A DNA stretch of 64,000 nucleotides from Streptomyces sp. NBC_01750 (GTDB taxonomy: Bacteria > Actinomycetota > Actinomycetes > Streptomycetales > Streptomycetaceae): NCBI RefSeq assembly GCF_035918095.1, contig NZ_CP109137.1, forward strand, positions 5,582,001-5,646,000, read 5' to 3'. Position numbers and translations under genes: made by a program. Shown here piece after piece: positions 1 through 64,000 of this stretch. Position 1 is the stretch's first letter. Each line of letters begins with the position of its first letter. Under the pieces are notes generated by a model. The model searched no databases and was not told the origin of the DNA. It saw only the letters and a program-made list of their open reading frames with translations.

Positions 1-550
1 CCGTGTTGCCCGCCGCGAGCGCCGGGGCGATCTTCCACGCGAGCATCAGGAGCGGGAAGTTCCAGGGGATGACCTGGCCCGCGACGCCGAGCGGCCGCGG
101 GTTCGCGCCGTAGCCGGCGTGGTCGAGCTTGTCGGCCCAGCCCGCGTAGTAGAAGAAGTGCGCGGCGACCAGCGGCAGGTCCGCGTCGCGGGTCTCCCTG
201 ATCGGCTTGCCGTTGTCGAGCGTCTCCAGGACGGCCAGCTCGCGCGAGCGCTCCTGGACGATCCGCGCGATACGGAACAGGTACTTGGACCGCTCCGCGC
301 CGGGCAGCGCCGACCACTTCTCGAAGGCCTTGCGCGCCGCCTTCACGGCGCGGTCCACGTCCTCGGCGCCGGCCCGGGCCACCTCGGCGAGCACCTCCTC
401 GGTGCTCGGCGAGACGGTCTTGAAGACCTTGCCGTCCGCGGCGTCGGTGAATTCGCCGTCGATGAAGAGGCCGTACGACGGTGCGATGTCGACGATTGCC
501 CGCGACTCGGGTGCGGGTGCGTACTCAAACAGCTGCTTGTCCATGTCCAT
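1..550 (-). CDS. Aldehyde dehydrogenase family protein, N-terminal part
   Basis: The reading frame starts at an ATG at 550 (MDMDKQLFEYAPAPES) and runs off the left edge after about 183 residues; family members are about 480 residues. The visible part has the usual NAD-dependent aldehyde dehydrogenase N-terminal region, with an FIDGEF segment near residue 29 and the conserved PWNFPLLMLAWKIAPALA region just before the edge. The catalytic cysteine and glutamate lie outside the window. It sits 5 bases downstream of deoC on the same strand, so the two are probably co-transcribed. That placement would fit oxidation of the acetaldehyde that DeoC releases, which is an inference from position only. 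Confidence 0.9.
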   Translation of the reverse strand, partial: MDMDKQLFEYAPAPESRAIVDIAPSYGLFIDGEFTDAADGKVFKTVSPSTEEVLAEVARAGAEDVDRAVKAARKAFEKWSALPGAERSKYLFRIARIVQERSRELAVLETLDNGKPIRETRDADLPLVAAHFFYYAGWADKLDHAGYGANPRPLGVAGQVIPWNFPLLMLAWKIAPALAAGNT

Positions 551-555
551 GGGGC

Positions 556-1503
556 TCAGTCCACCGTCACGTAGTCGGGGCCGGAGTAGCGGCCGGTCGC
601 CAGCTTCTGACGCTGCATGAGCAGATCGTTGAGCAGGCTCGACGCGCCGAAGCGGAACCAGTGGTTGTCCAGCCAGTCCGCACCGGCGGTCTCGTTGACC
701 AGCACGAGGAACTTGATCGCGTCCTTGCTGGTGCGGATGCCGCCCGCAGGCTTCACGCCCACCTGCACTCCAGTCTGCTCCCGGAAGTCGCGCACGGCCT
801 CCAGCATCAGCAGGGTGTTCGCGGGAGTGGCGTTCACCGCCACCTTGCCGGTCGAGGTCTTGATGAAGTCCGCGCCGGCGATCATGCCGAGCCAGGAGGC
901 GCGGCGGATGTTGTCGTACGTGGAGAGCTCGCCGGTCTCGAAGATGACCTTCAGCCGGGCGGCGCCCGAGGCCTCCTTCACGGCGAGGATCTCCTCGTAG
1001 ACCTTCAGGTAACGGCCGGAGAGGAAGGCTCCCCGGTCGATCACCATGTCGATCTCGTCGGCTCCGGCGGCGACGGCGTCACGGGTGTCCGCGAGCTTGA
1101 CGTCGAGCGCGGCGCGGCCGGCCGGGAAGGCGGTGGCGACGGAGGCGACCTTGACGCCGGAGCCCCGCAGGGCCTCCTTGGCGATGGCTGCCATATCGGG
1201 ATAGACGCAGACCGCGGCGGTCGTCGGGGTCGTGCGGTCGGTGGGATCGGGATGGACGGCCTTGGCGGCGAGCGACCGGACCTTGCCCGGGGTGTCCGCA
1301 CCCTCGAGCGTCGTCAGGTCGATCATCGAGATGGCCAGATCAATGGCGTACGCCTTGGCCGTCGTCTTGATCGAACGCGTGCCGAGCCCTGCGGCGCGGG
1401 CCTCCAGGCCTACGGCGTCGACGCCGGGCAGGCCGTGGAGGAAGCGGCGCAGTGTGCTGTCGGACGCGGTCACGTCAGCGAATGCGGGTGGGGTGGTGGG
1501 CAT
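556..1503 (-). CDS. deoC: Deoxyribose-phosphate aldolase
   Basis: Cytosolic class I aldolase that splits 2-deoxyribose 5-phosphate into glyceraldehyde 3-phosphate and acetaldehyde, the last step of deoxynucleoside breakdown. The 315-residue protein (start MPTTPPAFADV) contains the Schiff-base lysine in FIKTSTGK and the phosphate-binding GVKPAGGIRT segment. ATG at 1503 is preferred; a GTG two codons upstream is possible. The frame stays open much further upstream, but that part lacks homology and would run through the palindrome at 1523-1534. The gene is followed closely by an aldehyde dehydrogenase. The identical palindrome upstream of the purine nucleoside phosphorylase gene suggests common control by a nucleoside-responsive repressor. 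Confidence 0.95.
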   Translation of the reverse strand: MPTTPPAFADVTASDSTLRRFLHGLPGVDAVGLEARAAGLGTRSIKTTAKAYAIDLAISMIDLTTLEGADTPGKVRSLAAKAVHPDPTDRTTPTTAAVCVYPDMAAIAKEALRGSGVKVASVATAFPAGRAALDVKLADTRDAVAAGADEIDMVIDRGAFLSGRYLKVYEEILAVKEASGAARLKVIFETGELSTYDNIRRASWLGMIAGADFIKTSTGKVAVNATPANTLLMLEAVRDFREQTGVQVGVKPAGGIRTSKDAIKFLVLVNETAGADWLDNHWFRFGASSLLNDLLMQRQKLATGRYSGPDYVTVD

Positions 1504-1522
1504 GGTCACCAGATGAGCATAT

Positions 1523-1534
1523 CTACGCGCGTAG
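1523..1534. promoter_or_regulatory. Palindromic operator candidate upstream of deoC
   Basis: Perfect 12-bp palindrome CTACGCGCGTAG, 20 bases upstream of the deoC ATG. The same 12 bases, plus the flanking AT on one side, occur 26 bases upstream of the purine nucleoside phosphorylase gene at 6905-6916. Placement next to two nucleoside-catabolism starts makes an operator likely; the binding protein is not identified. Confidence 0.75.
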
Positions 1535-1636
1535 CGACCTGTACAGGGGGGCAGGTCAGCGCCGCCGGACGGTGACCTCGCGGCGGGCGTGACCCGCGCG
1601 GGAGGAGAGGCTGCAGCGTACGGCAGAATCGGAGGC

Positions 1637-2272
1637 ATGAGTAGCCCGCAGCAGCCCTCCGAGCCCACCTACGCCGACCGGGTCTTCCGGTCGCCCGCCG
1701 GGATCGCGGGCGGTGTGTTGTTGCTCGCACTCATCGTCTGGATCGCCGGGGACGCGCTCGTCCGCGGCGAGGGACGGACGCCGTGGCTCGCGCTCGCCGG
1801 GGCGGTGCTGGTCGTACCGCTCATCGTCGCGTTCACGCTGCGGCCCGCGGTCTTCGTCAACGAGGACCGGGTGCGGATCAGGAATCCGTTCCGGACGATC
1901 ACCCTGCCGTGGGCGGCCGTCGCCGATGTGCGCGCCGGGTACTCCAGCGAGGTCCTCACGCAGGAGGGCACGAAGTACCAGCTCTGGGCCATCCCCGTGT
2001 CGCTGCGCCAGCGCAAGCGGGTCTCGCGCAGGCAGGTGCAGAACGCGCACGACGACCCGCACAGCCGGACGTCCGTGTCGGCCGACGTCAACGACTCCCA
2101 GGCACGGCTGGCTCCCGCCGACCGGACGGTCGCGGATCTGCGCGCAGTGGCCGAGCGCAACGCGTCGCGGCCGGGTGCGCAGGGCGAGCCGCAGGTCCGC
2201 TGGGCGTACGAGGTGGTCGCGCCGGCCGTGGCCGGGGCCGTGCTGCTCACGGTGCTGCTGGCCATCGGCTGA
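1637..2272 (+). CDS. Membrane protein with PH-like domain
   Basis: A 211-residue protein of unknown function. It has two adjacent N-terminal membrane segments (about residues 19-36 and 48-66), then a soluble region of the bacterial PH-domain type (about 70-115, VFVNEDRVRIRNPFRTITL), a polar linker, and a third membrane segment at the C terminus (VVAPAVAGAVLLTVLLAIG). The ATG at 1637 follows a clear GGAGG ribosome site. It is transcribed divergently from deoC and convergently with the next membrane protein. Such proteins are common in Streptomyces; role unknown, and no ligand can be read from the sequence. Confidence 0.8.
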   Translation: MSSPQQPSEPTYADRVFRSPAGIAGGVLLLALIVWIAGDALVRGEGRTPWLALAGAVLVVPLIVAFTLRPAVFVNEDRVRIRNPFRTITLPWAAVADVRAGYSSEVLTQEGTKYQLWAIPVSLRQRKRVSRRQVQNAHDDPHSRTSVSADVNDSQARLAPADRTVADLRAVAERNASRPGAQGEPQVRWAYEVVAPAVAGAVLLTVLLAIG

Positions 2273-2402
2273 GGCCCCTCCTCAGCTCCTGAGTCTCCCC
2301 GAGGTGTCGGCCGGGGCCGATGAAGGCCGGGTCCGGCCGGATGCCGCCTCGTCGCCGCGCGCGGCGTCCGCGAGGCATCCGGTCCACGTCCGACCGCGAC
2401 GG

Positions 2403-3599
2403 TCACGGCGGTCCCTTCCACACCAGCAGCATGTACGACCCCAGCCACGCCGACGACAGCATCGACGTGCCCAGCACCACCGCAACCACCGCCGTCCGCC
2501 GCGCCCTGGCCAGTGCCAGCGCGATCGGCAGCAGCAGCGGGAAGCCGGGCAGGAGAAAGCGGGTGCGCGGAAAGTAGACGCCGCCGCTGCCCAGGACGAC
2601 CAGCAGCAGCACGCCGGTGAAGACGAGCAGCACCAGCGGCTGCCGGTCGGCGAGGCAGAGCAGATACAGCCCGACCGACACGATCAGTATCAACGACACC
2701 ATCACCAGGAAGAGCTGAGGACGCGTCATGTACAGCAGGTACTGCCGCAGCCGCAGCAGCGTCGTCGCCCCGCCGTCCCACTCGTTGCGCCACAGCCTCT
2801 GCACGGCGAAGTAACCGTCGGGCCGTCCCACCCGCAGCCCCACCCACGCGACGTACGCCAGCCACCCCAGCGGCGCGATCAGCGCCCCCACGAGCGCCCG
2901 CCGGTTCCCGCGGCAGGACGCCAGCAGCGCGGCCACGGACACGGCCGCCGCGACCGCGATGCCCGTCGGCCTGGTCAGCCCGGCGAGCACGGCCAGCGAA
3001 GCCGCCCACAGCCAGCGCCCGGTGAGCACCGCGTACAGCGCCCACGCCGCCAGCGCCGTGAACAATGACTCGGTGTAGCCCATCCACTGGACGATCGCGA
3101 CGGGCAGCACGCCCCACAGGACGGCGAGCATCGTGCCCGTCCGCCGCCCGTACAACCGGTCGCCCACCGCGAAGACCCCCCACGCGGCGACGAACGAGAA
3201 CATGACCGCGAGGACGAGTGCGACCGTGGCGCGCGAGCCGGGTGTCACACCGGCGGCGGCCTTGATCAGGACCGGATAGAGCGGGAAGAAGGCCAGGTTG
3301 TTGGTGTTGAACCGGGTGCCGAGGGTGTCGGCGTACCCGTGGTCGGCGATGCCCAGGTACCAGCCGGAGTCCCAGGACGTGGCGAGCGTCGGCCAGACAC
3401 CGTGGTGGCCCAGATGCGTCCACCTGGCGAGGACGAGAAGACCGCACAGCCGCACCGCGAGATAGCCGAGCAGCGCGGGCGCGGCCCGCCGCAGTGCGCG
3501 CCGCAGCCGGTCCCGTACGCCGGTCGCGGCACCGCCTCCCGGGGCCGGTGGGCGCCGGGAGGCGGGGACGGTGGGCCGAACGGTCGCGGTGGGGTGCAC
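2403..3599 (-). CDS. Multi-pass membrane glycosyltransferase, mannosyltransferase (PIG-V-like) type
   Basis: A 398-residue integral membrane protein with about nine to ten hydrophobic segments after an arginine/proline-rich cytoplasmic N terminus. The first outside loop carries the aromatic/acidic pattern WDSGWYLGIADHGY, and a later loop has WMGYTESLFTALAAWALY and GLTRPTG; these are hallmarks of the GT-C fold PIG-V/GPI18-like mannosyltransferase family, which uses polyprenyl-phosphate sugars at the membrane. Acceptor unknown. It is encoded head to tail with the phosphomannomutase-type gene upstream; a link through mannose metabolism is possible but unproven. ATG at 3599 gives the usual family length. 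Confidence 0.8.
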   Translation of the reverse strand: MHPTATVRPTVPASRRPPAPGGGAATGVRDRLRRALRRAAPALLGYLAVRLCGLLVLARWTHLGHHGVWPTLATSWDSGWYLGIADHGYADTLGTRFNTNNLAFFPLYPVLIKAAAGVTPGSRATVALVLAVMFSFVAAWGVFAVGDRLYGRRTGTMLAVLWGVLPVAIVQWMGYTESLFTALAAWALYAVLTGRWLWAASLAVLAGLTRPTGIAVAAAVSVAALLASCRGNRRALVGALIAPLGWLAYVAWVGLRVGRPDGYFAVQRLWRNEWDGGATTLLRLRQYLLYMTRPQLFLVMVSLILIVSVGLYLLCLADRQPLVLLVFTGVLLLVVLGSGGVYFPRTRFLLPGFPLLLPIALALARARRTAVVAVVLGTSMLSSAWLGSYMLLVWKGPP

Positions 3600-3803
3600 A
3601 GCGGCAGCTCCTGGGACTCGGTATGCGCTACCGGGACACCCTTTCCCGGACGGTCCCGGGGAGCGGGTGCCACTGCCTCAACTCCGTACGAGATTCACCC
3701 GTGCGGACGGTCGTGCGGGCGGTCGTGCGGGCGGTCCCTGTACCGACGTGCGGGCGGTTCCTGCGCCCACCGGCGGACGGTCCGTACGCACGCCGGCCGG
3801 CGG

Positions 3804-5492
3804 TCAGATACCCGCGGCCGCCGCGAGATCCCGCTTGATCCCGGCGAGGACCTCGGCGGCCCGCTCCCGGGCGGTGGCGAGCGCGGACGCGTCCGCGACC
3901 GGCACCACGACCTCCAGGTAGCACTTGAGCTTGGGCTCGGTGCCGCTCGGGCGGACGATGACGCGGGCCTTGAACTCGCCGTCGAGGTAGTAGCGCAGCC
4001 CGTCCGTGGGCGGCAGCCTGTCCGTACCGCGGTTGAGGTCCTCGGCGGTGACGACGGGCAGCCCGGCGAGCACGGCCGGCGGCTGCTCGCGCAGCGCCCG
4101 CATCGCGTTCGCGATGATGCTCAGGTCCTCGACCCGCACCGACAGCTGGTCCGTGGCGTGCAGACCGTGCTCGACGGCGAGGTCGTCGAGCAGATCGGTG
4201 AGCGTACGGCCCTGTTCTTTCAGCTCCGAGGCCAGCTCGGTGACGAGCAGCGCGGCGGTAATGCCGTCCTTGTCGCGTACGCCGTCGGGGTCGACGCAGT
4301 AGCCGAGCGCCTCCTCGTAGCCGTACCGCAGGCCGTCCACGCGGGCGATCCACTTGAAGCCGGTCAGCGTCTCCGCGTACGGCAGACCCGCGGCCTCGGC
4401 GATCCGCCCCAGCAGGGACGAGGACACGATCGACTCGGCGAAGGTGCTGTTCCTGTCCCGCGGAGACACTCCCTTGTGGACGAGGTGCGCGGCGAGCAGT
4501 GCGCCGACCTCGTCGCCGCGGAGCATGCGCCAGCCTCCCCCTGTCGCTGCCGGGGGGACCCCCAGCGCGGCTTCGTCGGGGACGGCGACGGCGCACCGGT
4601 CCGCGTCGGGGTCGTTGGCGACGACGATGTCTGGCTGTGCCCGGCGCGCGGTCTCGAAGGCGAGATCCATCGCACCCGGCTCCTCGGGATTGGGGAACGC
4701 GACGGTCGGGAAGGCCGGGTCGGGCTCGGCCTGCTCCTGTACGAGGGTGGGCGCGGGGAAGCCGGCGCGGTCGAAGGCGGCGATCAGCACGTCCTTGCCG
4801 ACGCCGTGCATGGCCGTGTAGACGACGCGGGCGGTACGGGGGGAGCCGGTGGTCAGGACGGCGTCCGTACGCGCCAGATAGGCGTCCAGGACCTCGTCGC
4901 CGAGGGTGTCCCAGCCGCTCTCGGCCCGCGGCACATCATGGAGACTCGCCACGGCCGCGATCTCCTCGGCGATCTCCGCGTCGGCGGGCGGCACGATCTG
5001 GGAGCCGTCGCCGAGGTAGACCTTGTAGCCGTTGTCGCGCGGAGGGTTGTGGCTGGCCGTGACCTCGACACCGGCGGCCGCGCCCAACTGCCTTATGGCG
5101 AAGGCGAGTACGGGCGTCGGCAGCGGGCGCGGCAGCACGGCGGCGCGGAGCCCGGCGCCGACCATGACGGCGGCGGTGTCGCGCGCGAAGTCGGCGGACT
5201 TGTAGCGGGCGTCGTATCCGATGACGACGAGCCCGTCGCCCTGTCCCCTCGCCTTGAGGTACGCGGCGAGTCCGGCGGCGGCCCTGATGACGACGGCCCG
5301 GTTCATCCGCATGGGCCCGGCCCCGAGCTCCCCGCGCAGTCCGGCCGTCCCGAACTGCAGCATCCCGCTGAACCGCGCGGCGAGCTCGTCGAGGTCCTTG
5401 GTCTCGATGAGCTTCCCGAGTTCGTCCCGGGTCTCACTGTCCGGGTCCTCCGCCAGCCACGCGCTCGCCCGCGCGATGAGGTCCTGCTGCAC
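3804..5492 (-). CDS. Phospho-sugar mutase (phosphomannomutase/phosphopentomutase family)
   Basis: A 562-residue cytosolic alpha-D-phosphohexomutase superfamily enzyme that moves phosphate between the terminal carbon and C1 of a sugar. Motifs in order: active-site serine loop TASHNPP (about residue 135), metal loop DPDADR (about 290), sugar-specificity loop YEEALGY, and phosphate-binding RPSGTEPK near the C terminus. The best start is GTG at 5492, preceded by AGGCGG; an open frame continues upstream without homology. Lying between deoC and purine nucleoside phosphorylase, it may act on ribose or deoxyribose phosphate in nucleoside salvage, but the family also includes glucose and mannose mutases and specificity cannot be settled by eye. 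Confidence 0.9.
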   Translation of the reverse strand: MQQDLIARASAWLAEDPDSETRDELGKLIETKDLDELAARFSGMLQFGTAGLRGELGAGPMRMNRAVVIRAAAGLAAYLKARGQGDGLVVIGYDARYKSADFARDTAAVMVGAGLRAAVLPRPLPTPVLAFAIRQLGAAAGVEVTASHNPPRDNGYKVYLGDGSQIVPPADAEIAEEIAAVASLHDVPRAESGWDTLGDEVLDAYLARTDAVLTTGSPRTARVVYTAMHGVGKDVLIAAFDRAGFPAPTLVQEQAEPDPAFPTVAFPNPEEPGAMDLAFETARRAQPDIVVANDPDADRCAVAVPDEAALGVPPAATGGGWRMLRGDEVGALLAAHLVHKGVSPRDRNSTFAESIVSSSLLGRIAEAAGLPYAETLTGFKWIARVDGLRYGYEEALGYCVDPDGVRDKDGITAALLVTELASELKEQGRTLTDLLDDLAVEHGLHATDQLSVRVEDLSIIANAMRALREQPPAVLAGLPVVTAEDLNRGTDRLPPTDGLRYYLDGEFKARVIVRPSGTEPKLKCYLEVVVPVADASALATARERAAEVLAGIKRDLAAAAGI

Positions 5493-6048
5493 GGTTGGTC
5501 CGCCTCTCGTGTGTAATCCGTCGCCCCGCCCATTATTTCGGAGGGCCGCCCCCGATCCCCTGTGGCGCCCGCGGCGCCGTGGGGCTGTCCTGTACCCGCG
5601 ATCCACGGCACCGAAGCGGCACGGCTCCCCTGTGCGGGGGCCTCCGGCGCGCTCGGGCCGGCCGGTCCGGTTCCGGGGGAAGCGGACCCGGAGAACCCTC
5701 CGCCGCGGCGCGAAGTCAACGCGCTGCCGGTGCCGGGGGTGGTGTCCGGCTTGCTGTGCGTGGGCCCCTGGTTCCGTTGCCCCCGCGGCGCGAAGCCGCC
5801 GCCTCGCCGGGCGCGGGGTACGCACCGTCGATCCGTCCGGAGGTACGAGCTCCTGCGCCCGGGCCGCCACGCGGTTCCCGTGGCCCCCGCAGTGCGATTC
5901 CGCCGCCCGGCCAACCCCGCGCCCTGCCGCGCGATGCCGCTCGCACCCGGCACACGGCGCGAAGCCGCCGCGTGTGCCGGGGGTGGGGGGACCGTGCCCC
6001 CACACCCCCGCACATCGGCGGTGGGTCGGCGGGACGGGTTCTCGCCGC
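5493..6048. other. 556-bp gene-free stretch between phosphorylase and mutase genes
   Basis: No convincing coding frame is seen here, although all frames are open because of the extreme GC content. It holds two copies of the short hairpin word GGCGCGAAGCCGCCG (about 5785 and 5958), which recurs at about 19190 and 19433. The stretch probably carries the 3' end of the phosphorylase transcript and the promoter of the mutase gene. Confidence 0.6.
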
Positions 6049-6879
6049 TCAGATGCGGTCCAGCACCCGCGTCAGCAGCTCGCCCATCCGCGCCGCCGAG
6101 TCGCGGCCCGCCTGCAGTACTTCCTCGTGGTTCAGCGGCTCGCCGGTCAGGCCCGCAGCCAGGTTCGTGACCAGCGAGATGCCGAGCACCTCCGCGCCGG
6201 CCTCGCGCGCGGCGATCGCCTCGAGGACCGTCGACATGCCCACCAGGTCGCCGCCGAGCACGCGGACCATGTTGATCTCCGCCGGCGTCTCGTAGTGCGG
6301 GCCGGGGAACTGGACGTAGACACCCTCCTCCAGGGAGGCGTCGACCTCCTTGCACAGCGCCCGCAGCCGCGGCGAGTACAGGTCCGTCAGGTCCACGAAG
6401 TTCGCGCCGATGATCGGCGACGCCGCCGTCAGGTTGATGTGGTCGCTGATCAGCACCGGCTGGCCGGGGCGCATGCCCTCGCGCAGGCCGCCGCAGCCGT
6501 TCGTCAGGACGACCGTCTTGCAGCCCGCTGCCACCGCGGTACGCACCCCGTGCGCCACCGCCGCGACCCCGCGGCCCTCGTAGTAGTGGGTCCGGCCGAG
6601 GAAGACCAGCGCCCGCTTCTCGCCGATCCGGTACGAACGGATCTTGCCGCCGTGGCCCTCGACCGCAGGCGGCGGGAAGCCGGGCAGTTCGGTGACCGGG
6701 AATTCGGCCTCGGGCGCGCCGAGCGCATCGGCGGCGGGCGCCCAGCCGGAGCCCATCACCAGGGCTACGTCGTGCGTCTCGGCGCCGGTCAGCTCGCGCA
6801 GTCTCGCGGCTGCTGCGTCGGCTGCGGCATGGGGGTCGGCAAGAGCGCCGTTGAGGTCCGGATTCACAGATGCGTTCAC
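6049..6879 (-). CDS. Purine-nucleoside phosphorylase
   Basis: A 276-residue cytosolic enzyme of the trimeric class that uses phosphate to split purine (deoxy)nucleosides into base and (deoxy)ribose 1-phosphate. Visible motifs: the glycine phosphate loop VALVMGSGW (about residue 40), [27 protein letters not shown] (about 194) and GMSTVLE. Length is typical. The product feeds the phospho-sugar mutase encoded next and then DeoC. The ATG at 6879 lies 26 bases from the palindrome CTACGCGCGTAG also found at deoC, which supports one nucleoside-catabolism regulon. It corresponds functionally to deoD, but it belongs to the trimeric family, so no symbol is assigned. Confidence 0.93.
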
Positions 6880-6904
6880 GCCGACGAGGGTAGCCGGTCA
6901 TTCC

Positions 6905-6916
6905 CTACGCGCGTAG
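6905..6916. promoter_or_regulatory. Palindromic operator candidate upstream of purine nucleoside phosphorylase
   Basis: Perfect palindrome CTACGCGCGTAG, identical to the one before deoC. Read on the coding strand it continues as ATCTACGCGCGTAG, so 14 bases are shared with the deoC copy (there on the opposite strand). Position 26 bases before the start codon suits a repressor site. Confidence 0.75.
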
Positions 6917-7046
6917 ATGATGCAGCCCACGGTCTTCGGATCGTTGTCTTGTCGTTTCCGACAAATGAACGTGCGAACCACTGAACGCGACTCGCGACCC
7001 GGCAACCGGCGACCTCGACCCGGCAACCGGAAAGGCGCACGCCGCG

Positions 7047-7484
7047 TCAGCAAGGGCGCTTGCGCAGCTCCATCACATAGTCGTGCGGTGCCCCCGCCGA
7101 ATCCGCCGCGTCCGCCAGCTCCCCCAGATACCTGGCCGACGGCAGCCCGCCCTCGTACCCGTTCAGCACGTACACCCAGGCCGGCTCCTCGCCGTCCAGC
7201 GTGTCGACGCGGATCCGCATCCGCCGGTAGATGTCGAGCCCGACACCCTCCCAGCGGTCCATGGAGTCCTCGTCCATCGGCGCGATGTCGTACAGCGCGA
7301 CAAAGACCTGCGAGCGCGGCGCCTCCACGATCGTGGCCAGCGCGCCCTCCCAGCCCATCTGCTCGCCGCCGAAGGTCAGCCGCCAGCCGTTGAGCCAGCC
7401 GGTCCCGCGCAAGGGGGAGTGCGGTGCGCGGCGGGACATCAGCCGCGCGTCGAGGTTGCCGGCGTACGCGGCGTAGAGCGACAT
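7047..7484 (-). CDS. Gamma-glutamylcyclotransferase-like protein
   Basis: A 145-residue cytosolic protein of the gamma-glutamylcyclotransferase/AIG2-like fold. The N terminus SLYAAYAGNLD matches the substrate-binding YGSNL-type loop, followed by the strand-rich core (GWRLTFGG, VFVALYDIAPMDEDSMDRWEG) whose acidic residues are usual for cyclotransferase activity on gamma-glutamyl amines. The start at 7484 is chosen because homology begins at MSLYAAY; an upstream extension to 7538 is open but arginine-rich and unlikely. Divergent from the quinone reductase gene. Substrate unknown. Confidence 0.8.
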   Translation of the reverse strand: MSLYAAYAGNLDARLMSRRAPHSPLRGTGWLNGWRLTFGGEQMGWEGALATIVEAPRSQVFVALYDIAPMDEDSMDRWEGVGLDIYRRMRIRVDTLDGEEPAWVYVLNGYEGGLPSARYLGELADAADSAGAPHDYVMELRKRPC

Positions 7485-7687
7485 GGGATCGAGGGTACGG
7501 GAGGGGGCGGAGAGGCTGCCCACCCGGCGGAACCGCACACGGTTGCGGCGGTACGGAGCCCCGGGGGAAGAGCTACTTGAACCGTGCGGGACAATGGGGT
7601 ACGTACTGCATTCCCCCGGGGCACCCCCCGGACCCCCGGTCGGGCGGGCAGGCGGGCCGGGATTGACAATGCGAGGCGGACTTTTTT

Positions 7688-9127
7688 GTGACCCGGATCG
7701 TGATCATCGGTGGCGGACCCGGCGGTTATGAGGCGGCCCTGGTGGGCGCCCAGCTCGGCGCGGAGGTGACCGTCGTCGACTGCGACGGCCTGGGCGGAGC
7801 GTCGGTGCTCACCGACTGCGTACCCTCGAAGACTCTGATCGCGACGGCCGAGGTGATGACGACCTTCGACTCCTCCTACGAGGAGCTGGGCATCATCGTG
7901 GCCGACGACACGCCGCACATCGAGCAGGCCGCCCGGGTCGTCGGCGTCGACCTCGGCAAGGTCAACCGACGGGTGAAGCGGCTCGCCCTCGCCCAGTCCC
8001 ACGACATCACGGCCTCCGTCACCCGGGCCGGCGCGCGCGTGCTGCGCGGCCGCGGCCGGCTCTCCGGGCGCCAGGCCATGGACGGCTCCCGCAAGGTGAT
8101 CGTGCGCGCCGCTGACGGCAGCGAGGAGACGCTGACTGCCGACGCCGTACTGATCGCGACCGGCGGCCACCCGCGCGAGATCCCGGACGCCCTCCCCGAC
8201 GGAGAGCGCATTCTCAACTGGACGCAGGTGTACGACCTGGACGAGCTCCCCGAGGAGCTCATCGTGGTCGGCTCCGGTGTCACCGGCGCCGAGTTCGCCG
8301 GCGCGTACCAGGCGCTCGGATCCCGGGTCACCCTCGTCTCCTCCCGCGACCGCGTGCTCCCGGGCGAGGACCCGGACGCCGCCGCCGTCCTCGAGGACGT
8401 CTTCCGCCGTCGCGGCATGAACGTCATGGCCCGCTCCCGCGCCGAGGCCGCCAAGCGCGTCGGCGACCGCGTCGAGGTCACCCTCTCCGACGGCCGTGTC
8501 ATCTCGGGTACGCACTGTCTGATGGCGGTCGGCGCGATCCCGAACTCCGCCGGCATGGGCCTGGAGGAGGCCGGCGTACGGCTCAAGGACTCGGGCCACA
8601 TCTGGACCGACAAGGTCTCCCGTACCGGCGCTCCCGGCGTGTACGCGGCCGGTGACGTCACCGGCGTCTTCGCGCTCGCCTCGGTCGCGGCCATGCAGGG
8701 CCGGATCGCGATGTACCACTTCCTGGGCGACGCGGTGCAGCCGCTGAACCTGAAGACCGTCTCGTCGAACGTCTTCACCGACCCGGAGATCGCGACGGTC
8801 GGTTACAGCCAGGCGGACGTGGACGCCGGCAAGATCGACGCACGGGTCGTCAAGCTGCCGTTGCTGCGCAACCCGCGCGCGAAGATGCAGGGCATCCGGG
8901 ACGGCTTCGTCAAGATCTTCTGCCGTCCGGGTACGGGAATCGTGGTCGGCGGTGTGGTCGTCTCGCCGCGCGCGAGCGAGCTGATCCATCCCATCTCGAT
9001 CGCGGTCGACAACAATCTGACGGTGGAACAGATCGCAAACGCTTTCACTGTGTACCCCTCTCTGTCGGGGTCGATCGCCGAGGTGGCACGGCAGCTGCAC
9101 ACCCGCAAGGCGACCGGCGAGGCGTGA
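7688..9127 (+). CDS. NAD(P)H-quinone dehydrogenase, LpdA-like flavoprotein
   Basis: A 479-residue FAD/NAD-binding protein of the dihydrolipoamide dehydrogenase superfamily. The FAD Rossmann motif VIIGGGPGGYEAA lies at the N terminus, an NAD motif VVGSGVTGAEFA near residue 195, and the dimerisation domain from about 345. The usual redox pair CxxxxC is not intact: the segment reads GGASVLTDCVPSKT, with the first cysteine missing, and the C-terminal His-Glu dyad is replaced by VYPSLSGSIAE. This matches mycobacterial LpdA (Rv3303c), known as a NAD(P)H:quinone reductase rather than a lipoamide dehydrogenase. GTG at 7688 gives the start directly before the Rossmann strand. Confidence 0.88.
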   Translation: MTRIVIIGGGPGGYEAALVGAQLGAEVTVVDCDGLGGASVLTDCVPSKTLIATAEVMTTFDSSYEELGIIVADDTPHIEQAARVVGVDLGKVNRRVKRLALAQSHDITASVTRAGARVLRGRGRLSGRQAMDGSRKVIVRAADGSEETLTADAVLIATGGHPREIPDALPDGERILNWTQVYDLDELPEELIVVGSGVTGAEFAGAYQALGSRVTLVSSRDRVLPGEDPDAAAVLEDVFRRRGMNVMARSRAEAAKRVGDRVEVTLSDGRVISGTHCLMAVGAIPNSAGMGLEEAGVRLKDSGHIWTDKVSRTGAPGVYAAGDVTGVFALASVAAMQGRIAMYHFLGDAVQPLNLKTVSSNVFTDPEIATVGYSQADVDAGKIDARVVKLPLLRNPRAKMQGIRDGFVKIFCRPGTGIVVGGVVVSPRASELIHPISIAVDNNLTVEQIANAFTVYPSLSGSIAEVARQLHTRKATGEA

Positions 9128-9184
9128 TGCAGGCGTAAATCCGAAGAACCCCGGGCACTCCACGCACCGGCCGATCAACTTCGG

Positions 9185-9208
9185 GGCCGCCAATACCACT
9201 TGGCGGCC
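9185..9208 (+). terminator. Hairpin after the quinone reductase gene
   Basis: Perfect 9-bp stem GGCCGCCAA / TTGGCGGCC with a 6-base loop, 57 bases after the stop codon. No U-run follows, as is common in Streptomyces terminators. Confidence 0.7.
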
Positions 9209-9282
9209 AGGTGTGTGCACAACTTCTGTTATTCGGCGCATAGTGCTGAAAACTATCGGCCGGTCAGGTTACTGTCAGTTTC

Positions 9283-10242
9283 GTGTTCGCTGCAGAACGT
9301 CGCCAATTGATCCTCGAAATGGTGCGCGCCAACGGGGCCGTGTCGCTCCGTGAGCTCGCCCGTGTTGTCCAGACCTCCGAAGTGACCGTACGGCGGGACG
9401 TGCGGGCACTGGAGGCAGAAGGACTCCTCGACCGCCGGCACGGCGGTGCGGTACTGCCGGGCGGCTTCACGCGGGAGTCCGGCTTTCCGCAGAAATCCCT
9501 GTCCGCGACCGCGGAGAAGACGGCCATCGCCGATCTTGCCGCGGGCCTCGTCGAAGAGGGCGAGGCGGTTGTGGTCGGCGCCGGGACGACAACGCAGGAG
9601 CTGGCCCGACGGCTCGCGCGTGTCCCCGGACTGACCGTCGTCACGAATTCCCTGCTGGTCGCTCAGGCGCTGGCCCATGCCAACCGGGTCGAAGTCGTCA
9701 TGACCGGCGGGACGCTGCGCGGCTCCAACTATGCCCTGGTGGGCAGCGGAGCGGAGCAGTCCCTGCAGGGGCTGCGGGTCTCCCGGGCCTTCCTCTCCGG
9801 CAGCGGTCTCACCGCCGAGCGCGGGCTCTCCACGTCCAACATGCTGTCGGCGAGCGTCGACCGGGCGTTGGTGCAGGCCGCGGCAGAGGTGGTGGTCCTC
9901 GCGGACCACACCAAACTCGGCACCGACACGATGTTCCAGACGGTGCCGACGGATGTGATCACGCGGCTGGTCACCGACGAGCCGCCTGCGCATGACGACC
10001 GTGCGGCCACCGAGCTGCAGGCGCTGGCGGACCAGGGGGTCCAGATCGTGGTGGCCGGCGCCGTGTCCGGCGCCGGCGGTGACGGCCTCCCGACGGGGCG
10101 GCAGCCTCGCCGGGAGGTCCCGCTTCCGGGCCAGCGGCGTACGCGTGGCGGGCCGCAGTTGCGCAGCGCGGCGGGAGGGTCGCTGGCGGACCCGGCGCCG
10201 GGCGAACGGGCGGCGCGGGTGGCGGACCTCCGCCGCCGCTGA
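9283..10242 (+). CDS. DeoR/GlpR family transcriptional regulator
   Basis: A 319-residue DNA-binding repressor. The N-terminal DeoR helix-turn-helix (about residues 5-57, with VSLRELARVVQTSEVTVRRD) is followed by the sugar-phosphate sensor domain of the DeoR C-terminal family (about 75-235), with the phosphate loop VVGAGTTTQELARRL and VVVLADHTKLG. The last 80 residues are a low-complexity Gly/Arg/Pro tail not expected in the family. The GTG at 9283 lacks a good ribosome site, so a leaderless transcript is possible. It is a natural candidate for controlling sugar-phosphate genes nearby, but nothing in the sequence ties it to the deoC palindrome. Confidence 0.85.
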   Translation: MFAAERRQLILEMVRANGAVSLRELARVVQTSEVTVRRDVRALEAEGLLDRRHGGAVLPGGFTRESGFPQKSLSATAEKTAIADLAAGLVEEGEAVVVGAGTTTQELARRLARVPGLTVVTNSLLVAQALAHANRVEVVMTGGTLRGSNYALVGSGAEQSLQGLRVSRAFLSGSGLTAERGLSTSNMLSASVDRALVQAAAEVVVLADHTKLGTDTMFQTVPTDVITRLVTDEPPAHDDRAATELQALADQGVQIVVAGAVSGAGGDGLPTGRQPRREVPLPGQRRTRGGPQLRSAAGGSLADPAPGERAARVADLRRR

Positions 10243-10399
10243 CTTCGCGCTGCGGACGTTTCTCGTCCCACCCGGCCGCCGCTCGATCACCCGCCCCTGC
10301 GGGGCGCGGGCGCGGTCCGGGGTCCGGGGTCCGGGGCTTGCCCCGGTTGTGGGAAGGGACGGGCAGGGGAGCGGCCCCGCCTCGCCTCGCCCCGCGGCC

Positions 10400-11038
10400 T
10401 CAGCCCGCGTGGGTCTCGGTCCCGGACTTCAGGCCCCGCAGTGTCAGCGTCAGCAGGCGGTCCGCCAACTCCGGGTCGTCCGGATCCTGTTCCGCCGCCA
10501 GGGCGATCGCGTTCGTCAGTTGCATCAGGTCGCCGATCGACACATCCGCCCGCACCGCACCGCTCTGCTGTGCCCGCACCAGCAGCCGTTCGCCCGCGTC
10601 GCGCATCGGCACGCTGCACCCGGACAGCGCCGAACTCTCGTCGTGCGAGGCCGACATCAGCGCCCGCGCCAGACCGCGGTACTCACCCGCATGAGTGATG
10701 ATGGCGCGCAGCCACTCCACCAGAGCTCCACAGGGCTGTTCGGCCGAAGCCAGTTCGCGTGAGCGCTGCAGCAGCGACGCCAGCGCCTCCTGGAAGACCG
10801 CGTTCATCATGGCGTTGCGGTTGGGGAAGTGCCGGTAGAGCGTGCCGATGCCCACGCCCGAGCGGCGTGCGATCTCCTCGAGCGAGGCATCGGTGCCGTA
10901 CTCCGCGAAGGCGGTACGGGCTTCGGCCAGCAGCCGTTCGTAATTGCGGCGCGCGTCGGCTCGCATGGGGCGCGGCGAGCCCGCCGCCGCACCGGCCGTA
11001 CCAGTCGCACCGGCCGTGCCCGCCGTACGTGTCGCCAT
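10400..11038 (-). CDS. TetR family transcriptional regulator
   Basis: A 212-residue repressor. An Ala/Gly/Thr-rich leader (about 25 residues) precedes the TetR helix-turn-helix (ASLEEIARRSGVGIGTLYRH) and a helical ligand-binding domain of the type with WLRAIITHAGEYRGLARALM. ATG at 11038 is chosen because further upstream reading would cross the palindrome at 11088-11110 and the accA2 terminator. That palindrome, 50 bases upstream of the start, is the likely autoregulatory site. The gene lies downstream of accA2 in the same orientation but is separated from it by a strong terminator. Confidence 0.88.
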   Translation of the reverse strand: MATRTAGTAGATGTAGAAAGSPRPMRADARRNYERLLAEARTAFAEYGTDASLEEIARRSGVGIGTLYRHFPNRNAMMNAVFQEALASLLQRSRELASAEQPCGALVEWLRAIITHAGEYRGLARALMSASHDESSALSGCSVPMRDAGERLLVRAQQSGAVRADVSIGDLMQLTNAIALAAEQDPDDPELADRLLTLTLRGLKSGTETHAG

Positions 11039-11087
11039 CGCGCCGTCCTCCCTGAGTCCGCCCCCGGTGTCCAGGATGCCATTTGCG

Positions 11088-11110
11088 TATTCGGAGGAGC
11101 CCTCCGAATA
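11088..11110. promoter_or_regulatory. 23-bp inverted repeat, likely TetR operator
   Basis: Perfect 10-bp arms TATTCGGAGG and CCTCCGAATA separated by AGC, 50 bases upstream of the TetR start codon. Size, symmetry and place fit a TetR autoregulatory operator. Confidence 0.7.
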
Positions 11111-11190
11111 TTGCCGTCCCCTGGAAGCACTTCCGCCGTGTCCAAAGCCGGGACCAGCACCAGCAGTCCGCCGACTGCGCCTGAACACAC

Positions 11191-11230
11191 GTGTGGGGCC
11201 TGCCCGCTGAAAGCCGGGCAGGCCCCACAC
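11191..11230 (-). terminator. Strong terminator after accA2
   Basis: Perfect 16-bp stem GTGTGGGGCCTGCCCG / CGGGCAGGCCCCACAC around an 8-base loop, 20 bases past the accA2 stop codon. Confidence 0.85.
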
Positions 11231-11249
11231 ATACACATACGGCCGGACG

Positions 11250-13001
11250 TCAGTCCTTGATTTCGCAGATCACCGCGCCGGACGTCAGCGAGGCGCCGAC
11301 TTCGGCCGAGAGAGCCTTGATGGTGCCGGAGCGGTGCGCGTTCAGCGGCTGCTCCATCTTCATCGCTTCGAGTACGACGACCAAGTCGCCCTCCTTGACC
11401 TCCTGGCCCTCCTCGACCGCGACCTTGACGATCGTGCCCTGCATCGGGGAGGCGAGCGTGTCGCCGGAGGCCGCAGGGCCCGACTTCTTCGCGGCGCGCC
11501 GCTTGGGCTTGGCGCCCGCGGCCAGACCGGTCCTGGCCAGCGTCATGCCCAGCGAGGACGGCAGCGAGACCTCGAGACGCTTGCCGCCTACCTCGACGAC
11601 GATCGTCTCGCGACCGGCCTCGTCCTCCTCCGCTTCCGCGGGCACGGAGAAGGGCTTGATCTCGTTGACGAACTCCGTCTCGATCCACCGGGTGTGCACC
11701 GTGAACGGGTCCGAGGTGAACGCCGGATCGGCGACAACCGCGCGGTGGAACGGGATGGCCGTGGCCATGCCCTCGACGTTGAACTCCGCCAGCGCACGCG
11801 CGGCGCGCTGCAGCGCCTGCTGACGCGTGGCGCCGGTGATGATCAGTTTGGCCAGCAGCGAGTCCCAGGCAGGGCCGATGACGCTGCCGGACTCGACACC
11901 CGCGTCCAGACGGACACCGGGGCCGGCCGGCGGCGCGAAGGCCGTGACCGTACCGGGAGCGGGGAGGAAGCCCCGTCCCGGATCCTCGCCGTTGATGCGG
12001 AACTCGAAGGAGTGACCGCGCACGGCCGGGTCGCCGTAGCCGAGCTCCTCGCCGTCCGCGATCCGGAACATCTCGCGGACCAGGTCGATACCGGTGACCT
12101 CTTCGGTGACCGGGTGCTCCACCTGCAGACGGGTGTTGACCTCGAGGAAGGAGATCGTGCCGTCGGTGCCGACGAGGAACTCGACGGTGCCGGCGCCGAC
12201 GTAACCGGCCTCCTTGAGGATGGCCTTGGACGCGGCGTACAGCTCCGCGTTCTGCTCCTCCGTCAGGAACGGAGCCGGAGCCTCCTCCACCAGCTTCTGG
12301 TGGCGGCGCTGCAGTGAGCAGTCACGCGTCGACACGACGACGACATTGCCGTGGCTGTCGGCCAGGCACTGGGTCTCTACGTGCCGCGGCTTGTCGAGGT
12401 ACCGCTCGACGAAGCACTCGCCGCGGCCGAAGGCGGCGATGGCCTCACGCACCGCCGAGTCATAGAGCTCCGGCACCTCTTCGAGAGTGCGGGCGACCTT
12501 CAGACCACGTCCGCCACCGCCGAACGCGGCCTTGATCGCGATCGGCAGCCCGTGCTCCTCGGCGAAGGTGACGACCTCGTCGGCACCGCTCACCGGGTCG
12601 GGCGTACCGGCGACCAGCGGAGCGCCGGCGCGCTGCGCGATATGACGGGCGGCGACCTTGTCACCCAGATCGCGGATCGCCTGCGGCGGCGGTCCGATCC
12701 AGGTCAGACCGGCGTCGAGCACGGCCTGGGCGAATTCGGCGTTCTCCGAGAGGAAGCCGTATCCGGGATGGATGGCGTCCGCCCCCGCATCTTTCGCGGC
12801 CTGCAGCACCTTGGCCATGTCCAGATAACTGGCGGCCGGGGTGTCACCGCCCAGGGCGAACGCTTCGTCGGCCGCGCGGACATGCAGAGCGTCCCGGTCC
12901 GGATCGGCGTAGACGGCTACGCTCGCGATCCCGGCGTCCCGACAGGCGCGGGCAACGCGGACAGCGATTTCGCCACGGTTGGCGATGAGCACCTTGCGCA
13001 C
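11250..13001 (-). CDS. accA2: Acetyl/propionyl-CoA carboxylase alpha chain (biotin carboxylase + biotin carrier)
   Basis: A 583-residue cytosolic subunit that carboxylates its own biotin with ATP and bicarbonate for transfer by a beta chain such as PccB. Domains: biotin carboxylase N-terminal (1-110, [10 protein letters not shown]), ATP-grasp (about 115-320, [12 protein letters not shown] and [15 protein letters not shown]), biotin carboxylase C-terminal (about 335-440), linker rich in Lys/Ala, and biotinyl domain (about 513-583) with the biotinylated lysine in EAMKMEQ near residue 548. The GTG start at 13001 follows AAGGAGG. Together with pccB, pccE and birA in the next 6 kb it forms a functional acyl-CoA carboxylase cluster making methylmalonyl-CoA or malonyl-CoA. 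Confidence 0.95.
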
Positions 13002-13357
13002 GATGGCTCCCTCCTTGAAACAAGCTGAGTTTAGGGACTACCGACACGGCCTTACGACCCGTCCCCAATGGTGAGCTTGCCCACACGGAGCGTGATTCGA
13101 GGCTCGCGCAAGTCGCGAAATCCCTTGTCGCACCACGGTACGACGGGTTCCTCCCTCGCACAGTAGCCCTGTGGTGTGGCACAGGTCTCTGTTCGAGCGG
13201 TCAGTCCCGTATGGCGTTTCTTTGTCGAGTCCCTACGAATGGGCGAACGATTCTTTGCTGTCGGACTCAGCGTGCCGGGACCCTTGTCCCACGGTTTACC
13301 CGTTAGTAGCGTTCGGGATGTCGTACGTACTTCCGGTAACTGAGGGTTGGGGGCGCC
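13002..13357. other. Divergent intergenic region accA2 / membrane protein
   Basis: 356 bp without a convincing gene. It should hold the accA2 promoter and the promoter of the membrane protein gene. A short hairpin GGGAC-CCTT-GTCCC lies near 13278. No operator could be recognised. Confidence 0.5.
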
Positions 13358-13822
13358 GTGGCGCGCAGACCGGTGGCCATTGTGGCCGCGATTGTTCTGC
13401 TGGTGGAGGCCGTCGGCATCGTGCTGATCAACGGCATCCTTGCCACCTTCGTCCACCGGCAGGACATGTCGCTCGCCGACCTGGACCCGGCTGCGATGGT
13501 CACCGGGACCTGGGTGATGGGCGGCGTCTTCGGCCTGTTTCTGGCGGCGTGCGGTGTGGTCCTGCTGATTACCGGCCTGCGGGACCGGGCCCCGGGGCGC
13601 CTCGGGCGGATCCTGCTGATCAGCTGTGCGATCGTGCACGGAGTGCTGGGCGCCCTGACGGTGGGCCTGGTCGGCTGGGACGCGTTCGCGTTCATGATGG
13701 TCGTGCTGGGGCTGATCGTGCTGACGCTGGTGGCGTACGGGAGGCGGGAGCAGGGTCCGGTGGAGGACGCCCCGGCGGCTGCGAACGGGGCGGCGCCCAC
13801 GAACGGCGCGGCGCCGGCCTGA
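13358..13822 (+). CDS. Small four-helix membrane protein of unknown function
   Basis: A 154-residue protein starting at GTG (ARRPVAIVAAIVLLVEAVG). Four hydrophobic segments are seen at about residues 5-27, 49-71, 83-105 and 107-126, followed by a soluble Ala/Pro/Asn/Gly-rich tail containing NGAAPTNGAAPA. Convergent with maf and divergent from accA2. No family is recognised; its constant presence beside the carboxylase cluster in Streptomyces is my recollection, not something shown here. Confidence 0.75.
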   Translation: MARRPVAIVAAIVLLVEAVGIVLINGILATFVHRQDMSLADLDPAAMVTGTWVMGGVFGLFLAACGVVLLITGLRDRAPGRLGRILLISCAIVHGVLGALTVGLVGWDAFAFMMVVLGLIVLTLVAYGRREQGPVEDAPAAANGAAPTNGAAPA

Positions 13823-13894
13823 GGACGACGACTTCGCTCCCCGGGCCGCACATGTGAGCCGGCGTCACCCCGTGGACGCGGAAGTGAGCGGATG

Positions 13895-14506
13895 TCACGT
13901 CCACAGGTCGGTGATGGAGTGGCCGAGCTCGCTCAGCAGCTTCCGCAGCAGCGGCAGCGAGAGGCCGATGACATTGCCGTGGTCGCCGTCGATGCCTTCG
14001 ATGAAGGGTGCCGAGCGGCCGTCCAGGGTGAAGGCGCCCGCCACCTGGAGCGGTTCGCCGCTGGCGACGTAGCTGGCGATCTCGGCGTCGGACGGGCGGC
14101 CGAAGCGCACGACCGTGGACGCGGTCCCCGAGGCGTAGTGGCCGGTGGCGGTGTCGTAGACGCAGTGCCCGGTCTGCAGGGTGCCCACGCGCCCGCGCAT
14201 CGACTTCCAGCGGGTGATGGCCTCCTCCGCGTCGGCGGGCTTGCCGAACGCGTGGCCGTCGAGTTCGAGTACGGAGTCGCAGCCGATGACGAGCGCGCTG
14301 CTCCTGATCACATCGGCACGGGCCGCCACAACGGATGCCTTGGCCTCCGCGAGTGCCAGCGCGAGCTCGGCCGGGGTGGGCGCGGACACGGCGTCCTCGT
14401 CGACACCGCTGACGATCACCTCGGGGGCGAGTCCGGCCTGGCGCAGCAGATTGAGGCGGGCGGGCGAGGCGGAGGCGAGGACGAGACGGCGACGCTGATC
14501 GGTCAT
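13895..14506 (-). CDS. maf: Maf family nucleoside triphosphate pyrophosphatase
   Basis: A 203-residue cytosolic Maf/HAM1-like pyrophosphatase that hydrolyses non-canonical or excess nucleoside triphosphates. The N-terminal signature [16 protein letters not shown] and the following [15 protein letters not shown] and GKPADAEEA segments are all present; the distal [25 protein letters not shown] region is complete. Length is typical. It is followed at its 3' side by the convergent membrane protein gene and preceded by mmpB, 20 bases away on the same strand, so both may share a transcript. Confidence 0.92.
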
Positions 14507-14526
14507 GGGGCCATCGTAGGCGGCGA

Positions 14527-14655
14527 TCAGTGGAGACCGACCACGAACATCGCAAGCACCATGGCCAGTGCCAGCACGAAGCCCACGCGACGCATCATGG
14601 CCTGCATCTCGCGCAGTTCTTCGGGGGGTTCGTTCTCCGGGTCGGACCACAGCAT
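14527..14655 (-). CDS. mmpB: Small morphogenic membrane protein MmpB
   Basis: A 42-residue protein ([17 protein letters not shown]...) with an acidic N-terminal half and a single C-terminal membrane segment (about residues 25-41, [19 protein letters not shown] at the end). Size, acidic start and position between maf and the carboxylase epsilon gene match the Streptomyces protein annotated as MmpB. The ATG at 14655 and stop at 14527-14529 give the exact frame. A perfect inverted repeat lies 36 bases upstream. The assignment rests on memory of this family and locus. Confidence 0.75.
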
Positions 14656-14690
14656 GCAATCGATCCTGCTGCCGCGGCCTGAACGGCGCC

Positions 14691-14706
14691 TGAGTACAAG
14701 TACTCA
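14691..14706. promoter_or_regulatory. Inverted repeat upstream of mmpB
   Basis: Perfect 7-bp arms TGAGTAC and GTACTCA with a 2-base centre, 36 bases from the mmpB start codon. Likely a regulator site; the protein is not known. Confidence 0.55.
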
Positions 14707-14841
14707 ACCGCCGGGGTGACAACGGGCTAATTCCGGGTGTCGCCCCCCTGTAAACGGGTCTGTTGTCCCATTAGTTTCTCTCGGCTTGGTGCGGTGCTCC
14801 GGAGTTCGGCGCATGGGGTGCCGGCGGACGGCGGCCGAGGC

Positions 14842-14870
14842 GGCTCGGGTCCTGTGACCGGACCCGAGCC
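14842..14870 (-). terminator. Terminator of the pccB-pccE operon
   Basis: Perfect 11-bp stem GGCTCGGGTCC / GGACCCGAGCC with a 7-base loop, 60 bases past the pccE stop codon. Confidence 0.75.
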
Positions 14871-14930
14871 CCGCAAGCATGTCCCGCCCGATGGAGCGCG
14901 GGGTCCGGGGCGGAGCCCCGGATGCCCGGC

Positions 14931-15137
14931 CTACACCGGCCAGTACGTGCGCGCCCAGGCGCGCGGTCCCGGCTGCGGCCTCCGGCTCCGCCCGATGCGC
15001 GCCGGGTCCGACCACTGCTCCGGCAGTAGCGGTTCCCCGTCCGCGACGGAGGCCGTCGCCGCGGCGCGCGCCTGAACCACCGCCAGTGCGGCGGCCAGCT
15101 CCTCCGGGGTCGGGTTTCCTCGTACGACCTTGATCAT
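14931..15137 (-). CDS. pccE: Acyl-CoA carboxylase epsilon subunit
   Basis: A 68-residue actinobacterial accessory subunit that joins alpha and beta chains of acyl-CoA carboxylase. The N-terminal MIKVVRGNPTPEELAAALAV is the family signature, and the C-terminal W-rich tail (ARTYWPV) is conserved. The ATG at 15137 is preferred over an in-frame TTG two codons upstream. It lies 21 bases after pccB on the same strand and upstream of a terminator, so it is the last gene of a two-gene operon. Confidence 0.9.
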   Translation of the reverse strand: MIKVVRGNPTPEELAAALAVVQARAAATASVADGEPLLPEQWSDPARIGRSRRPQPGPRAWARTYWPV

Positions 15138-15158
15138 CGTCAAGTCCCTTCCTGGGGG

Positions 15159-16748
15159 CTAGAGGGGGATGTTGCCGTGCTTCTTCGGAGGCAGGCTTTC
15201 CCGCTTCGTACGCAGCTGGCGCAGGCCCTTCACGACCTGTGCCCGCGTCTCCGACGGCATGATCACCGCGTCGACGTAGCCGCGTTCGGCCGCCGTGTAC
15301 GGGTTGAGCAGCGTGTCCTCGTACTCCTGGATCAGGCGCGCCCGCGTCGCCTCCGTGCTGTCGGCGTCTCCGGCCGCCGCGATGGTGCGGCGGTGCAGGA
15401 TGTTCACCGCGCCCTGCGCGCCCATCACCGCGATCTGCGCCGTCGGCCAGGCCACATTCAGGTCGGCGCCCAGGTGCTTGGAGCCCATGACGTCGTACGC
15501 GCCGCCGAAGGCTTTCCGCGTGATCACCGTGATCAGCGGGACCGTCGCCTCCGCGTAGGCGTAGATCAGCTTCGCGCCGCGCCGGATGATGCCGCCGTAC
15601 TCCTGGTCCACGCCGGGCAGGAAGCCGGGCACGTCCACGAAGGTGATGACCGGGACGTTGAAGGCGTCACAGGTGCGGACGAAGCGCGCGGCCTTCTCCG
15701 AGGCGTTGATGTCGAGGCAACCCGCGAACTGCATCGGCTGGTTGGCGACGATGCCGACCGGAAGGCCCTCCACCCGCCCGAAGCCGGTGAGGATGTTCGG
15801 CGCGAACATCGCCTGCGTCTCCAGGAACTCGCTGTCGTCAAGCACATGTTCGATGACCGTGTGCATGTCGTACGGCTGGTTCGCGGAGTTCGGGATGAGG
15901 GTGTCGAGCTCGCGGTCCTCGTCGTTCGTCTCCAGGTCTGCCTCGTCGGGGAAGGCCGGCGGCTCGGAGAGGTTGTTGGACGGCAGGTACGACAGCAGCG
16001 ACTTGACGTACTCGATGGCGTCCTTCTCGTCACCCGCCATGTGGTGCGCGACGCCCGAGGTGGTGTTGTGTGTGCGGGCTCCGCCCAGCTCCTCGAAGCC
16101 GACGTCCTCACCGGTGACCGTCTTGATGACGTCGGGTCCGGTGATGAACATGTGCGAGGTCTGGTCGACCATCACCGTGAAGTCGGTGATCGCCGGGGAG
16201 TAGACGGCTCCGCCCGCGCACGGTCCGACGACCAGCGAGATCTGCGGGATCACGCCGGAGGCGTGGGTGTTGCGGCGGAAGATCTCGCCGTACATGCCCA
16301 GCGCGCTGACGCCCTCCTGGATACGGGCGCCGCCGGAGTCGTTGATTCCGATGACCGGACAGCCGGTCTTCAGAGCGAAGTCCATCACCTTGATGATCTT
16401 CTGGCCGTAGACCTCGCCGAGCGCGCCGCCGAAAACCGTGAAGTCCTGCGAGAAAACGGCGACCGGGCGGCCGTCGACCGTCCCGTAACCGGTGACCACG
16501 CCGTCGCCGTACGGGCGGGTCTGCTCAAGGCCGAAGTTGGTGGAGCGGTGCCGGGCGAACTCGTCGAGCTCTACGAACGACCCCTCGTCCAGCAGCAGAA
16601 CAACCCGCTCCCGGGCCGTCAACTTGCCCTTCGCGTGCTGCTTTTCCACCGCGCGCGCGGAGCCCGCATGCGTCGCCTCATCTATGCGGCGCTGCAGATC
16701 CGCGAGCTTTCCCGCGGTGGTGTGGATGTCAATCTCGGACTCCGACAT
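15159..16748 (-). CDS. pccB: Propionyl-CoA carboxylase beta chain
   Basis: A 529-residue carboxyltransferase subunit that moves CO2 from biotin on AccA2 to propionyl-CoA (or acetyl-CoA), giving methylmalonyl-CoA for polyketides and branched fatty acids. Two crotonase-fold halves are complete, with oxyanion-hole glycines in [13 protein letters not shown] (about residue 140) and the second site in [14 protein letters not shown] (about 420). The C terminus KKHGNIPL is the usual end. Start chosen at [15 protein letters not shown] (16748); an in-frame start 11 codons upstream is weaker. Divergent from birA across 114 bases, followed by pccE. Confidence 0.95.
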
Positions 16749-16862
16749 CGGGATGCGGCTCCCTGTCCTGGTCAACGTCAACCGGAATGGCTACTGACAC
16801 GTAGCGTATCGGCGCGCATGGCGCTCGGCAGTGCGGCGTTTGCCACACCTAACCTGGCTTGC

Positions 16863-17720
16863 ATGACGCCTGAGAATGCGCCCGAGAGCCGCTGGTCCGA
16901 CCTCAACCGGCCGCCGCTGAACGTCGCGGCACTGCGCCGCGCCCTGCTGCTGCCGGGCGGGCTGTGGACCTCGCTCGACATCGTGCCCAGCACCGGCTCC
17001 ACCAATTCCGACCTGACGGCACGGGCCGCGTCCCTGGAGGAGGGGGCGGTGCTGGTCGCCGAGGAGCAGACGGCGGGCCGCGGCCGGCTCGACCGCTCCT
17101 GGACGTCGCCGGCCCGCTCCGGGCTGTTCTTCTCGGTACTGCTGCGGCCCGGGGCGGAGGTGCCGGTGGAGCGCTGGGGCTGGCTGCCGCTGCTCGCCGG
17201 AGTCGCGTCGGCGACCGGCCTCGCCCGGGCCGCCGGAGTCGATATGTCCCTCAAATGGCCTAATGACCTGCTGGTAACGATCGGCGGCGAGGAGCGCAAG
17301 ACCGGCGGGATCCTCGCGGAGCGTGCGGGCGACGACGCGGTGGTGGTCGGCATCGGCCTCAATGTCACGCTGCACGCGGACGAGCTGCCGGTGCCGACGG
17401 CGGGCTCGCTGGCGCTGGCGGACGCCATCTCCACCGACCGCGACCCGCTGCTTCGGGCCGTGCTGCGCTCGCTGGAGCAGTGGTACGGCGACTGGCGCGC
17501 GGCGGGCGGCGACCCGGCGCGTTCCGGGCTCCAGGCGGCGTACGCGGCCGGCTGCGCGACGCTGGGGCGCACCGTACGGGCCGAGCTGCCCGGTGGCCGT
17601 TCGGTCACCGGCGAGGCGGTCGCGCTCGACGGTGACGGCCGTCTGGTGCTGACCACGGAGGGTGGCGGGGAGCAGTCGATCAGTGCGGGTGACGTCGTGC
17701 ACCTGCGGCCGGCCGACTGA
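16863..17720 (+). CDS. birA: Biotin-[acetyl-CoA-carboxylase] ligase
   Basis: A 285-residue cytosolic enzyme that makes biotinyl-AMP and attaches biotin to the carrier lysine, here most directly that of AccA2. Motifs: STNSDL (about residue 43), the adenylate loop GRGRLDRSWTSP (about 75), KWPNDL with the catalytic lysine (about 135), and GIGLNVT. There is no N-terminal DNA-binding domain, so it is a group I ligase and not a repressor. It is divergent from pccB, which fits shared need for biotinylation. It is followed by the adenylate cyclase gene. Confidence 0.93.
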   Translation: MTPENAPESRWSDLNRPPLNVAALRRALLLPGGLWTSLDIVPSTGSTNSDLTARAASLEEGAVLVAEEQTAGRGRLDRSWTSPARSGLFFSVLLRPGAEVPVERWGWLPLLAGVASATGLARAAGVDMSLKWPNDLLVTIGGEERKTGGILAERAGDDAVVVGIGLNVTLHADELPVPTAGSLALADAISTDRDPLLRAVLRSLEQWYGDWRAAGGDPARSGLQAAYAAGCATLGRTVRAELPGGRSVTGEAVALDGDGRLVLTTEGGGEQSISAGDVVHLRPAD

Positions 17721-17850
17721 TCCCGGGTGGACCCGGCTGAATCCCGATGGCGGACCGGGACGTGAGCTAGGGCACACCTGTCGTATCGTTGAGGCGATCG
17801 AGCGACAGATCGGCAGGGCAGTGCCGCAGGGAACGGGCAGGAGGCGGCTG

Positions 17851-19128
17851 GTGACCGTCGACGACACCAATTCCGGCGCGGGCGCGCAGCCCCCGTCGGA
17901 CTCCTCTTCCGGTGCGTCCGATTCGTCCGGCTCTTCGTCCGGGTCTTCGTCCGCGGTGGCATCCAACGGGTCGGCCGGGTCTTCCGGCTCGGCCGGGTCA
18001 TCGGAGTCGTCTCCTGCGTCCTCCTCGTCGGTGCATCCGACCCCGCACCACGAGGTCGACCACACCGCGGAGCCGACGCACGACCCTCTGGCCATCCGTC
18101 TGGAGCAGCTCATTCTCGGCGCCGACCGGCGCTACACGCCCTTCCAGGCGGCCCGTACGGCAGGCGTCTCGATGGAGCTCGCCTCCCGCTTCTGGCGGGC
18201 CATGGGCTTCGCCGACATCGGGCAGGCGAAAGCGCTGACGGAGGCGGACGTACTGGCCCTGCGGCGGCTCGCCGGTCTGGTCGAGGCGGGCCTGCTGAGC
18301 GAGCCGATGGCGGTCCAGGTGGCCCGCTCGACCGGCCAGACCACCGCCCGGCTGGCCGAATGGCAGATCGATTCTTTCCTGGAGGGCCTCACCGAGCCGC
18401 CCGAGCCGGGCATGACCCGTACCGAGGTCACCTATCCGCTGGTCGAGCTGCTGCTGCCCGAGCTGGAGGAATTCCTGGTGTACGTGTGGCGGCGGCAGCT
18501 CGCCGCGGCCACCGGGCGCGTGGTCCAGGCCGCGGACGACGAGGAGATGGTCGACCGCCGGCTGGCGGTGGGCTTCGCGGACCTGGTGGGCTTCACCCGG
18601 CTGACGCGGCGGCTGGAGGAAGAGGAACTGGGCGAGCTGGTCGAGGCGTTCGAGACCACCTCGGCCGACCTGGTCGCCGCGCACGGCGGCCGGCTGATCA
18701 AGACCCTCGGCGACGAGGTGCTCTTCGCGGCGGACGACGCGGGCACGGCGGCGGAAATCGCGCTGCGCCTCATCGAAACGATGACGCACGACGAGACGAT
18801 GCCGGCGCTACGCGTCGGCATCGCTTTCGGCACGGTCACCACGCGGATGGGCGATGTGTTCGGCACGACGGTGAACCTGGCCAGCCGGCTGACCTCGATA
18901 GCGCCGAAGGACGGGGTGCTGGTGGACGGGGCCTTCGCGGAGGAGCTGGTACGCACCGAAGACGCGCCGGCCTCCGAGGCGGATGCCGCGGAAGCGGCGG
19001 CAGCGGCGGAGAAGGAGGGCGAGGAACCCCCCTCGTACCGCTTCGCCCTCCAGCCGATGTGGCAACGCCCGGTGCGAGGCCTGGGCGTGGTGGAGCCGTG
19101 GCAGCTGTCGCGGCGGACGAACGCCTGA
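17851..19128 (+). CDS. cya: Class III adenylate cyclase
   Basis: A 425-residue protein. After a Ser/Gly/Ala-rich disordered leader (residues 1-70) comes a helical N-terminal regulatory domain of the actinobacterial cyclase type (about 80-230) and a class III catalytic domain (about 245-375). Catalytic features: metal aspartates in GFADLVGFT and TLGDEVLF, the adenine-selecting lysine in RLIKTLGD, and transition-state Asn/Arg in NLASRLTS. An acidic Ala/Glu insertion precedes the C terminus. GTG at 17851 follows GGAGG. The single catalytic domain implies a homodimer. In Streptomyces this cyclase supplies cAMP for germination and development, by analogy. Confidence 0.92.
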   Translation: MTVDDTNSGAGAQPPSDSSSGASDSSGSSSGSSSAVASNGSAGSSGSAGSSESSPASSSSVHPTPHHEVDHTAEPTHDPLAIRLEQLILGADRRYTPFQAARTAGVSMELASRFWRAMGFADIGQAKALTEADVLALRRLAGLVEAGLLSEPMAVQVARSTGQTTARLAEWQIDSFLEGLTEPPEPGMTRTEVTYPLVELLLPELEEFLVYVWRRQLAAATGRVVQAADDEEMVDRRLAVGFADLVGFTRLTRRLEEEELGELVEAFETTSADLVAAHGGRLIKTLGDEVLFAADDAGTAAEIALRLIETMTHDETMPALRVGIAFGTVTTRMGDVFGTTVNLASRLTSIAPKDGVLVDGAFAEELVRTEDAPASEADAAEAAAAAEKEGEEPPSYRFALQPMWQRPVRGLGVVEPWQLSRRTNA

Positions 19129-19559
19129 GCCGTGGGGCGGCGCGGTGGGGACGGGGCCTGCGCGCCCGGCCTGCGCTGCGGCGCGAAGCCGCCGCTTGGG
19201 GGAGCGGGCGCCCCGGACCGCCGCTCGGTGCAGCCCGGCCCGGCTGCCGGCCACGGCGCTGAGCGTCGCCTCGGGGAGACCCCGGGTCGTCCGCCCGCGC
19301 TACCCGCAGCCGTTTCACGGGCGTCCGGCTGACGTCCCTGTGCGGGCGCCCCGGCGCGGTTCCGGTGCGGCCGGCGGCTCCGTTCAGCGGATCGCGGCGC
19401 CTGGCCGGCGGGCCGCGATGCCATGGTTGCGGCGCGAAGCCGCCGCTCCCGGGGTCGGGGCCCGTGCCCCCGGTTCGGGGGACAGCCGGGTGGGGGGAGA
19501 CCCCGGCGCGGTGCGCGCCTATGATCCGGTGAACCATCGTTAACCGGGAGGGTGCCGTC
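19129..19559. other. 431-bp gene-free GC-rich stretch with micro-hairpins
   Basis: No supported gene. Two copies of the hairpin word GGCGCGAAGCCGCCGC occur (about 19180 and 19432), as in the stretch at 5493-6048. The right end carries GGGAGGG ahead of the enoyl-CoA hydratase start. Confidence 0.5.
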
Positions 19560-20360
19560 ATGACCGAGTCCGAGCAGCGGTTCGGGGAATTCGTCGTCGT
19601 ACGCAGGCGCGAGCAGGGGCACGTCGCGGAACTCGTGCTCGATCGGCCCAAGGCCATGAACGCCGTCTCCACGGAGATGGCCCGGTCCATCGCCGCCGCC
19701 TGTGACGCCCTCGCCGCCGACCCGGACGTGCGCGTCACCGTGCTCACCTCCACACACGAGCGCGCCTTCTGCGTGGGCGCCGATCTCAAGGAGCGGAACT
19801 CCTTCTCCGACGCCGAGTTGGTGCGGCAGCGGCCCACCGCCCGGGCCGCGTACACCGGCGTCCTCGAGCTGCCGATGCCCACCGTCGCCGCCGTGCACGG
19901 CTTCGCCCTCGGCGGCGGGTTCGAGCTGGCGCTCGCCTGCGATCTGATCGTTGCCGACGCCACCGCCGTGGTAGGGCTGCCCGAGGTGTCCGTCGGCGTC
20001 ATCCCCGGCGGCGGCGGGACCCAGCTGCTGCCGCGCCGTGTCGGTGCCGCGCGCGCCGCCGAGCTGGTGTTCACCGCGCGGCGCGTGGAGGCGGCCGAGG
20101 CGCGGGAGTTGGGGCTCGTCGACCAGCTGGCGGACGACGCCAGGACCGAGGCGCTCGCGCTTGCGGGACGTATCGCCGCGAACTCTCCCGTCGGGCTGCG
20201 CGCCGCGAAGCGCGCGATGCGGCTCGGACAGGGGCTCGATCTGCGGGCCGGCCTGGAGGTGGAGGACTCGGCCTGGCGGTCGGTGGCCTTCTCCGGAGAC
20301 CGGGCGGAGGGCGTCGCGGCCTTCAACGAGAAGCGGAAGCCGCAGTGGCCCGGCGAGTGA
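19560..20360 (+). CDS. Enoyl-CoA hydratase/isomerase family protein
   Basis: A 266-residue crotonase-fold enzyme. The CoA-binding oxyanion segments are present: AFCVGADLKER (about residue 63) and GFALGGGFELALACDLIVA (about 108), and the acid segment GLPEVSVGVIPGGGGTQ carries the expected glutamate and the proline/glycine loop. The terminal helices (RAAKRAMRLG, FSGDRAEGVAAF) are complete. Probable role is hydration of enoyl-CoA in fatty-acid or branched-chain amino-acid breakdown; substrate is not predictable. The ATG follows GGGAGGG closely. Confidence 0.9.
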   Translation: MTESEQRFGEFVVVRRREQGHVAELVLDRPKAMNAVSTEMARSIAAACDALAADPDVRVTVLTSTHERAFCVGADLKERNSFSDAELVRQRPTARAAYTGVLELPMPTVAAVHGFALGGGFELALACDLIVADATAVVGLPEVSVGVIPGGGGTQLLPRRVGAARAAELVFTARRVEAAEARELGLVDQLADDARTEALALAGRIAANSPVGLRAAKRAMRLGQGLDLRAGLEVEDSAWRSVAFSGDRAEGVAAFNEKRKPQWPGE

Positions 20361-20419
20361 CCGTTCCGACAACGGCCCACTCCAACTGATCAAATCGTTT
20401 CGAACCTCCCTAAGCTGGG

Positions 20420-21619
20420 ATGATGGCTGAGGATCGGCGGTTGCGAGCCGTGGTGGCGCTGGCGCAGGCGATGGCGGCCGCCCACACACCGCGCGAGTTC
20501 TGGCGCGCGGCCGCGCTCGGCGCCTGTCACGCGCTGGCCGGCTCCTTCGCCGCGCTGTCGGTATGGGAGCGCGAGCTCGGCCGGCTCAAGGTGCTCGTGA
20601 ACGCCGGCGAACGGGCGGCAGGGGAGGAGGAGTTCCCCGAATCCGAGACGTACCCGGTCAACCGCTTCCCGGAGATCACGGAGTTTCTGCACGAGCGGTG
20701 GGCGGGTGGCGGCGAGCCGGACGCCTGGGTGGCGACGGTGGAAGAACCGGCGTCGCCCGCGCACGGCTACCGCCACCAGAAGGCACCTCCCACGGACGAA
20801 GTCCTGTGGGGGAGGGTCGCGGCCCTGCGACGGCGCGGCCGCGGCTGCTGTGTCGTCGCGCCGATCGTGCTGCACGGTCGGGCCTGGGGCGAACTGTATG
20901 TGGCCAGGCCGCCGGGCGCGCCGGTCTTCGACCGGGACGACGCGGACTTCGCGACCGTCCTCGCTTCCGTCGTGGCCTCCGGCATCGCCCAGAACGAGCG
21001 GCTGGAGGAGGTCCGCAGGCTCGCCTTCACGGACCCGCTGACCGGTCTCGCCAACCGCCGCGCCGTCGACATCAGGCTCGACGAGGCGTTGGAGCGGCAC
21101 CGCTCGGACAGCTCGGTCGTCAGCCTGGTGGTCTGCGACCTCAACGGCCTCAAGCGCGTGAACGACACCCACGGCCATGCCGTCGGCGACCGGCTGCTCG
21201 AGCGTTTCGGCTCGGTCCTCTCGCTCTGCGGGGCGATGCTTCCCGGCACGCTGGCGGCACGGCTCGGCGGTGACGAGTTCTGTCTGGTCTCGGTCGGTCC
21301 GGCGGCGGACGAGGTGGTCCGGGTGGCGGACGAACTCTGTGTGCGGGCAGGGGAGTTGGAGCTCGGTGAGGGTGTTGCCTGTGGTGTGGCCTCGACCGGT
21401 GACCCGATCGGCCAGGTCCGCTCGGCCCGTCGGCTGTTCCGGCTGGCGGACGCGGCCCAGTACCGCGCGAAGGCGGCCCGCTCGCCGAAGCCGGTGGTCG
21501 CAGGACGCGACGGCACCGTGATGCGCCTCGCGGACACTCCGCCGCGCTCGCCGCACGAGCGCCGCGCGTTCCGGGGCGTACGTCCCGAGGACGCCACGGA
21601 GCCCTGGAGTGAGCCCTGA
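20420..21619 (+). CDS. GAF-GGDEF protein, putative diguanylate cyclase
   Basis: A 399-residue cytosolic protein: an N-terminal GAF-like sensor region (about 25-195), then a GGDEF domain (about 205-350). The signature RLGGDEFCL is intact at residue 283, and DPLTGLANRRAVD and DLNGLKRVNDTHGHAVGD provide the nucleotide and metal contacts, so it should make c-di-GMP. The inhibitory RxxD site five residues before the signature is absent. c-di-GMP acts in Streptomyces through BldD to hold back development. Two adjacent ATGs (20420, 20423) could start translation. Confidence 0.88.
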   Translation: MMAEDRRLRAVVALAQAMAAAHTPREFWRAAALGACHALAGSFAALSVWERELGRLKVLVNAGERAAGEEEFPESETYPVNRFPEITEFLHERWAGGGEPDAWVATVEEPASPAHGYRHQKAPPTDEVLWGRVAALRRRGRGCCVVAPIVLHGRAWGELYVARPPGAPVFDRDDADFATVLASVVASGIAQNERLEEVRRLAFTDPLTGLANRRAVDIRLDEALERHRSDSSVVSLVVCDLNGLKRVNDTHGHAVGDRLLERFGSVLSLCGAMLPGTLAARLGGDEFCLVSVGPAADEVVRVADELCVRAGELELGEGVACGVASTGDPIGQVRSARRLFRLADAAQYRAKAARSPKPVVAGRDGTVMRLADTPPRSPHERRAFRGVRPEDATEPWSEP

Positions 21620-21699
21620 GACCGCTGTGACATTGCAGTAAGGGGCCGACCGGCCCGCCGCTAGTGACAGGTTGCGATTCAGTCCGTACGCTCCTGAAT

Positions 21700-23247
21700 A
21701 TGGATATGCACACAGTCGTGGTGGGGACGTCCGGTACCACCGCCGAAGACGTCATCGCCGTGGCCCGCGAGGGCGCCCGCATCGAGCTCTCCGCGGAGGC
21801 GGTCGCCGCCCTCGCCACCGCCCGCGGGATCGTGGACGCGCTCGCCGCCAAGCCCGAGCCCGTCTACGGGGTCTCCACCGGATTCGGCGCGCTCGCCAGC
21901 CGGCACATCAGCCCCGATCTCCGCGCCCAGCTGCAGCGCAACATCGTCCGTTCGCACGCCGCGGGCATGGGCCCCCGCGTCGAGCGCGAGGTCGTCCGCG
22001 CGCTGATGTTCCTCCGTCTGAAGACCGTGGCCTCCGGCTACACCGGCGTACGCCCCGAGGTCGCCCAGACCATGGCCGACGTACTGAACGCCGGCATCAC
22101 GCCCGTCGTCCACGAGTACGGATCCCTCGGCTGCTCCGGGGACCTCGCCCCGCTCTCGCACTGCGCGCTGACGCTGATGGGCGAGGGTGACGCCGAAGGC
22201 CCCGACGGCCAGGTGCGGCCCGCCGGAGAGCTGCTCGCCGAGCACGGAATCACCCCCGTCGTACTCCGCGAGAAGGAGGGCCTCGCCCTCCTGAACGGCA
22301 CCGACGGCATGCTCGGCATGCTGGTCATGGCCCTCGCCGACCTCCAGCGCCTCTACACCACCGCCGACATCACCGCCGCCCTCAGCCTCGAGGCGCTGCT
22401 CGGCACGGACAAGGTCCTCGCCCCCGAGCTGCATGCCATCCGCCCGCACCCGGGCCAGGGCGTCTCCGCCGCCAATATGAGTGCCGTACTCAAGGGCTCC
22501 GGTCTCACCGGGCATTTCCAGGAGGAGGAAGCGCCCCGGGTCCAGGACGCCTACTCCGTGCGCTGCGCGCCGCAGGTGGCCGGCGCCGGGCGGGACACCC
22601 TCGCCCACGCCCGTCTGGTCGCCGACCGCGAGCTCGCCTCGGCCGTCGACAACCCGATCGTGCTGCCCGACGGCCGTGTGGAGTCCAACGGCAACTTCCA
22701 CGGCGCCCCGGTCGCGTACGTCCTCGACTTCCTCGCCATCGTCGCCGCCGACCTCGGCTCCATCGCGGAGCGCCGCACCGACCGGCTCCTCGACAAGAAC
22801 CGCTCGCACGGTCTGCCGCCGTTCCTCGCCGACGACGCCGGGGTCGACTCGGGCCTGATGATCGCCCAGTACACGCAGGCAGCCCTGGTCAGCGAGATGA
22901 AGCGGCTCGCCGTCCCGGCATCCGCCGACTCCATCCCGTCATCGGCGATGCAGGAGGACCACGTCTCCATGGGCTGGTCGGCCGCGCGCAAGCTGCGCAC
23001 CGCCGTCGGCAACCTGGGCCGGATCCTCGCCGTCGAGCTCTACGCCGCGACCCGCGCCATCGAGCTGCGGCGCGGGCTGACCCCCGCGCCCGCCTCGCAG
23101 GCCGCCATCGCGGCGCTGCGCGCGGCAGGTGTCGAGGGCCCCGGTCCGGACCGCTTCCTCGCGCCCGACCTGGAGGCCGCCGACGCGTTCGTACGGGACG
23201 GAAAGCTCGTCGCGGCGGTGGAGCCGGTGACCGGCCCGCTGGCCTAG
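21700..23247 (+). CDS. hutH: Histidine ammonia-lyase
   Basis: A 515-residue cytosolic lyase converting histidine to urocanate and ammonia, the first step of histidine use. The MIO prosthetic group forms from three residues in GSLGCSGDLAPLSH; here the triplet is Cys145-Ser146-Gly147 rather than the more common Ala-Ser-Gly. Other conserved parts: YGVSTGFGAL near residue 55, NGTDGMLGML near 202, QDAYSVRCAPQ near 282 and QEDHVSMG near 417. Start MDMHTVVVG at 21700 matches the family. No other hut gene is nearby. Confidence 0.95.
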   Translation: MDMHTVVVGTSGTTAEDVIAVAREGARIELSAEAVAALATARGIVDALAAKPEPVYGVSTGFGALASRHISPDLRAQLQRNIVRSHAAGMGPRVEREVVRALMFLRLKTVASGYTGVRPEVAQTMADVLNAGITPVVHEYGSLGCSGDLAPLSHCALTLMGEGDAEGPDGQVRPAGELLAEHGITPVVLREKEGLALLNGTDGMLGMLVMALADLQRLYTTADITAALSLEALLGTDKVLAPELHAIRPHPGQGVSAANMSAVLKGSGLTGHFQEEEAPRVQDAYSVRCAPQVAGAGRDTLAHARLVADRELASAVDNPIVLPDGRVESNGNFHGAPVAYVLDFLAIVAADLGSIAERRTDRLLDKNRSHGLPPFLADDAGVDSGLMIAQYTQAALVSEMKRLAVPASADSIPSSAMQEDHVSMGWSAARKLRTAVGNLGRILAVELYAATRAIELRRGLTPAPASQAAIAALRAAGVEGPGPDRFLAPDLEAADAFVRDGKLVAAVEPVTGPLA

Positions 23248-23263
23248 GGTTCGGCAGCACGCA

Positions 23264-23314
23264 GGGCCGGACAAGGACCGCTCCGCACACCGCGGGGCGG
23301 CCCTTGCCCGGCCC
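23264..23314. terminator. Bidirectional terminator between hutH and the LAXTG gene
   Basis: Stem GGGCCGGACAAGG / CCTTGCCCGGCCC (12 of 13 paired) around a 25-base loop that can fold further. It lies between two convergent stop codons. Confidence 0.7.
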
Positions 23315-23315
23315 G

Positions 23316-23588
23316 TCACATGTACATGGCCCCGCGCCGGCGCACGGAGTACGTCACAAAGCCCATGCCGATGCCGAGGAAGGCAGTGCCGCCGACCAGA
23401 TACGGAGTGGTGTCCACGGTGCCCGTGGCGGCCAGGGTCAGCTCCTGGGACGACGCGCTGGCGCCGGTCTGTTGTCTCTGCACCGCTTCCCGCTCGGCAG
23501 TGGCATTCGCCGAGGGAACGAACCACAGCGCACACAGCAGGGTCCCTGCGGCAGTGGCGGTAAGAAGCGGTCGACGTGCGACGGACAC
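23316..23588 (-). CDS. Small secreted protein with LAXTG sortase signal
   Basis: A 90-residue protein. The first 30 residues are a signal peptide (RRPLLTATAAGTLLCALWF, cleavage near SANA-TA). The C terminus is a cell-wall sorting signal: LAATG at about residue 52, a hydrophobic stretch (YLVGGTAFLGIGMGFVTY), and the basic tail RRRGAMYM. LAXTG is the motif used by class E sortases of Streptomyces. The mature, wall-linked part would be only about 25 residues, Gln/Ser/Ala rich. It is not a chaplin. No sortase gene is in the window. Confidence 0.75.
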   Translation of the reverse strand: MSVARRPLLTATAAGTLLCALWFVPSANATAEREAVQRQQTGASASSQELTLAATGTVDTTPYLVGGTAFLGIGMGFVTYSVRRRGAMYM

Positions 23589-23696
23589 GGACTCGATCCC
23601 CCTTGAGGCATCCTCGAATTGGCCGGGTGCGCTGATGCTAGTGAAAGCAGCGGGTCGTGGGAAAGCCGCGGGCGCGGGAGCTCTACGCTCCGTCGT

Positions 23697-24059
23697 ATGA
23701 CCACTTCTGAGACATCACGGTATGTGCGGCTGCGGGTGGAATTGGTGCTGGAGATCGAGGACTCCAAAACGCTGACCGGCGGCGCCCTCGAACGCATCGC
23801 GGCGGACGACTCCATGCCCGACGAGGAGCGAGTGCACGCCAAGTCGGCGGTACGCGAGGACGAGGCGGAGGCCATCGCCTATCTCGTGGACCCCTTCGAC
23901 CTGGTCAGTGAGGTGCCGGGGGTGGAGCTCGCGCAGGCTTCGTGGAGCAGTGAGCAGATCGAGTACGACCCCGATGCTGAGGACTGGGATCCGGACGAGG
24001 AAGATGGGGAGTACGACGACGATGACGAGGCGGACGACGGTGACGCCGGGCGGCCGTAG
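23697..24059 (+). CDS. Acidic protein of unknown function
   Basis: A 120-residue soluble protein. The first 75 residues look folded (YVRLRVELVLEIEDSKTL and an alpha-helical middle), and the last 35 are almost entirely Asp/Glu with Tyr/Trp (DPDAEDWDPDEEDGEYDDDD). No family recognised; the acidic tail could bind basic partners or metal. The ATG at 23697 is 13 bases after GGGAG. It lies between the LAXTG gene (divergent) and the transpeptidase gene. Confidence 0.7.
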   Translation: MTTSETSRYVRLRVELVLEIEDSKTLTGGALERIAADDSMPDEERVHAKSAVREDEAEAIAYLVDPFDLVSEVPGVELAQASWSSEQIEYDPDAEDWDPDEEDGEYDDDDEADDGDAGRP

Positions 24060-24269
24060 CGCGTGCGTATGACGGGCTCGGGGGCGCCGTGACGTGAACC
24101 GGCGCCCGTCCGTTTTCGTGTCGCAGTGCAACCGCAGGGGCGGTGGCTGCGTCGATGAATATCTGTGAGTGGTGTTCCCCACATCCCTTTCGGATATGGA
24201 ACCGGACAGCCCGAAATGGGTGTTGTCCATGTAGTGGATCAGGGTAGTGGGTCAGGTAAATCGGCGACG

Positions 24270-25535
24270 ATGGAGAAGCGTGTGATGACGGACAGCAAGC
24301 GGCGCAAAGGCCTCATAGCCGCGTCCGCAGTGCTCGGCGGCGTGCTGGTGATGTCGGGCTGCAGCGGCGACGGTGACAAGGGCGGTAGTGCCGACAGCTC
24401 GAAGAAGTCGCAGGCCCAGGTCGACGAGGCGGCAGCGAAGGACGCGTCGAAGGCCCGCATAGCCATCTCGCCGAAGAACGGCGCGACCAACGCGGGCATC
24501 AACAACGACGCCAAGGTAACCGTCAGCGAGGGCACGCTCACTCAGGTCACCATGGCCACGGCCGACGGTGCGAGCGTCAAGGGCACCCTCGCCCCCGACG
24601 GCAAGAGCTGGAAGCCGGACGGGCAGCTCGAGCGTTCCACCACGTACAAGATCTCCGCCTCGGCGAAGGACGCCAAGGGCCTGGAGGCCCACGAGAACTC
24701 CTCCTTCACCACTGTCTCGCCCGCCAACAGCTTCATCGGCAACTTCACGCCCGAGGACGGTTCCACCGTCGGCGTCGGTATGCCGGTCTCGATCAACTTC
24801 AACAAGGCGATCACGGACAAGAAGGCCGTCCAGGCCGGGGTCACCGTGACGTCGAGCAGCGGCCAGGAGGTCGTCGGTCACTGGTTCAACGGGCAGCGGT
24901 TGGACTTCCGCCCCGACCAGTACTGGCAGGAGGGCTCGACGGTCACCCTGAAGCTGAACCTCGACGGGGTCCAGGGCGCCCAGGGAGTCTTCGGCGTCCA
25001 GCAGAAGACGGTCACCTTCAAGATCGGCCGTAACCAGGTCTCGACCGTCGACGCGTCGGCCAAGACGATGACGGTCACCCAGGACGGCAAGACGATCAAG
25101 ACCATCCCGATCTCCGCCGGCGGCCCGGACAACCCCACCTACAACGGCCAGATGGTGATCTCCGAGAAGTTCAAGGAGACCCGGATGGACGGCTCGACGG
25201 TCGGCTTCAAGAAGAAGGACGGCAAGGGCGAGTACGACATCAAGGACGTCCCGCACGCGATGCGGCTGTCCACGTCGGGCACATTCATCCACGGCAACTA
25301 CTGGGGTGCCGACTCGATCTTCGGCAGCGCCAACACCAGCCACGGCTGTGTCGGTCTGAACGATGTGAAGGGCGCGGGCGACCCGAACCAGCCCGCCGCC
25401 TGGCTGTTCGACAACTCGATCGTCGGCGACGTCGTCATCGTGAAGAACTCCAAGGACAAGACCGTCCAGCCGGACAACGGCCTGAACGGCTGGAACCTGA
25501 GCTGGAGCGAGTGGAAGGCCGGCTCGGCCGCCTGA
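24270..25535 (+). CDS. L,D-transpeptidase lipoprotein with Ig-like domains
   Basis: A 421-residue exported peptidoglycan cross-linking enzyme. The lipobox VMSGC sits at about residue 29 after a basic start and a hydrophobic stretch, so it is anchored by lipid on the outer face of the membrane. Two Ig-like domains (about 65-155 and 160-265) precede the YkuD catalytic domain (about 270-395) with HGNYW and the nucleophile motif SHGCVGL. Architecture resembles mycobacterial LdtMt2. It should form 3-3 cross-links. Start at 24270 (MEKRVMTDSKRR) or five codons later at 24285. A very strong terminator follows. Confidence 0.92.
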   Translation: MEKRVMTDSKRRKGLIAASAVLGGVLVMSGCSGDGDKGGSADSSKKSQAQVDEAAAKDASKARIAISPKNGATNAGINNDAKVTVSEGTLTQVTMATADGASVKGTLAPDGKSWKPDGQLERSTTYKISASAKDAKGLEAHENSSFTTVSPANSFIGNFTPEDGSTVGVGMPVSINFNKAITDKKAVQAGVTVTSSSGQEVVGHWFNGQRLDFRPDQYWQEGSTVTLKLNLDGVQGAQGVFGVQQKTVTFKIGRNQVSTVDASAKTMTVTQDGKTIKTIPISAGGPDNPTYNGQMVISEKFKETRMDGSTVGFKKKDGKGEYDIKDVPHAMRLSTSGTFIHGNYWGADSIFGSANTSHGCVGLNDVKGAGDPNQPAAWLFDNSIVGDVVIVKNSKDKTVQPDNGLNGWNLSWSEWKAGSAA

Positions 25536-25554
25536 GCCACCACCTCATGCGCAT

Positions 25555-25590
25555 GAGGGCGGCGGCACCCCGTGGGGTGCCGCCGCCCTC
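25555..25590 (+). terminator. Terminator after the L,D-transpeptidase gene
   Basis: Perfect 17-bp stem (GAGGGCGGCGGCACCCC and its complement) with a 2-base centre, 20 bases after the stop codon. Confidence 0.9.
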
Positions 25591-25617
25591 GTCCGTTCTC
25601 CCCGTACCGTCATCGGT

Positions 25618-26697
25618 ATGACGATCACACAGCTCCCCGTACCGCCCGCCGAATCCGCTGTCGACGCCTGGCACGCGGTGGTCACCGCGGCGCACGGCCA
25701 CGATCTACCCGCCGGGGTGCCGGTGCCCGGCCGCGTCGACACCGAAGGAAAGCTGCGGCAGTCCTCGGTGAGCGGGCGCACGCTCCATCTCGTCGCGACA
25801 GCGTCCGACGGCTCGAACGAGGGCTCGGCGGACGGCTCGAAGGGCGGCTCGAACGAGGGCTCGGGGGGCGGCTCGTACGACGGGGTGGCCTCGCTGGTCC
25901 TCTTCACGGAAGAGGGCAACCGCCACACCGCCTTCCTCGATGTGCTCACCGTACGTCCGGAGGCGAGGCGGCGCGGCGTCGGAGCGGCGCTGTGGGCGGC
26001 CGTACGCGCCGAACTGGCTGCCGACGGTCGCACGTCGGTCTCCACCGTCCTGGAACCGGGCGGCGCGGGCGAGGAGTTCGCCACCGGGCTCGGCTTCGAG
26101 AATGTGCTGCCGCTCGCCTGGTACGTACAGAACATCCAGGGCGCGCTCGCCGCGCACCCGGAGCAGCTCGCACTGCCCGAGGGCTACACCTACGGCCAGT
26201 GGGCGGGCGTCGTGCCGGATGCCTTCGCCGACGCCTTCGCCGAGGCCCACAAAGCCATGGAGGACGCTCCCACCGGCGACCTGGATGAGCGGGCTCACGT
26301 CTGGGACGCGGACCGGGTGCGGGCCGCCGCGCAGGTGATTGTGGACCGGGGCGGCGTGGTCCTCTCCTCGGTCGTGCTGCACATGGCGGACGACGGCGCG
26401 GTGAAGGGCGGTGCCACGGGCCGTGGCGAGGTCGCCGCCTACACCGAACTGGTGCTGAGAGACCCGTCGGACGTCCGCGCCATCCAGTACGACACCGTGG
26501 TCACCCCGGCCCATCGGGGCCGCGGGCTCGGCCGTGCGGTCAAGCGCCACATGCTGGGGACTGTGAGCGCACTGCAACCGGGCGTACGGGAGATTGCGAC
26601 GACCGTCGCCGACGACAACGGCCCGATGCTGGCCGTCAACGCGCGTCTCGGCTACCGCCGTGAGCGTCCCGTCGCCTTCTTCCAGGCCAAGCTGTAA
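25618..26697 (+). CDS. GNAT family N-acetyltransferase
   Basis: A 359-residue protein with two GNAT-like halves. The first has the acetyl-CoA loop [14 protein letters not shown] (about residue 105), the second [16 protein letters not shown] (about 295). A run of Gly/Ser/Asn/Glu repeats ([18 protein letters not shown], about 62-80) is inserted in the first half and looks like a low-complexity expansion. Acyl acceptor unknown. ATG at 25618 follows the transpeptidase terminator and the ORF ends five bases before the convergent XRE gene. Confidence 0.85.
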
Positions 26698-26702
26698 CGG
26701 CG

Positions 26703-27563
26703 TTACAGCGCGTCGGCGTCCGCCACCTCGTCCACGCCCCAGCCGGCCAGCAGCCGCAGCGACTCGGCCGCGCGCGTGCCGGGCTCCGCGTGGTAGGTGA
26801 CCAGCGAGAGATCGTGGTCGTCGGGCAGCCTCAGCGTCTCGTACGACAGGGTCATCTCGCCCACCAGCGGATGGTGCAGCCGCTTGGTGCCGTGGCCCTT
26901 GTCCTGGACCGTGTGCGCGGCCCAGAGCTTGCGGAACTCTTCGCTCTTGACCGACAGTTCGCCGATGAGCGGGGGCAGCTGCGGGTCGTCGGCCGAGCAG
27001 CCCGCGTACATCCGCAGCACGCTCACCACCTCGGTCGCCTTGCACTCCCAGTCGACGTACAGATCAGGCGCGTTGGGGTCGAGGAAGACGAGCCGGGCCA
27101 TGTTCCGCTCCTGCGGCGGCAGCGCGGCGAAGTCGCCGAGCAGTGCGCGGGCCATGCGGTTCCAGCCGATGATGTCCAGCCGGCGCCCGAGTACATACGC
27201 GGGCACCCCGTCCATCGCGTCAATCAGCTGCTGCACCGCGGGCCGCAGCTGCTGCGGTCGGCCCATGCGCCGGTGTTTCTTCTGCTTCGGCTTCGCGAGG
27301 TGGCTGAGATGGTCCCGCTCGACGTCGGACAGGCGCAGGGCCCGCGCGATCGCGTCGAGCACCTCGGTGGACACATTGCGTCCGTTGCCCTGCTCGAGAC
27401 GTGTGTAGTACGCGACGGAGACCCCGGCGAGCTGTGCCAGCTCCTCACGGCGCAGCCCGGGGACACGACGGTGGCGGCCCAGCTGCGGCAGGCCGACGTC
27501 CTCCGGCTGCAGCCGGGCACGGCGGGAGCGGAGGAATTCGCTGAGTTCGGCGCGCTGGTCCAT
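26703..27563 (-). CDS. XRE family regulator with MmyB-like ligand domain
   Basis: A 286-residue DNA-binding protein. The N-terminal helix-turn-helix (about residues 30-85, [31 protein letters not shown]) is followed by a MmyB-like ligand-binding domain (about 105-275) with [20 protein letters not shown] and a C-terminal [17 protein letters not shown]. Members near oxidoreductases often repress them. Here it is divergent from a zinc alcohol dehydrogenase across 120 bases, so that gene is the likely target. No clear operator palindrome was found between them. Confidence 0.88.
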
Positions 27564-27683
27564 ACAGCCAAGTATTACCGGCCGGGGAGCATGTCCATCC
27601 TGACCCTGCCAGTCGTACGCACGCTGGACGTAGGCACAACAGAGGGCTGGGTAAGTGCCCCGCTCCGCGGCACGCTCGTAGCC

Positions 27684-28727
27684 ATGACCACCACCGTTTC
27701 CGCATACGCCGCTCCCGCCGCCAAGGCGCCGCTGGAGCGGACCACCGTCCCGCGCCGTCCTGTCGGCGAGCACGACGTGCTCATCGAGATCAAGTACGCG
27801 GGCATCTGTCACTCCGACATCCACCAGGCGCGCGACGGCTGGGCCGAGGGCATCTTCCCGATGGTGCCGGGCCACGAGATCGCAGGCATCGTCACCGAGG
27901 TCGGTCCCGGTGTGACGAAGTTCGCCGCCGGCGACCGGGTGGGCGTCGGTTGCATGGTCGACTCCTGCCGTGAGTGCGACAACTGCAAGGCCGGCCTTGA
28001 GCAGTACTGCTCGGGCGGCAACGTCGGCACGTACAACGCCCTCGACAAGAGCGGCGAGCCGACCTACGGGGGCTACTCCACCCACATCGTCGTCGACGAG
28101 GCCTTCACGCTGCGCATCCCCGACGGCCTGTCGCTGGACGTCGCGGCCCCGCTGCTGTGCGCCGGCATCACCCTCTACTCGCCGCTCGCCCACTGGAACG
28201 CGGGCCCCGGCAAGAAGGTCGCCATCGTCGGCCTGGGCGGCCTCGGCCACATGGGCGTCAAGATCGCCCATGCGCTGGGTGCCGAGGTGACCGTGCTCAG
28301 CCAGTCGCTGCGCAAGAAGGACGACGGGCTGAAGCTGGGCGCCGACCACTACTACGCGACGAGCGACGAGGCGACCTTCGAGGAGCTGGCCGGCAGCTTC
28401 GACCTGATCGTCTCGACCGTGTCCGCGCCGCTGCCGCTGGACGCGTATCTGCGCCTGCTGAAGACGGACGGCGCCTTTGTGAACGTGGGCGCTCCCGAGG
28501 AGCCCGTCTCGCTCAACCTGTTCTCCGTCATCGGCGGCCGCAAGAGCCTCGCGGGCTCGGGGATCGGCGGTATCGCGGAGACCCAGGAGATGCTCGACTT
28601 CTGCGCCGAGCACGGCCTGGGCGCGGAGATCGAACTGATCCGCGCGGACCAGATCAACGAGGCGTACGAGCGGGTGCTGGCGAGCGACGTCCGCTACCGC
28701 TTCGTGATCGACACGGCGACGATCTGA
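27684..28727 (+). CDS. Zinc-dependent NAD(P) alcohol dehydrogenase
   Basis: A 347-residue cytosolic medium-chain dehydrogenase of the cinnamyl-alcohol/YahK type. Catalytic zinc ligands appear in GICHSDIHQ and GHEIAGIV, the structural zinc cysteines in [17 protein letters not shown], and the Rossmann loop in [12 protein letters not shown]. The protein is complete to [13 protein letters not shown]. Divergent XRE regulator suggests induction by an aldehyde or related compound. A long terminator follows; this gene is the last clearly core-like gene before the accessory block. Confidence 0.92.
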
Positions 28728-28778
28728 GCCCCACCCTCTCGAAGTCGCACCGCCTCACCGCTTCACCGGCTCAACTGC

Positions 28779-28830
28779 GGCCCCGGCCGCGCCGGATCAG
28801 CTTCGTGCCGATCCGGCGCGGGCCGGGGCC
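28779..28830 (+). terminator. Long terminator after the alcohol dehydrogenase gene
   Basis: Arms GGCCCCGGCCGCGCCGGATC and its near-perfect complement (one extra base) around an 11-base loop, 51 bases past the stop codon. Confidence 0.85.
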
Positions 28831-28979
28831 TCGGTGCGTACACCATACGGCCGACCACGGCAGCACCGGCACGTACAGCATCGGCGAGTAAGCCTCGCGA
28901 ATACGGTGAAGCCCTCGTCGGTTCCAGGGCCGACGGGGGCTTCCGTCCAGGCGGGCCAGGACACACGCCGCCTTTCTGA

Positions 28980-29213
28980 CCAGCCCTGGCTTCCAAGGGC
29001 TCCGGCGGTGCCCGCTACAAGCTCGATGCCAGCCAACTGCGTTGTGTCGAAATGGTGTTGGGTGCTGGTCCGGCTGCATCCGGCTGGAGTGACCAGTGCT
29101 GGACCCTTGCCCGGATCAACGAAGTGGTGCGACGCCGATTCGGCGTGGCATACACCTTGGCCGGGTTGGACCTGCTGCTGCACCGCATCGGCTGGAGTGT
29201 GCAGGTCCCATCC
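28980..29213 (+). pseudogene. IS630-family transposase remnant
   Basis: One frame reads PALASKGSGGARYKLDASQ, then GWSDQCWTLARINEVVRRRF, then AYTLAGLDLLLHRIGWSVQ. This is the winged-helix N-terminal region of Streptomyces IS630-type transposases. A stop codon (28977-28979) cuts the frame on the left and no catalytic DDE domain follows. It marks the left edge of the accessory block. Confidence 0.7.
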
Positions 29214-29823
29214 TCATCGAGGGCCTCGTCGCCAGGACTGGCCTCGACCTCCAACCGCCGTAACCTCAGCCATTAAAGATCTCTGGATCCAGGAATTCGC
29301 ATCCGGCCCGGCGTATGTTTCCGGCCTGCGCCGTCCAGAGGGCATTTGCTGCCGCTTGTTCAATATCGCAAAGGCGTGGAGTGTTCGGAGTCGAAATCGT
29401 CTTCTGTCTCTGACTTCACAGGAATGGCAGTGAGCGGCGGGCCGGCGGCCGGTAACGCCGCGCTTTTCTGTGTGCCGCCAGCGTGTCGTGGCGTAATCCG
29501 AGGCGAGCACCCTCAGTGAAGAAAATCAATGGCGCGGACGAACCACCGGATCCCCACTCCCCTGACGGGCAGTGGTCGACGGTCGGCCTGTCAGGAGTGA
29601 TTGACTGCAGCGACGGCGGTGGCTTGCCGCACGGGATGAATGACAGCCAGTCGGCTCAATATTTGTCATACATTCTTGAATTTATATGGTGAGTTCCGGC
29701 GACATCACCCGGATGAATCATAACCGAGGAGGGGTATCGCCGTAATCTGCCGCTGACAGAAGAGGCGATTCCGTCCGGCGGTGAACGCCGGGCGTCACCA
29801 CCCTCACAGGAGTTGGCTCCTCG
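29214..29823. other. AT-richer gene-free stretch
   Basis: About 610 bp with no supported gene. Base composition is visibly less GC-rich than elsewhere (for example around 29660-29690). The right end has the promoter region and the ribosome site CAGGAG for the ice-binding-like gene. Confidence 0.5.
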
Positions 29824-30569
29824 ATGACACTGAATATTCCCGATGCGCCGCATCGGCGCACAATGACGGCCTGGACCGCAGGGGTACTTGCCCTGCTGGT
29901 CGCCTTGGCAGTTGTGGCAGTGACGCCTACACAGGCAAAAGCAGCAACATTTGTACCTCTGGGTACCGCGGAAAGCTTCGCGGTGCTGGCCGGTTCGGCT
30001 GTCACCAAACCGGCAGTTCTGTGATCACCGGAGACGTCGGCGTATCTCCGTCGATGGCCCTGGGCGGATTCCCGCCCGGGGTGGTGGTGGACGGTACGTT
30101 CCACCCCGGGGACGCAGTGGCTGGGCAGGCGCAGGACGACCTGGGCACGGCGTACGACTTCGCCTTCGCCGAGCCCACGCAAGCCAACATCTCCGCGGCG
30201 CCGGTGACTCCGACGCTGGTTCCGGGCACCTACGGCGCCACGGCCGGTCTCCTGGTCAACGGTATCTGGACCCTGGACGCCCAGAACAACCCCAATGCCG
30301 TCTGGGTCTTCAAGATTCCTGAGGGCCTGACAACGACAACCACGAGCAGCATTGTCCTCGCCAACGGCGCCCAGGCGTGCAACGTGTTCTGGGTGGTCGG
30401 CGAATCCGCCACGATCCAAGCCGGCTCCATCTTCGCGGGCACCATCATGGCGCTCACCTCGATCACCGTCGTCAGTGGGGCGAACATCCAAGGCCGGGCG
30501 CTGGCCCGAAACGGGGCCGTGACGCTGGACACCAACGTGATCACCCGGCCGGATGACTGTGGCGTCGGC

Positions 30570-30713
30570 ACGACCACGACCGATGGCGCGGCCACCACCA
30601 CGACCGATGGCGCCGCCACGACCACGACCGATGGCGCGGCCACGACCACGACCGATGGCGCGGCCACGACCACGACCGATGGCGCGGCCACGACCACGAC
30701 CGATGGCGCGGCC
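30570..30713 (+). repeat. Six 24-bp tandem repeats encoding TTTTDGAA
   Basis: Coding tandem repeat, unit ACGACCACGACCGATGGCG plus CGGCC, near identical between copies. The threonine runs suggest an extended, possibly O-glycosylated stalk. Confidence 0.85.
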
Positions 30714-30730
30714 ACGACCACGAGCACCGG

Positions 30731-30937
30731 TGGTGCCAACGGTGGTGATGCGAACGGTGGTGATGCGAACGGTGGTGGTGCGAACGGTGGTGGTGCCAAC
30801 GGTGGTGATGCGAACGGTGGTGATGCGAACGGTGGTGATGCGAACGGTGGTGGTGCCAACGGTGGTGATGCGAACGGTGGTGATGCCCACGGTGGTGGTG
30901 CCAACGGTGGTGATGCGAACGGTGGTGATGCCCACGG
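30731..30937 (+). repeat. 15-bp tandem repeats encoding NGGDA/NGGGA
   Basis: About fourteen copies of a 15-bp unit (GGTGGTGATGCGAAC and variants) giving a five-residue period rich in Gly, Asn, Asp. Copy number could change by slippage. Confidence 0.85.
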
Positions 30938-31295
30938 CACCAGCTCGGGCGGACACACGGGCGGACACTACTGCGACCACTGCTGGGAACCTTCGAAGCC
31001 GAAGCCGGTGAAGCCCTGGAAGCCCGGCCACCACAACAAGCCGGGGAAGCCCGACAAGGACGAGGGGAAGCACAAGGCGCAGTTCACCACCGAGTGAGTC
31101 CTTCCCCCGAAGTTCGGTGGGAGCAGTGAGACGCGCGTGCGTCGCTTCGGCGGAGTGCGCGCACAGGTAGTCGCCCCACAGGCGAGTGGGACGGGTGGCG
31201 CGCGGCGGGATCGTCATCGATTCCGTCGCGCGCCGCATGCGGAAGCAAGGAGCAGCAGGTGCGAGCAGGCGGGATGGGAAGGACCGGGTGGGACC

Positions 31296-32027
31296 GTGCT
31301 GGGCGGCGTTGAGTCGACGAATGTGAAGGAATCGCAGCGGACCGGCGCTGAGCCGGCAACGCAAGGCGGTGGCGGGGTACCGCGTAGGACCCGTGGGATT
31401 TCAGGGCCACCCCGCCCGCTGAGCGCGGGAACGGGAGCCGCGGTGGCCCTCTGTCTGGCAGTGGCCCTGGTCCATGTGCTCCTGGTGTTTCTGTACGTTG
31501 CGCCCCCGAACGCCATCTCGCAGGCGTACAGCCGGCAGATCAACGCGTGGGTCCTGCCCGTGTTCGAGCAGAACTGGCGGCTCTTCGCCCCGAATCCGCA
31601 GTCGGTCAACCGGCAGATCTCGGCGAGGACCAGGCTGACAGCACCGGACGGCACCGCACGGGTGAGCGACTGGATCGATCTGAGCGCCATGGACGATTCC
31701 GCCGTCAAGCACAGTGTCTTCCCGAGCCATACGGCACAGAACATGCTGCGCCAGGCTTGGAATTCCTACCTCAGAACGCACGGCGGCGACGACCAGCCGC
31801 GCTCGGAACGGGCTCTGATGATGCAGAAGTATCTGCGCAACATCGCAGCGCATCGCGTCGCCGCCCAACGTGGCGGCACCTTCGAGTCCATCCAGCTTCG
31901 GGTGATCACCCTGCCCATCGCCGCGCCCGGCGCAGCGGGCGGTTTCCGCCCGGCCAGCGCGGCACCGGCGCGGGTCGAAACCCGGTATCTGCCCTGGTGG
32001 AAGGTGGCCTCACATGGAACGGACTGA
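31296..32027 (+). CDS. DUF5819 family membrane protein (SdpA-like)
   Basis: About 243 residues from GTG 31296 (GTG 31323 is an alternative; homology only begins near the membrane segment). A Pro/Gly-rich N terminus is followed by one membrane segment (VALCLAVALVHVLLVFLYVA) and an outside domain with the family signature FEQNWRLFAPNPQSVNRQ. The W-x-L-F-x-P-N-P core resembles SdpA of Bacillus, which with SdpB matures the SdpC toxin. It overlaps the HTTM gene by 14 bases, so the two are translationally coupled and probably form a complex. Function in Streptomyces unknown. Confidence 0.8.
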   Translation: MLGGVESTNVKESQRTGAEPATQGGGGVPRRTRGISGPPRPLSAGTGAAVALCLAVALVHVLLVFLYVAPPNAISQAYSRQINAWVLPVFEQNWRLFAPNPQSVNRQISARTRLTAPDGTARVSDWIDLSAMDDSAVKHSVFPSHTAQNMLRQAWNSYLRTHGGDDQPRSERALMMQKYLRNIAAHRVAAQRGGTFESIQLRVITLPIAAPGAAGGFRPASAAPARVETRYLPWWKVASHGTD

Positions 32028-33141
32028 GCAGGCACTCGCCACGCCCACAACGTCCCGACGCACCACCGAGCCGGCGGCCGTACGCACGCCGCAGCGCGTA
32101 CCCGAGAGGGTCCATGCGTTCCTCGTCCTCCTGACCGAGCGGCCGGTCTCCCTGTATGCGGCAGCGGTGCTGCGCATCGGGTACGGGCTGCTCTATCTCG
32201 CTTTCCTGCTCCGCGAGTTTCCGCACCGCGACGAGATGTGGGGCCCCGGTTCACCGTGGACGCCCGCGCTGGCCAGACAGATGCTCGACCAGAGCGGGTG
32301 GTTCAGCGTCCTCACCCTGTCCGACAGCCGGGTGTACTTCGAGGTCTGCTACGCCGTGGCTCTCGTCACGTGTGCGCTGTTCTTGCTGGGCTGGCGGACC
32401 CGGGCGGTGTCCGTGCTGTTCGCGGTCGTGGTGGTGTCGTTCCACGCCAAAGCGATCTTCATGGCGGACGGCGGGGACAATCTCATGGTCCTCATGGCCG
32501 TCTACCTCGTCTTCACCGCATCCGGCCGGCGCTGGTCCCTCGACGCGCGCAGGACCCGGCTCCGAGCGTCGGTGGGCAAGACGGCAGGCCCGCGCGGCGG
32601 CGGTCTCCGGCACCAACTCGGCGACACCCGCGATATCTTGACCACCGTGCTGCACAACTGCGGCATGTTCGTCATCGCCGTCCAGGTCTGTTTCCTCTAC
32701 GGGTGCGCGGGCCTGTACAAGGTGCAGGGCCCCAGTTGGGGCAACGGCACCGCCCTCCACTACGTCCTGAACATCGACCTGTTCCGGCCCTGGCCGGGTC
32801 TGTCCCAGATGATCGACGGCCATCACGTGCTGATCGCCGTCGCCGGCTACCTGACGGTGCTGGTGCAGGTCGCCTTTCCGTTCGTTCTGTTCGGCAGGCT
32901 CAAATACCCCGTCCTGATCGTTCTCCTGGGCATGCACGTGAATATCGCGGTGCTCATGGGACTGCCGCTCTTCTCCGGCGCGATGATCGTCGCCGATGCC
33001 GCGTTCCTGCCTGACCGCTTCTACCGCTCCCTGGGACGCCTGTGGCAGCGCGCCCCCCGTCCCCCAGGTGTCACGGGAGCGGGAGCCTCGCCCGGATCAG
33101 CACACGCCGCGGTACCGCCGCAACCCCGGCCCGCTGGTTGA
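32014..33141 (+). CDS. HTTM domain membrane protein (SdpB/VKGC-like)
   Basis: A 375-residue integral membrane protein with about seven hydrophobic segments, of the HTTM family (related to vitamin K-dependent gamma-carboxylase and SdpB). Conserved features: LRIGYGLLYLAFLLREFPHRD at the first helix, FFHAKAIF-like VSFHAKAIFMADGGDNLM, LYGCAGLYKVQGPSWGNGTA, and GMHVNIAVLMGL. The basic/proline-rich C-terminal tail is cytoplasmic or disordered. It starts inside the DUF5819 gene (14-base overlap) and is followed by a terminator, so the pair is the full operon unless the ice-binding-like gene upstream belongs to it. Confidence 0.85.
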   Translation: MERTEQALATPTTSRRTTEPAAVRTPQRVPERVHAFLVLLTERPVSLYAAAVLRIGYGLLYLAFLLREFPHRDEMWGPGSPWTPALARQMLDQSGWFSVLTLSDSRVYFEVCYAVALVTCALFLLGWRTRAVSVLFAVVVVSFHAKAIFMADGGDNLMVLMAVYLVFTASGRRWSLDARRTRLRASVGKTAGPRGGGLRHQLGDTRDILTTVLHNCGMFVIAVQVCFLYGCAGLYKVQGPSWGNGTALHYVLNIDLFRPWPGLSQMIDGHHVLIAVAGYLTVLVQVAFPFVLFGRLKYPVLIVLLGMHVNIAVLMGLPLFSGAMIVADAAFLPDRFYRSLGRLWQRAPRPPGVTGAGASPGSAHAAVPPQPRPAG

Positions 33142-33224
33142 CGCAAACCTCCGCAGGCCGAGTCCGACCCAAGGGCCCCGCCGTGGACGGGGGGTCCTTG
33201 GGCATGCCGGCCCCGGAAACCACT

Positions 33225-33259
33225 CAGGGGCCTGACCCGCTCTGCAGATCAGGCCCCTG
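33225..33259 (+). terminator. Terminator after the HTTM gene
   Basis: Perfect 11-bp stem CAGGGGCCTGA / TCAGGCCCCTG with a 13-base loop, 83 bases after the stop codon. Confidence 0.75.
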
Positions 33260-33699
33260 ACCCGGTACTTGTCTGTCGGGACGGCGGGAGACCCGAGGGC
33301 GACGAGTTCCGCGTCGCGGCGTCTTCCGCCTGACCGACGCCGCTCCAGACGGTGCGGGCGACTCACAGAGCTGAACGGACCGCCCTGATCAGAGCCTGGA
33401 CGCGGGGCACCCGAGCGTGTCTCGCAAGCAGTTGCGTCCGGTGACCACATCGGGTGCCGAAGCCATGGACGACATCTTCAAGGCGAGCCGCGGCGCGACA
33501 GCCACAGAGACAGCGGGAAGCCCGCGCTGAGCGTCGTGGTTTCCTCTCTGGCTCCCCACAGCCGGTGAGCGCCGGGGACTGGGTCTGTGACCTGGACAGG
33601 GAGCACCCTGCCGCCATTACCTCGCGGGTAATCGACGGCCTCCCGTTCCCTCGGCAGGATCGAAGACATCCGAACGAGCCCCCGCACCAGGAGGACATC
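33260..33699. other. 440-bp stretch before the DUF1330 gene
   Basis: No supported gene. Contains the inverted repeat at 33616-33632 and a perfect AGGAGG ribosome site at the right end. Confidence 0.5.
33616..33632. promoter_or_regulatory. Inverted repeat upstream of the DUF1330 gene
   Basis: Arms ATTACC and GGTAAT with a 5-base centre TCGCG, 67 bases before the start codon. This is the size and spacing of many HxlR/MarR-type operators; the regulator is not identified. Confidence 0.45.
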
Positions 33700-34053
33700 A
33701 TGACCGCCTACGCCGTCGGGCACCTGCTGCCCGCCGCGCACCTGCACGACGAGATCTTCGACTACATGGAGCGGATCCAGTCCACCCTCGACCCCTTCGG
33801 CGGTCGCTTCCTCGTCCATGGCGCGACCGTCGAACTCCGCGAGGGCGAGTGGCCGGGCGCGCTCGTCATCATCGGCTTCGCGGGCATGGAGCGGGCGCGC
33901 GGGTGGTACGAATCCGAGGCCTACCAGGAGCTTCTGCCGCTGCGTACCCGGCATATGGCCGGTGATGTGATCCTGGTCGACGGCGTCTCCCCGGGCTACG
34001 ACGCCTCGGCAACCGCCGCCCGGTTCCGGGCGGCCCAGGCCGAGGCGTCATGA
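33700..34053 (+). CDS. DUF1330 family protein
   Basis: A 117-residue cytosolic alpha/beta barrel-dimer protein. The family core is evident: ERIQSTLDPFGGRFLVHGA, VELREGEWPGALVIIGF, and ERARGWYESEAYQELLPLR. DUF1330 proteins resemble ferredoxin-like monooxygenases, but no reaction is established. The ATG at 33700 follows CCAGGAGG at ideal spacing. An operator-like inverted repeat is upstream, suggesting inducible expression. The next gene is convergent. Confidence 0.85.
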   Translation: MTAYAVGHLLPAAHLHDEIFDYMERIQSTLDPFGGRFLVHGATVELREGEWPGALVIIGFAGMERARGWYESEAYQELLPLRTRHMAGDVILVDGVSPGYDASATAARFRAAQAEAS

Positions 34054-34224
34054 CAGTCACGATGACGATCTACGGAGAGGCCCGTACGGCGCTGGCGGCC
34101 CGGCGCGATCCGAGCCAAGCCGACGAACCGAGGAACGGCCCGCACCCCAGCGCGCGGATGACCGGCCGTCGTGCCCCGGGCGCGCACCGAACCCAGGCGG
34201 AAGAAGGGCTGCTGCGCCCCGGTC

Positions 34225-34593
34225 TCACTCCGGCATATGGCAGGTCGCCTCCACGTTGTTGCCGTCCGGATCCCTGACGAACGCGCCGTAGTAGGCCGCG
34301 TGGTACTCGGGCCACACCCGTGGCTCGTGCAGCACCTCCGCCCCCGCCTCGACGGCCGCCGCGTAGAACGCCCGTACCTTCGCGCGGTCGGCCGCGACAA
34401 AGGCGATATGCACCTCGCGGGCCTGCCCCTCCGTCGTCACCGGACCGATCCAGAAGGTCGGCTGCGTCGTGCCGTAACCGATCACCTCACCGAAGTCGAG
34501 CAGCCGTTTGCCGCCGAGCGGGGCCAGCACACGGTCGTAGAAGGCGGCGCCGGCCGCCGGATCCGCCACTTGTACCGAGATGTGGTCAATCAT
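34225..34593 (-). CDS. VOC (glyoxalase/bleomycin-resistance) family protein
   Basis: A 122-residue cytosolic protein of the vicinal oxygen chelate superfamily. The start IDHISVQVADPAAGAAFY is the family's first beta-alpha module with the metal-binding His; the C-terminal FVRDPDGNNVEATCH carries the usual Glu. It is a two-module glyoxalase-like dimer subunit; substrate unknown. Start ATG at 34593. An upstream extension is open but not similar to the family. Confidence 0.88.
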   Translation of the reverse strand: MIDHISVQVADPAAGAAFYDRVLAPLGGKRLLDFGEVIGYGTTQPTFWIGPVTTEGQAREVHIAFVAADRAKVRAFYAAAVEAGAEVLHEPRVWPEYHAAYYGAFVRDPDGNNVEATCHMPE

Positions 34594-34774
34594 GAGCCGA
34601 GCGTGGCACACGCCACTGACAACCGGCCGCCAGCGCCGGAGCCGGAGCTCAGGCGGACGCGACCTCGACGAGGCGGTCGTCCCTTCTTCTCGAGCCACGA
34701 TGTCGGTGTCGTACCCCGCGTTCACGACAAGTGTCAGCAGTCCTGTGGTGAAGCGCTGTCGGATTCCGCCGCGC

Positions 34775-35278
34775 TCAGCGCCCGGAATATCTGTCGAGCA
34801 GGCTCGGCTTCTCGGGGGCGAAGGGGACTCCGCTCGCCAGGCCCCGCGCGCCGACGACCAGCGCCTCGCCCAGGAAGCCGACGCCGATGGACAGGTTGAT
34901 CGGCCGCGCTTCCTCGTGCATGCCCATCCGTACGGCGAGGAAGCCGAAACCCGCCATCACCACCAGGGACCCGACGATGACGAGGAACGTCCTGCCCGTA
35001 TAGCGCTGATAGAGAATCCCGTCCTTGGGGTAGACCTGGATGGTTGCTCCGCGCAGCGCGCCGAGCCCCACGCCTACCACCGCTCCGCCGATCACCCAGC
35101 CGAGGTCGGTCCCGGACAGTTCCTCGACTTCGGTGAGTGCCCAGATTCCGAGTCCAGTGAGTACCAGCGGCGGTGCGAACAAGTCGCGGGCGTTGAGTGG
35201 CTCGCCCATCAGCCGCTTGACCACCACTGCGACTGCCACGACGGCGATGATCGTGACGAGTAACCAGATATTCACCAC
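34775..35278 (-). CDS. DUF1453-like membrane protein
   Basis: A 167-residue protein with about four to five membrane segments, beginning GTG-GTG (VNIWLLVTIIAVVAVAVVVK). The conserved RLMGEPLNARDLFAPPLVL after helix one and the YPKDGILYQRYTGRTFL segment in the middle are typical of the DUF1453/CcdC-like family. It is divergent from a TetR regulator across 75 bases, which probably represses it. Confidence 0.75.
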   Translation of the reverse strand: MVNIWLLVTIIAVVAVAVVVKRLMGEPLNARDLFAPPLVLTGLGIWALTEVEELSGTDLGWVIGGAVVGVGLGALRGATIQVYPKDGILYQRYTGRTFLVIVGSLVVMAGFGFLAVRMGMHEEARPINLSIGVGFLGEALVVGARGLASGVPFAPEKPSLLDRYSGR

Positions 35279-35353
35279 AGCTCCCTCTTTGTTCCAGCCT
35301 GTCCGCGTCCGGCGAACGGCGTTTATTTAGCGTGGCCGTGCTATAAAGACAGT
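35279..35353. promoter_or_regulatory. Divergent promoter region of the DUF1453 / TetR pair
   Basis: 75 bases holding an AT-rich imperfect inverted repeat (TTTATTTAGC then GCTATAAA, about 35322-35347) just upstream of the TetR gene. Likely site of autoregulation and promoter overlap. Confidence 0.5.
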
Positions 35354-35980
35354 ATGCCAAAAGTTGTCGTGGCCGAAGCCCGCCGTCAGGACGTCGCACA
35401 GGCGGTGCTGCGCGTTGTGGGCCGGGACGGGCTGGAGAGTGCTTCACTGCGCAACGTCGCCGAGGAGGCGGGGTTGGCCATCGGTTCCGTGCGGCACTAC
35501 TTCGCCGGCCAGACGGAGCTGATGATCTTTACGATGGAGGAGCTCCGGCGGCGCATCGACAACCGCATCCGCCGCCATGCCGAGCAGCTCCTCGACCCGG
35601 ACGCCGGTATCGACCGCCGGGTCCGCACCGAGGAACTACTCGCCGAATTCCTCCCCCTCGACGAGACTCGACGTGAAGAAGCCGTGCTCTGGACGGCGTT
35701 CGTCACCGCCGCAAGCACCCGCCCCGAATTCCGGCCGTGCGCCCGCAGGATGCATGACGAGATGCGCGAGCTGATCGCTCGGGTGCTGCACGAGGCCCAG
35801 AAGTCCGGCGGCATTCCCGCCGGACTCGACATCGAGCTGGAGACGCTGCGGCTTGCCGCGCTTCTGGACGGTCTCGCCTTCGGGGGAGTGCTGTACCCGG
35901 GCGGTGTCGCCCCTGATGCCGCGCGCGACATCCTCCGTCGGCATCTTCAGTCCCTCACGGTTCCCGCCCAGCCCGGTTGA
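35354..35980 (+). CDS. TetR family regulator
   Basis: A 208-residue repressor. Helix-turn-helix near residues 15-60 (SLRNVAEEAGLAIGSVRHYF) and a BetI-like C-terminal domain with EAVLWTAFVTAASTRPEF and LRLAALLDGLAFGGVLYP. Start ATG at 35354 preceded by an AT-rich region. The divergent DUF1453 membrane protein gene is the likely target. Followed after about 55 bases by a convergent membrane protein gene. Confidence 0.9.
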   Translation: MPKVVVAEARRQDVAQAVLRVVGRDGLESASLRNVAEEAGLAIGSVRHYFAGQTELMIFTMEELRRRIDNRIRRHAEQLLDPDAGIDRRVRTEELLAEFLPLDETRREEAVLWTAFVTAASTRPEFRPCARRMHDEMRELIARVLHEAQKSGGIPAGLDIELETLRLAALLDGLAFGGVLYPGGVAPDAARDILRRHLQSLTVPAQPG

Positions 35981-36035
35981 GACCCGCAGGGAAGATCAGT
36001 GCCAGAACCCGACCAGCCGTCAGCGCCGGCCACCG

Positions 36036-37640
36036 TCAGCAGCCGGAGCCGCCCGAGCCGCCCGAGCGCGACAGACGGTAGGGCGAGTCCAACCGGTACT
36101 CACCCGCCCGCGGCACGGTCAGCCGCGTCCACTCGCCCTCCTGCCGCAGACACGCCCTCTGCGCCCGCAGCCACGGCGAGTACGCGACCCGTACCGTCAC
36201 CGATCCGGCCGCCGGCATCCGTACGACCAGCTCCGCGTCGTCGCCGCTGACCACCGTCGCCGGTGCTGCGGCCAGCGGAACCGCGTCCCGCACCCGGTAG
36301 ACCGTCCAGCCGCCGTCCTGCCACACCCGCTCCAGCCAGCCCGGCCCGCTCCTGACGATCGCAGCCTCGTCCTCGGCGGGCCCGTCAGGACGCCCGTGGT
36401 GCAGGACCACGAAGCCCACCGCCCAGCGGTCCAGCCACTGCCGGTACGTCGCCGGTGTCAGCGACCCGTCGTAGAAGAGCCGCCCGCGCTCCACATCCAG
36501 CTGCCGGTTCCAGCCGCGCGCCATATTGACGTGCGGGGCGAGAACGCTCGCCTCGCGGTGGTTGCGGGCGGGGACGACTTCGACGCGCGTGCGGTCGGCG
36601 CCCAGCCGCTGCAACTCCCGTACGACGCCGTCGGTGTGCGCGGCCCACGCGGGCACCTCGCCGGAGACGGCCAGATCGTCCTCGGTCTTGTCGATCAGCC
36701 AGTAGGTGTTCACGGCCAGCCCGATCGCGAGCACGGCCCGCAGGAGTCTGCCGAGCCCTCCCGCCAGCACCGCCGCGAGCAGCACCGGCGGCCCGACGAG
36801 ACCCACCAGACGCTCGACGTTCGTGCCGATCGGCGAGGCGATGAGATAGGTGAGGACGACGCCGACGCCGTACACCCCGGCTCCGTACCGCACCACCCGC
36901 CAGTCGCGCGGCGCCGCGACCGCCACGGCGGCGGAGGCGGCCAGCGGCATCCACAGTTTCCCGGCCGCCATGGGCTGTTCGCCCTGGAAGGGGAAGAGCA
37001 GCGTCACCGCGCCCACCACGGCGAACGGCGGCAGCACGAGCGCGGCGCCGTTGCGCCACTGGCGGTCCAGCAGATACGCGGCCCCCGCCACCACCAGAAA
37101 GAGCCCGGCCACCGGACTTGCCATGGCAGCGAGCGCCGCGCACACCACCGCGACGCCCGTCCTGCGTACGTACAGCACGGCGAGCAGCCCGATCGCGACG
37201 CCCAGCGCGAAGGTCGTACGACCGGAGGCGACATCGCACCAGAGAGCCAGTGCCCCGAGCACGGCGGGCGGGCCGGGCCGCCGCACTCCGCTGCGTACGA
37301 ACAGGCAGGCCAGCAGCCATGTGCCGGCCAGACCGGCGGCGACGGACACCGCGCGCACGCCGAAGACGGCCATGAGTGGTGGCGTCAGCAGGCTGTAGTT
37401 GGCGGTGTGGGCGCCGCCGTACCAGGAGAGGTTGTACGCCGATGTGGGGTGCCGTTCCATGAACCCCGCCCAGGCGAGCTGCGCCGCCAGGTCGCCGCCG
37501 CCGGTCGCGAGCCAGACGGCCCACAGGAGGTACAGCGGCACGACGACGGCCGTCGCGACGAGCGGGACACGCCACCGGGGTGGTGTGTCCCGCTCGTCGT
37601 CATCGGCTCGTACGGTCTCTGCCCGCTCGCTGATCCCCAC
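36036..37640 (-). CDS. Large multi-pass membrane protein, GT-C-like
   Basis: A 534-residue protein beginning with GTG (GISERAETVRADDDERD). About nine to ten membrane helices occupy residues 25-325; the first outside loop has FMERHPTSAYNLSWYGGAHT, and a soluble domain of about 200 residues follows the last helix (RTRVEVVPARNHREASV, WDRWAVGFVVLHHG-like RQWLDRWAVGFVVLHHGRPD). This layout resembles GT-C glycosyltransferases or polymer flippases, but no catalytic motif is certain. The C terminus is Gly/Ser-rich (SGGSGGSGC). Function unknown. Confidence 0.7.
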   Translation of the reverse strand: MGISERAETVRADDDERDTPPRWRVPLVATAVVVPLYLLWAVWLATGGGDLAAQLAWAGFMERHPTSAYNLSWYGGAHTANYSLLTPPLMAVFGVRAVSVAAGLAGTWLLACLFVRSGVRRPGPPAVLGALALWCDVASGRTTFALGVAIGLLAVLYVRRTGVAVVCAALAAMASPVAGLFLVVAGAAYLLDRQWRNGAALVLPPFAVVGAVTLLFPFQGEQPMAAGKLWMPLAASAAVAVAAPRDWRVVRYGAGVYGVGVVLTYLIASPIGTNVERLVGLVGPPVLLAAVLAGGLGRLLRAVLAIGLAVNTYWLIDKTEDDLAVSGEVPAWAAHTDGVVRELQRLGADRTRVEVVPARNHREASVLAPHVNMARGWNRQLDVERGRLFYDGSLTPATYRQWLDRWAVGFVVLHHGRPDGPAEDEAAIVRSGPGWLERVWQDGGWTVYRVRDAVPLAAAPATVVSGDDAELVVRMPAAGSVTVRVAYSPWLRAQRACLRQEGEWTRLTVPRAGEYRLDSPYRLSRSGGSGGSGC

Positions 37641-37823
37641 GCCGCAAACCCTAATGGGGCTTCACGGCCCCGCCGTGAGTTCGCCGGCACCTGGCCACGC
37701 GGCGAACGGGCCACGCGGCGAACGGTTCCTCCTGCGAGGAGCGGATCGGTCGAGCGCTCCTTGTGGTGGCGGGCGCCGGCGAGCGGTGTCGGGTGCGGGC
37801 CGTGGGGGACTCTGTCCTCGACC

Positions 37824-38006
37824 ATGGCCGAACCCTCCTGCCTGCGCGCCACCCGGCCGTTCTACGACGCCGTCGCCGTCGACTACGCCGAGCGCTACCG
37901 CACCGGACTCGAGGCCGAGCCGGACGCCCGGATGCTGCGCGAGCCCGACCGGGACGAGAAGGTCCAGCAGGCGCACCTCATGGCCCGCAAACCGGGGAAG
38001 CCGTAA
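37824..38006 (+). pseudogene. SAM methyltransferase remnant with internal deletion
   Basis: A 60-residue frame whose first half (TRPFYDAVAVDYAERYR) is the start of a class I SAM-dependent methyltransferase and whose second half (MLREPDRDEKVQQAHLMARK) looks like the end of the same family. The whole Rossmann core between them is gone, so the gene has been internally deleted in frame. Confidence 0.6.
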
Positions 38007-38131
38007 CGCCGTTGCTGCCGCAGAGCGCACCGGCACTCCCTCTGCTGGCATCGGCGGCCGGAACGCGTGATTTCGCACGGGGCGGAACTCTGCTGCCTCC
38101 CGGCCGACCACAACGCTCCTACCCTGAGGGG

Positions 38132-38566
38132 GTGAGCAGCCACGTGCCGAACCAAGCCCGCGTCATTCCACTCCGCCCGGCCACTGCGGCGCCGCCCCCC
38201 GCGGCCAAAGAGCCCCTCTGGCGGCACGTCGTCGGTGACGTACTGCGCCGTGAGCGCCTCGCCCAGGAACGCACGCTCAAGGATGTGGCCGACGCCGCCC
38301 GGATCTCGATGCCCTATCTCTCCGAGCTCGAGCGGGGCCGCAAGGAGGCCTCGTCCGAAGTCCTCGCGGCCGCCGCCCGTGCCCTGGGCCTGGGACTGGC
38401 CGATGTCCTCGCGCTGGCCCACGGTGAGCTTGCCCGCTCGGCCCGGGCGAGGCCGGCCCGGACCGAGACCGAACCCACTGCGGTCACCTCGGTCGTCTCG
38501 GGGCGCGACCGCAGCTCCGGGCGCGCGGCAGCTTCGCCGCACGGCGGAATGTGCCTCGCGGCCTGA
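38132..38566 (+). CDS. popR: XRE family regulator PopR-like, activator of clpP3-clpP4
   Basis: A 144-residue DNA-binding protein; helix-turn-helix at about residues 35-92 (RTLKDVADAARISMPYLSEL, ERGRKEASSEVLAAAARALG). Its C terminus ends in Leu-Ala-Ala. In Streptomyces lividans PopR activates clpP3-clpP4 and is destroyed by ClpP1/ClpP2 through two terminal alanines; both the neighbour genes and the Ala-Ala end match here. GTG at 38132 is very close to its ribosome site; GTG 38144 is an alternative. It is convergent with clpP4. I could not find the published PopR box in the clpP3 promoter by eye. Confidence 0.8.
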   Translation: MSSHVPNQARVIPLRPATAAPPPAAKEPLWRHVVGDVLRRERLAQERTLKDVADAARISMPYLSELERGRKEASSEVLAAAARALGLGLADVLALAHGELARSARARPARTETEPTAVTSVVSGRDRSSGRAAASPHGGMCLAA

Positions 38567-38568
38567 CA

Positions 38569-38601
38569 GACGGCCGTCGCCCCGGCCGGGGCGCGGCCGT
38601 C
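38569..38601. terminator. Bidirectional terminator between popR and clpP4
   Basis: Nested palindrome: outer arms GACGGCCG / CGGCCGTC enclosing CGCCCCGGCCGGGGCG. It starts 2 bases after popR and ends 23 bases from the clpP4 stop. Confidence 0.75.
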
Positions 38602-38624
38602 GGGCGCCGGCGCACATCAGCGCG

Positions 38625-39227
38625 TCAGGCAGGTGGGATCCGTCGGCTGAGAACCTCGTCGGCGAGCCCGTACGCCACTGCCTCCTGCGCGGTGAAGACC
38701 TTGTCGCGGTCCATGTCCGCGCGCAGGGTCGCGACATCGTGGTGCGTGTGCCGGGACAGGACCTCCTCGACCTCGGAGCGGACCCGGAGCATCTCCTTGG
38801 CCTGGAGACTGAGGTCCGAGACGGTCCCCTGCCGGCCGCCGCTCGTCGGCTGCCCCAACAGCACCCGGGCGTGCTCGAGAACGAACCGCCGTCCCGGGTC
38901 TCCGCCGGCCATGAGCACCGCCGCGGTCGAGGCCGCCTGCCCGACGCAGAACGTCGAGATCGGCGCGCCGACGAAGGTCATCGTGTCGTAGATCGCCATG
39001 AGTGAAGTGAAAGAGCCACCAGGTGAGTTGATGTAGATCGCGATCTCGCGGTCCGGGTTCGAGGACTCGAGATGGAGCAGCTGGGCGATGACGACATTCG
39101 CGACGCCGTCGTCGATCTCTGTGCCGAGGAAGATGATGCGCTCGGACAGCAGCCGACTGAAGACGTCGTACGACCGCTCTCCCTGCGGGGTGCGCTCGAC
39201 GACGTTCGGGATCGTGTACTGGCCCAT
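38625..39227 (-). CDS. clpP4: ClpP-family protease subunit ClpP4, catalytic His missing
   Basis: A 200-residue ClpP-fold protein. The oxyanion and serine loops [18 protein letters not shown] and [15 protein letters not shown] are present with the Ser. The catalytic histidine, normally in (M/L)xHQP, is absent: the segment reads [12 protein letters not shown]. An aspartate candidate is kept in [15 protein letters not shown]. It therefore cannot form a normal Ser-His-Asp triad alone and may be a structural or regulatory partner of ClpP3 in a mixed tetradecamer. It starts 1 base after the clpP3 stop, so translation is coupled. Confidence 0.88.
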
Positions 39228-39228
39228 G

Positions 39229-39882
39229 TCAGAGCCCTACCCGTCGCCGCGGTCCGGCAGGACGGACGTCGTCGAGCGACTCGACGACGCGGTCGACCAT
39301 GCCGTACTCCTTCGCCTGTTCGGCAGTGAACCACCGGTCGCGGTCGCCGTCCCGGGAGATCGTCTCCTCGGACTGGCCGGTGTGCTCCGCGGTGATCCGC
39401 TCGACGGCCTTCTTCGTGAACTCGAGGTTCTCGGCCTGGATCGCGATGTCGGCGGCGGTCCCGCCGATGCCGGCCGACGGCTGGTGCATCATGATCCGCG
39501 CGTTCGGCAGCGCAAAGCGCTTCCCCTCCGTCCCGACGGTGAGGAGGAACTGCCCCATGCTCGCGGCAAAGCCCATGGCGAGCGTAGAGACGTCGTTGGG
39601 GATCAGCCGCATCGTGTCGTAGATCGCCAGCCCCGCCGTCACCGACCCGCCCGGACTGTTGATGCAGAGGCTGATGTCGGTCCTCGGGTCCTCCGCCGAC
39701 AGAAGGAGCATCTGCGCGCACACCCGGTTCGCGGAGACCTCGTCCACCTGGGTGCCGAGGAAGACGATCCGCTGTGCGAGGAGTTGTGCGGCGAGGTGGT
39801 CGTCGAACCGCGTCGCAGGTGTGTCACCCTCGGCGGCTCGTGGGTCCATGACCGGGTCCCGGCCGGTGATGAGTGGCGCCAT
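39229..39882 (-). CDS. clpP3: ATP-dependent Clp protease proteolytic subunit ClpP3
   Basis: A 217-residue serine protease subunit with an intact triad: Ser in [12 protein letters not shown], His in [11 protein letters not shown], and Asp in the [17 protein letters not shown] region. The N-terminal extension (about 30 residues) includes a likely processed propeptide. ATG at 39882 follows AAGGAGG; open frame further upstream is not used. With ClpP4 and a Clp/Hsp100 ATPase it would form the alternative Clp protease, normally silent and switched on by PopR when ClpP1/P2 fails. Not in the usual core position, so acquired or transferred with popR. Confidence 0.9.
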
Positions 39883-40081
39883 CGGTCCTCCTTGTAGTGG
39901 CGCGGCTCGGGTCAGCCGCGGTCCCACCACTCTTGGCCCGCGGTTGGCGCTCCGTCAGCTTTCTTGGCCGGGAGCAGATTCGCTGACGGCAGAGGGGGCG
40001 GGTATCCCGGCCGCTGCCGAGCCCGGCGGGGGCGCTACGCTGCGCCGGCTGACAACACGGAGTACGGAGAGCAGGGCGGGG

Positions 40082-40555
40082 ATGCAACGAATAGGCCCGA
40101 GACGGGTGTTGGTCACGGTGGTGGCCCTGGGCGCGGGTGTCTTTCTTCTGGGCGCCGGTCTGATGCGGTTGGAGACACGGCTGACGGGGGTGGCCGGACA
40201 ATTCCGCGCCGAGCGCTGCGAGATCTCGGAGTCCCGGCACGGTGACGACGGTCTGCTGTGTTCCGGATCCTTCGAGGCTGAAGACGGGGCCTTCCGGATT
40301 ACGCAGATCGATGTCGAGACCACGTTCGACGAGAGGCCGACCGGGCCGGTGGCCGCCACGGTCGACGGCCCCTCGGCCACGGTGGCGGTCGAGCACCGTG
40401 TCGGGGCCTGGCTGGCTCCAGGCGCCACCGGTCTGTTCTGCCTGCTCGTCGCGGCCTGGAACATCTGGTCGGCCCTGCGTCGCACGCGAGGTACCGGCTC
40501 GCCCACGGCGAGCGACACCGCGGAGGCGGGGCGGTCTCAGCAGTCCCCGGTCTGA
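40082..40555 (+). CDS. Membrane protein of unknown function
   Basis: A 157-residue protein with an N-terminal membrane segment (VLVTVVALGAGVFLLGAGLM, about 9-28), an outside domain with two cysteines (AERCEISES, LLCSGSFE; possibly disulfide-bonded), and a second membrane segment (TGLFCLLVAAWNIWSAL, about 115-132), leaving a short cytoplasmic Ser/Thr-rich tail. ATG follows GGCGGGG. Divergent from clpP3, which it does not resemble functionally. Family not recognised. Confidence 0.7.
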   Translation: MQRIGPRRVLVTVVALGAGVFLLGAGLMRLETRLTGVAGQFRAERCEISESRHGDDGLLCSGSFEAEDGAFRITQIDVETTFDERPTGPVAATVDGPSATVAVEHRVGAWLAPGATGLFCLLVAAWNIWSALRRTRGTGSPTASDTAEAGRSQQSPV

Positions 40556-40706
40556 GCGGGACGTGGGGTGAAGCGTCCCCGGTCAGCGGTGATCGCGATC
40601 GGGGGCGCTTTCGCCGCCCTGCAGGGCCAGGTCGGCCATCCGTTGGAATTCAGCATCCAGGGTGAGCAGGGCTTCCTCGAAGGGCTGAGGTTCCGGGACC
40701 GCCCGG

Positions 40707-41165
40707 TCACGGATACAGGTGTGTCAGCAGTTCGTCCTGGGCGGGGTAGGGACGCTCCTGGGGCAGCAGTTGGGCCGCGGAATCCAGGTCGCCGTCGCTC
40801 ACGAGCGCGTGGATGTCGCGAGCGAGCGGAGTCACGTCGCTGATGCTGACCGTCCACTCGTCCGCGTAGCGTCGTACGGCCTCACCGGAGAGCCCGAGTT
40901 GCAGTGAGCGGTACGGCAGGGGCCGCAGGTGCAGATCGCGTTCGGGGTCCCATTGGACGCGGGCGGGTGCGCGCTTCACCTGGCGTTGCCAGGTGCTGCG
41001 GTCGGGATGCACCCCGCGCACGTAGCTCGACAGGCATGCGTGGCGCAACGCCCACTCGAAGCCGCTGCGGGAGATCTCGACGGCCAGGACGGTCTCCTGA
41101 CCGGCCTTCGTGCCCCATCCGCAGCGGTACATCATCCACAGGAACGACGGCTTGATCCAAGTCAA
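40707..41165 (-). pseudogene. DUF4291 protein, 5'-truncated
   Basis: The frame TWIKPSFLWMMYRCGWGT, then GQETVLAVEISRSGFEWALR, is DUF4291, whose members are about 190-200 residues. The N-terminal 40 or so residues before TWIKPSF are missing. The only possible start is a TTG at 41165, exactly where a copy of the dispersed repeat (41162-41181) begins. The rest, ending ELLTHLYP, looks intact. So the 5' end was replaced by repeat DNA. Confidence 0.75.
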
Positions 41166-41181
41166 GCAGCGTTCATAGTCC
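41162..41181. repeat. Dispersed repeat, copy A (one arm)
   Basis: TCAAGCAGCGTTCATAGTCC, followed by a CTTTT run. It matches the right arm of the hairpin at 43030-43076 with three differences. It abuts the truncated DUF4291 gene. Confidence 0.7.
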
Positions 41182-41281
41182 TTTTCGCGACGGTCGAACC
41201 CAGCGGGCGTGATCGAGAGCGGCCAGTTCTCGTGGCGTGAGGGGGTACTGAGAACGGTAACGTGCCACCGAAGTCGGCAAT

Positions 41282-41605
41282 GTGAGGTGCGGAGCGTTGG
41301 CCAGGACGTGGTGGCTCATGCAGGGCGAAGTCCAAGTCGGTGAGCTCCGCGAGTACGGGGTCGACCAGCCGACGTTTCTGTGCCACTTCGTACCCGGGCC
41401 GGGCTGGGAGGCCGTCCAAGGGCTGTTCGAAGCGTGGGCGGCCGTGCAGGACCCTGACCCTGATGGAAGCCGGACCGCGCAGACCATCCGGCCCCTGATG
41501 GATCTGGGGCTGACGCTGGTCCCCACAGACGGGGGCACTCCGCTGGACTGCTTCAGAACGTGCATCGTGCGTATCCACGGGGACACGGCCCGCCTCCGTT
41601 ACTGA
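41282..41605 (+). CDS. Conserved hypothetical protein (possibly N-terminally short)
   Basis: Up to 107 residues from GTG 41282; homology only begins at about WWLMQGEVQVGELREYGV, so the start may be the ATG at 41318 or lost. It then has the pattern FLCHFVPGPGWEAVQGLFEAW and the C-terminal FRTCIVRIHGDTARLRY. I recognise this as a recurrent Streptomyces hypothetical protein of unknown function. It lies 100 bases from the repeat copy A, so its 5' end may have been affected by the same event as DUF4291. Confidence 0.6.
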   Translation: MRCGALARTWWLMQGEVQVGELREYGVDQPTFLCHFVPGPGWEAVQGLFEAWAAVQDPDPDGSRTAQTIRPLMDLGLTLVPTDGGTPLDCFRTCIVRIHGDTARLRY

Positions 41606-41773
41606 CGAGCTCGGCGCTCACGCCTCCACGAGGAGCACTGTAGGGCGCGGCGCCGTGAGCACGGTTGCGTGCGTCTGGTCATGGCGTTCGACTGAACGCG
41701 CGGAGAGCGCGAGCCCTCCGCTGGGCCGCAGTGCCGCGAACCTGCCGTCGGGTGAGGACCGGAGAGCTGGACG

Positions 41774-42232
41774 TCAGCAGGAGTCGTACCGCCACTGTCC
41801 TGACTCGCGTACCCACGGCTGCTGCTTCTGATCGAACTTCGGCAGAGCCACCCCGTATGACACTCGGGCCATGTCCCCGGACAGTTGATCGACGCTGAAT
41901 CTCCTAACGTCCTGCTGCCCGTAGTCGCCGCTCGCTCGCTCCAGCATCACCTCGAACTGCTCCTTGCTGGTCGCCTCCTTGCATCGCCTGGACACCATCG
42001 CGTACCCGGCGTCGACGTCAGGCTTGAAGTACGCCGCGGTGTATTCGCGTACAGCCTTCTCCAATGCAGCTCTGTCCGATGCGGACGCCTCGTCGTTGGT
42101 GACGCCTTTGCTAGGGGTGGCGCTGACGGCTGGCTTGTCAGAGCGTTCCTTCTTGTCATCGCTGTCGCTGCTGCAACCGGTGACACCGAGCAGCAGAGCT
42201 GCCGTGAGTGCCGTGATGATGCGGGTGCGCAT
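41774..42232 (-). CDS. Putative lipoprotein
   Basis: A 152-residue exported protein. Signal peptide with lipobox LGVTGC at about residue 15-20 (RTRIITALTAALLLGVTGCS), a Ser/Asp/Lys-rich linker, and a compact NTF2/DUF-like domain (EKAVREYTAAYFKPDVDAGY, CKEATSKEQFEVMLERA) ending in a Cys that may pair with the one in RRCKEA. Ligand unknown. Several actinobacterial lipoproteins have this layout. ATG at 42232. Confidence 0.75.
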   Translation of the reverse strand: MRTRIITALTAALLLGVTGCSSDSDDKKERSDKPAVSATPSKGVTNDEASASDRAALEKAVREYTAAYFKPDVDAGYAMVSRRCKEATSKEQFEVMLERASGDYGQQDVRRFSVDQLSGDMARVSYGVALPKFDQKQQPWVRESGQWRYDSC

Positions 42233-42520
42233 GGTCCCCCCTGGACGTGTGCGTCGCGCCGGATATCGGCAAATCGGTCTCGGACAGTATGTAGTCAGCA
42301 CGGGGAGGTTTGCCGGTAGCCACCGAATGGGCTCAACAGCCAGTGTCCTTGGCGGCAGCGCCTCACCCTGAGGACGCTCCACGATGAGTCATGTCAAGCC
42401 GTGTTCACAGTCCTCTTTGCGGCCGACGCACCTCGCGGGATCGGCGCTGAGAAGGGCGACGTGGGCACTGCAGGCCGGTACAGCCTTGGAGGGCATCTCT
42501 TGTGGCTCGTCCGAACGCAG
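42233..42520. other. 288-bp gene-free stretch with repeat copy B
   Basis: No supported gene. Contains one arm of the dispersed repeat at 42394-42413. Confidence 0.5.
42394..42413. repeat. Dispersed repeat, copy B (one arm)
   Basis: TCAAGCCGTGTTCACAGTCC, matching the right arm of the hairpin at 43030-43076 with one difference, followed by TCTTTGC. The left arm is missing. Confidence 0.7.
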
Positions 42521-42805
42521 TCATGCGAAAGCCACCACCTCGCCGGCCATGACCTGGGGAGGGTTGGGGAGCAGTGAAGCAAGGTTGTCCCGCACGAAGC
42601 CCGCAGCCCTCGAGATCGATTCCTCGGCACCGGCCTGGTCCTGGAAGACGCTGGTCGAGATCATCACTCCGTCCCCGGTATCGATCCAGTAGTAGGCCAC
42701 GAAGCCGGAGACCTGGCGCATGAGCGGCACGAACCCCTCGTTCACGAGACGTGCCGCCTCGGCCGAATCGGTCACCCCTTCGTACCGCCGGACTGCTGCG
42801 TACAT
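42521..42805 (-). CDS. Antibiotic-biosynthesis-monooxygenase-like small protein
   Basis: A 94-residue cytosolic protein (YAAVRRYEGVTDSAEAARLV). The alternating strand/helix layout and the FVPLMRQVSGFVAYYWIDTG and SISRAAGFVRDNLASLLP segments fit the dimeric alpha/beta-barrel (ABM/DABB) fold. Activity unknown. ATG at 42805. Divergent from the CutA-like gene across a stretch holding the dispersed hairpin. Confidence 0.65.
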   Translation of the reverse strand: MYAAVRRYEGVTDSAEAARLVNEGFVPLMRQVSGFVAYYWIDTGDGVMISTSVFQDQAGAEESISRAAGFVRDNLASLLPNPPQVMAGEVVAFA

Positions 42806-43374
42806 CGTCAAGCTCCTCACGGCGTTCTGGGTTCGTCCTCTGCTGAGACGTCGTACCTCTGCGGCGGCTGCCTGGCTCATGAGGCGTCCGGTAATCACCT
42901 GAAGGGCCGCCTGGGGTGATCCGAACGGCGGCCGCCGGCCCGGACACACGGCCCTGCGCACGTCTGTCACGAGACGGCATTGACGTGGAGAGAGCAGCCT
43001 CGGCCGGCGGCTGCCTGCAGCACGGAAGAGGCTGTGAACGCGGCTTGATGACTCAGTCAAGCCGTGTTCATAGTCCTTTTTGCTCTGCCATATACCCGCA
43101 GGTCAACCGACTGCCCAGTGATCGTTCTCTCCGGGTACGGCAGATTGTCACGCCCCGGCTCCGTCTGTCTACGCCACCTGTGGGTACCGCCGCCATGACG
43201 TTACTGCCGACCGCTGCCAACCTCGGGGTCCGGCTGCCGGGTGGCGGTATTGGGGGAGTGGGTACAGTCATGCCTTCCTCATAGCCTTTTGGTGGGAAGC
43301 TGTCGCGCGGGGCCTGGGCACACTTATTTGCGCGGCCTGGTTGGCGGGTCGTGGTCCGCCCTAGGCTCTGGCTC
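42806..43374. other. 569-bp divergent stretch with hairpin repeat copy C
   Basis: No supported gene. Carries the full repeat at 43030-43076 and the promoter of the CutA-like gene. Confidence 0.5.
43030..43076. repeat. Dispersed hairpin repeat, copy C (full)
   Basis: Inverted repeat: left arm GGCTGTGAACGCGGCTTGA, 8-base loop TGACTCAG, right arm TCAAGCCGTGTTCATAGTCC, followed by a run of five T. Arms pair except for one bulge and two changes. Its own symmetry plus the T-run is terminator-like, but it recurs at 41162, 42394 and 57131. Confidence 0.8.
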
Positions 43375-43695
43375 ATGACTGAGTGCGTGCAGGTGTACAC
43401 AGCGACGGAGAGCCGTGAGGCAGCGGTAGCACTGGCCAGGGGTGCGACGGAGGCACGTCTGGCCGCGGGTGCGCAGGTGGTCGGCCCTGTCACCTCGGTG
43501 TTCTGGCACCTTGGCGAATTCGGTGAGGGCGAAGAGTGGCAGGTGATCTTCAAGACAACGGCGGCTCGATACCCCGAACTTGAGGCGCATCTGTTGGATC
43601 ACCACCCGTGGAAGAACCCCGAGATCAACGCGGTACCCATCGTGGCGGGCTCTGCGGCCGGCCTGGACTGGATCGCCCGCAGTGTCGCTGAGTGA
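43375..43695 (+). CDS. CutA-like divalent cation tolerance protein
   Basis: A 106-residue protein of the CutA trimeric ferredoxin-like fold: AALARGATEARLAAGAQVVG at the first helix, FWHLGEFGEGEEWQVIFKTT in the middle, and HHPWKNPEINAVPIVAGS (HPYExPEIIxxPI in the family). CutA binds copper and is linked to divalent ion tolerance; its exact reaction is not known. ATG at 43375. Its stop abuts the stop of the convergent XRE-TPR gene with no intervening base. Confidence 0.85.
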   Translation: MTECVQVYTATESREAAVALARGATEARLAAGAQVVGPVTSVFWHLGEFGEGEEWQVIFKTTAARYPELEAHLLDHHPWKNPEINAVPIVAGSAAGLDWIARSVAE

Positions 43696-45078
43696 TCACA
43701 TGGCCGCGCGGTCCAGCAGCTCGGCGACGGGCGCGATCGTCCGGTGCGGCTGAAGCCTGAGTAGGAACTCGTTCGCGCGTTGCTGGGGCCGGACGGAGCC
43801 GATTCCGGCGGAGAGATCCATGGCCTTGGTGATCACGGTTGCTGACTGCTCGATCTCTCCGGCGTCCAGGTAGGCGTGTGCCAGCCAGGTGAGGTACAGC
43901 GACTTGTCGCGGGCGTGAGCGTCGTCGAAGTCGGCTAGCGCTTCTTCGAGGGCGGGCACGGCCCGTAGTGGCCGGTGCAGCTCGGTCCAGCAGCGGCCCT
44001 TCATGATCTGGAGCTCGCGGGTGTCTACCCACGATGACCAGTCGGGCCCGGGTCGATCGCCGCCGTTCCCCGTCAACGCTTCCTCGGCCTGGCCGAGTGC
44101 TTGCTCGGTTTCCTTGGCCTGGCCTGCTTTGGCATGGGCCCACGCGCGACGTTCAAAGAGCAGGGCCCGGACAGTCGCGGGCGCGTCTGCGCTGGCTGTC
44201 TCGCAGGATGCGGCGGCGGTCGCCACTCCGGACGTGCCGGTGCTGACCTGCTGGTATGCGAGGAACGCGAGGGAGTTGCCTGCCAGCGCCGCGTCCTGGG
44301 CCTCGGTCGCCGCCTGAAAGGCCTTCTCGTAGAGGGCTGACGCCTCGGTCTGCCGTCCTGCGTCGAACGCTGCCCAGCCTGCCTGCTGCGCCTGCTCGGC
44401 CACCAGACTGAGGAGCTGTCGACCGGTGTTCTCCGTGTACGAGGCGTTGCGCAGCAGGTTCATGGTGGTGCCGAGTTCGGCGCGGTAAATGTGCCGGGTA
44501 TCGGCTCCGCCGAGTACGTCATCGAGGCTGCGAAGACGGGTGGTGCGCCGCTGAAGGTGCTGCACCTGCCGTTGCCCGATGCGGCGGCCGGCGGTGGATC
44601 CTGGCGTCATGGCCGCGCCGGTGGCGATGCCGATGGAAGCTGCGAGGAACCTCCTGCGCTGCACTTCGTCTCCTTCGAGGTCGACGGTTCCCACATCATC
44701 GGGCTCGGGCACACCCGCAATTCTTGGGGCGTCGGTCGCGAGGGGAGAGATCAGCTCCGGGCGACTTGCGGATGTGGGCGTCGATGCCTGCTCCCACGGG
44801 CGCGGTGCCATCCCGATCATGTGGCCGGGGATGCTCAGGGCGTCTGCGATGTACGCGATCTTCTCGTACGTGGTGATCGCGCCGTCGCCTCGCGCCAGCT
44901 TCCCCACTCGCTCCGGCTTGATGTCGCACGCGTCGGCGATTTTCAGGAAGCTGATCCCGCCCCATTGCCGGGCCAGCCTGAAGACCTGTCCGAAGTCGTG
45001 TCGCTTCAGCGCGGTCTGCACATCGGATCGGCCAAGGACATGGGCCGGTAATGCCGTCGGTGAGAGGTCTCCTGACAC
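43696..45078 (-). CDS. XRE-type regulator with C-terminal TPR-like repeats
   Basis: About 460 residues from GTG 45078 (a GTG nine codons further up, 45105, is also possible but has no ribosome site). N-terminal helix-turn-helix (about 20-75, FLKIADACDIKPERVGKLAR), an acidic linker, a basic helical middle, and tetratricopeptide-like helices (about 225-450, AGRQTEASALYEKAFQAATE). This is the regulator of a family common in Streptomyces beside small ATP-binding proteins. It is divergent from one here, with a 15-bp palindrome between them that is its likely operator. The signal sensed is unknown. Confidence 0.85.
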   Translation of the reverse strand: MSGDLSPTALPAHVLGRSDVQTALKRHDFGQVFRLARQWGGISFLKIADACDIKPERVGKLARGDGAITTYEKIAYIADALSIPGHMIGMAPRPWEQASTPTSASRPELISPLATDAPRIAGVPEPDDVGTVDLEGDEVQRRRFLAASIGIATGAAMTPGSTAGRRIGQRQVQHLQRRTTRLRSLDDVLGGADTRHIYRAELGTTMNLLRNASYTENTGRQLLSLVAEQAQQAGWAAFDAGRQTEASALYEKAFQAATEAQDAALAGNSLAFLAYQQVSTGTSGVATAAASCETASADAPATVRALLFERRAWAHAKAGQAKETEQALGQAEEALTGNGGDRPGPDWSSWVDTRELQIMKGRCWTELHRPLRAVPALEEALADFDDAHARDKSLYLTWLAHAYLDAGEIEQSATVITKAMDLSAGIGSVRPQQRANEFLLRLQPHRTIAPVAELLDRAAM

Positions 45079-45134
45079 GCGCTTCCCCAAACTGCCTGGG
45101 CACAAGGAATATCAGCGATTCTCAGCGCCGAGTT

Positions 45135-45149
45135 TACCCATCATGGGTA
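45135..45149. promoter_or_regulatory. Palindrome between XRE-TPR and ATP-binding genes
   Basis: TACCCATCATGGGTA: perfect 7-bp arms around one base, 57 bases from the XRE start and 52 bases from the divergent start. Probable operator of the XRE-TPR regulator. Confidence 0.6.
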
Positions 45150-45200
45150 CCCCTATCGCCGGGAATCGATGGGGCGGATGAGACGCCCATCCTCTGAGGC

Positions 45201-45632
45201 ATGCAGGAGCGACAGGATGCGCTGAACGGCCCGGAGATGGTGTGCCGATGGGCTCGCCATCCGCGGTGCGTCGGCCTGGCCCGCGTCGAGCTGCGCAAGA
45301 CGCTCGCCGCCTGGGGCCTGGCAGAGATTGAGGACACGGCTCTGCTCGTGCTCTCCGAACTGGTCACGAATGCCGTCCGGCATGCGCACGTTTCGCCGGG
45401 GCGTGAGATCGAGACCCGCTTTCAACTGGCCGGCGAAGACCTCCGTATCGAGGTGCATGACAGCTCGGACGTGTGGCCCCACGAGCATGCCGCTGCCAGC
45501 GACTCGGAGTGCGGACGAGGACTCGTCCTGGTCGGCGTGTTTGCGGACCAGTGGGGCGTGAGCGAACGCGGCGGGGTCGGAAAGTCCGTATGGGCACTGA
45601 TGTCGGTGCCGCCTCAGGACGGAGACAGTTGA
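45201..45632 (+). CDS. HATPase (anti-sigma-factor-like) ATP-binding protein
   Basis: A 143-residue cytosolic protein of the SpoIIAB/RsbW-like GHKL ATPase type. N-box ELVTNAVRHAH near residue 52, D-box EVHDSSD near 85, and glycine loop GRGLVLVGVF near 106 are present. Proteins of this family bind or phosphorylate partners; in Streptomyces they sit beside XRE regulators and small zinc-ribbon proteins. The stop codon overlaps the next start (TGATG), so expression is coupled. Confidence 0.88.
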   Translation: MQERQDALNGPEMVCRWARHPRCVGLARVELRKTLAAWGLAEIEDTALLVLSELVTNAVRHAHVSPGREIETRFQLAGEDLRIEVHDSSDVWPHEHAAASDSECGRGLVLVGVFADQWGVSERGGVGKSVWALMSVPPQDGDS

Positions 45633-45934
45633 TGGACGGTACTCAGAAGCCTGTGAACGCCGGCGCGTTGGAGCCTCAGTCGGCGAGACCTCGCTCAGTT
45701 ATGCGGTTCGCCGACTGGATGTTGAGCACGGACAGGCAAGGCAGCGGGCCGGTCTATGAGGCCGAGTGCACGACATGCGGCGAGTCCTCCGACGCGGCGG
45801 AAAGCAAGGACGAGCCTGAGCTTTGGTGCTTGCGGCACGCGGGCGCTCTCGGACACACCGGCTTCCGCGGGATCACGACCGCGTTCTTCCGCGCCGCTCT
45901 GGTCAACGCGCGAAGTGATGGTGCGGACTCATGA
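45632..45934 (+). CDS. Small zinc-ribbon-like protein (DUF7848 type)
   Basis: A 100-residue protein with ECTTCGESS and a later ELWCLRHAG segment, giving two cysteine/histidine clusters (Cys-x2-Cys and Cys-x2-His) typical of a small zinc site, followed by TGFRGITTAFFRAAL. Its neighbours on both sides are coupled by overlapping start/stop codons: TGATG before and ATGA after. It is the standard partner of the HATPase protein upstream; reaction or partner unknown. Confidence 0.8.
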   Translation: MDGTQKPVNAGALEPQSARPRSVMRFADWMLSTDRQGSGPVYEAECTTCGESSDAAESKDEPELWCLRHAGALGHTGFRGITTAFFRAALVNARSDGADS

Positions 45935-46020
45935 GGCAGCGATTATGCGCCCTCGGAATCGTCGTCTTCTGGATCGCGGTCTACGTGCCGTTGGCGGTGA
46001 TCAGTGATCCCTATTCGTAA
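45931..46020 (+). CDS. 29-residue membrane peptide, coupled to the zinc-ribbon gene
   Basis: ATG at 45931 overlaps the preceding stop by ATGA. The product MRQRLCALGIVVFWIAVYVP (first 20 residues) continues as LAVISDPYS, 29 in all: a basic start, one membrane helix and an acidic/polar end. The stop TAA lies 38 bases before a 13-bp terminator stem. Coupling plus terminator position argue that it is a real gene, easily missed because of its length. Confidence 0.7.
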   Translation: MRQRLCALGIVVFWIAVYVPLAVISDPYS

Positions 46021-46057
46021 GCCTTTTGGCGTCTGGCCCGCGTAGGCCGGATGCAGG

Positions 46058-46100
46058 CCGGACCGCCCCCTTGGCCTGGAAGCATTCGGGGGCGGTCCGG
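46058..46100 (+). terminator. Terminator of the HATPase operon
   Basis: Perfect 13-bp stem CCGGACCGCCCCC / GGGGGCGGTCCGG with a 17-base loop, 38 bases after the stop of the 29-residue peptide. Confidence 0.85.
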
Positions 46101-46160
46101 TTTGGGGTGCAGATGCAACCCGGTGCCGATGGTACCGGGGCAACGTCGTGTCCATGATCG

Positions 46161-46502
46161 ATGACCCCTCTCATGGTCGGAGTTGAGCCAGCGACGGGGA
46201 AGGGACTGCAAGCGGATGCACGACCCAGAGGACGCGGGTTTCGAGAGCGAGCCTTCGACCCTGACGACGTGGTGTGGGTGCGCGGGTTCGACTACGTGGC
46301 GGGCTGGCGTGATGCGGCGGACGCCGGCGCGGAGTTGGCGGACGCGTTGGCGAGCGCGGGGTTCGACAGGGCGGGCCTCCACTGGCAGGCCAGGACGAAT
46401 GCAGACGGGACCGGGACGGTGCGGTTGGCGCTGTCGGCGGCAGGGGCTCGTGACGTGGCGGCGCTTGTGCGAGCGGTCGCTCGGCTAGGCAAGGCAAGCT
46501 GA
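46161..46502 (+). CDS. Hypothetical protein with C-terminal VRAVARLGK motif
   Basis: A 113-residue protein; the first 35 residues are probably not native (a later start is possible), and the core is DDVVWVRGFDYVAGWRDAAD, then ELADALASAGFDRAGLHWQA, then DVAALVRAVARLGKAS. The last 40 codons (46383-46502) are duplicated at 58289-58408 with about 90% identity. It looks like a small alpha/beta protein. Function unknown. Confidence 0.6.
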   Translation: MTPLMVGVEPATGKGLQADARPRGRGFRERAFDPDDVVWVRGFDYVAGWRDAADAGAELADALASAGFDRAGLHWQARTNADGTGTVRLALSAAGARDVAALVRAVARLGKAS

Positions 46503-46742
46503 GGCAGCAGCGTGCCAAGTCTGTGGCACAGGCACCAAGTCGGTGTCTCAACCTGATTTCCCGTGCCGTGGGCCGTTGGCGTGCCGCAGCTGCCTTGACT
46601 GGGCGAAGCCTGAGCTGCAAGTTGCCGGGGCCCGTAGACCAGCTACGGCTGGCGAAGCAGAGGCCCGGCGGCCCTCTCCACTTGTTCTGGCACCGATCTG
46701 GCACGGGCACCTGAGGGTGCGCCCGCTGAGAAAGCAGCCAGC

Positions 46743-47090
46743 TCACGGCCGCAGGCATTCTCCCTGCGGATCAAAGCAGACGAGTCCGTGCTCGCGAGCC
46801 AGCGAAGCGGCGTACTCAGACACTTCCTCAGCCTTGCTGTCGGAAATGAGCAGGTACACGATCGGCCCCGAGGCCTCGTCGCTGACCGGTGGCGACGCCC
46901 ATACGACACTGTTCTCGACGTCCGGGTATCGCTCGACGAGCGCTTCGACGTAGGCCACGATGCGGGGCGCCGACGGCACGACGGCGCCATCCGACTCGAG
47001 GTAGCGCGCATAGAGCTCGTCGTAGACCGAGTCCGCCTGATGGTTGTCGAGTGGACGTTCACCGTCCCACACAGCAAGGTCGTAGCTCAC
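46743..47090 (-). CDS. Conserved hypothetical protein (MSYDLAVW type)
   Basis: A 115-residue cytosolic protein starting at GTG (SYDLAVWDGERPLDNHQADS). The pattern SYDLxxW..P, VYDELYARYLESD and IVAYVEALVERYPD is that of a widespread small-protein family, often of the type found with toxin or immunity genes; that link is not shown here. No catalytic motif is visible. Confidence 0.6.
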   Translation of the reverse strand: MSYDLAVWDGERPLDNHQADSVYDELYARYLESDGAVVPSAPRIVAYVEALVERYPDVENSVVWASPPVSDEASGPIVYLLISDSKAEEVSEYAASLAREHGLVCFDPQGECLRP

Positions 47091-47250
47091 AGGCGAATCG
47101 TTGCAGGTGACAGCTCAGCCGGAGCCAGCAGACCCCCTCTACGTTGACGTCAGCCGTGTAACCCACGTCCGTTGAGGGCGTCGGTCGAGGACTGTACGAC
47201 GATGAACACGCTGCAATCGGCAACCTGGCGGGCTTGGATACCATCCGCCG

Positions 47251-47700
47251 ATGGAATGGTGGAAGACGATCGCGCCGCTTGTGGGCGTTGCTCTGGGCAG
47301 CCTTGGCACGCTGTTGGGGCAGAGGCTGGCTGACACCCGCTCCCTCCGGCGGGACCGAATATTGGCTCACGTAGAAGCGAAGCTTCGTCTGCGTGCCGAG
47401 CGGGTCACCCTCCAGCGGGAAGCCATTATCGAGATTCAACACGGGCTCGAAGCCGTCATGGCAGCGAACAGTCCTAATCGAGGACGATCCCTGAGTAATG
47501 AGTTCCGTGCGGCGGCTACGCAGTCGGCTCTTCATCTCAACGCGCACGTCGCTCGGCTGGAGGACCGTGAGCTTGCCACTAGCGTGCAGGAGTGGTTGGG
47601 GTCTCATGCAAGCGCAGAAGCGGCCCGGACGGCCTTGGATGACCTTCAAGATCACCTCAGTCGTCACCTGCGGGCTCTGTACTCAGATCAGCCGGTCTAA
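47251..47700 (+). CDS. Membrane-anchored coiled-coil protein
   Basis: A 149-residue protein: one N-terminal membrane segment (WKTIAPLVGVALGSLGTLLG) with a Gly-rich face, then a helical, charged cytoplasmic coiled coil with LHLNAHVARLEDRELATSVQ. A second protein with the same start MEW..P...G...G.G.TL is encoded at 58441-58917, so this is one of two paralogues. Function unknown. Confidence 0.6.
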   Translation: MEWWKTIAPLVGVALGSLGTLLGQRLADTRSLRRDRILAHVEAKLRLRAERVTLQREAIIEIQHGLEAVMAANSPNRGRSLSNEFRAAATQSALHLNAHVARLEDRELATSVQEWLGSHASAEAARTALDDLQDHLSRHLRALYSDQPV

Positions 47701-47767
47701 TAACGCGCTCGATGGCGGAGTAGCCAGGCGATTTCCCTATCTCGTCGCCTCGGCTCGTGCCCCCATC

Positions 47768-48316
47768 TCATCCTGCATCTCCGGCATTCCACCGGAGATG
47801 CGTTTCCTTAGCTACGTGTAGGAGAACCGATTGCAGGGCTGCCCGGTGTGCGCCACGCTCCTTCATCGCGTGACAGTTGGGGCATAGAGCGACCATCTGT
47901 ACAGGATGATCGCGGCCGCCACCAGCAATGCGCTCCACATGGTCCACCTCCAAGATCGCCTGACCATGATCAGTAAGGTCAGAGGGTTGGCCGCCGCACG
48001 AGGGATTCTCGCACTGTCCCTGGCAACGCAGAAGTACAGCCTCCCTAGCTTCCTTGAGGCGTACCGGTTCACGTCTCACATGCTCACGCCGACCCCCGCT
48101 GGCGGCGGATTCGCGCTCCTCGACCTTTTCTACGAGCGCGCGATACCTGGCAGACACCCTGGGCGGCTGCAAGTCACGGATTGCCAAGGAACTACTAGGG
48201 CGGACTCGTCTGGATTTCAAGTGGCGCGCCGAGTAGGGCTGTCCGTTGCTCAATGGATTCCTTGAGACCGTCTTATGGTCCGACACGGGCCCCCTCCAGT
48301 CGCCTTCAGCAGGCAT
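47768..48316 (-). CDS. HNH endonuclease
   Basis: Zinc-binding HNH nuclease, active site in ILEVDHVERIAGGGRDHPVQ followed by MVALCPNCHAMKERG, with a paired cysteine motif CENPSCGG upstream; the metal is held by these cysteines and the histidines. The first 53 residues are not typical, and a GTG at 48157 (SARYRALVEKVEERESAASG) is a better start. Related proteins are usually longer at the N terminus, so this may be a C-terminal domain. Could be a lone restriction or mobile nuclease. Confidence 0.75.
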   Translation of the reverse strand: MPAEGDWRGPVSDHKTVSRNPLSNGQPYSARHLKSRRVRPSSSLAIRDLQPPRVSARYRALVEKVEERESAASGGRREHVRREPVRLKEAREAVLLRCQGQCENPSCGGQPSDLTDHGQAILEVDHVERIAGGGRDHPVQMVALCPNCHAMKERGAHRAALQSVLLHVAKETHLRWNAGDAG

Positions 48317-48423
48317 GACCGCGGCTGGGAGAACATGTGCCGGTTTCAGGCTGGTTGGTGCTGTACGCGGCCCAGTTCGCGGCTCGGCACCCCCTGATGC
48401 GGAGACCTGGGTCAGTCTGAAGC

Positions 48424-49592
48424 GTGGACCTCGAAGAGTTGCTGAGCGTCATGGACCGTGCTGCCGCCAACTTGGCCAAGCTAGAAGCCGTCTGGGCACG
48501 CGCGTCGGTCTTTGTCCCCGATAGCCCGCGCGGGGATCTAACCCTGAATACGATGATCATCGCCGAGCCTGGGCCGACTTTCTCCCGGGCCTTCCGCCGA
48601 TTGATGGTTGGATAATTACCGGCCAGCTACCCGACATTGATGAAATGGGTCAGAGCTTTATCGACTATGCCGAAATTGGCGAGCTGCCGGTGGCTGTTTG
48701 GGAAGCCGGCGAGAAGCCAGCCAAAGACCTTGCCGACTATCGGTATCGTCTACATCGGGCCCGGCGAAGGGCAGTTGCAGGACGACTGCAACAACTTCAG
48801 GCCCAGGTGGAAATAGCTCTGCCGGGAATTCTTCAAGATGTTCCACGCGCATCTCGCGAACGGCTCGTCAACCCTTCGGTCAACATCATCACCTCTGCGG
48901 TCAGCGCGATTGAGAGGCTCCTCGGGGATACTGCGGAGAGGAAGGGGCGCTGGGGCGACCTTCACCGACACATTTCCTTCGGAGAGGGCCACGACTGGCA
49001 CGATATCGCGGAGATCGATTGGCCCAGTATCCAGCCCGATATCGACAGCGGTGCCTTGTCCGATTCCGATCCGCTCCCTGTGCCGGACCTCGACCTTGGA
49101 AGCGCAGCAGCCGGAAGCCTGACGGGCGTAGCTACGATTGCGCTACCCTGGGACCGCTTAGATGATGACAAGTTCGAGAGACTTCTATACGACCTCCTCC
49201 GCGACTTCGCCGAAGATGAGAATGTCCAGTGGTTGATGCACACGCGCGCACCTGATCGTGGACGTGATCTCTCTCTAGACCGTGTCATCAGAGACGGCAC
49301 TGGTGGTGTGCGAAGCGAGCGGGTCATCGTCCAAGCCAAGCATTGGTTGAAGCGATCGGTGGATGTGGCCGCTCTAGCGGCGACCGTCGCAGCCGTGAAG
49401 TTGTGGGAGCCGCCAGTCGTGCGCGGACTCGTCATGGCGACCTCCGGCCGCTTCACCGCCGACGCAGTCTCCTGGGCGGAACAACAAAACGAGAGCGGCT
49501 CCGCTCCATACATAGAGTTGTGGCCCGACAGCCGTTTGGAGACCTTGCTCGCGCAGAAGCCCCACCTTGCGGCAGCCCATGGTCTCCGATGA
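48424..49592 (+). pseudogene. Mrr-type restriction endonuclease, frameshifted
   Basis: GTG 48424 starts DLEELLSVMDRAAANLAKLE; at a run of four G (48532-48535) the frame must gain one base, because the correct continuation (SNPEYDDHRRAWADFLPGLP, then IDGWIITGQLPDID) is in another frame. From there the protein is open to 49592 and contains the helix FERLLYDLLRDFAEDENVQW and the PD-(D/E)xK site GRDLSLD .. ERVIVQAKHW. Full length would be about 389 residues. Likely a non-functional or error-containing restriction nuclease; a programmed shift is not suggested by the site. Confidence 0.75.
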
Positions 49593-49952
49593 CCTGCCTG
49601 CTGCCGGTAGTGGATTGCATCCTCACCGAAGCCGGCGGCGCACTGGTGGCTGCACTGGCGTACGGAGGGCGGTTGAGTATCACCGCTTTAGGAGCGAGGT
49701 GGGGCGAGTTGGGGTCTGACCTGCGGGATGCCGACTTCGGCGTCTGCTAGCTGTGACCTCCGTCAGCAGCCGCAGCTCCCCGTGAGTCCCCGCCCAATCT
49801 GGCGCGGTTGTGGCACAGACGGCTTCAGATCCGTAGCTCCAGCGAGATCCGGCGCCTACGGTCAGTCGGGCCATTAGTTGCCCTCGTACGGCATGGGGCG
49901 GGCCGACGATGCCCACCGGTCTGCGGGCATGATCTTCCCCGGAGGGACGGAT
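49593..49952. other. 360-bp gene-free stretch
   Basis: No supported gene. Probably the 3' side of the nuclease gene and promoter of the next small gene; its right end has GGAGGGACGGAT. Confidence 0.4.
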
Positions 49953-50171
49953 ATGGACGTTGTAGAACTGATGGAATGGCTGGCCGAGCGAGGGTGCTCG
50001 ATGGTATTCAAGGCTGATGGTGAGCGCACACGCGGACATCGATGGATGGTGATCGTCTCTGGCGGTGTCTTGGGGGAGTCGTTCCTCAGGCGTGACTTGG
50101 CATCCGCCGAAGCATGCCTTGAGGCCACACTCGCCCACTTGGAGAGCCGCGGCATATCGCCGTTCGCCTGA
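49953..50171 (+). CDS. Small hypothetical protein
   Basis: A 72-residue protein starting at ATG 49953, eight bases after GGAGG; an upstream extension lacks a ribosome site. Content: DVVELMEWLAERGCSMVFKA, then RTRGHRWMVIVSGGVLGES, then a helix SAEACLEATLAHLESRG. Looks like a small alpha/beta fold; no family recognised. Confidence 0.6.
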   Translation: MDVVELMEWLAERGCSMVFKADGERTRGHRWMVIVSGGVLGESFLRRDLASAEACLEATLAHLESRGISPFA

Positions 50172-50350
50172 GACCGGAGCTTCGGAATCACGTGTGTGAG
50201 GTCTCACGCAAACAGCCTGACCTGCGAGTTGGCCGCCTTCACTTGGGTCTTCGCACCTGCGACGGGTCCATGGTTGACCGTGATTTACCGATCGATCTGG
50301 CACGGATCTGGCACGGACATGGAAGGGGCGCGGTCTGGAACCATGGGCCC

Positions 50351-50836
50351 GTGGAGATCAGAACGGAGTTGCAGCGCCTGGTGGGATCGCTGGCCGACGG
50401 CGAGAGCGTCTACGGGCGAGTTGCCCCCGGGGATGTTGGCGCCGTCGCGGAGGAGGTTCATCGTCTCGCCGCGGAGGCTCAGCAGGCCTGGGCGCGCTAT
50501 GCCGTGAAGGGGGCCCTGGGACCGGACTCACCGGCGGAGACCGCTGACGCGCTTCGTGAGACGACGAGCCAGCGTGCGGTGGAACTCATGACCTACCTCT
50601 CGGTCGATGACCTGGTATTCCTTGGGCAGGGTAGGCGCGACCGTGCCCGCGCGTTGCGAGCCGCTGAGCGCCTGGTGAAGCTCCTCGGCTATGACTCGCA
50701 GTGGTGGACGAACATCGACGACCTCTCCGCCGACGTCCGAGCATGGACACCAGTGACCCGACAGACCTTCGATGGGGTCATTGCAGGTGCTGGGAATGGG
50801 CTCGTTGTCGCGCTGCTGCAGGTGGGCGAGGACTGA
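50351..50836 (+). CDS. Hypothetical helical protein
   Basis: A 161-residue soluble protein from GTG 50351 (EIRTELQRLVGSLADGE); frames upstream are open but unlike. Mostly helical, Ala/Arg/Glu-rich, with LFLGQ-like VDDLVFLGQGRRDRARALRA and a terminal hydrophobic strand GVIAGAGNGLVVALLQV. No family recognised. It lies 30 bases from a convergent membrane-protein gene. Confidence 0.55.
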   Translation: MEIRTELQRLVGSLADGESVYGRVAPGDVGAVAEEVHRLAAEAQQAWARYAVKGALGPDSPAETADALRETTSQRAVELMTYLSVDDLVFLGQGRRDRARALRAAERLVKLLGYDSQWWTNIDDLSADVRAWTPVTRQTFDGVIAGAGNGLVVALLQVGED

Positions 50837-50867
50837 GGGCGACAGTCGAGAACAGGCGAGCACCGCT

Positions 50868-51470
50868 TCAGGAGACGCGCGTCACCCGCAAGGTGTCCAA
50901 CACAATGGCCCCCGGGGGAAGGGCTTTCATGCCCTCGTTCTTGATCTTGCGGAACTCGACGTCGATCACGTGGTCCTTGATCTGCGCTGCACCCTCGGCA
51001 TCGACCAGCACGGCGTGCAAATCAGATTGCTTGTCCAGGGTGTCCTTGGTCCCGACACGAAGATAGGCGCAGTCCCACTCGCCGCCCTGCAGGGTGCAGG
51101 GACTGTACTTGGGGTAGAAGAGCCCTCCATCCACGTCTCTGACGAACGCCCACACTGCGTACCCGGCCGGCCGGTGCTGAACGTCACCGGAGAACTCGAC
51201 GCGCTCACCAACGGCCGGGTTCCGAGGTTGCTCGATGGAACCAGTCGGCTTCTTCGTTGGCGCTTCCTCGTCCTGAAGCCATGGCCCTGCGATGAAGGCT
51301 GCGGCCAACACCATGAGTGCCGTCACCAGGTTGCTGAGGGCGATGACGAGGCCATTGTGTCTCTCCGCCCATGAAGGACTGTTTGGCGAGGCTGGCGCCC
51401 CAGCCGGGTGAGTCGCAGAGGCGGGCGATGGCGACGGCACGGGTGGCGGCAGGGGCGGCTGAACGGACAT
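50868..51470 (-). CDS. Hypothetical membrane protein with exported domain
   Basis: A 200-residue protein. A Pro/Ser/Ala-rich cytoplasmic N terminus, one membrane segment (LVIALSNLVTALMVLAAAFI), and an outside domain with RPAGYAVWAFVRDVDGGLFY and SPCTLQGGEWDCAYLRVG (a likely disulfide). I recognise this pattern in other Streptomyces hypothetical proteins. ATG at 51470. Confidence 0.7.
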   Translation of the reverse strand: MSVQPPLPPPVPSPSPASATHPAGAPASPNSPSWAERHNGLVIALSNLVTALMVLAAAFIAGPWLQDEEAPTKKPTGSIEQPRNPAVGERVEFSGDVQHRPAGYAVWAFVRDVDGGLFYPKYSPCTLQGGEWDCAYLRVGTKDTLDKQSDLHAVLVDAEGAAQIKDHVIDVEFRKIKNEGMKALPPGAIVLDTLRVTRVS

Positions 51471-51854
51471 GAATCACCCGATTCGACATAGGAGGACCGT
51501 AGGTCGCCGTCAGTATCTACTTTGTCACCTGACGTGGTTGGCCGTTTGTCAGATCACGGATGCCGTGTGGTATCGCGGCCGCAAGCGGTACCCGAACTGG
51601 TGGTCACGGCATCCTGTACGTGCTGCAAGCCGCATCACCCGGGAGCGCCTGTCGCAGAAGCTCGGCTTTGGCTCGGGCAGGACCTGCAGCTACACATCTG
51701 CTACTGCGACATGTGCTGGCCGCACTCGGCTCTATCTGAGCTTGGGAAGCTGCGATCATTGGCGGTGGCTTCGGGCGCTGACCTGGGAGAACGTCTGAGA
51801 CGGGATGTCATCGCCCTTGCTCGCTTTCACCGTGATTTCCCGCTGTTCCCCGCT
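51471..51854. other. 384-bp stretch, no clear gene
   Basis: An uncertain plus-strand frame contains DLQLHICYCDMCWPHSALSE, a cysteine-rich sequence that might be a remnant, but its 3' half is the antisense of a better gene. Nothing supported. Confidence 0.35.
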
Positions 51855-52400
51855 CTATCTGGTGCGCTTGTGGTGCAGGAGGGCACAGCTACAGCGACGA
51901 CCGTTGCGGTGCTGTCGGTCGGGGCCGTCGCCACGGAGTCCGGCGCAAGCGCCTTCGGAAGGTGCCAGTCGGCGCAGGGTCATAGCTGGCGTCGTCCCAC
52001 AGCCCCGGCGCAGGTGCCTGAATTCGTAGTCGCGCCCAGCCGCTGAGTCCTCACAAGTTTCGGCCCAAATACGGTCGAACGGCGGCCGGCGCATCTGTGA
52101 AGAGATGGCACCGCTCCAGTCACGCCACGTGTCGTCGGAAACCCACCCCTGAGCCCGCAAGTCAGCTTCGTCCTCACTGAGACGGAAGTACAGACGGATC
52201 GCCATTTCCTCCCGCTCGTTCAATGCGGGTGTCCCTATGCCGCGCAGAGTGCGAGGTGACAGCTTGTCAAGCAACGACCAGTAGCGAGCAACGTAGAAGT
52301 CCTCGACCTGGCGCACGCGTTGCGTCCGCACCTGCCAGATCGCGAGCCCCGAGGCGACCGACGCCGTGACGAGGGTGATCGTAAGTGCTGGACTGCGCAC
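51855..52400 (-). CDS. Small membrane protein with chimeric 5' end
   Basis: Up to 181 residues from GTG 52400 (RSPALTITLVTASVASGLAI). One membrane segment, then QVEDFYVARYWSLLDKLSPR and EEMAIRLYFRLSEDEADLR, DDTWRDWSGAISSQMRRPPF: this part matches a recurrent Streptomyces family. The last 50 residues are Arg/Gly-rich and look unnatural. It is head to tail with a truncated protease gene, and the boundary at about 52390-52400 looks like a fusion point, so the start may not be native. Confidence 0.5.
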   Translation of the reverse strand: MRSPALTITLVTASVASGLAIWQVRTQRVRQVEDFYVARYWSLLDKLSPRTLRGIGTPALNEREEMAIRLYFRLSEDEADLRAQGWVSDDTWRDWSGAISSQMRRPPFDRIWAETCEDSAAGRDYEFRHLRRGCGTTPAMTLRRLAPSEGACAGLRGDGPDRQHRNGRRCSCALLHHKRTR

Positions 52401-52711
52401 CCCTCGGGGGAGGCTTTGAGGACCGTCGATACGGTGAACTTGATGCCGGTCACCGACGTGAGCTGGGCCGCGGCCTGTTTGGCGGCGGGCCCCAGCTTGG
52501 TCCGGGCGTCGGCGCTGGCGAACTGGATGGTGTAGCCGGTGCCGTCCGCCGACAGGGACTTGATGCCGGGCAGTGCCTTCCAGCCGTTACCCGAATAGAC
52601 CTGGGTGCCGGTGGTGTTGGCGGCGTCGGCACTGGTGGCGGGAAGGAGTAGCACGATGGTTGCGCCTGCGGCTATGGAGCAGAGCTCGCGCCCCAGGCCG
52701 GTGTATTTCAT
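52390..52711 (-). pseudogene. Secreted matrixin-like protease, N-terminal fragment
   Basis: Signal peptide (LCSIAAGATIVLLLPATSAD) and the start of the mature protein (TQVYSGNGWKALPGIKSLSA, then GYTIQFASADARTKLGPAAK, then LTSVTGIKFTVSTVL) are as in a Streptomyces secreted metalloprotease family whose catalytic HExGH lies further on. The similarity stops after about 100 residues and the reading frame runs into another gene, so the catalytic half is deleted. Confidence 0.6.
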
Positions 52712-53067
52712 GAATAGGCCCCCACGGTCGTTGTGTTCGATGTGCGCGACTCAAGGGGGCACTCTCAGGCTCGGCTCATCGCACCCGGCCCCCCACCGAG
52801 TTGCTCCGCGGGACATTACAGGCCATGGCTTTACACACCGTCACCGGCTGCCCAGGTGACGGCACGATGGCAGCCAACGAACCTCGTGCGGCGTTCTTCT
52901 TCGACGGGCCGGGGGTGTACTTGCCGATACCGAGAAGCGGGTCCTACCGACTTCGCAGGTAGAAGAGGCGCTTGCGAGCCGTCCCGTTTCCCGCCTCCGC
53001 AAAGCCGTGCGGGCCCCGCGGGCACTTCCCCGACGAGTCCCGGCGCTCAATTGCGTCAGGGTCCACG
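52712..53067. other. 356-bp gene-free stretch left of the IS remnant
   Basis: No supported gene. GC-rich open frames occur on both strands but none is convincing. Confidence 0.35.
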
Positions 53068-53139
53068 CACGTCGCGGCGTGGGCCGGCACCGTCTCCGTC
53101 GCCTTCGTCGTCGACACCTTCTGCGGCTGGCACACCTCC
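53068..53139 (+). pseudogene. IS3-family transposase remnant
   Basis: One frame reads THVAAWAGTVSVAFVVDTF, close to the RNase H-fold strand (TYVxTWAGxVYVAFVxDxF) of Streptomyces IS3 transposases. Only about 25 residues remain. It sits directly left of the complete IS1380 element. Confidence 0.4.
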
Positions 53140-53165
53140 CGGGGTCAACGTTGCCAAGGACGACC

Positions 53166-54844
53166 CCTTAGCCTCGATCCACCGATGTGGGCTGAGGGTG
53201 ATCTTCTGGCTGAGGTCGGGGGACGGCCGTTGGATTGGGCACCTTGTAGCTGCTGGTCTGCCCAGCGTTTCCACGTGTTCGGTTCCGGTTGGGCCCTTGC
53301 GGGCGGGGTGGGCAGGGACGTTCGTGTCAGCCGGCTGGGCCGTGGACGGTGTCGAAGAGGTGTGTCCAGGCGTGCTGCCAGGGCCAGTTGTTCGGTAGGT
53401 GCAGGGTGACGCGCCGTGCGGAGCGGGCGGTCCGGGCGGGAACGTGGATCAGGTGGGCGCGGAGGGTGGCGGTGGTGGCCTTGGCGTGGAAGGCGGAGGT
53501 CAGAGCACCGGTGGCCCGCAGCAGGTTGTAGGTCATCGCCCACAGGGTCAGCCAGGCGGAGTTGGCGTGGAAGTGTCCGGACGGCAGGTGGGCCAGAGCT
53601 GCGGCTTTGCTGTCGGCGATGACCTGCTCGACGACGGCGTGGTGACGGTGTTCCCGTTCTGACTGGAGGGTCGGGGCGGGGTTGTCGGTGAAGAACGGGT
53701 GGTAGCGCCAGAGGGGGAACAGCTCGCCCTGTTCACCCACGACGGCGGGTTCGGCCAGGTCCCGGACCCGGCGCACGATCAGCCGGGCCGTGACCCGCTC
53801 GCTCTTCTTGCGGCCGGTGAAGGCGGTGTAGGCGGGTATCTCGGCGACTTCGGCGCCGGAGATGAGCTCGCCGGTGTCGGGGTCGGGCACCGCGGTGGGA
53901 TAGGTGATCTGCTGCCATGCCTCGTCCGGAATGCCGAGGACGGCCCGCTTGATGGAGGGGTTCATGCCGCAGGTGATGGAGAAGCGGGCCCCGGTCCGGC
54001 GGCAGGCGGCGATTACACCGGCGTTGTAGAACTGTGAATCTGCCCGCAGGATCCGCAGGCCGGTGCAGCCGACCTCGACGGCGGTGGCCAGCGCCTCACT
54101 GACCAGTTTCGGGGCGCCGCGTGAGTCGGCTGCCTTCCCGCGGCGCATCCGCACGGTGGCGATCACCGGCCGCGAGGCGGGGGTGCAGATCGTGGCCAGC
54201 AGCGGGTGCAGGGTGCGGACGCCCTTGAACCGGCCGTACTCGGCGCCCTGCTTGGTCCGGCCGTAGACCCGTTTGTGGGTGGAGTCGACATCGATGAACG
54301 CCTTCTCGCCTGCGCCGGGCAGCAGCGGCGTGTGCGAGGCCAAAGCGGCCAGGAACCTGCGGTGCACCGCGTGGAGCTGGAGTGCGTGACCGTGGGTGAA
54401 CGCGCGCAGGAAGCTGCCCAGCGTGGAGGGCGCACGGACGCCTGCGAACAACACGGGCATCGCGCCGTGGCGCAGGACGTGAAGGTCGTCGATGCTGTCC
54501 GCACCGGCGGCCATCCCGGCCACGATGCTGGTGACCTTGGCATCCGGCCCGGCACCCGCGCCGTTCTTCGCTCCGGTCAGCTTCACCTTCTCCGCCACCA
54601 GACGGGCCAGCCCGCACCGCTCGGCCAGCTGCATCACCGGGACCAGCCCGGCATGCGCGATCAGATTCGGGTCGTCGAACGCAGCGGAGACCGCCGCCGG
54701 AGTATGGGAAACTTTCATCTACGAGGTGCCTTGCTGATTGTGCGTGCTGGAAGCGTCAGAACTCCCATCATCGCAGGTCAGCAGGCACCTCTTCTTGATT
54801 CCTTATCCACAGGACGCGGGTCACTCGGTGGATCGAGGCTTAGG
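53166..54844 (-). mobile_element. Complete IS1380-family insertion sequence
   Basis: 1679 bp with 20-bp terminal inverted repeats: CCTTAGCCTCGATCCACCGA on the left and CCTAAGCCTCGATCCACCGA (complement strand) on the right, one mismatch. One transposase gene fills it. No obvious target-site duplication in the flanks (GACC left, CGCT right), so flanking DNA may have recombined. A hairpin (GAGGTGCC / GGCACCTC, about 54723-54791) lies at the 5' side of the transposase gene. Confidence 0.85.
53327..54718 (-). CDS. IS1380 family transposase
   Basis: A 463-residue DDE transposase. It has FIDVDSTHKRVYGRTKQG (first Asp), LRILRADSQFYNAGVI (second Asp) and VVEQVIADSKAAALAHLP (third acidic site), in the order expected for the IS4/IS1380 superfamily. 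Length and the C-terminal WLTLWAMTYNLLRATG are typical. It fills the IS with short non-coding ends and the hairpin upstream. Intact, so the element may still be mobile. Confidence 0.9.
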   Translation of the reverse strand: MKVSHTPAAVSAAFDDPNLIAHAGLVPVMQLAERCGLARLVAEKVKLTGAKNGAGAGPDAKVTSIVAGMAAGADSIDDLHVLRHGAMPVLFAGVRAPSTLGSFLRAFTHGHALQLHAVHRRFLAALASHTPLLPGAGEKAFIDVDSTHKRVYGRTKQGAEYGRFKGVRTLHPLLATICTPASRPVIATVRMRRGKAADSRGAPKLVSEALATAVEVGCTGLRILRADSQFYNAGVIAACRRTGARFSITCGMNPSIKRAVLGIPDEAWQQITYPTAVPDPDTGELISGAEVAEIPAYTAFTGRKKSERVTARLIVRRVRDLAEPAVVGEQGELFPLWRYHPFFTDNPAPTLQSEREHRHHAVVEQVIADSKAAALAHLPSGHFHANSAWLTLWAMTYNLLRATGALTSAFHAKATTATLRAHLIHVPARTARSARRVTLHLPNNWPWQHAWTHLFDTVHGPAG

Positions 54845-55035
54845 CGCTGCCGCCCGACACGGCCATAGCTACCCTCCAGTAAGGGTGACCTGCGGGGATG
54901 GCCCGAGCTGGTTGCCTTTGACGAGTGGATATGCGAGACGGCAGTTGCTGGATAGAGTCGTCTCGTTACAACTGGTTGTGGGGACAACCAAAAGCGCCTT
55001 TCGGCTGCCATCGTCCTGGGGAGGGCCTGCAGCAC
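54845..55035. other. 191-bp region between IS1380 and the endonuclease-TerD gene
   Basis: Holds the presumed promoter of the fusion gene. Any IS-borne outward promoter would also act here. A GGGGAGGG ribosome-like stretch lies about 16 bases before the start. Confidence 0.4.
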
Positions 55036-57096
55036 ATGAGTCGTCGCTCTACTGGCTTTGTCGGCGTGTGGGCTGAGATGCAACGGCAGCAGCAACGCCA
55101 ACTGGAAGCCGAAGCCAGACAGCGGAGACAAGAAGCTCAGCAAGCGCGGGCCTACCAGCGACGAGCTGCCCAGAGCCACCGCGAATACAAGCAGGCAGAG
55201 GCGCTGCGTCGCACGGAGGAACTGGACGCACAGGTTGCGTCACTGCAAGCTCTTCTCGCATCGGGTTGTCGAGCCCCGGCTTTCAGGGCTGCCTCACTCA
55301 TGCGACATGAGGAGATCCAGCCCTTCGCCCCCGGACCGTTGGCGCAGCCCGTGCCCATGCCGGATTTCAATCAGTACCAAACGCAGAGCGGTTGGACCGC
55401 GAGTCGCCGGGCTCAGGCGCAGGCCGAAGCGCAGACGCGCTTCGAGCGGGACTGGCAGGCTGCCCAGGCCGTGGAGGCTCAGCGACAGCAGCAGCTGGCG
55501 TCGTACCAGCGGGAGTACCAGCACTGGGCCGACGCTCAGTTGGCTGAGGTGCGCGCGCACAATGCCGGCGTCGTCGCGGTAATCGAGGGCGTAAAGCGCC
55601 GGGGTCCCGATTCCGTGGTCGAGTACTTCTCCGCCGCTCTCTATGCCTCAACGGCGTGGCCCGAAGGTTTCCCGCGTCAGGTTGCAGCTGCCTACGACCC
55701 GGCAGCCCGGCAGTTGGTGCTGGATTGGGAGTTGCCCGCTTACAGCATCGTCCCCGAGGTCAAGTCCGTTCGGTACATGTCCGGGGTCGATCAGGAAAAG
55801 GAGACCCCCCGTCCGGTAGGCCAGCGTCGAGCTCTGTACAGGGAGGTACTCGCGCAGTGCATGCTGCTCGTATTGCACGAACTCTTCGCCGCAGATGAGC
55901 TGGGTGCCCTTGAGTCGGTGGCCTTGAACGGGTTCGTCGATGGACACGACCCTACGACGGGCCGACCGGGCCATATCTTCCTCGCAACTGTCATGGCCTC
56001 GCGCTCTTCGTTCCATGACCTGCACCTAGCGCAGGTGGAGGCAGGCAGTTGCCTGGCTGACGCTCTGCGAGGGCAGCTCTCAGCCAGGCCGGACCAACTC
56101 ATACCAGTACGGCCGAGTCGGCGGCCGCAAGATGTCGGGAACCGCGTCGTCGCCCACGGCAGCGACGAGGAACCGGATCTGTACGACATGGATCCGGTCG
56201 CATTCGAGAATCTTGTCGCCGATCTCTTCCGGGCCATGGGGATGCAAGCGGTGACGACCCAACGCTCAAACGATGGCGGTGTGGACGTCGACGCCCTGGA
56301 TCCGGCACCGATCCGAGGCGGCAAGATCGTCGTGCAGGTGAAGCGTTACCGCAACACGGTGCCTCCCACTGCCGTGCGTGACTTGTTCGGGACTGTGCAG
56401 GACGCCGGCGCCAACAAGGGTGTCCTCGTGACGACGTCAGGGTTCGGTCCTGGCTCACACACCTTCGCCAATGGCAAGCCGCTGGAACTTGTCTCGGGCA
56501 CAGAGCTCGTCGACCTGCTGCATCGTCATGGGCTGCGTGGGCGACTGGGCGAGAGCCGTCGTCAAGCCGCTGCACAGCTGACACCGTCGGGCCCGGACAC
56601 TCGTTTGCCTGACGACTACAACGTCCTGGGCATGTCGTGGTCGGGAAGGGTCGCCTTGGACGTGTGTGCCCTCGTCTGCAGTGGCAACCGCGTCCTCAGC
56701 GACGATCACTTCGTCTTCTACAACAACCCGCAGACTCCGGACGGCTCAGTGCGTGCTCTTCCCGCAGCGGCGCCCGACAAGGCAGCAATGTGCGTCTCCT
56801 TCGACGGGTTGCCAGAGGAGGCCGATCGGTTCGTACTCGTGGCCGCCATCGACCCAGAGGTCAACCCGGACGCCGATCTCTCCGGTTTCACTGACGCCTG
56901 CATCCGGCTGCTCGATCCGGGGATGGCGGAGCTGGGACGGCTTGAGGTCTCCGACGGCCGGCCGCGCGAGACTGCCTTGGTACTCGGCTCCTTCCGTCGA
57001 AGGCCCAACGGGGACTGGGACTTCGTCCTCGGTGGCAAGGGCTACACGGGCGGCCTGGAGGAACTCGTTCAGGGTTACGGCATCGAGGTGGAGTAG
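55036..57096 (+). CDS. Coiled-coil / Mrr-type endonuclease / TerD fusion protein
   Basis: A 686-residue protein with three parts. Residues 1-190: Gln/Ala/Arg/Glu-rich coiled coil. About 385-510: a PD-(D/E)xK nuclease of the Mrr type, FENLVADLFRAMG .. GGVDVDALD (Asp417) .. IVVQVKRYRN (Gln434, Lys436), followed by GVLVTTSGFG. About 526-686: a TerD domain with YNVLGMSW, DDHFVFYNNPQTPDGS, and FRRRPNGDWDFVLGG. A fold of unknown kind lies between (190-370). TerD domains bind calcium and are tied to tellurite, phage and stress resistance; fusions with nucleases have been noted by comparative studies. No modification methylase is near. Adjacent IS1380 suggests mobility. ATG at 55036. Confidence 0.88.
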   Translation: MSRRSTGFVGVWAEMQRQQQRQLEAEARQRRQEAQQARAYQRRAAQSHREYKQAEALRRTEELDAQVASLQALLASGCRAPAFRAASLMRHEEIQPFAPGPLAQPVPMPDFNQYQTQSGWTASRRAQAQAEAQTRFERDWQAAQAVEAQRQQQLASYQREYQHWADAQLAEVRAHNAGVVAVIEGVKRRGPDSVVEYFSAALYASTAWPEGFPRQVAAAYDPAARQLVLDWELPAYSIVPEVKSVRYMSGVDQEKETPRPVGQRRALYREVLAQCMLLVLHELFAADELGALESVALNGFVDGHDPTTGRPGHIFLATVMASRSSFHDLHLAQVEAGSCLADALRGQLSARPDQLIPVRPSRRPQDVGNRVVAHGSDEEPDLYDMDPVAFENLVADLFRAMGMQAVTTQRSNDGGVDVDALDPAPIRGGKIVVQVKRYRNTVPPTAVRDLFGTVQDAGANKGVLVTTSGFGPGSHTFANGKPLELVSGTELVDLLHRHGLRGRLGESRRQAAAQLTPSGPDTRLPDDYNVLGMSWSGRVALDVCALVCSGNRVLSDDHFVFYNNPQTPDGSVRALPAAAPDKAAMCVSFDGLPEEADRFVLVAAIDPEVNPDADLSGFTDACIRLLDPGMAELGRLEVSDGRPRETALVLGSFRRRPNGDWDFVLGGKGYTGGLEELVQGYGIEVE

Positions 57097-57128
57097 CTCA
57101 GCGAGTCCGGATCCTGCGAGCGGCATGG

Positions 57129-58211
57129 ATGGGCTGTGAACGCAGCTTGATGACCCAGGTCAAGCCTGGCTCACAGCCCTTTGAGCGAAACATCCGTGTC
57201 GCCCGTCATCGGCCTCATGACCGTTCGTTAGGCTCGGCCGCCACACAGGTTCCGATCTTCACGGAGGGCAGGACGGCGAGGATCAATCGCGAGCGGCTCG
57301 TCAGAACGCTGACATTCTGGCTGCGTCCCGCCTTCGCGTTGCGAGTCATCAACCGGTTTCAGAGGATCGTTGGTTTCGACCGCTCGATGGCCCTGGCGTC
57401 CAGCGCTCTCACCGCACTGGTTCCGCTCATAATCCTCGGCAGCGCCGTCCTGAGCGACTTCGTCCACTACGACTCCGCGGACCGGATGATCAAGCGCTAC
57501 AGCCTCTCCGGAGCGGGCGCCGAGGCAGTCAACTCCCTCTTCACCCCTGCCGAGAGCACGAACGCGAGTGCGGGCATCTTCGGGGTGGTGTTCCTGACGA
57601 TCTCGGTGCTGAGCTTCGCGCGGGCCTCGCAGCGGCTCTTCGAACAGACATGGGAACTCAAGCCCCTCAGCGTGCGCAACACACGAAACGGCCTGTGGTG
57701 GATCCTGACTCTTGGCGGCTACGCATTGGTCACCGGGTGGCTCTCCGTAGTCCTTGGCGGGAGCGGGCTGGGTTTGGTGACCGCGGCCGGCGAGGCAGCG
57801 GTAACCGCCGTGTTCCTTGTCTGGAGCGGCTGGATCCTGTCAGCGAAGCGGATCAACTGGCCCGACCTGATCCCTTTCGGAGTCACTGCAGCCGTTCTGA
57901 CAGCGGTCTATTCCGTGGGCGCAACCCTCTACCTGCCGCGTCTCTTCAACTCCTCCGTCTCACGCTACGGGGTGTTCGGTGCCGTCTTCGCGATGATCTC
58001 GGCCCTCTTCGGAGCCATGCTCGTCCTCGTCGCATCGGCTGCACTCGGACGAGAAGTACGAGACGAGCTCAGCCGGATCCGTCAGGGCCAGCGCCCTTCA
58101 GACCATGAGGTTCGCCAGGAGTGGGACAGTGTGGTCGAGCAGACACGGTCACGTTGGCGCACGGCGCGGGAACAGGTCTCTCATCGTCGGATCAAGGGCG
58201 CGGACCACTGA
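57129..58211 (+). CDS. YihY/BrkB-family membrane protein
   Basis: A 360-residue frame; family sequence begins only at RINRERLVRTLTFWLRPAFA (about residue 50). Six or so membrane segments (for example ASSALTALVPLIILGSAVL, GIFGVVFLTISVLSFARASQ, WWILTLGGYALVTGWLSVVL) then a basic cytoplasmic tail. The only in-frame starts are ATG 57129 and ATG 57150, both in the dispersed repeat copy D, so the native start has been lost or displaced. Role in envelope or transport unknown; the family is not RNase BN. Confidence 0.7.
   Translation: MGCERSLMTQVKPGSQPFERNIRVARHRPHDRSLGSAATQVPIFTEGRTARINRERLVRTLTFWLRPAFALRVINRFQRIVGFDRSMALASSALTALVPLIILGSAVLSDFVHYDSADRMIKRYSLSGAGAEAVNSLFTPAESTNASAGIFGVVFLTISVLSFARASQRLFEQTWELKPLSVRNTRNGLWWILTLGGYALVTGWLSVVLGGSGLGLVTAAGEAAVTAVFLVWSGWILSAKRINWPDLIPFGVTAAVLTAVYSVGATLYLPRLFNSSVSRYGVFGAVFAMISALFGAMLVLVASAALGREVRDELSRIRQGQRPSDHEVRQEWDSVVEQTRSRWRTAREQVSHRRIKGADH
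57131..57179. repeat. Dispersed hairpin repeat, copy D (full)
   Basis: Left arm GGGCTGTGAACGCAGCTTGA, loop TGACCCAGG, right arm TCAAGCCTGGCTCACAGCCC. It begins 35 bases after the endonuclease-TerD stop codon and spans the start region of the YihY-like gene. Confidence 0.75.
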
Positions 58212-58288
58212 CAGGCGGCGCCGGCCACGACCGGCATTCACGTTCCCAACGTCTACAGCCAGGAGAGAGAGCACCGGGGGAGCTTTAG

Positions 58289-58408
58289 TGGCAGGCCAGG
58301 ACGAATGCAGACGGGACCGGGACGGTGCGCCTGGTGCTGTCGGCGGCAGCGGCTCATGACGTGGCGGCACTGGTGCGGGCGGTTGCTCGGCTAGGCAAGG
58401 TCGGCTGA
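58289..58408 (+). pseudogene. Duplicated 3' fragment of the 46161-46502 gene
   Basis: 40 codons (WQARTNADGTGTVRLVLSAA, then DVAALVRAVARLGKVG and a stop) about 90% identical to 46383-46502. No 5' part, no start; a dead copy. Confidence 0.75.
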
Positions 58409-58440
58409 GCCGGGCCGGATCTTGAATGGCCCCGGCGGTG

Positions 58441-58917
58441 TCATCTTCTCGTGGTCGATTCTGGCACGCCGAGATCTTGGCGCATGACACGGCGGAGTTC
58501 GGCCACTGCCGAATCGAACCTGTTCTCCAGCTCGCTGTACGCCGGGCTCTCGATCACAGCTCCGTCCACGAGCAGGTCTCTCGTGTGCCTCAAGACCACG
58601 AACGCGGCGCGGGCGGCGTCAACGACATCTTGCGGGGCGATGATGGCCAGCTGGTGGCGGATCTCGTACGCCCCGGGCGTCAGAAACAGCTCGCGCACCC
58701 TCTGAGGGCGCTCGCTTGCAGGTATGTCTGCCTGCGCGCACTCGTGGAGCGTCGTTCGCATACGCGAGAGTGCAGCGGTGTAGTCGGAGAGCTGCCTCCG
58801 TACGTCGAGACTCTGGCCGGCGCGCTCCCTGCCCCACCTGAGCCGATCGCCAATCAACGTCGACCCGACCCCGATTACCGCGCCAAGTGCCGTACTGACT
58901 GGCGATATCCACTCCAT
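58441..58917 (-). CDS. Membrane-anchored helical protein, paralogue of 47251-47700
   Basis: A 158-residue protein. N-terminal membrane segment (WISPVSTALGAVIGVGSTLI) followed by GDRLRWGRERAGQSLDVRRQ and long helices, with CAQADIPASERPQRVREL and VVDAARAAFVVLRHTRDLLV. The start MEW..P plus membrane segment repeats that of the protein at 47251-47700. ATG at 58917 fits the family start. Function unknown. Confidence 0.65.
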   Translation of the reverse strand: MEWISPVSTALGAVIGVGSTLIGDRLRWGRERAGQSLDVRRQLSDYTAALSRMRTTLHECAQADIPASERPQRVRELFLTPGAYEIRHQLAIIAPQDVVDAARAAFVVLRHTRDLLVDGAVIESPAYSELENRFDSAVAELRRVMRQDLGVPESTTRR

Positions 58918-59139
58918 GGCAGGGGAGCGTAGGACGTCCGTTTGCCCGCCGCTCGGGGGCGTACCTTGGACGTGCGCTCCGAGCTCGGGAATCATCGCGC
59001 TTCGGCGGTCCGATCTGCGTCCTGACCAGGTACAACGGGTGCTGCAATGAAGCCCGAAGGCCTGGTCCGGCATCCGCTGTTGACCGTGCTTCCCCGTCTC
59101 GTCGGGCACGGATCGGGCACGGACTACCCCCTCGATGCG

Positions 59140-59458
59140 AACTATCGGCGTGGCGGTCGCTGAGGTCCGCTCGGGCGGTCGGGTAGCCGGCGGGACCGGT
59201 CGGCGTGTTCGACCAGTCCATGGTCATCACGAACAGGTCTGTGCCCGCGAACAGTTCGTCGAGGATCGTGTTGTACCGGTCCAGCACGATCGCGTACTCG
59301 TCTTCGGACTCCGGGGTAGCGCTTCGAGCCGGGGAGGCTGTGGAAGCGCACCCAGCGGTCGGGGTACGTACTGCGGAACGTGTGGGCGGCGGGTGGGCCC
59401 GACTGCCGTCGTTCCTGCCACAGCCTCGCCAGCAGCTCGGGGGTGACGCCAGCGCTCA
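59140..59458 (-). pseudogene. DUF3885-like protein, frameshifted and truncated
   Basis: Reads SAGVTPELLARLWQERRQSG, then AAHTFRSTYPDRWVRFHSLP and GSKRYP; one extra C (CCCC for CCC, about 59321) throws the frame, and the correct one resumes as ESEDEYAIVLDRYNTILDEL, then FVMTMDWSNTPTGPAGYP before similarity stops. Preceded at 59456-59507 by the last codons of an msrA copy. The same gene start is found overlapping the real msrA at 63044. Confidence 0.65.
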
Positions 59459-59506
59459 ACCGTCGGCCTTGGCGACGCCGATCGGGCACGAGACGCCCGT
59501 CCCGCC
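59364..59506. repeat. 143-bp direct repeat, left copy (DUF3885 start + msrA 3' end)
   Basis: About 88% identical over 143 bp without gaps to 62949-63091 in the same orientation. Covers the last 17 codons or so of an msrA copy and the first 30 codons of the DUF3885-like gene. Confidence 0.8.
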
Positions 59507-59535
59507 AAGCCTGTGCTGCCATGTGACCCGTTGGA

Positions 59536-60642
59536 TCAGGCGCGCAGACCCGTGAGTCCGTCATACGCGGCCGTGACGATCTCTAGTCCCCGATTGTCGT
59601 CGGCGGGTTCACGCATCTGATGTGTCACGTACGCCACTGCCATACGGGCATCAGGGTCGATCACGACCAGTGAGCCGCCCCAACCGCCCCACCCATAGGT
59701 GTTGCCGAACAGTCCGTAGCCCAGACCCCAGCGCATCGGCATGCCCAGGACGCGGTCATCGCCGTGGAACTGCTCCTCCCGGGCACGGTCACAACCCGCC
59801 TGCGACAGCAGCCGCGCCCCCCGCACCGATCCTCCGCAGGCCATCACGGACTGGACGAGGGCGACCGAGCGGGCGTTGCCGAGCCCGCTCGCCGCAGGGA
59901 TTTGCGCACGGCGCCAGGCCACGCTGTTCCCGTCGTGGACCCGTATCGGTGTCCCGGCGGCGGGAGCCGCGCCGCTGACGCGGGCACTCGCGGCGTAGCC
60001 GTCGTCCCGGGACTGTGGCGGGATCGTGAGCGCCACCCGGTGGTCGTGCTCGGCGGGCAGGCCGATGTGGAAGTCCGCGCCCAGCGGGCCGGCAACCTCG
60101 TCGGCGAAGAACGCGCCCAGAGTCCGACCGGTGATGCGGCGTACGACCTCGCCCACGAGGAATCCCTGGGTGAGCGAGTGGTATCCGGCCTCGGTGCCCG
60201 GCTCCCATTGCGGAGCCTGCGCGGCCAGTCGTGCCGTGGCGGACGTCCAGTCGTACAGCTCCGCCACCGGCCCGTCCCAGTCGGGCAGGCCAGCCGTGTG
60301 CGCGAGCAGGTGGCGTACCAGCACCTTCTCTTTGCCCGCCGCGGCGAACTCCGGCCAGTACCGGGCGACCGGCGCGGCCAGGTCCAGTTCGCCACGGTCG
60401 GCGAGAACCAGGGCGCACAGCGCGGTCATCGTCTTGGTGACGGACCAGACGTTGACGATCGTGTCGCGCTGCCACGGGATCGTACGGTCGGCGTCGGTGA
60501 ATCCGCCCCAGACGTCCACCACCGGCCGGCCATCCACGAAGACGGCCACCGAGCCACCGGCGTCTCCCTCGTCCAGCAATGCCGCCAGCGCGCTGGGCAC
60601 GGCAGTGAACAGATCATCGTATGATCCCTGAATGTCCGCCAT
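59536..60642 (-). CDS. Serine hydrolase, beta-lactamase/EstB family
   Basis: A 368-residue class C beta-lactamase-fold esterase or carboxypeptidase. Nucleophile motif SVTK (about residue 68, VNVWSVTKTMTALCALV), general-base motif YHS in EAGYHSLTQGFLVG (about 153), and the third motif region YGWGGWGGSLVVIDP near 317. No signal peptide, so cytosolic. Family members hydrolyse esters or lactones; substrate unknown. Length is typical. ATG at 60642. Its 3' side abuts the repeat-containing region. Confidence 0.88.
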   Translation of the reverse strand: MADIQGSYDDLFTAVPSALAALLDEGDAGGSVAVFVDGRPVVDVWGGFTDADRTIPWQRDTIVNVWSVTKTMTALCALVLADRGELDLAAPVARYWPEFAAAGKEKVLVRHLLAHTAGLPDWDGPVAELYDWTSATARLAAQAPQWEPGTEAGYHSLTQGFLVGEVVRRITGRTLGAFFADEVAGPLGADFHIGLPAEHDHRVALTIPPQSRDDGYAASARVSGAAPAAGTPIRVHDGNSVAWRRAQIPAASGLGNARSVALVQSVMACGGSVRGARLLSQAGCDRAREEQFHGDDRVLGMPMRWGLGYGLFGNTYGWGGWGGSLVVIDPDARMAVAYVTHQMREPADDNRGLEIVTAAYDGLTGLRA

Positions 60643-60705
60643 GCTGAGAATCTAGCCAGCTTGGGGTGACGCGAGGCAACTGAATTCCCGGCCCGCTAGG
60701 GGCGA

Positions 60706-60833
60706 CTATCCCTCAGTGGCTTCCGGCGCAGGGGCGATGCCGGTCGGGCAGGACGCTCCCCAGTTCGTCTCGAACGGGGTACTCAGCTTGACGCCCGTCC
60801 CGCCGATCCAGCAGTACCCCGCGGGGTTCTGCC
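60706..60833 (-). pseudogene. msrA 3'-end remnant with insertion
   Basis: One frame reads QNPAGYCWIGGTGV then KLSTPFETNWGA and SCPTGIAPAPEATEG. The true MsrA end is [25 protein letters not shown], so a 12-residue insertion and a divergent tail are present. No upstream part of msrA remains. Confidence 0.6.
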
Positions 60834-60874
60834 GGCGGCCCAGCTCGCTTGCACCGTTGCTTCCTTGACCCAAG

Positions 60875-61381
60875 TCAGGCGACCGGACGCGTCTCGCAGC
60901 GCTGCGGGGGGTGGCCGATGTCTCGCTTCCACCACTGGCCATCCGCGTCGCGGAAACCGAAGGTGATCACAAGCCTCATGCCCGGCGTGGGTGAAAGTGG
61001 TACGCCCCCTGCATCGAGCAGTTGTACACGCGACGTCAGAGATTCTCCAGGCTGCAAGATGCACGCCTCTGCAGTGTTGTGCGAGATGTTCGGATTGAGG
61101 CGCCAGGTTGCTTCTGGGTCTGCCGCTGCTGCGCGCACACTGAGCAGGTCCACATCGGCGATGGCGGTCGGTGCACCGTTGGTGATCATTACGTCAATGG
61201 TTGTGCTACTGGACCAGGGGGTTGAAGCCGTGACCAAGGATGCACGGCCCGCGGCCGAGCGTGCCTGTACAGCTGCGGCTTCCCGTTCTGCCTTGAGCGC
61301 CCTGCGATGAGGGACAAGGAATGCCGCGACCGCGACCAGGAGTGCTGCCAGTGTGCTGCCCACTGTCCACGCCTCACCCAT
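60875..61381 (-). CDS. Hypothetical membrane-anchored protein
   Basis: A 168-residue protein. One N-terminal membrane segment (TVGSTLAALLVAVAAFLVPH), a basic helix, then an all-beta soluble domain (STTIDVMITNGAPTAIADVD, then LVITFGFRDADGQWWKRDIG). No signal for secretion other than the membrane anchor. Family not known. ATG at 61381. Followed by the msrA remnant. Confidence 0.6.
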   Translation of the reverse strand: MGEAWTVGSTLAALLVAVAAFLVPHRRALKAEREAAAVQARSAAGRASLVTASTPWSSSTTIDVMITNGAPTAIADVDLLSVRAAAADPEATWRLNPNISHNTAEACILQPGESLTSRVQLLDAGGVPLSPTPGMRLVITFGFRDADGQWWKRDIGHPPQRCETRPVA

Positions 61382-62008
61382 GGCTCGCTCCTGACGTTAG
61401 ACCTCTGTTCTGTCGATTCTGAGTGCCACACTCGTTGCCTGGTTGGACCCTGCTGAGCGAGACCGCCGCACCGTGTCACAGCGTGGCTGTTCTTAGGATG
61501 CCCCGGTCGGGGGCCGCATAGGGCTGCCGCCGCGAGATGGGCGGCAGTCTCGGCGTCGTCGGGAAACTCGCGCCGCTGATGCGATGCCCGAGGCTGTAGT
61601 CGAGTCGCTTCGCCTCAAGGGCCTTTGCCCCACGTACAGCTCGAAAGGTACTGCTGGTGTCAGAGCCCCGCTTTGTTGGGGAGCCAAAGTCGCGCCGGTC
61701 GAGGGTGAGTGTCGCGTTCATTGGCCTTCCGCCAGTCGCTGGACTGTCCACCAACGCGGTGCTTCGTCGTCGGGATGTCCGGGGATATCCGGGGAGGCTG
61801 AGTGGAACGACACCCGCACCGTGGCCGCCGCCCCGAGAACGGGCCAACTGGCCCGGTTCTGGCCGCTGCCAGCCGAGTTGTCCGCGAACTCCCCCGAGAT
61901 TGTCCGTGATCGGTAACGGACGCATCCCGTGGCCGCCGCCCCTCGTCCTGCCAGGTGGTCGCAAAGTGACCGGGGATCGGCCAGGGACTGGGCGAAAGCG
62001 GGGCGGAC
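61382..62008. other. 627-bp stretch with uncertain small frame
   Basis: No clear gene. One minus frame (61476-61721, 81 residues, NATLTLDRRDFGSPTKRGSD) has a good GGAAGG ribosome site, but nothing recognisable. The region around 61780 contains GATGTCCGGGGATATCCGGG, an imperfect repeat. Confidence 0.4.
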
Positions 62009-62782
62009 ATGGCACGGCACGGTGGTGGGCGGGGCTGGTACGGCAAGCTGGTCGGGGCGGCGCTCGGGGTGACGGTGCTCGCCACCGGTGCCTCGGTGTG
62101 GACGGCGCAGGCCGGCGCCGTGGGCGGCGCGTCGCCAAAAGCGGCCGCGTCGGCGACGCCGGGCAGTGACGTCAAGCCGGTCGCGGTGACCATCGCGCAC
62201 GCCTCGGACAAGGGGACGCGCGGCGTCAACATCACCATCGACGACGGCCCCGACCCTGTGTGGACCCCTCAAGTGCTGGACGTGCTGCGGGAGTACGGGG
62301 TGAAGGCCACGTTCTGCATGGTGGGGATGCAGGCGCAGGCCCACCCCGACCTCGTGAAGAAGGTGGTCGCGGCCGGGCACCGGCTGTGCAACCACTCGGT
62401 GTCGCACGACACCACCATGGACAAGAAGTCCCAGGCCTACCAGTCGCAGCAGATACGCGACGCCGAACGCATGATCACCGAGGCGTCCGGAGGTGTACGG
62501 CCGATGTACTACCGGGCGCCCGGCGGGGCCTTCACCCCTCACAGCCGTACGCTCGCCGCTTCCCGGGGGATGCGCCCGCTGGGCTGGAACGTGGACACCA
62601 AGGACTTCGAACGACCGGGCACGGACGCCATCGTCGCCATCGTCGAGCGGGAGCTGCCGAATGGGCCGACGCTCCTCTTCCACGACGCGGGCGGCGACCG
62701 TTCCCAGACGGTCGAGGCCTTGCGCCGGATCCTCCCCTGGCTCAAGGAGCAGGGCTACTCCTGCGGCTTCCCGGTGCGTTGA
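62009..62782 (+). CDS. Secreted polysaccharide deacetylase (NodB domain)
   Basis: A 257-residue exported enzyme. Signal peptide (KLVGAALGVTVLATGASVWT, cleavage near AQA-GA). NodB motifs: NITIDDGPDPVWTPQVL (catalytic and metal Asp), CNHSVSHDTT (metal His-x4-His), MYYRAPGGAFTPHSR, DTKDFERPG, and LLFHDAGGDRSQTVEAL. It would remove acetyl groups from N-acetylglucosamine in peptidoglycan or chitin. ATG at 62009 (ARHGGGRGWYG). Complete. Confidence 0.9.
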   Translation: MARHGGGRGWYGKLVGAALGVTVLATGASVWTAQAGAVGGASPKAAASATPGSDVKPVAVTIAHASDKGTRGVNITIDDGPDPVWTPQVLDVLREYGVKATFCMVGMQAQAHPDLVKKVVAAGHRLCNHSVSHDTTMDKKSQAYQSQQIRDAERMITEASGGVRPMYYRAPGGAFTPHSRTLAASRGMRPLGWNVDTKDFERPGTDAIVAIVERELPNGPTLLFHDAGGDRSQTVEALRRILPWLKEQGYSCGFPVR

Positions 62783-62939
62783 GCGGCCCTGGTCGGTCCC
62801 GGCGTTCGAGGTTCCGGCCCCGGCGCGAGCGCCACCAAGGCCCGCCTACTCCGGTATCAGTGTGCGCAGATCCTTCGCGGGCGACTCGGGTGTGCCTCCG
62901 GGCATCATGGCTCCTCAAGCGTACAAAGAGGGGCACCCA

Positions 62940-63044
62940 CCGGTCGCAGTACGTACTGCGGAACGTGTGGGCGACGGGCGGACCCGACGGACGCCGCTCC
63001 TGCCACAGCTCAGCCAGCAGCTCGGGGGTGACGCCAGCGTTCAC
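62940..63044 (-). pseudogene. DUF3885-like gene stub overlapping msrA
   Basis: GTG 63044 overlaps the msrA stop (GTGA). Reads [20 protein letters not shown], then PVAHTFRSTYCDRW, after which similarity is lost. A longer copy is at 59140-59458. Confidence 0.6.
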
Positions 63045-63091
63045 CCGTCCGCCTTGGCCACGCCGATCGGGCAGCTGACGCCCGTCCCGCC
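62949..63091. repeat. 143-bp direct repeat, right copy (at genuine msrA)
   Basis: Right copy of the repeat described at 59364-59506, covering the msrA 3' end and the start of the truncated DUF3885-like gene. Confidence 0.8.
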
Positions 63092-63706
63092 GATCCCGCA
63101 GTACCCCGCCGGGTTCTTGTCGAGATACTGCTGGTGGTACGCCTCCGCCGCGTAGAACGTACGGTCCGCCGCCGGCAGCACTTCCGTCGTGATCGTGCCG
63201 TACCCCGATCCCGTCAGGACCTTCTGGTACGCCTCCCGCGACGCCTCCGCCGCCTCGGCCTGAGCCGTCGAGTGGGTGTAGATCGCCGAGCGGTACTGCG
63301 TGCCCACGTCGTTGCCCTGGCGGAAGACCTGCGTCGGGTTGTGGGACTCCCAGAACAGCTTCAGCAGCTCCGCGTACGAGACGATCTTCGGGTCGAAGAC
63401 GACGCGTACCGCCTCCGTGTGGCCCGTGAGGCCCGAGCAGACCTCGTCGTATGTCGGGTTCGGCGTGTAGCCGCCCTGGTAGCCGACCAAGGTCGTCCAG
63501 ACGCCTTCCGTCTGCCAGAACTTGCGCTCCGCGCCCCAGAAGCAGCCCAGGCCGAAGTCCGCGATCTCCAGGCCTTCCGGGTACGGGCCCAGCAGTGGGT
63601 TGCCCAGCACCGTGTGGCGGTCGGGGACGGTGAATTCGGGGTCGGGGCGGCCGCGCAGGGCCTGGTCAGGGGTGGGGAGCTCGGGGGTGCGGCGGGACAG
63701 GAACAT
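63041..63706 (-). CDS. msrA: Peptide-methionine (S)-S-oxide reductase
   Basis: A 221-residue cytosolic repair enzyme that reduces methionine-S-sulfoxide in proteins. Active-site [17 protein letters not shown] (nucleophilic Cys at about residue 54), [30 protein letters not shown] and the resolving Cys region [10 protein letters not shown] are all present; the end is [11 protein letters not shown]. Start ATG 63706 ([10 protein letters not shown]) follows GAGGAG; the open frame continues upstream without homology. Its 3' end is duplicated twice on the left. Next gene on the left was a DUF3885-like partner, now truncated. Confidence 0.95.
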
Positions 63707-63830
63707 GCGGGGCTCCTCGTGGTGTGGGGTGCGTAGTGGGAACGTACGGACCCCTGTCGGGCATTCCTCGGCCTGCCTCGATGCGCCGTCGACCTGCTGT
63801 CGGCCGAGCATCGACGCGCGCCCTCCCGCG

Positions 63831-64000
63831 TCAGTGCGGCAGCGTCGCCGGGCTGCCGCCGTTCGCCTCGTACCCGGCCACCGCCAGCGCCCGGCAGACC
63901 GTGTACTCGGCCGCCGGATCGCCGCTTTGTGTCCAAGGCAGCGCGCCGATGTGGCCGTCCACCCGCACCAGCTGGTTCATCGCCTCCGCCCACCTCTCCG
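63831..64000 (-). CDS. Conserved hypothetical protein, C-terminal part
   Basis: The last 56 or so residues of a gene entering from the right edge: [20 protein letters not shown], then [20 protein letters not shown], ending [10 protein letters not shown]. Stop TGA at 63831-63833. It is about 125 bases from the msrA start. I recognise the ending as conserved in Streptomyces next to msrA, but not the function. Confidence 0.55.

Follow-up and report, generated by a model that had tools for sequence, protein, structure and literature searches.

In the 64,000-nucleotide stretch of Streptomyces sp. NBC_01750 DNA analyzed here (the window), one open reading frame joins an Mrr-type nuclease to a TerD domain. 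This raises the question of whether its product is a stand-alone defense protein and, as a first-pass annotation proposed, an uncharacterized one. Our analysis suggests that the TerD-tailed Mrr nuclease is genuine, conserved, and probably active: a restriction nuclease that stands alone, belongs to a known class, and carries a tail specific to its family.

Gene structure and selection

The gene occupies positions 55036 to 57096 on the plus strand, its 686 codons running as one open reading frame from an ATG at 55036 to a stop codon that ends at 57096, and the frame, its translation, Pfam matches, and relatives all attest it. The open reading frame lister's own start was an in-frame GTG upstream, at 54925. 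M1 is a near-invariant column in our conservation alignment, which held 127 distinct full-length relatives, the window copy among them. The 686-residue gene is real, and the single-protein frame of the first-pass annotation was borne out. In order, the product comprises a two-helix hairpin, an alpha/beta domain, an Mrr-type PD-(D/E)xK nuclease, and a divergent TerD domain.

When the window copy was compared with eight relatives, dN/dS was 0.09 to 0.15 for the whole gene, 0.04 to 0.11 for the Mrr part, and 0.08 to 0.25 for the TerD part. Synonymous change greatly exceeds amino acid change; hence, every domain, the TerD tail included, is kept by purifying selection. It is therefore highly improbable that an active fold is encoded here by a gene that is inactive or decaying in this strain. 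The window copy does have a rather low third-position GC content (0.738, at the low edge of the range of 0.739 to 0.958 in the 31 of 100 relatives that passed a strict motif filter, with frames measured stop to stop), and it lies in what seems to be an expanded stretch with a transposase gene just upstream. However, third-position GC is equally low in a few relatives, the frame is intact, all of the invariant residues are kept, and dN/dS is 0.09 to 0.12 against the three closest relatives compared.

Nuclease domain and class

Pfam analysis revealed an Mrr_cat PD-(D/E)xK nuclease at residues 383 to 495 (positions 56182 to 56520, plus strand; E value of 2.7e-31 and 108.5 bits against a curated cutoff of 21), in agreement with the alignment and the structure. 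Across the 127 relatives this part had the lowest mean column entropy (0.33 bits, with 60% of its columns below 0.15), compared with 0.68 bits for TerD, 0.77 for the middle domain, 0.93 to 1.01 for the helical part, and 1.65 for the linker at residues 498 to 524. E391, D417, Q434, and K436 are invariant (127 of 127 relatives). The last three are the residues from which an active-looking site had been read at first pass, a reading that E391 now extends, and the nuclease is predicted to be active. NA-iREase1, a Pfam family named for inactive nucleases, also matched and overlapped Mrr_cat; its name does not fit, the catalytic residues being intact. The nearest solved structures to the nuclease fold were AF1548, followed by AspBHI and MspJI. 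No Mrr_N winged helix was found in the Pfam scan at an E value of 0.05, and the model has a helical hairpin at the N terminus; the protein lies outside the Escherichia coli Mrr subfamily as defined by Mrr_N.

The PADLOC type IV profile PDLC03663 (mREase_IV) matched residues 17 to 498 (E value of 1.3e-53), reaching beyond the nuclease domain. This match, the name restriction endonuclease given to most of the listed relatives, and the closeness of AspBHI and MspJI argue that the protein belongs to a known kind, the stand-alone type IV-like restriction endonucleases, and is not the uncharacterized system first supposed. Type IV enzymes, which cleave modified DNA, lack a methylase. None of the seven window neighbors scanned matched a methylase family, as expected if restriction is of type IV and needs none. 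The earlier argument that this absence placed control in the TerD or middle domain consequently falls, all the more so because the core is widespread without TerD, which thus cannot be its general control. The proposal of a stand-alone defense nuclease survives as the best reading, with its reasoning on control and its claim of novelty failing in part.

Helical arm and middle domain

The N-terminal part (residues 8 to 187; positions 55057 to 55596, plus strand) had been described as a long coiled coil. The AlphaFold model instead shows two helices of about 65 residues each (8 to 71 and 122 to 187) with a broken stretch between them, and no significant heptad periodicity was detected in six overlapping segments of the helical part (shuffle P values of 0.18 to 0.80). 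We therefore describe it as a helical hairpin rich in Ala, Gln, Arg, and Glu.

The middle domain (residues 191 to 345; positions 55606 to 56070, plus strand) is modeled as alpha-beta4-alpha-beta2-alpha. It deserves the description of an unknown fold that it had been given: no Pfam family matched within residues 101 to 375, and the predicted structure had no clear fold match among the PDB structures compared. No SRA structure was present among the best 50 PDB matches listed, an observation that applies to those 50 matches. The domain adjoins the nuclease in relatives from Streptomyces through Proteobacteria. This range and the lack of a clear solved relative make the domain a good candidate for a DNA-reading module of a new kind. 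The fold alignment (A1) was made from 38 of 46 fused and 28 of 39 TerD-less sequences chosen with an identity filter. A variable linker (residues 498 to 524; positions 56527 to 56607, plus strand), disordered in the AlphaFold model at residues 506 to 522, separates the nuclease from the tail.

The TerD tail

The C-terminal beta-sandwich (residues 525 to 686; positions 56608 to 57093, plus strand) belongs to the TerD family by both profile and fold, although the Pfam match (residues 537 to 681; E value of 1.2e-22) starts late, at profile position 37. Alignment revealed that the fused domain lacks the GDNxTGEGxGDDE-like acidic loop and has Ala-Leu-Asp in place of Asp-Leu-Asp, so that the first Asp of DLDAS is gone. 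We take the lost residues to be calcium ligands. The usual calcium site thus appears to have been lost, and with the acidic loop absent calcium binding is doubtful; what had been called a calcium-binding TerD is a TerD domain, but not of the canonical calcium-binding type. The loop is kept in three of six distinct TerD domains aligned from the same genome (two overlapping matches, L003 and L008, being one gene) and absent in the other three; the genome thus already has a divergent class of TerD that the fused domain resembles. Of the 127 relatives, 126 keep Cys544 and 126 keep Cys548.

TerD domains have been proposed, in passages of two papers, to sense nucleotide derivatives or other signals (PMC7159879, PMC7824862), and part of a third mentions a TerD-dependent antiphage system with an McrBC-like component (PMC3710099). 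The tail might be a ligand- or redox-gated switch on a modification-dependent nuclease, limiting the restriction of marked DNA to times when stress or infection is signaled, and joined to an arm-and-reader module of undescribed fold. We consider this unlikely; if true, it would connect DNA restriction physically and directly to the Ter stress response.

Relatives and origin of the fusion

A protein search gave 2,061 matches among 8,000 scored. The best 120 of these, the window protein included, were TerD fusions with 97 to 100% query coverage and 84 to 100% identity. Nearly all of the named ones among these 120 are called restriction endonuclease, five are called restriction system protein, and one source labels one of them a hypothetical protein. 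The complete protein was found in one open frame in 108 of 295 genus genomes (99 as a single alignment, counting the window genome, and 9 in two pieces), so that the domain order that the first-pass annotation suggested searching for recurs in these genomes and among the 120 proteins listed. Carriage is patchy. Ten further genus genomes hold partial or odd copies: one with a stop codon (G072), two with frame changes (G171 and G224), two truncated (G196 and G112), one with an internal gap (G164), one ambiguous (G168), and three with TerD-only pieces (G013, G262, and G125). TerD-only copies without the nuclease (L187, 1084 to 2022; G262; G125) are 82 to 88% identical to the fused domain and could be either remnants or a reuse of the tail.

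The fusion was seen in only one family, Streptomycetaceae, where a search of the order recovered it in three other genera (G503, G492, and G468); one copy is on a Kitasatospora plasmid. Of the 345 genomes searched in the class, 25 from outside the family had the core without TerD, and in none of these 25 did a match pass residue 526. Plasmids of Methylobacterium, Xanthomonas, Agrobacterium, and others carry parts of the core within residues 158 to 492, at 34 to 42% identity. The tail thus appears to be the novel part of the protein, a family-specific addition. A tree was built from 61 fused cores and 61 that were TerD-less or distant, and in it the fused ones grouped together with a support of 0.94. 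In a second tree, which included a 44%-identical member (L156), one TerD-less row fell among the fused ones; a single fusion event is therefore likely but not proven.

In Streptomyces albus subsp. chlorinus (L107, 10001 to 13944), a TerD-tailed and a TerD-less member lie adjacent on opposite strands. On a Xanthomonas plasmid (L234, 3930 to 9029) and an Agrobacterium plasmid (L236, 2700 to 7969), TerD-less relatives lie 65 to 75 bases downstream of an SF1-type helicase gene (1,137 to 1,188 residues; AAA_11/AAA_12; the two helicases 36% identical), and these may possibly be helicase-nuclease pairs. No such helicase was found near the 101 fused loci or near 36 actinobacterial loci with TerD-less, distant, or partial members, many of the 36 with about 1.5 kb of flank.

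Genomic site and neighbors

We grouped the gene contexts of 101 fused loci (the window, 80 loci, and 20 others, some of which may repeat a species in the set) by single linkage. This yielded 27 groups, with sizes of 34, 13, 9, 7, 6, 5, 4, 2, 2, and 2 plus 17 singletons; the largest, owing to single linkage, is loose. The commonest cluster of other neighbors occurred at 29 of the 101 loci, and the nuclease has no obligatory neighbor or partner. On a gene tree built from 100 of the 101 loci, the ten multimember groups (83 rows) required 11 changes, against a minimum of 9 and a shuffled mean of 46.8. Context tracks the gene tree, which indicates that within clades the gene stays at its inherited site, with an occasional move. 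The mobile-element-rich block of the first-pass annotation is therefore a partial description: a transposase gene does lie just upstream in the window (53327 to 54718), yet context follows the gene tree closely.

The window holds homologs of the largest group's flanks at 19.5 to 28.7, 33.7 to 34.0, 40.7 to 42.8, and 59.5 to 63.7 kb. Two of these marker families are separated by 35 kb in the window (27.7 to 63.7 kb) and by no more than 15.8 kb in the 12 relatives showing both, whose flanks of about 10 kb would hide a wider spacing; the window therefore seems to have this site in expanded form. The interval contains the transposase, HNH, and Mrr genes and small genes. No tRNA was found in the 64-kb window. 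The HNH gene (47771 to 48316, minus strand) matches only the C-terminal part (439 to 555 of 560) of the PADLOC mREase_IV profile PDLC03662 and is perhaps a remnant; it and a gene for a 315-residue Mrr_cat protein (48645 to 49589, plus strand) are two further restriction-like genes 5 to 9 kb upstream. On one Streptomyces plasmid, the TerD-tailed gene is near an AIPR-family gene, a PIN-domain gene, and two transposases.

To assess defense neighbors, 120 genes (six around each of 20 loci) were compared with 115 genes from 20 random places in the same genomes (one of 116, for an 1,803-residue protein, being left out) by PADLOC at an E value of 1e-8. Among the matches listed (25 of 43 families), those near the loci included a BrxD and BrxHI pair (L142), AbiEi, AbiEii, WYL, and mad3. 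Control matches, among those listed (25 of 26 families), included mad3 and mad8 (two each), Cas12-like, SspH, Csx1, DEDDh, PDC-S48, AriA, mad2, PDC-M51A, and C3a194. Defense genes showed no clear excess around the loci over the random places. A random spread without defense-gene neighbors had been named beforehand as evidence against a defense role; with patchy carriage and no clear enrichment nearby, the outcome is ambiguous. A defense role is likely, and it draws on class and distribution, not neighbors.

These data bear on two other accounts. One is a signal-gated suicide nuclease, in which TerD, alone or with the middle domain, would sense a stress or infection metabolite and free a nonspecific Mrr nuclease, with the infected hyphal compartment killed or stalled as a result. 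This is an unlikely contender: TerD-less relatives are widespread and keep the arm, middle domain, and nuclease; the lack of a conserved neighbor of any kind leaves no signal-making partner; and Card1, Can2, and Cdn1 scored below AspBHI and MspJI, near chance level. The other is a housekeeping nuclease of the Ter stress response that processes or repairs DNA, for example, DNA damaged in development or by oxidative stress. It seems improbable, given that the whole protein is missing from most genus genomes, occupies 27 context groups, and occurs on plasmids.

Proposed mode of action

The reading we favor, with a probability of roughly 55%, is that this restriction endonuclease of Streptomycetaceae is of the Mrr class, acts as a single protein, and depends on DNA modification (type IV-like), its TerD tail being a lineage-specific accessory. 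The helical hairpin would pair subunits or clamp DNA, the middle domain would read DNA, probably at a modified base, and the Mrr_cat domain would cut with D417, Q434, K436, and a metal ion. TerD, on its floppy linker, may tether, localize, or tune the enzyme, which would restrict phages or plasmids.

Restriction of methylated DNA is, according to part of one paper, why DNA usually passes through nonmethylating E. coli before entering Streptomyces coelicolor (PMC3009677). The TerD-tailed nuclease is whole in about a third of the sampled genomes of this much used genus and, as a single-gene system, is testable by one transfer into Streptomyces lividans. A tail under selection would bring the connection that has been proposed between Ter proteins and DNA processing within reach of a direct test.

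Comparison with known systems

The closest known enzymes are the TerD-less Actinomycetes restriction endonucleases of about 530 residues represented by PDLC03663, which share the helical N terminus, middle domain, and Mrr_cat over residues 17 to 498 at about 29 to 38% identity. Their matches end by residue 526, whereas the window protein continues into TerD. In MspJI and AspBHI the recognition part is SRA-like, as stated in part of a review (PMC3874153); here, a helical arm and an alpha/beta domain with no clear match take its place. E. coli K-12 Mrr and ScoA3Mrr (Sco4213) resemble the window protein in having an Mrr_cat nuclease and no methylase of their own. Unlike E. coli Mrr, the window protein lacks Mrr_N; Sco4213 is likened to it by nuclease class and lack of a methylase. 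The same review states in passages that ScoA3Mrr of S. coelicolor restricts m6A but not m5C DNA in vivo and that an Mrr_cat domain alone does not mean modification dependence (PMC3874153), and part of a comparative-genome paper calls Sco4213 mrr-like (PMC1934918).

Compared with canonical TerD (S. coelicolor 3ibz and Klebsiella 2kxt), the fused domain starts at profile position 37, lacks the loop and the first DLDAS Asp, and has Cys544 and Cys548. The 2012 Ter paper of Aravind and colleagues reportedly linked TerD to DNA-processing and restriction genes in multigene systems. Our search of the literature on TerD with Mrr, restriction, or the Ter response found no description of a TerD-Mrr nuclease fusion among the titles and passages listed, although that paper may well mention one. 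The Ter-linked systems, as part of PMC3710099 presents them, place TerD beside DNA-processing and restriction genes, much as TerD accompanies a nuclease here; whereas those nuclease systems are multigene, the window protein is one polypeptide that stands without a conserved neighbor.
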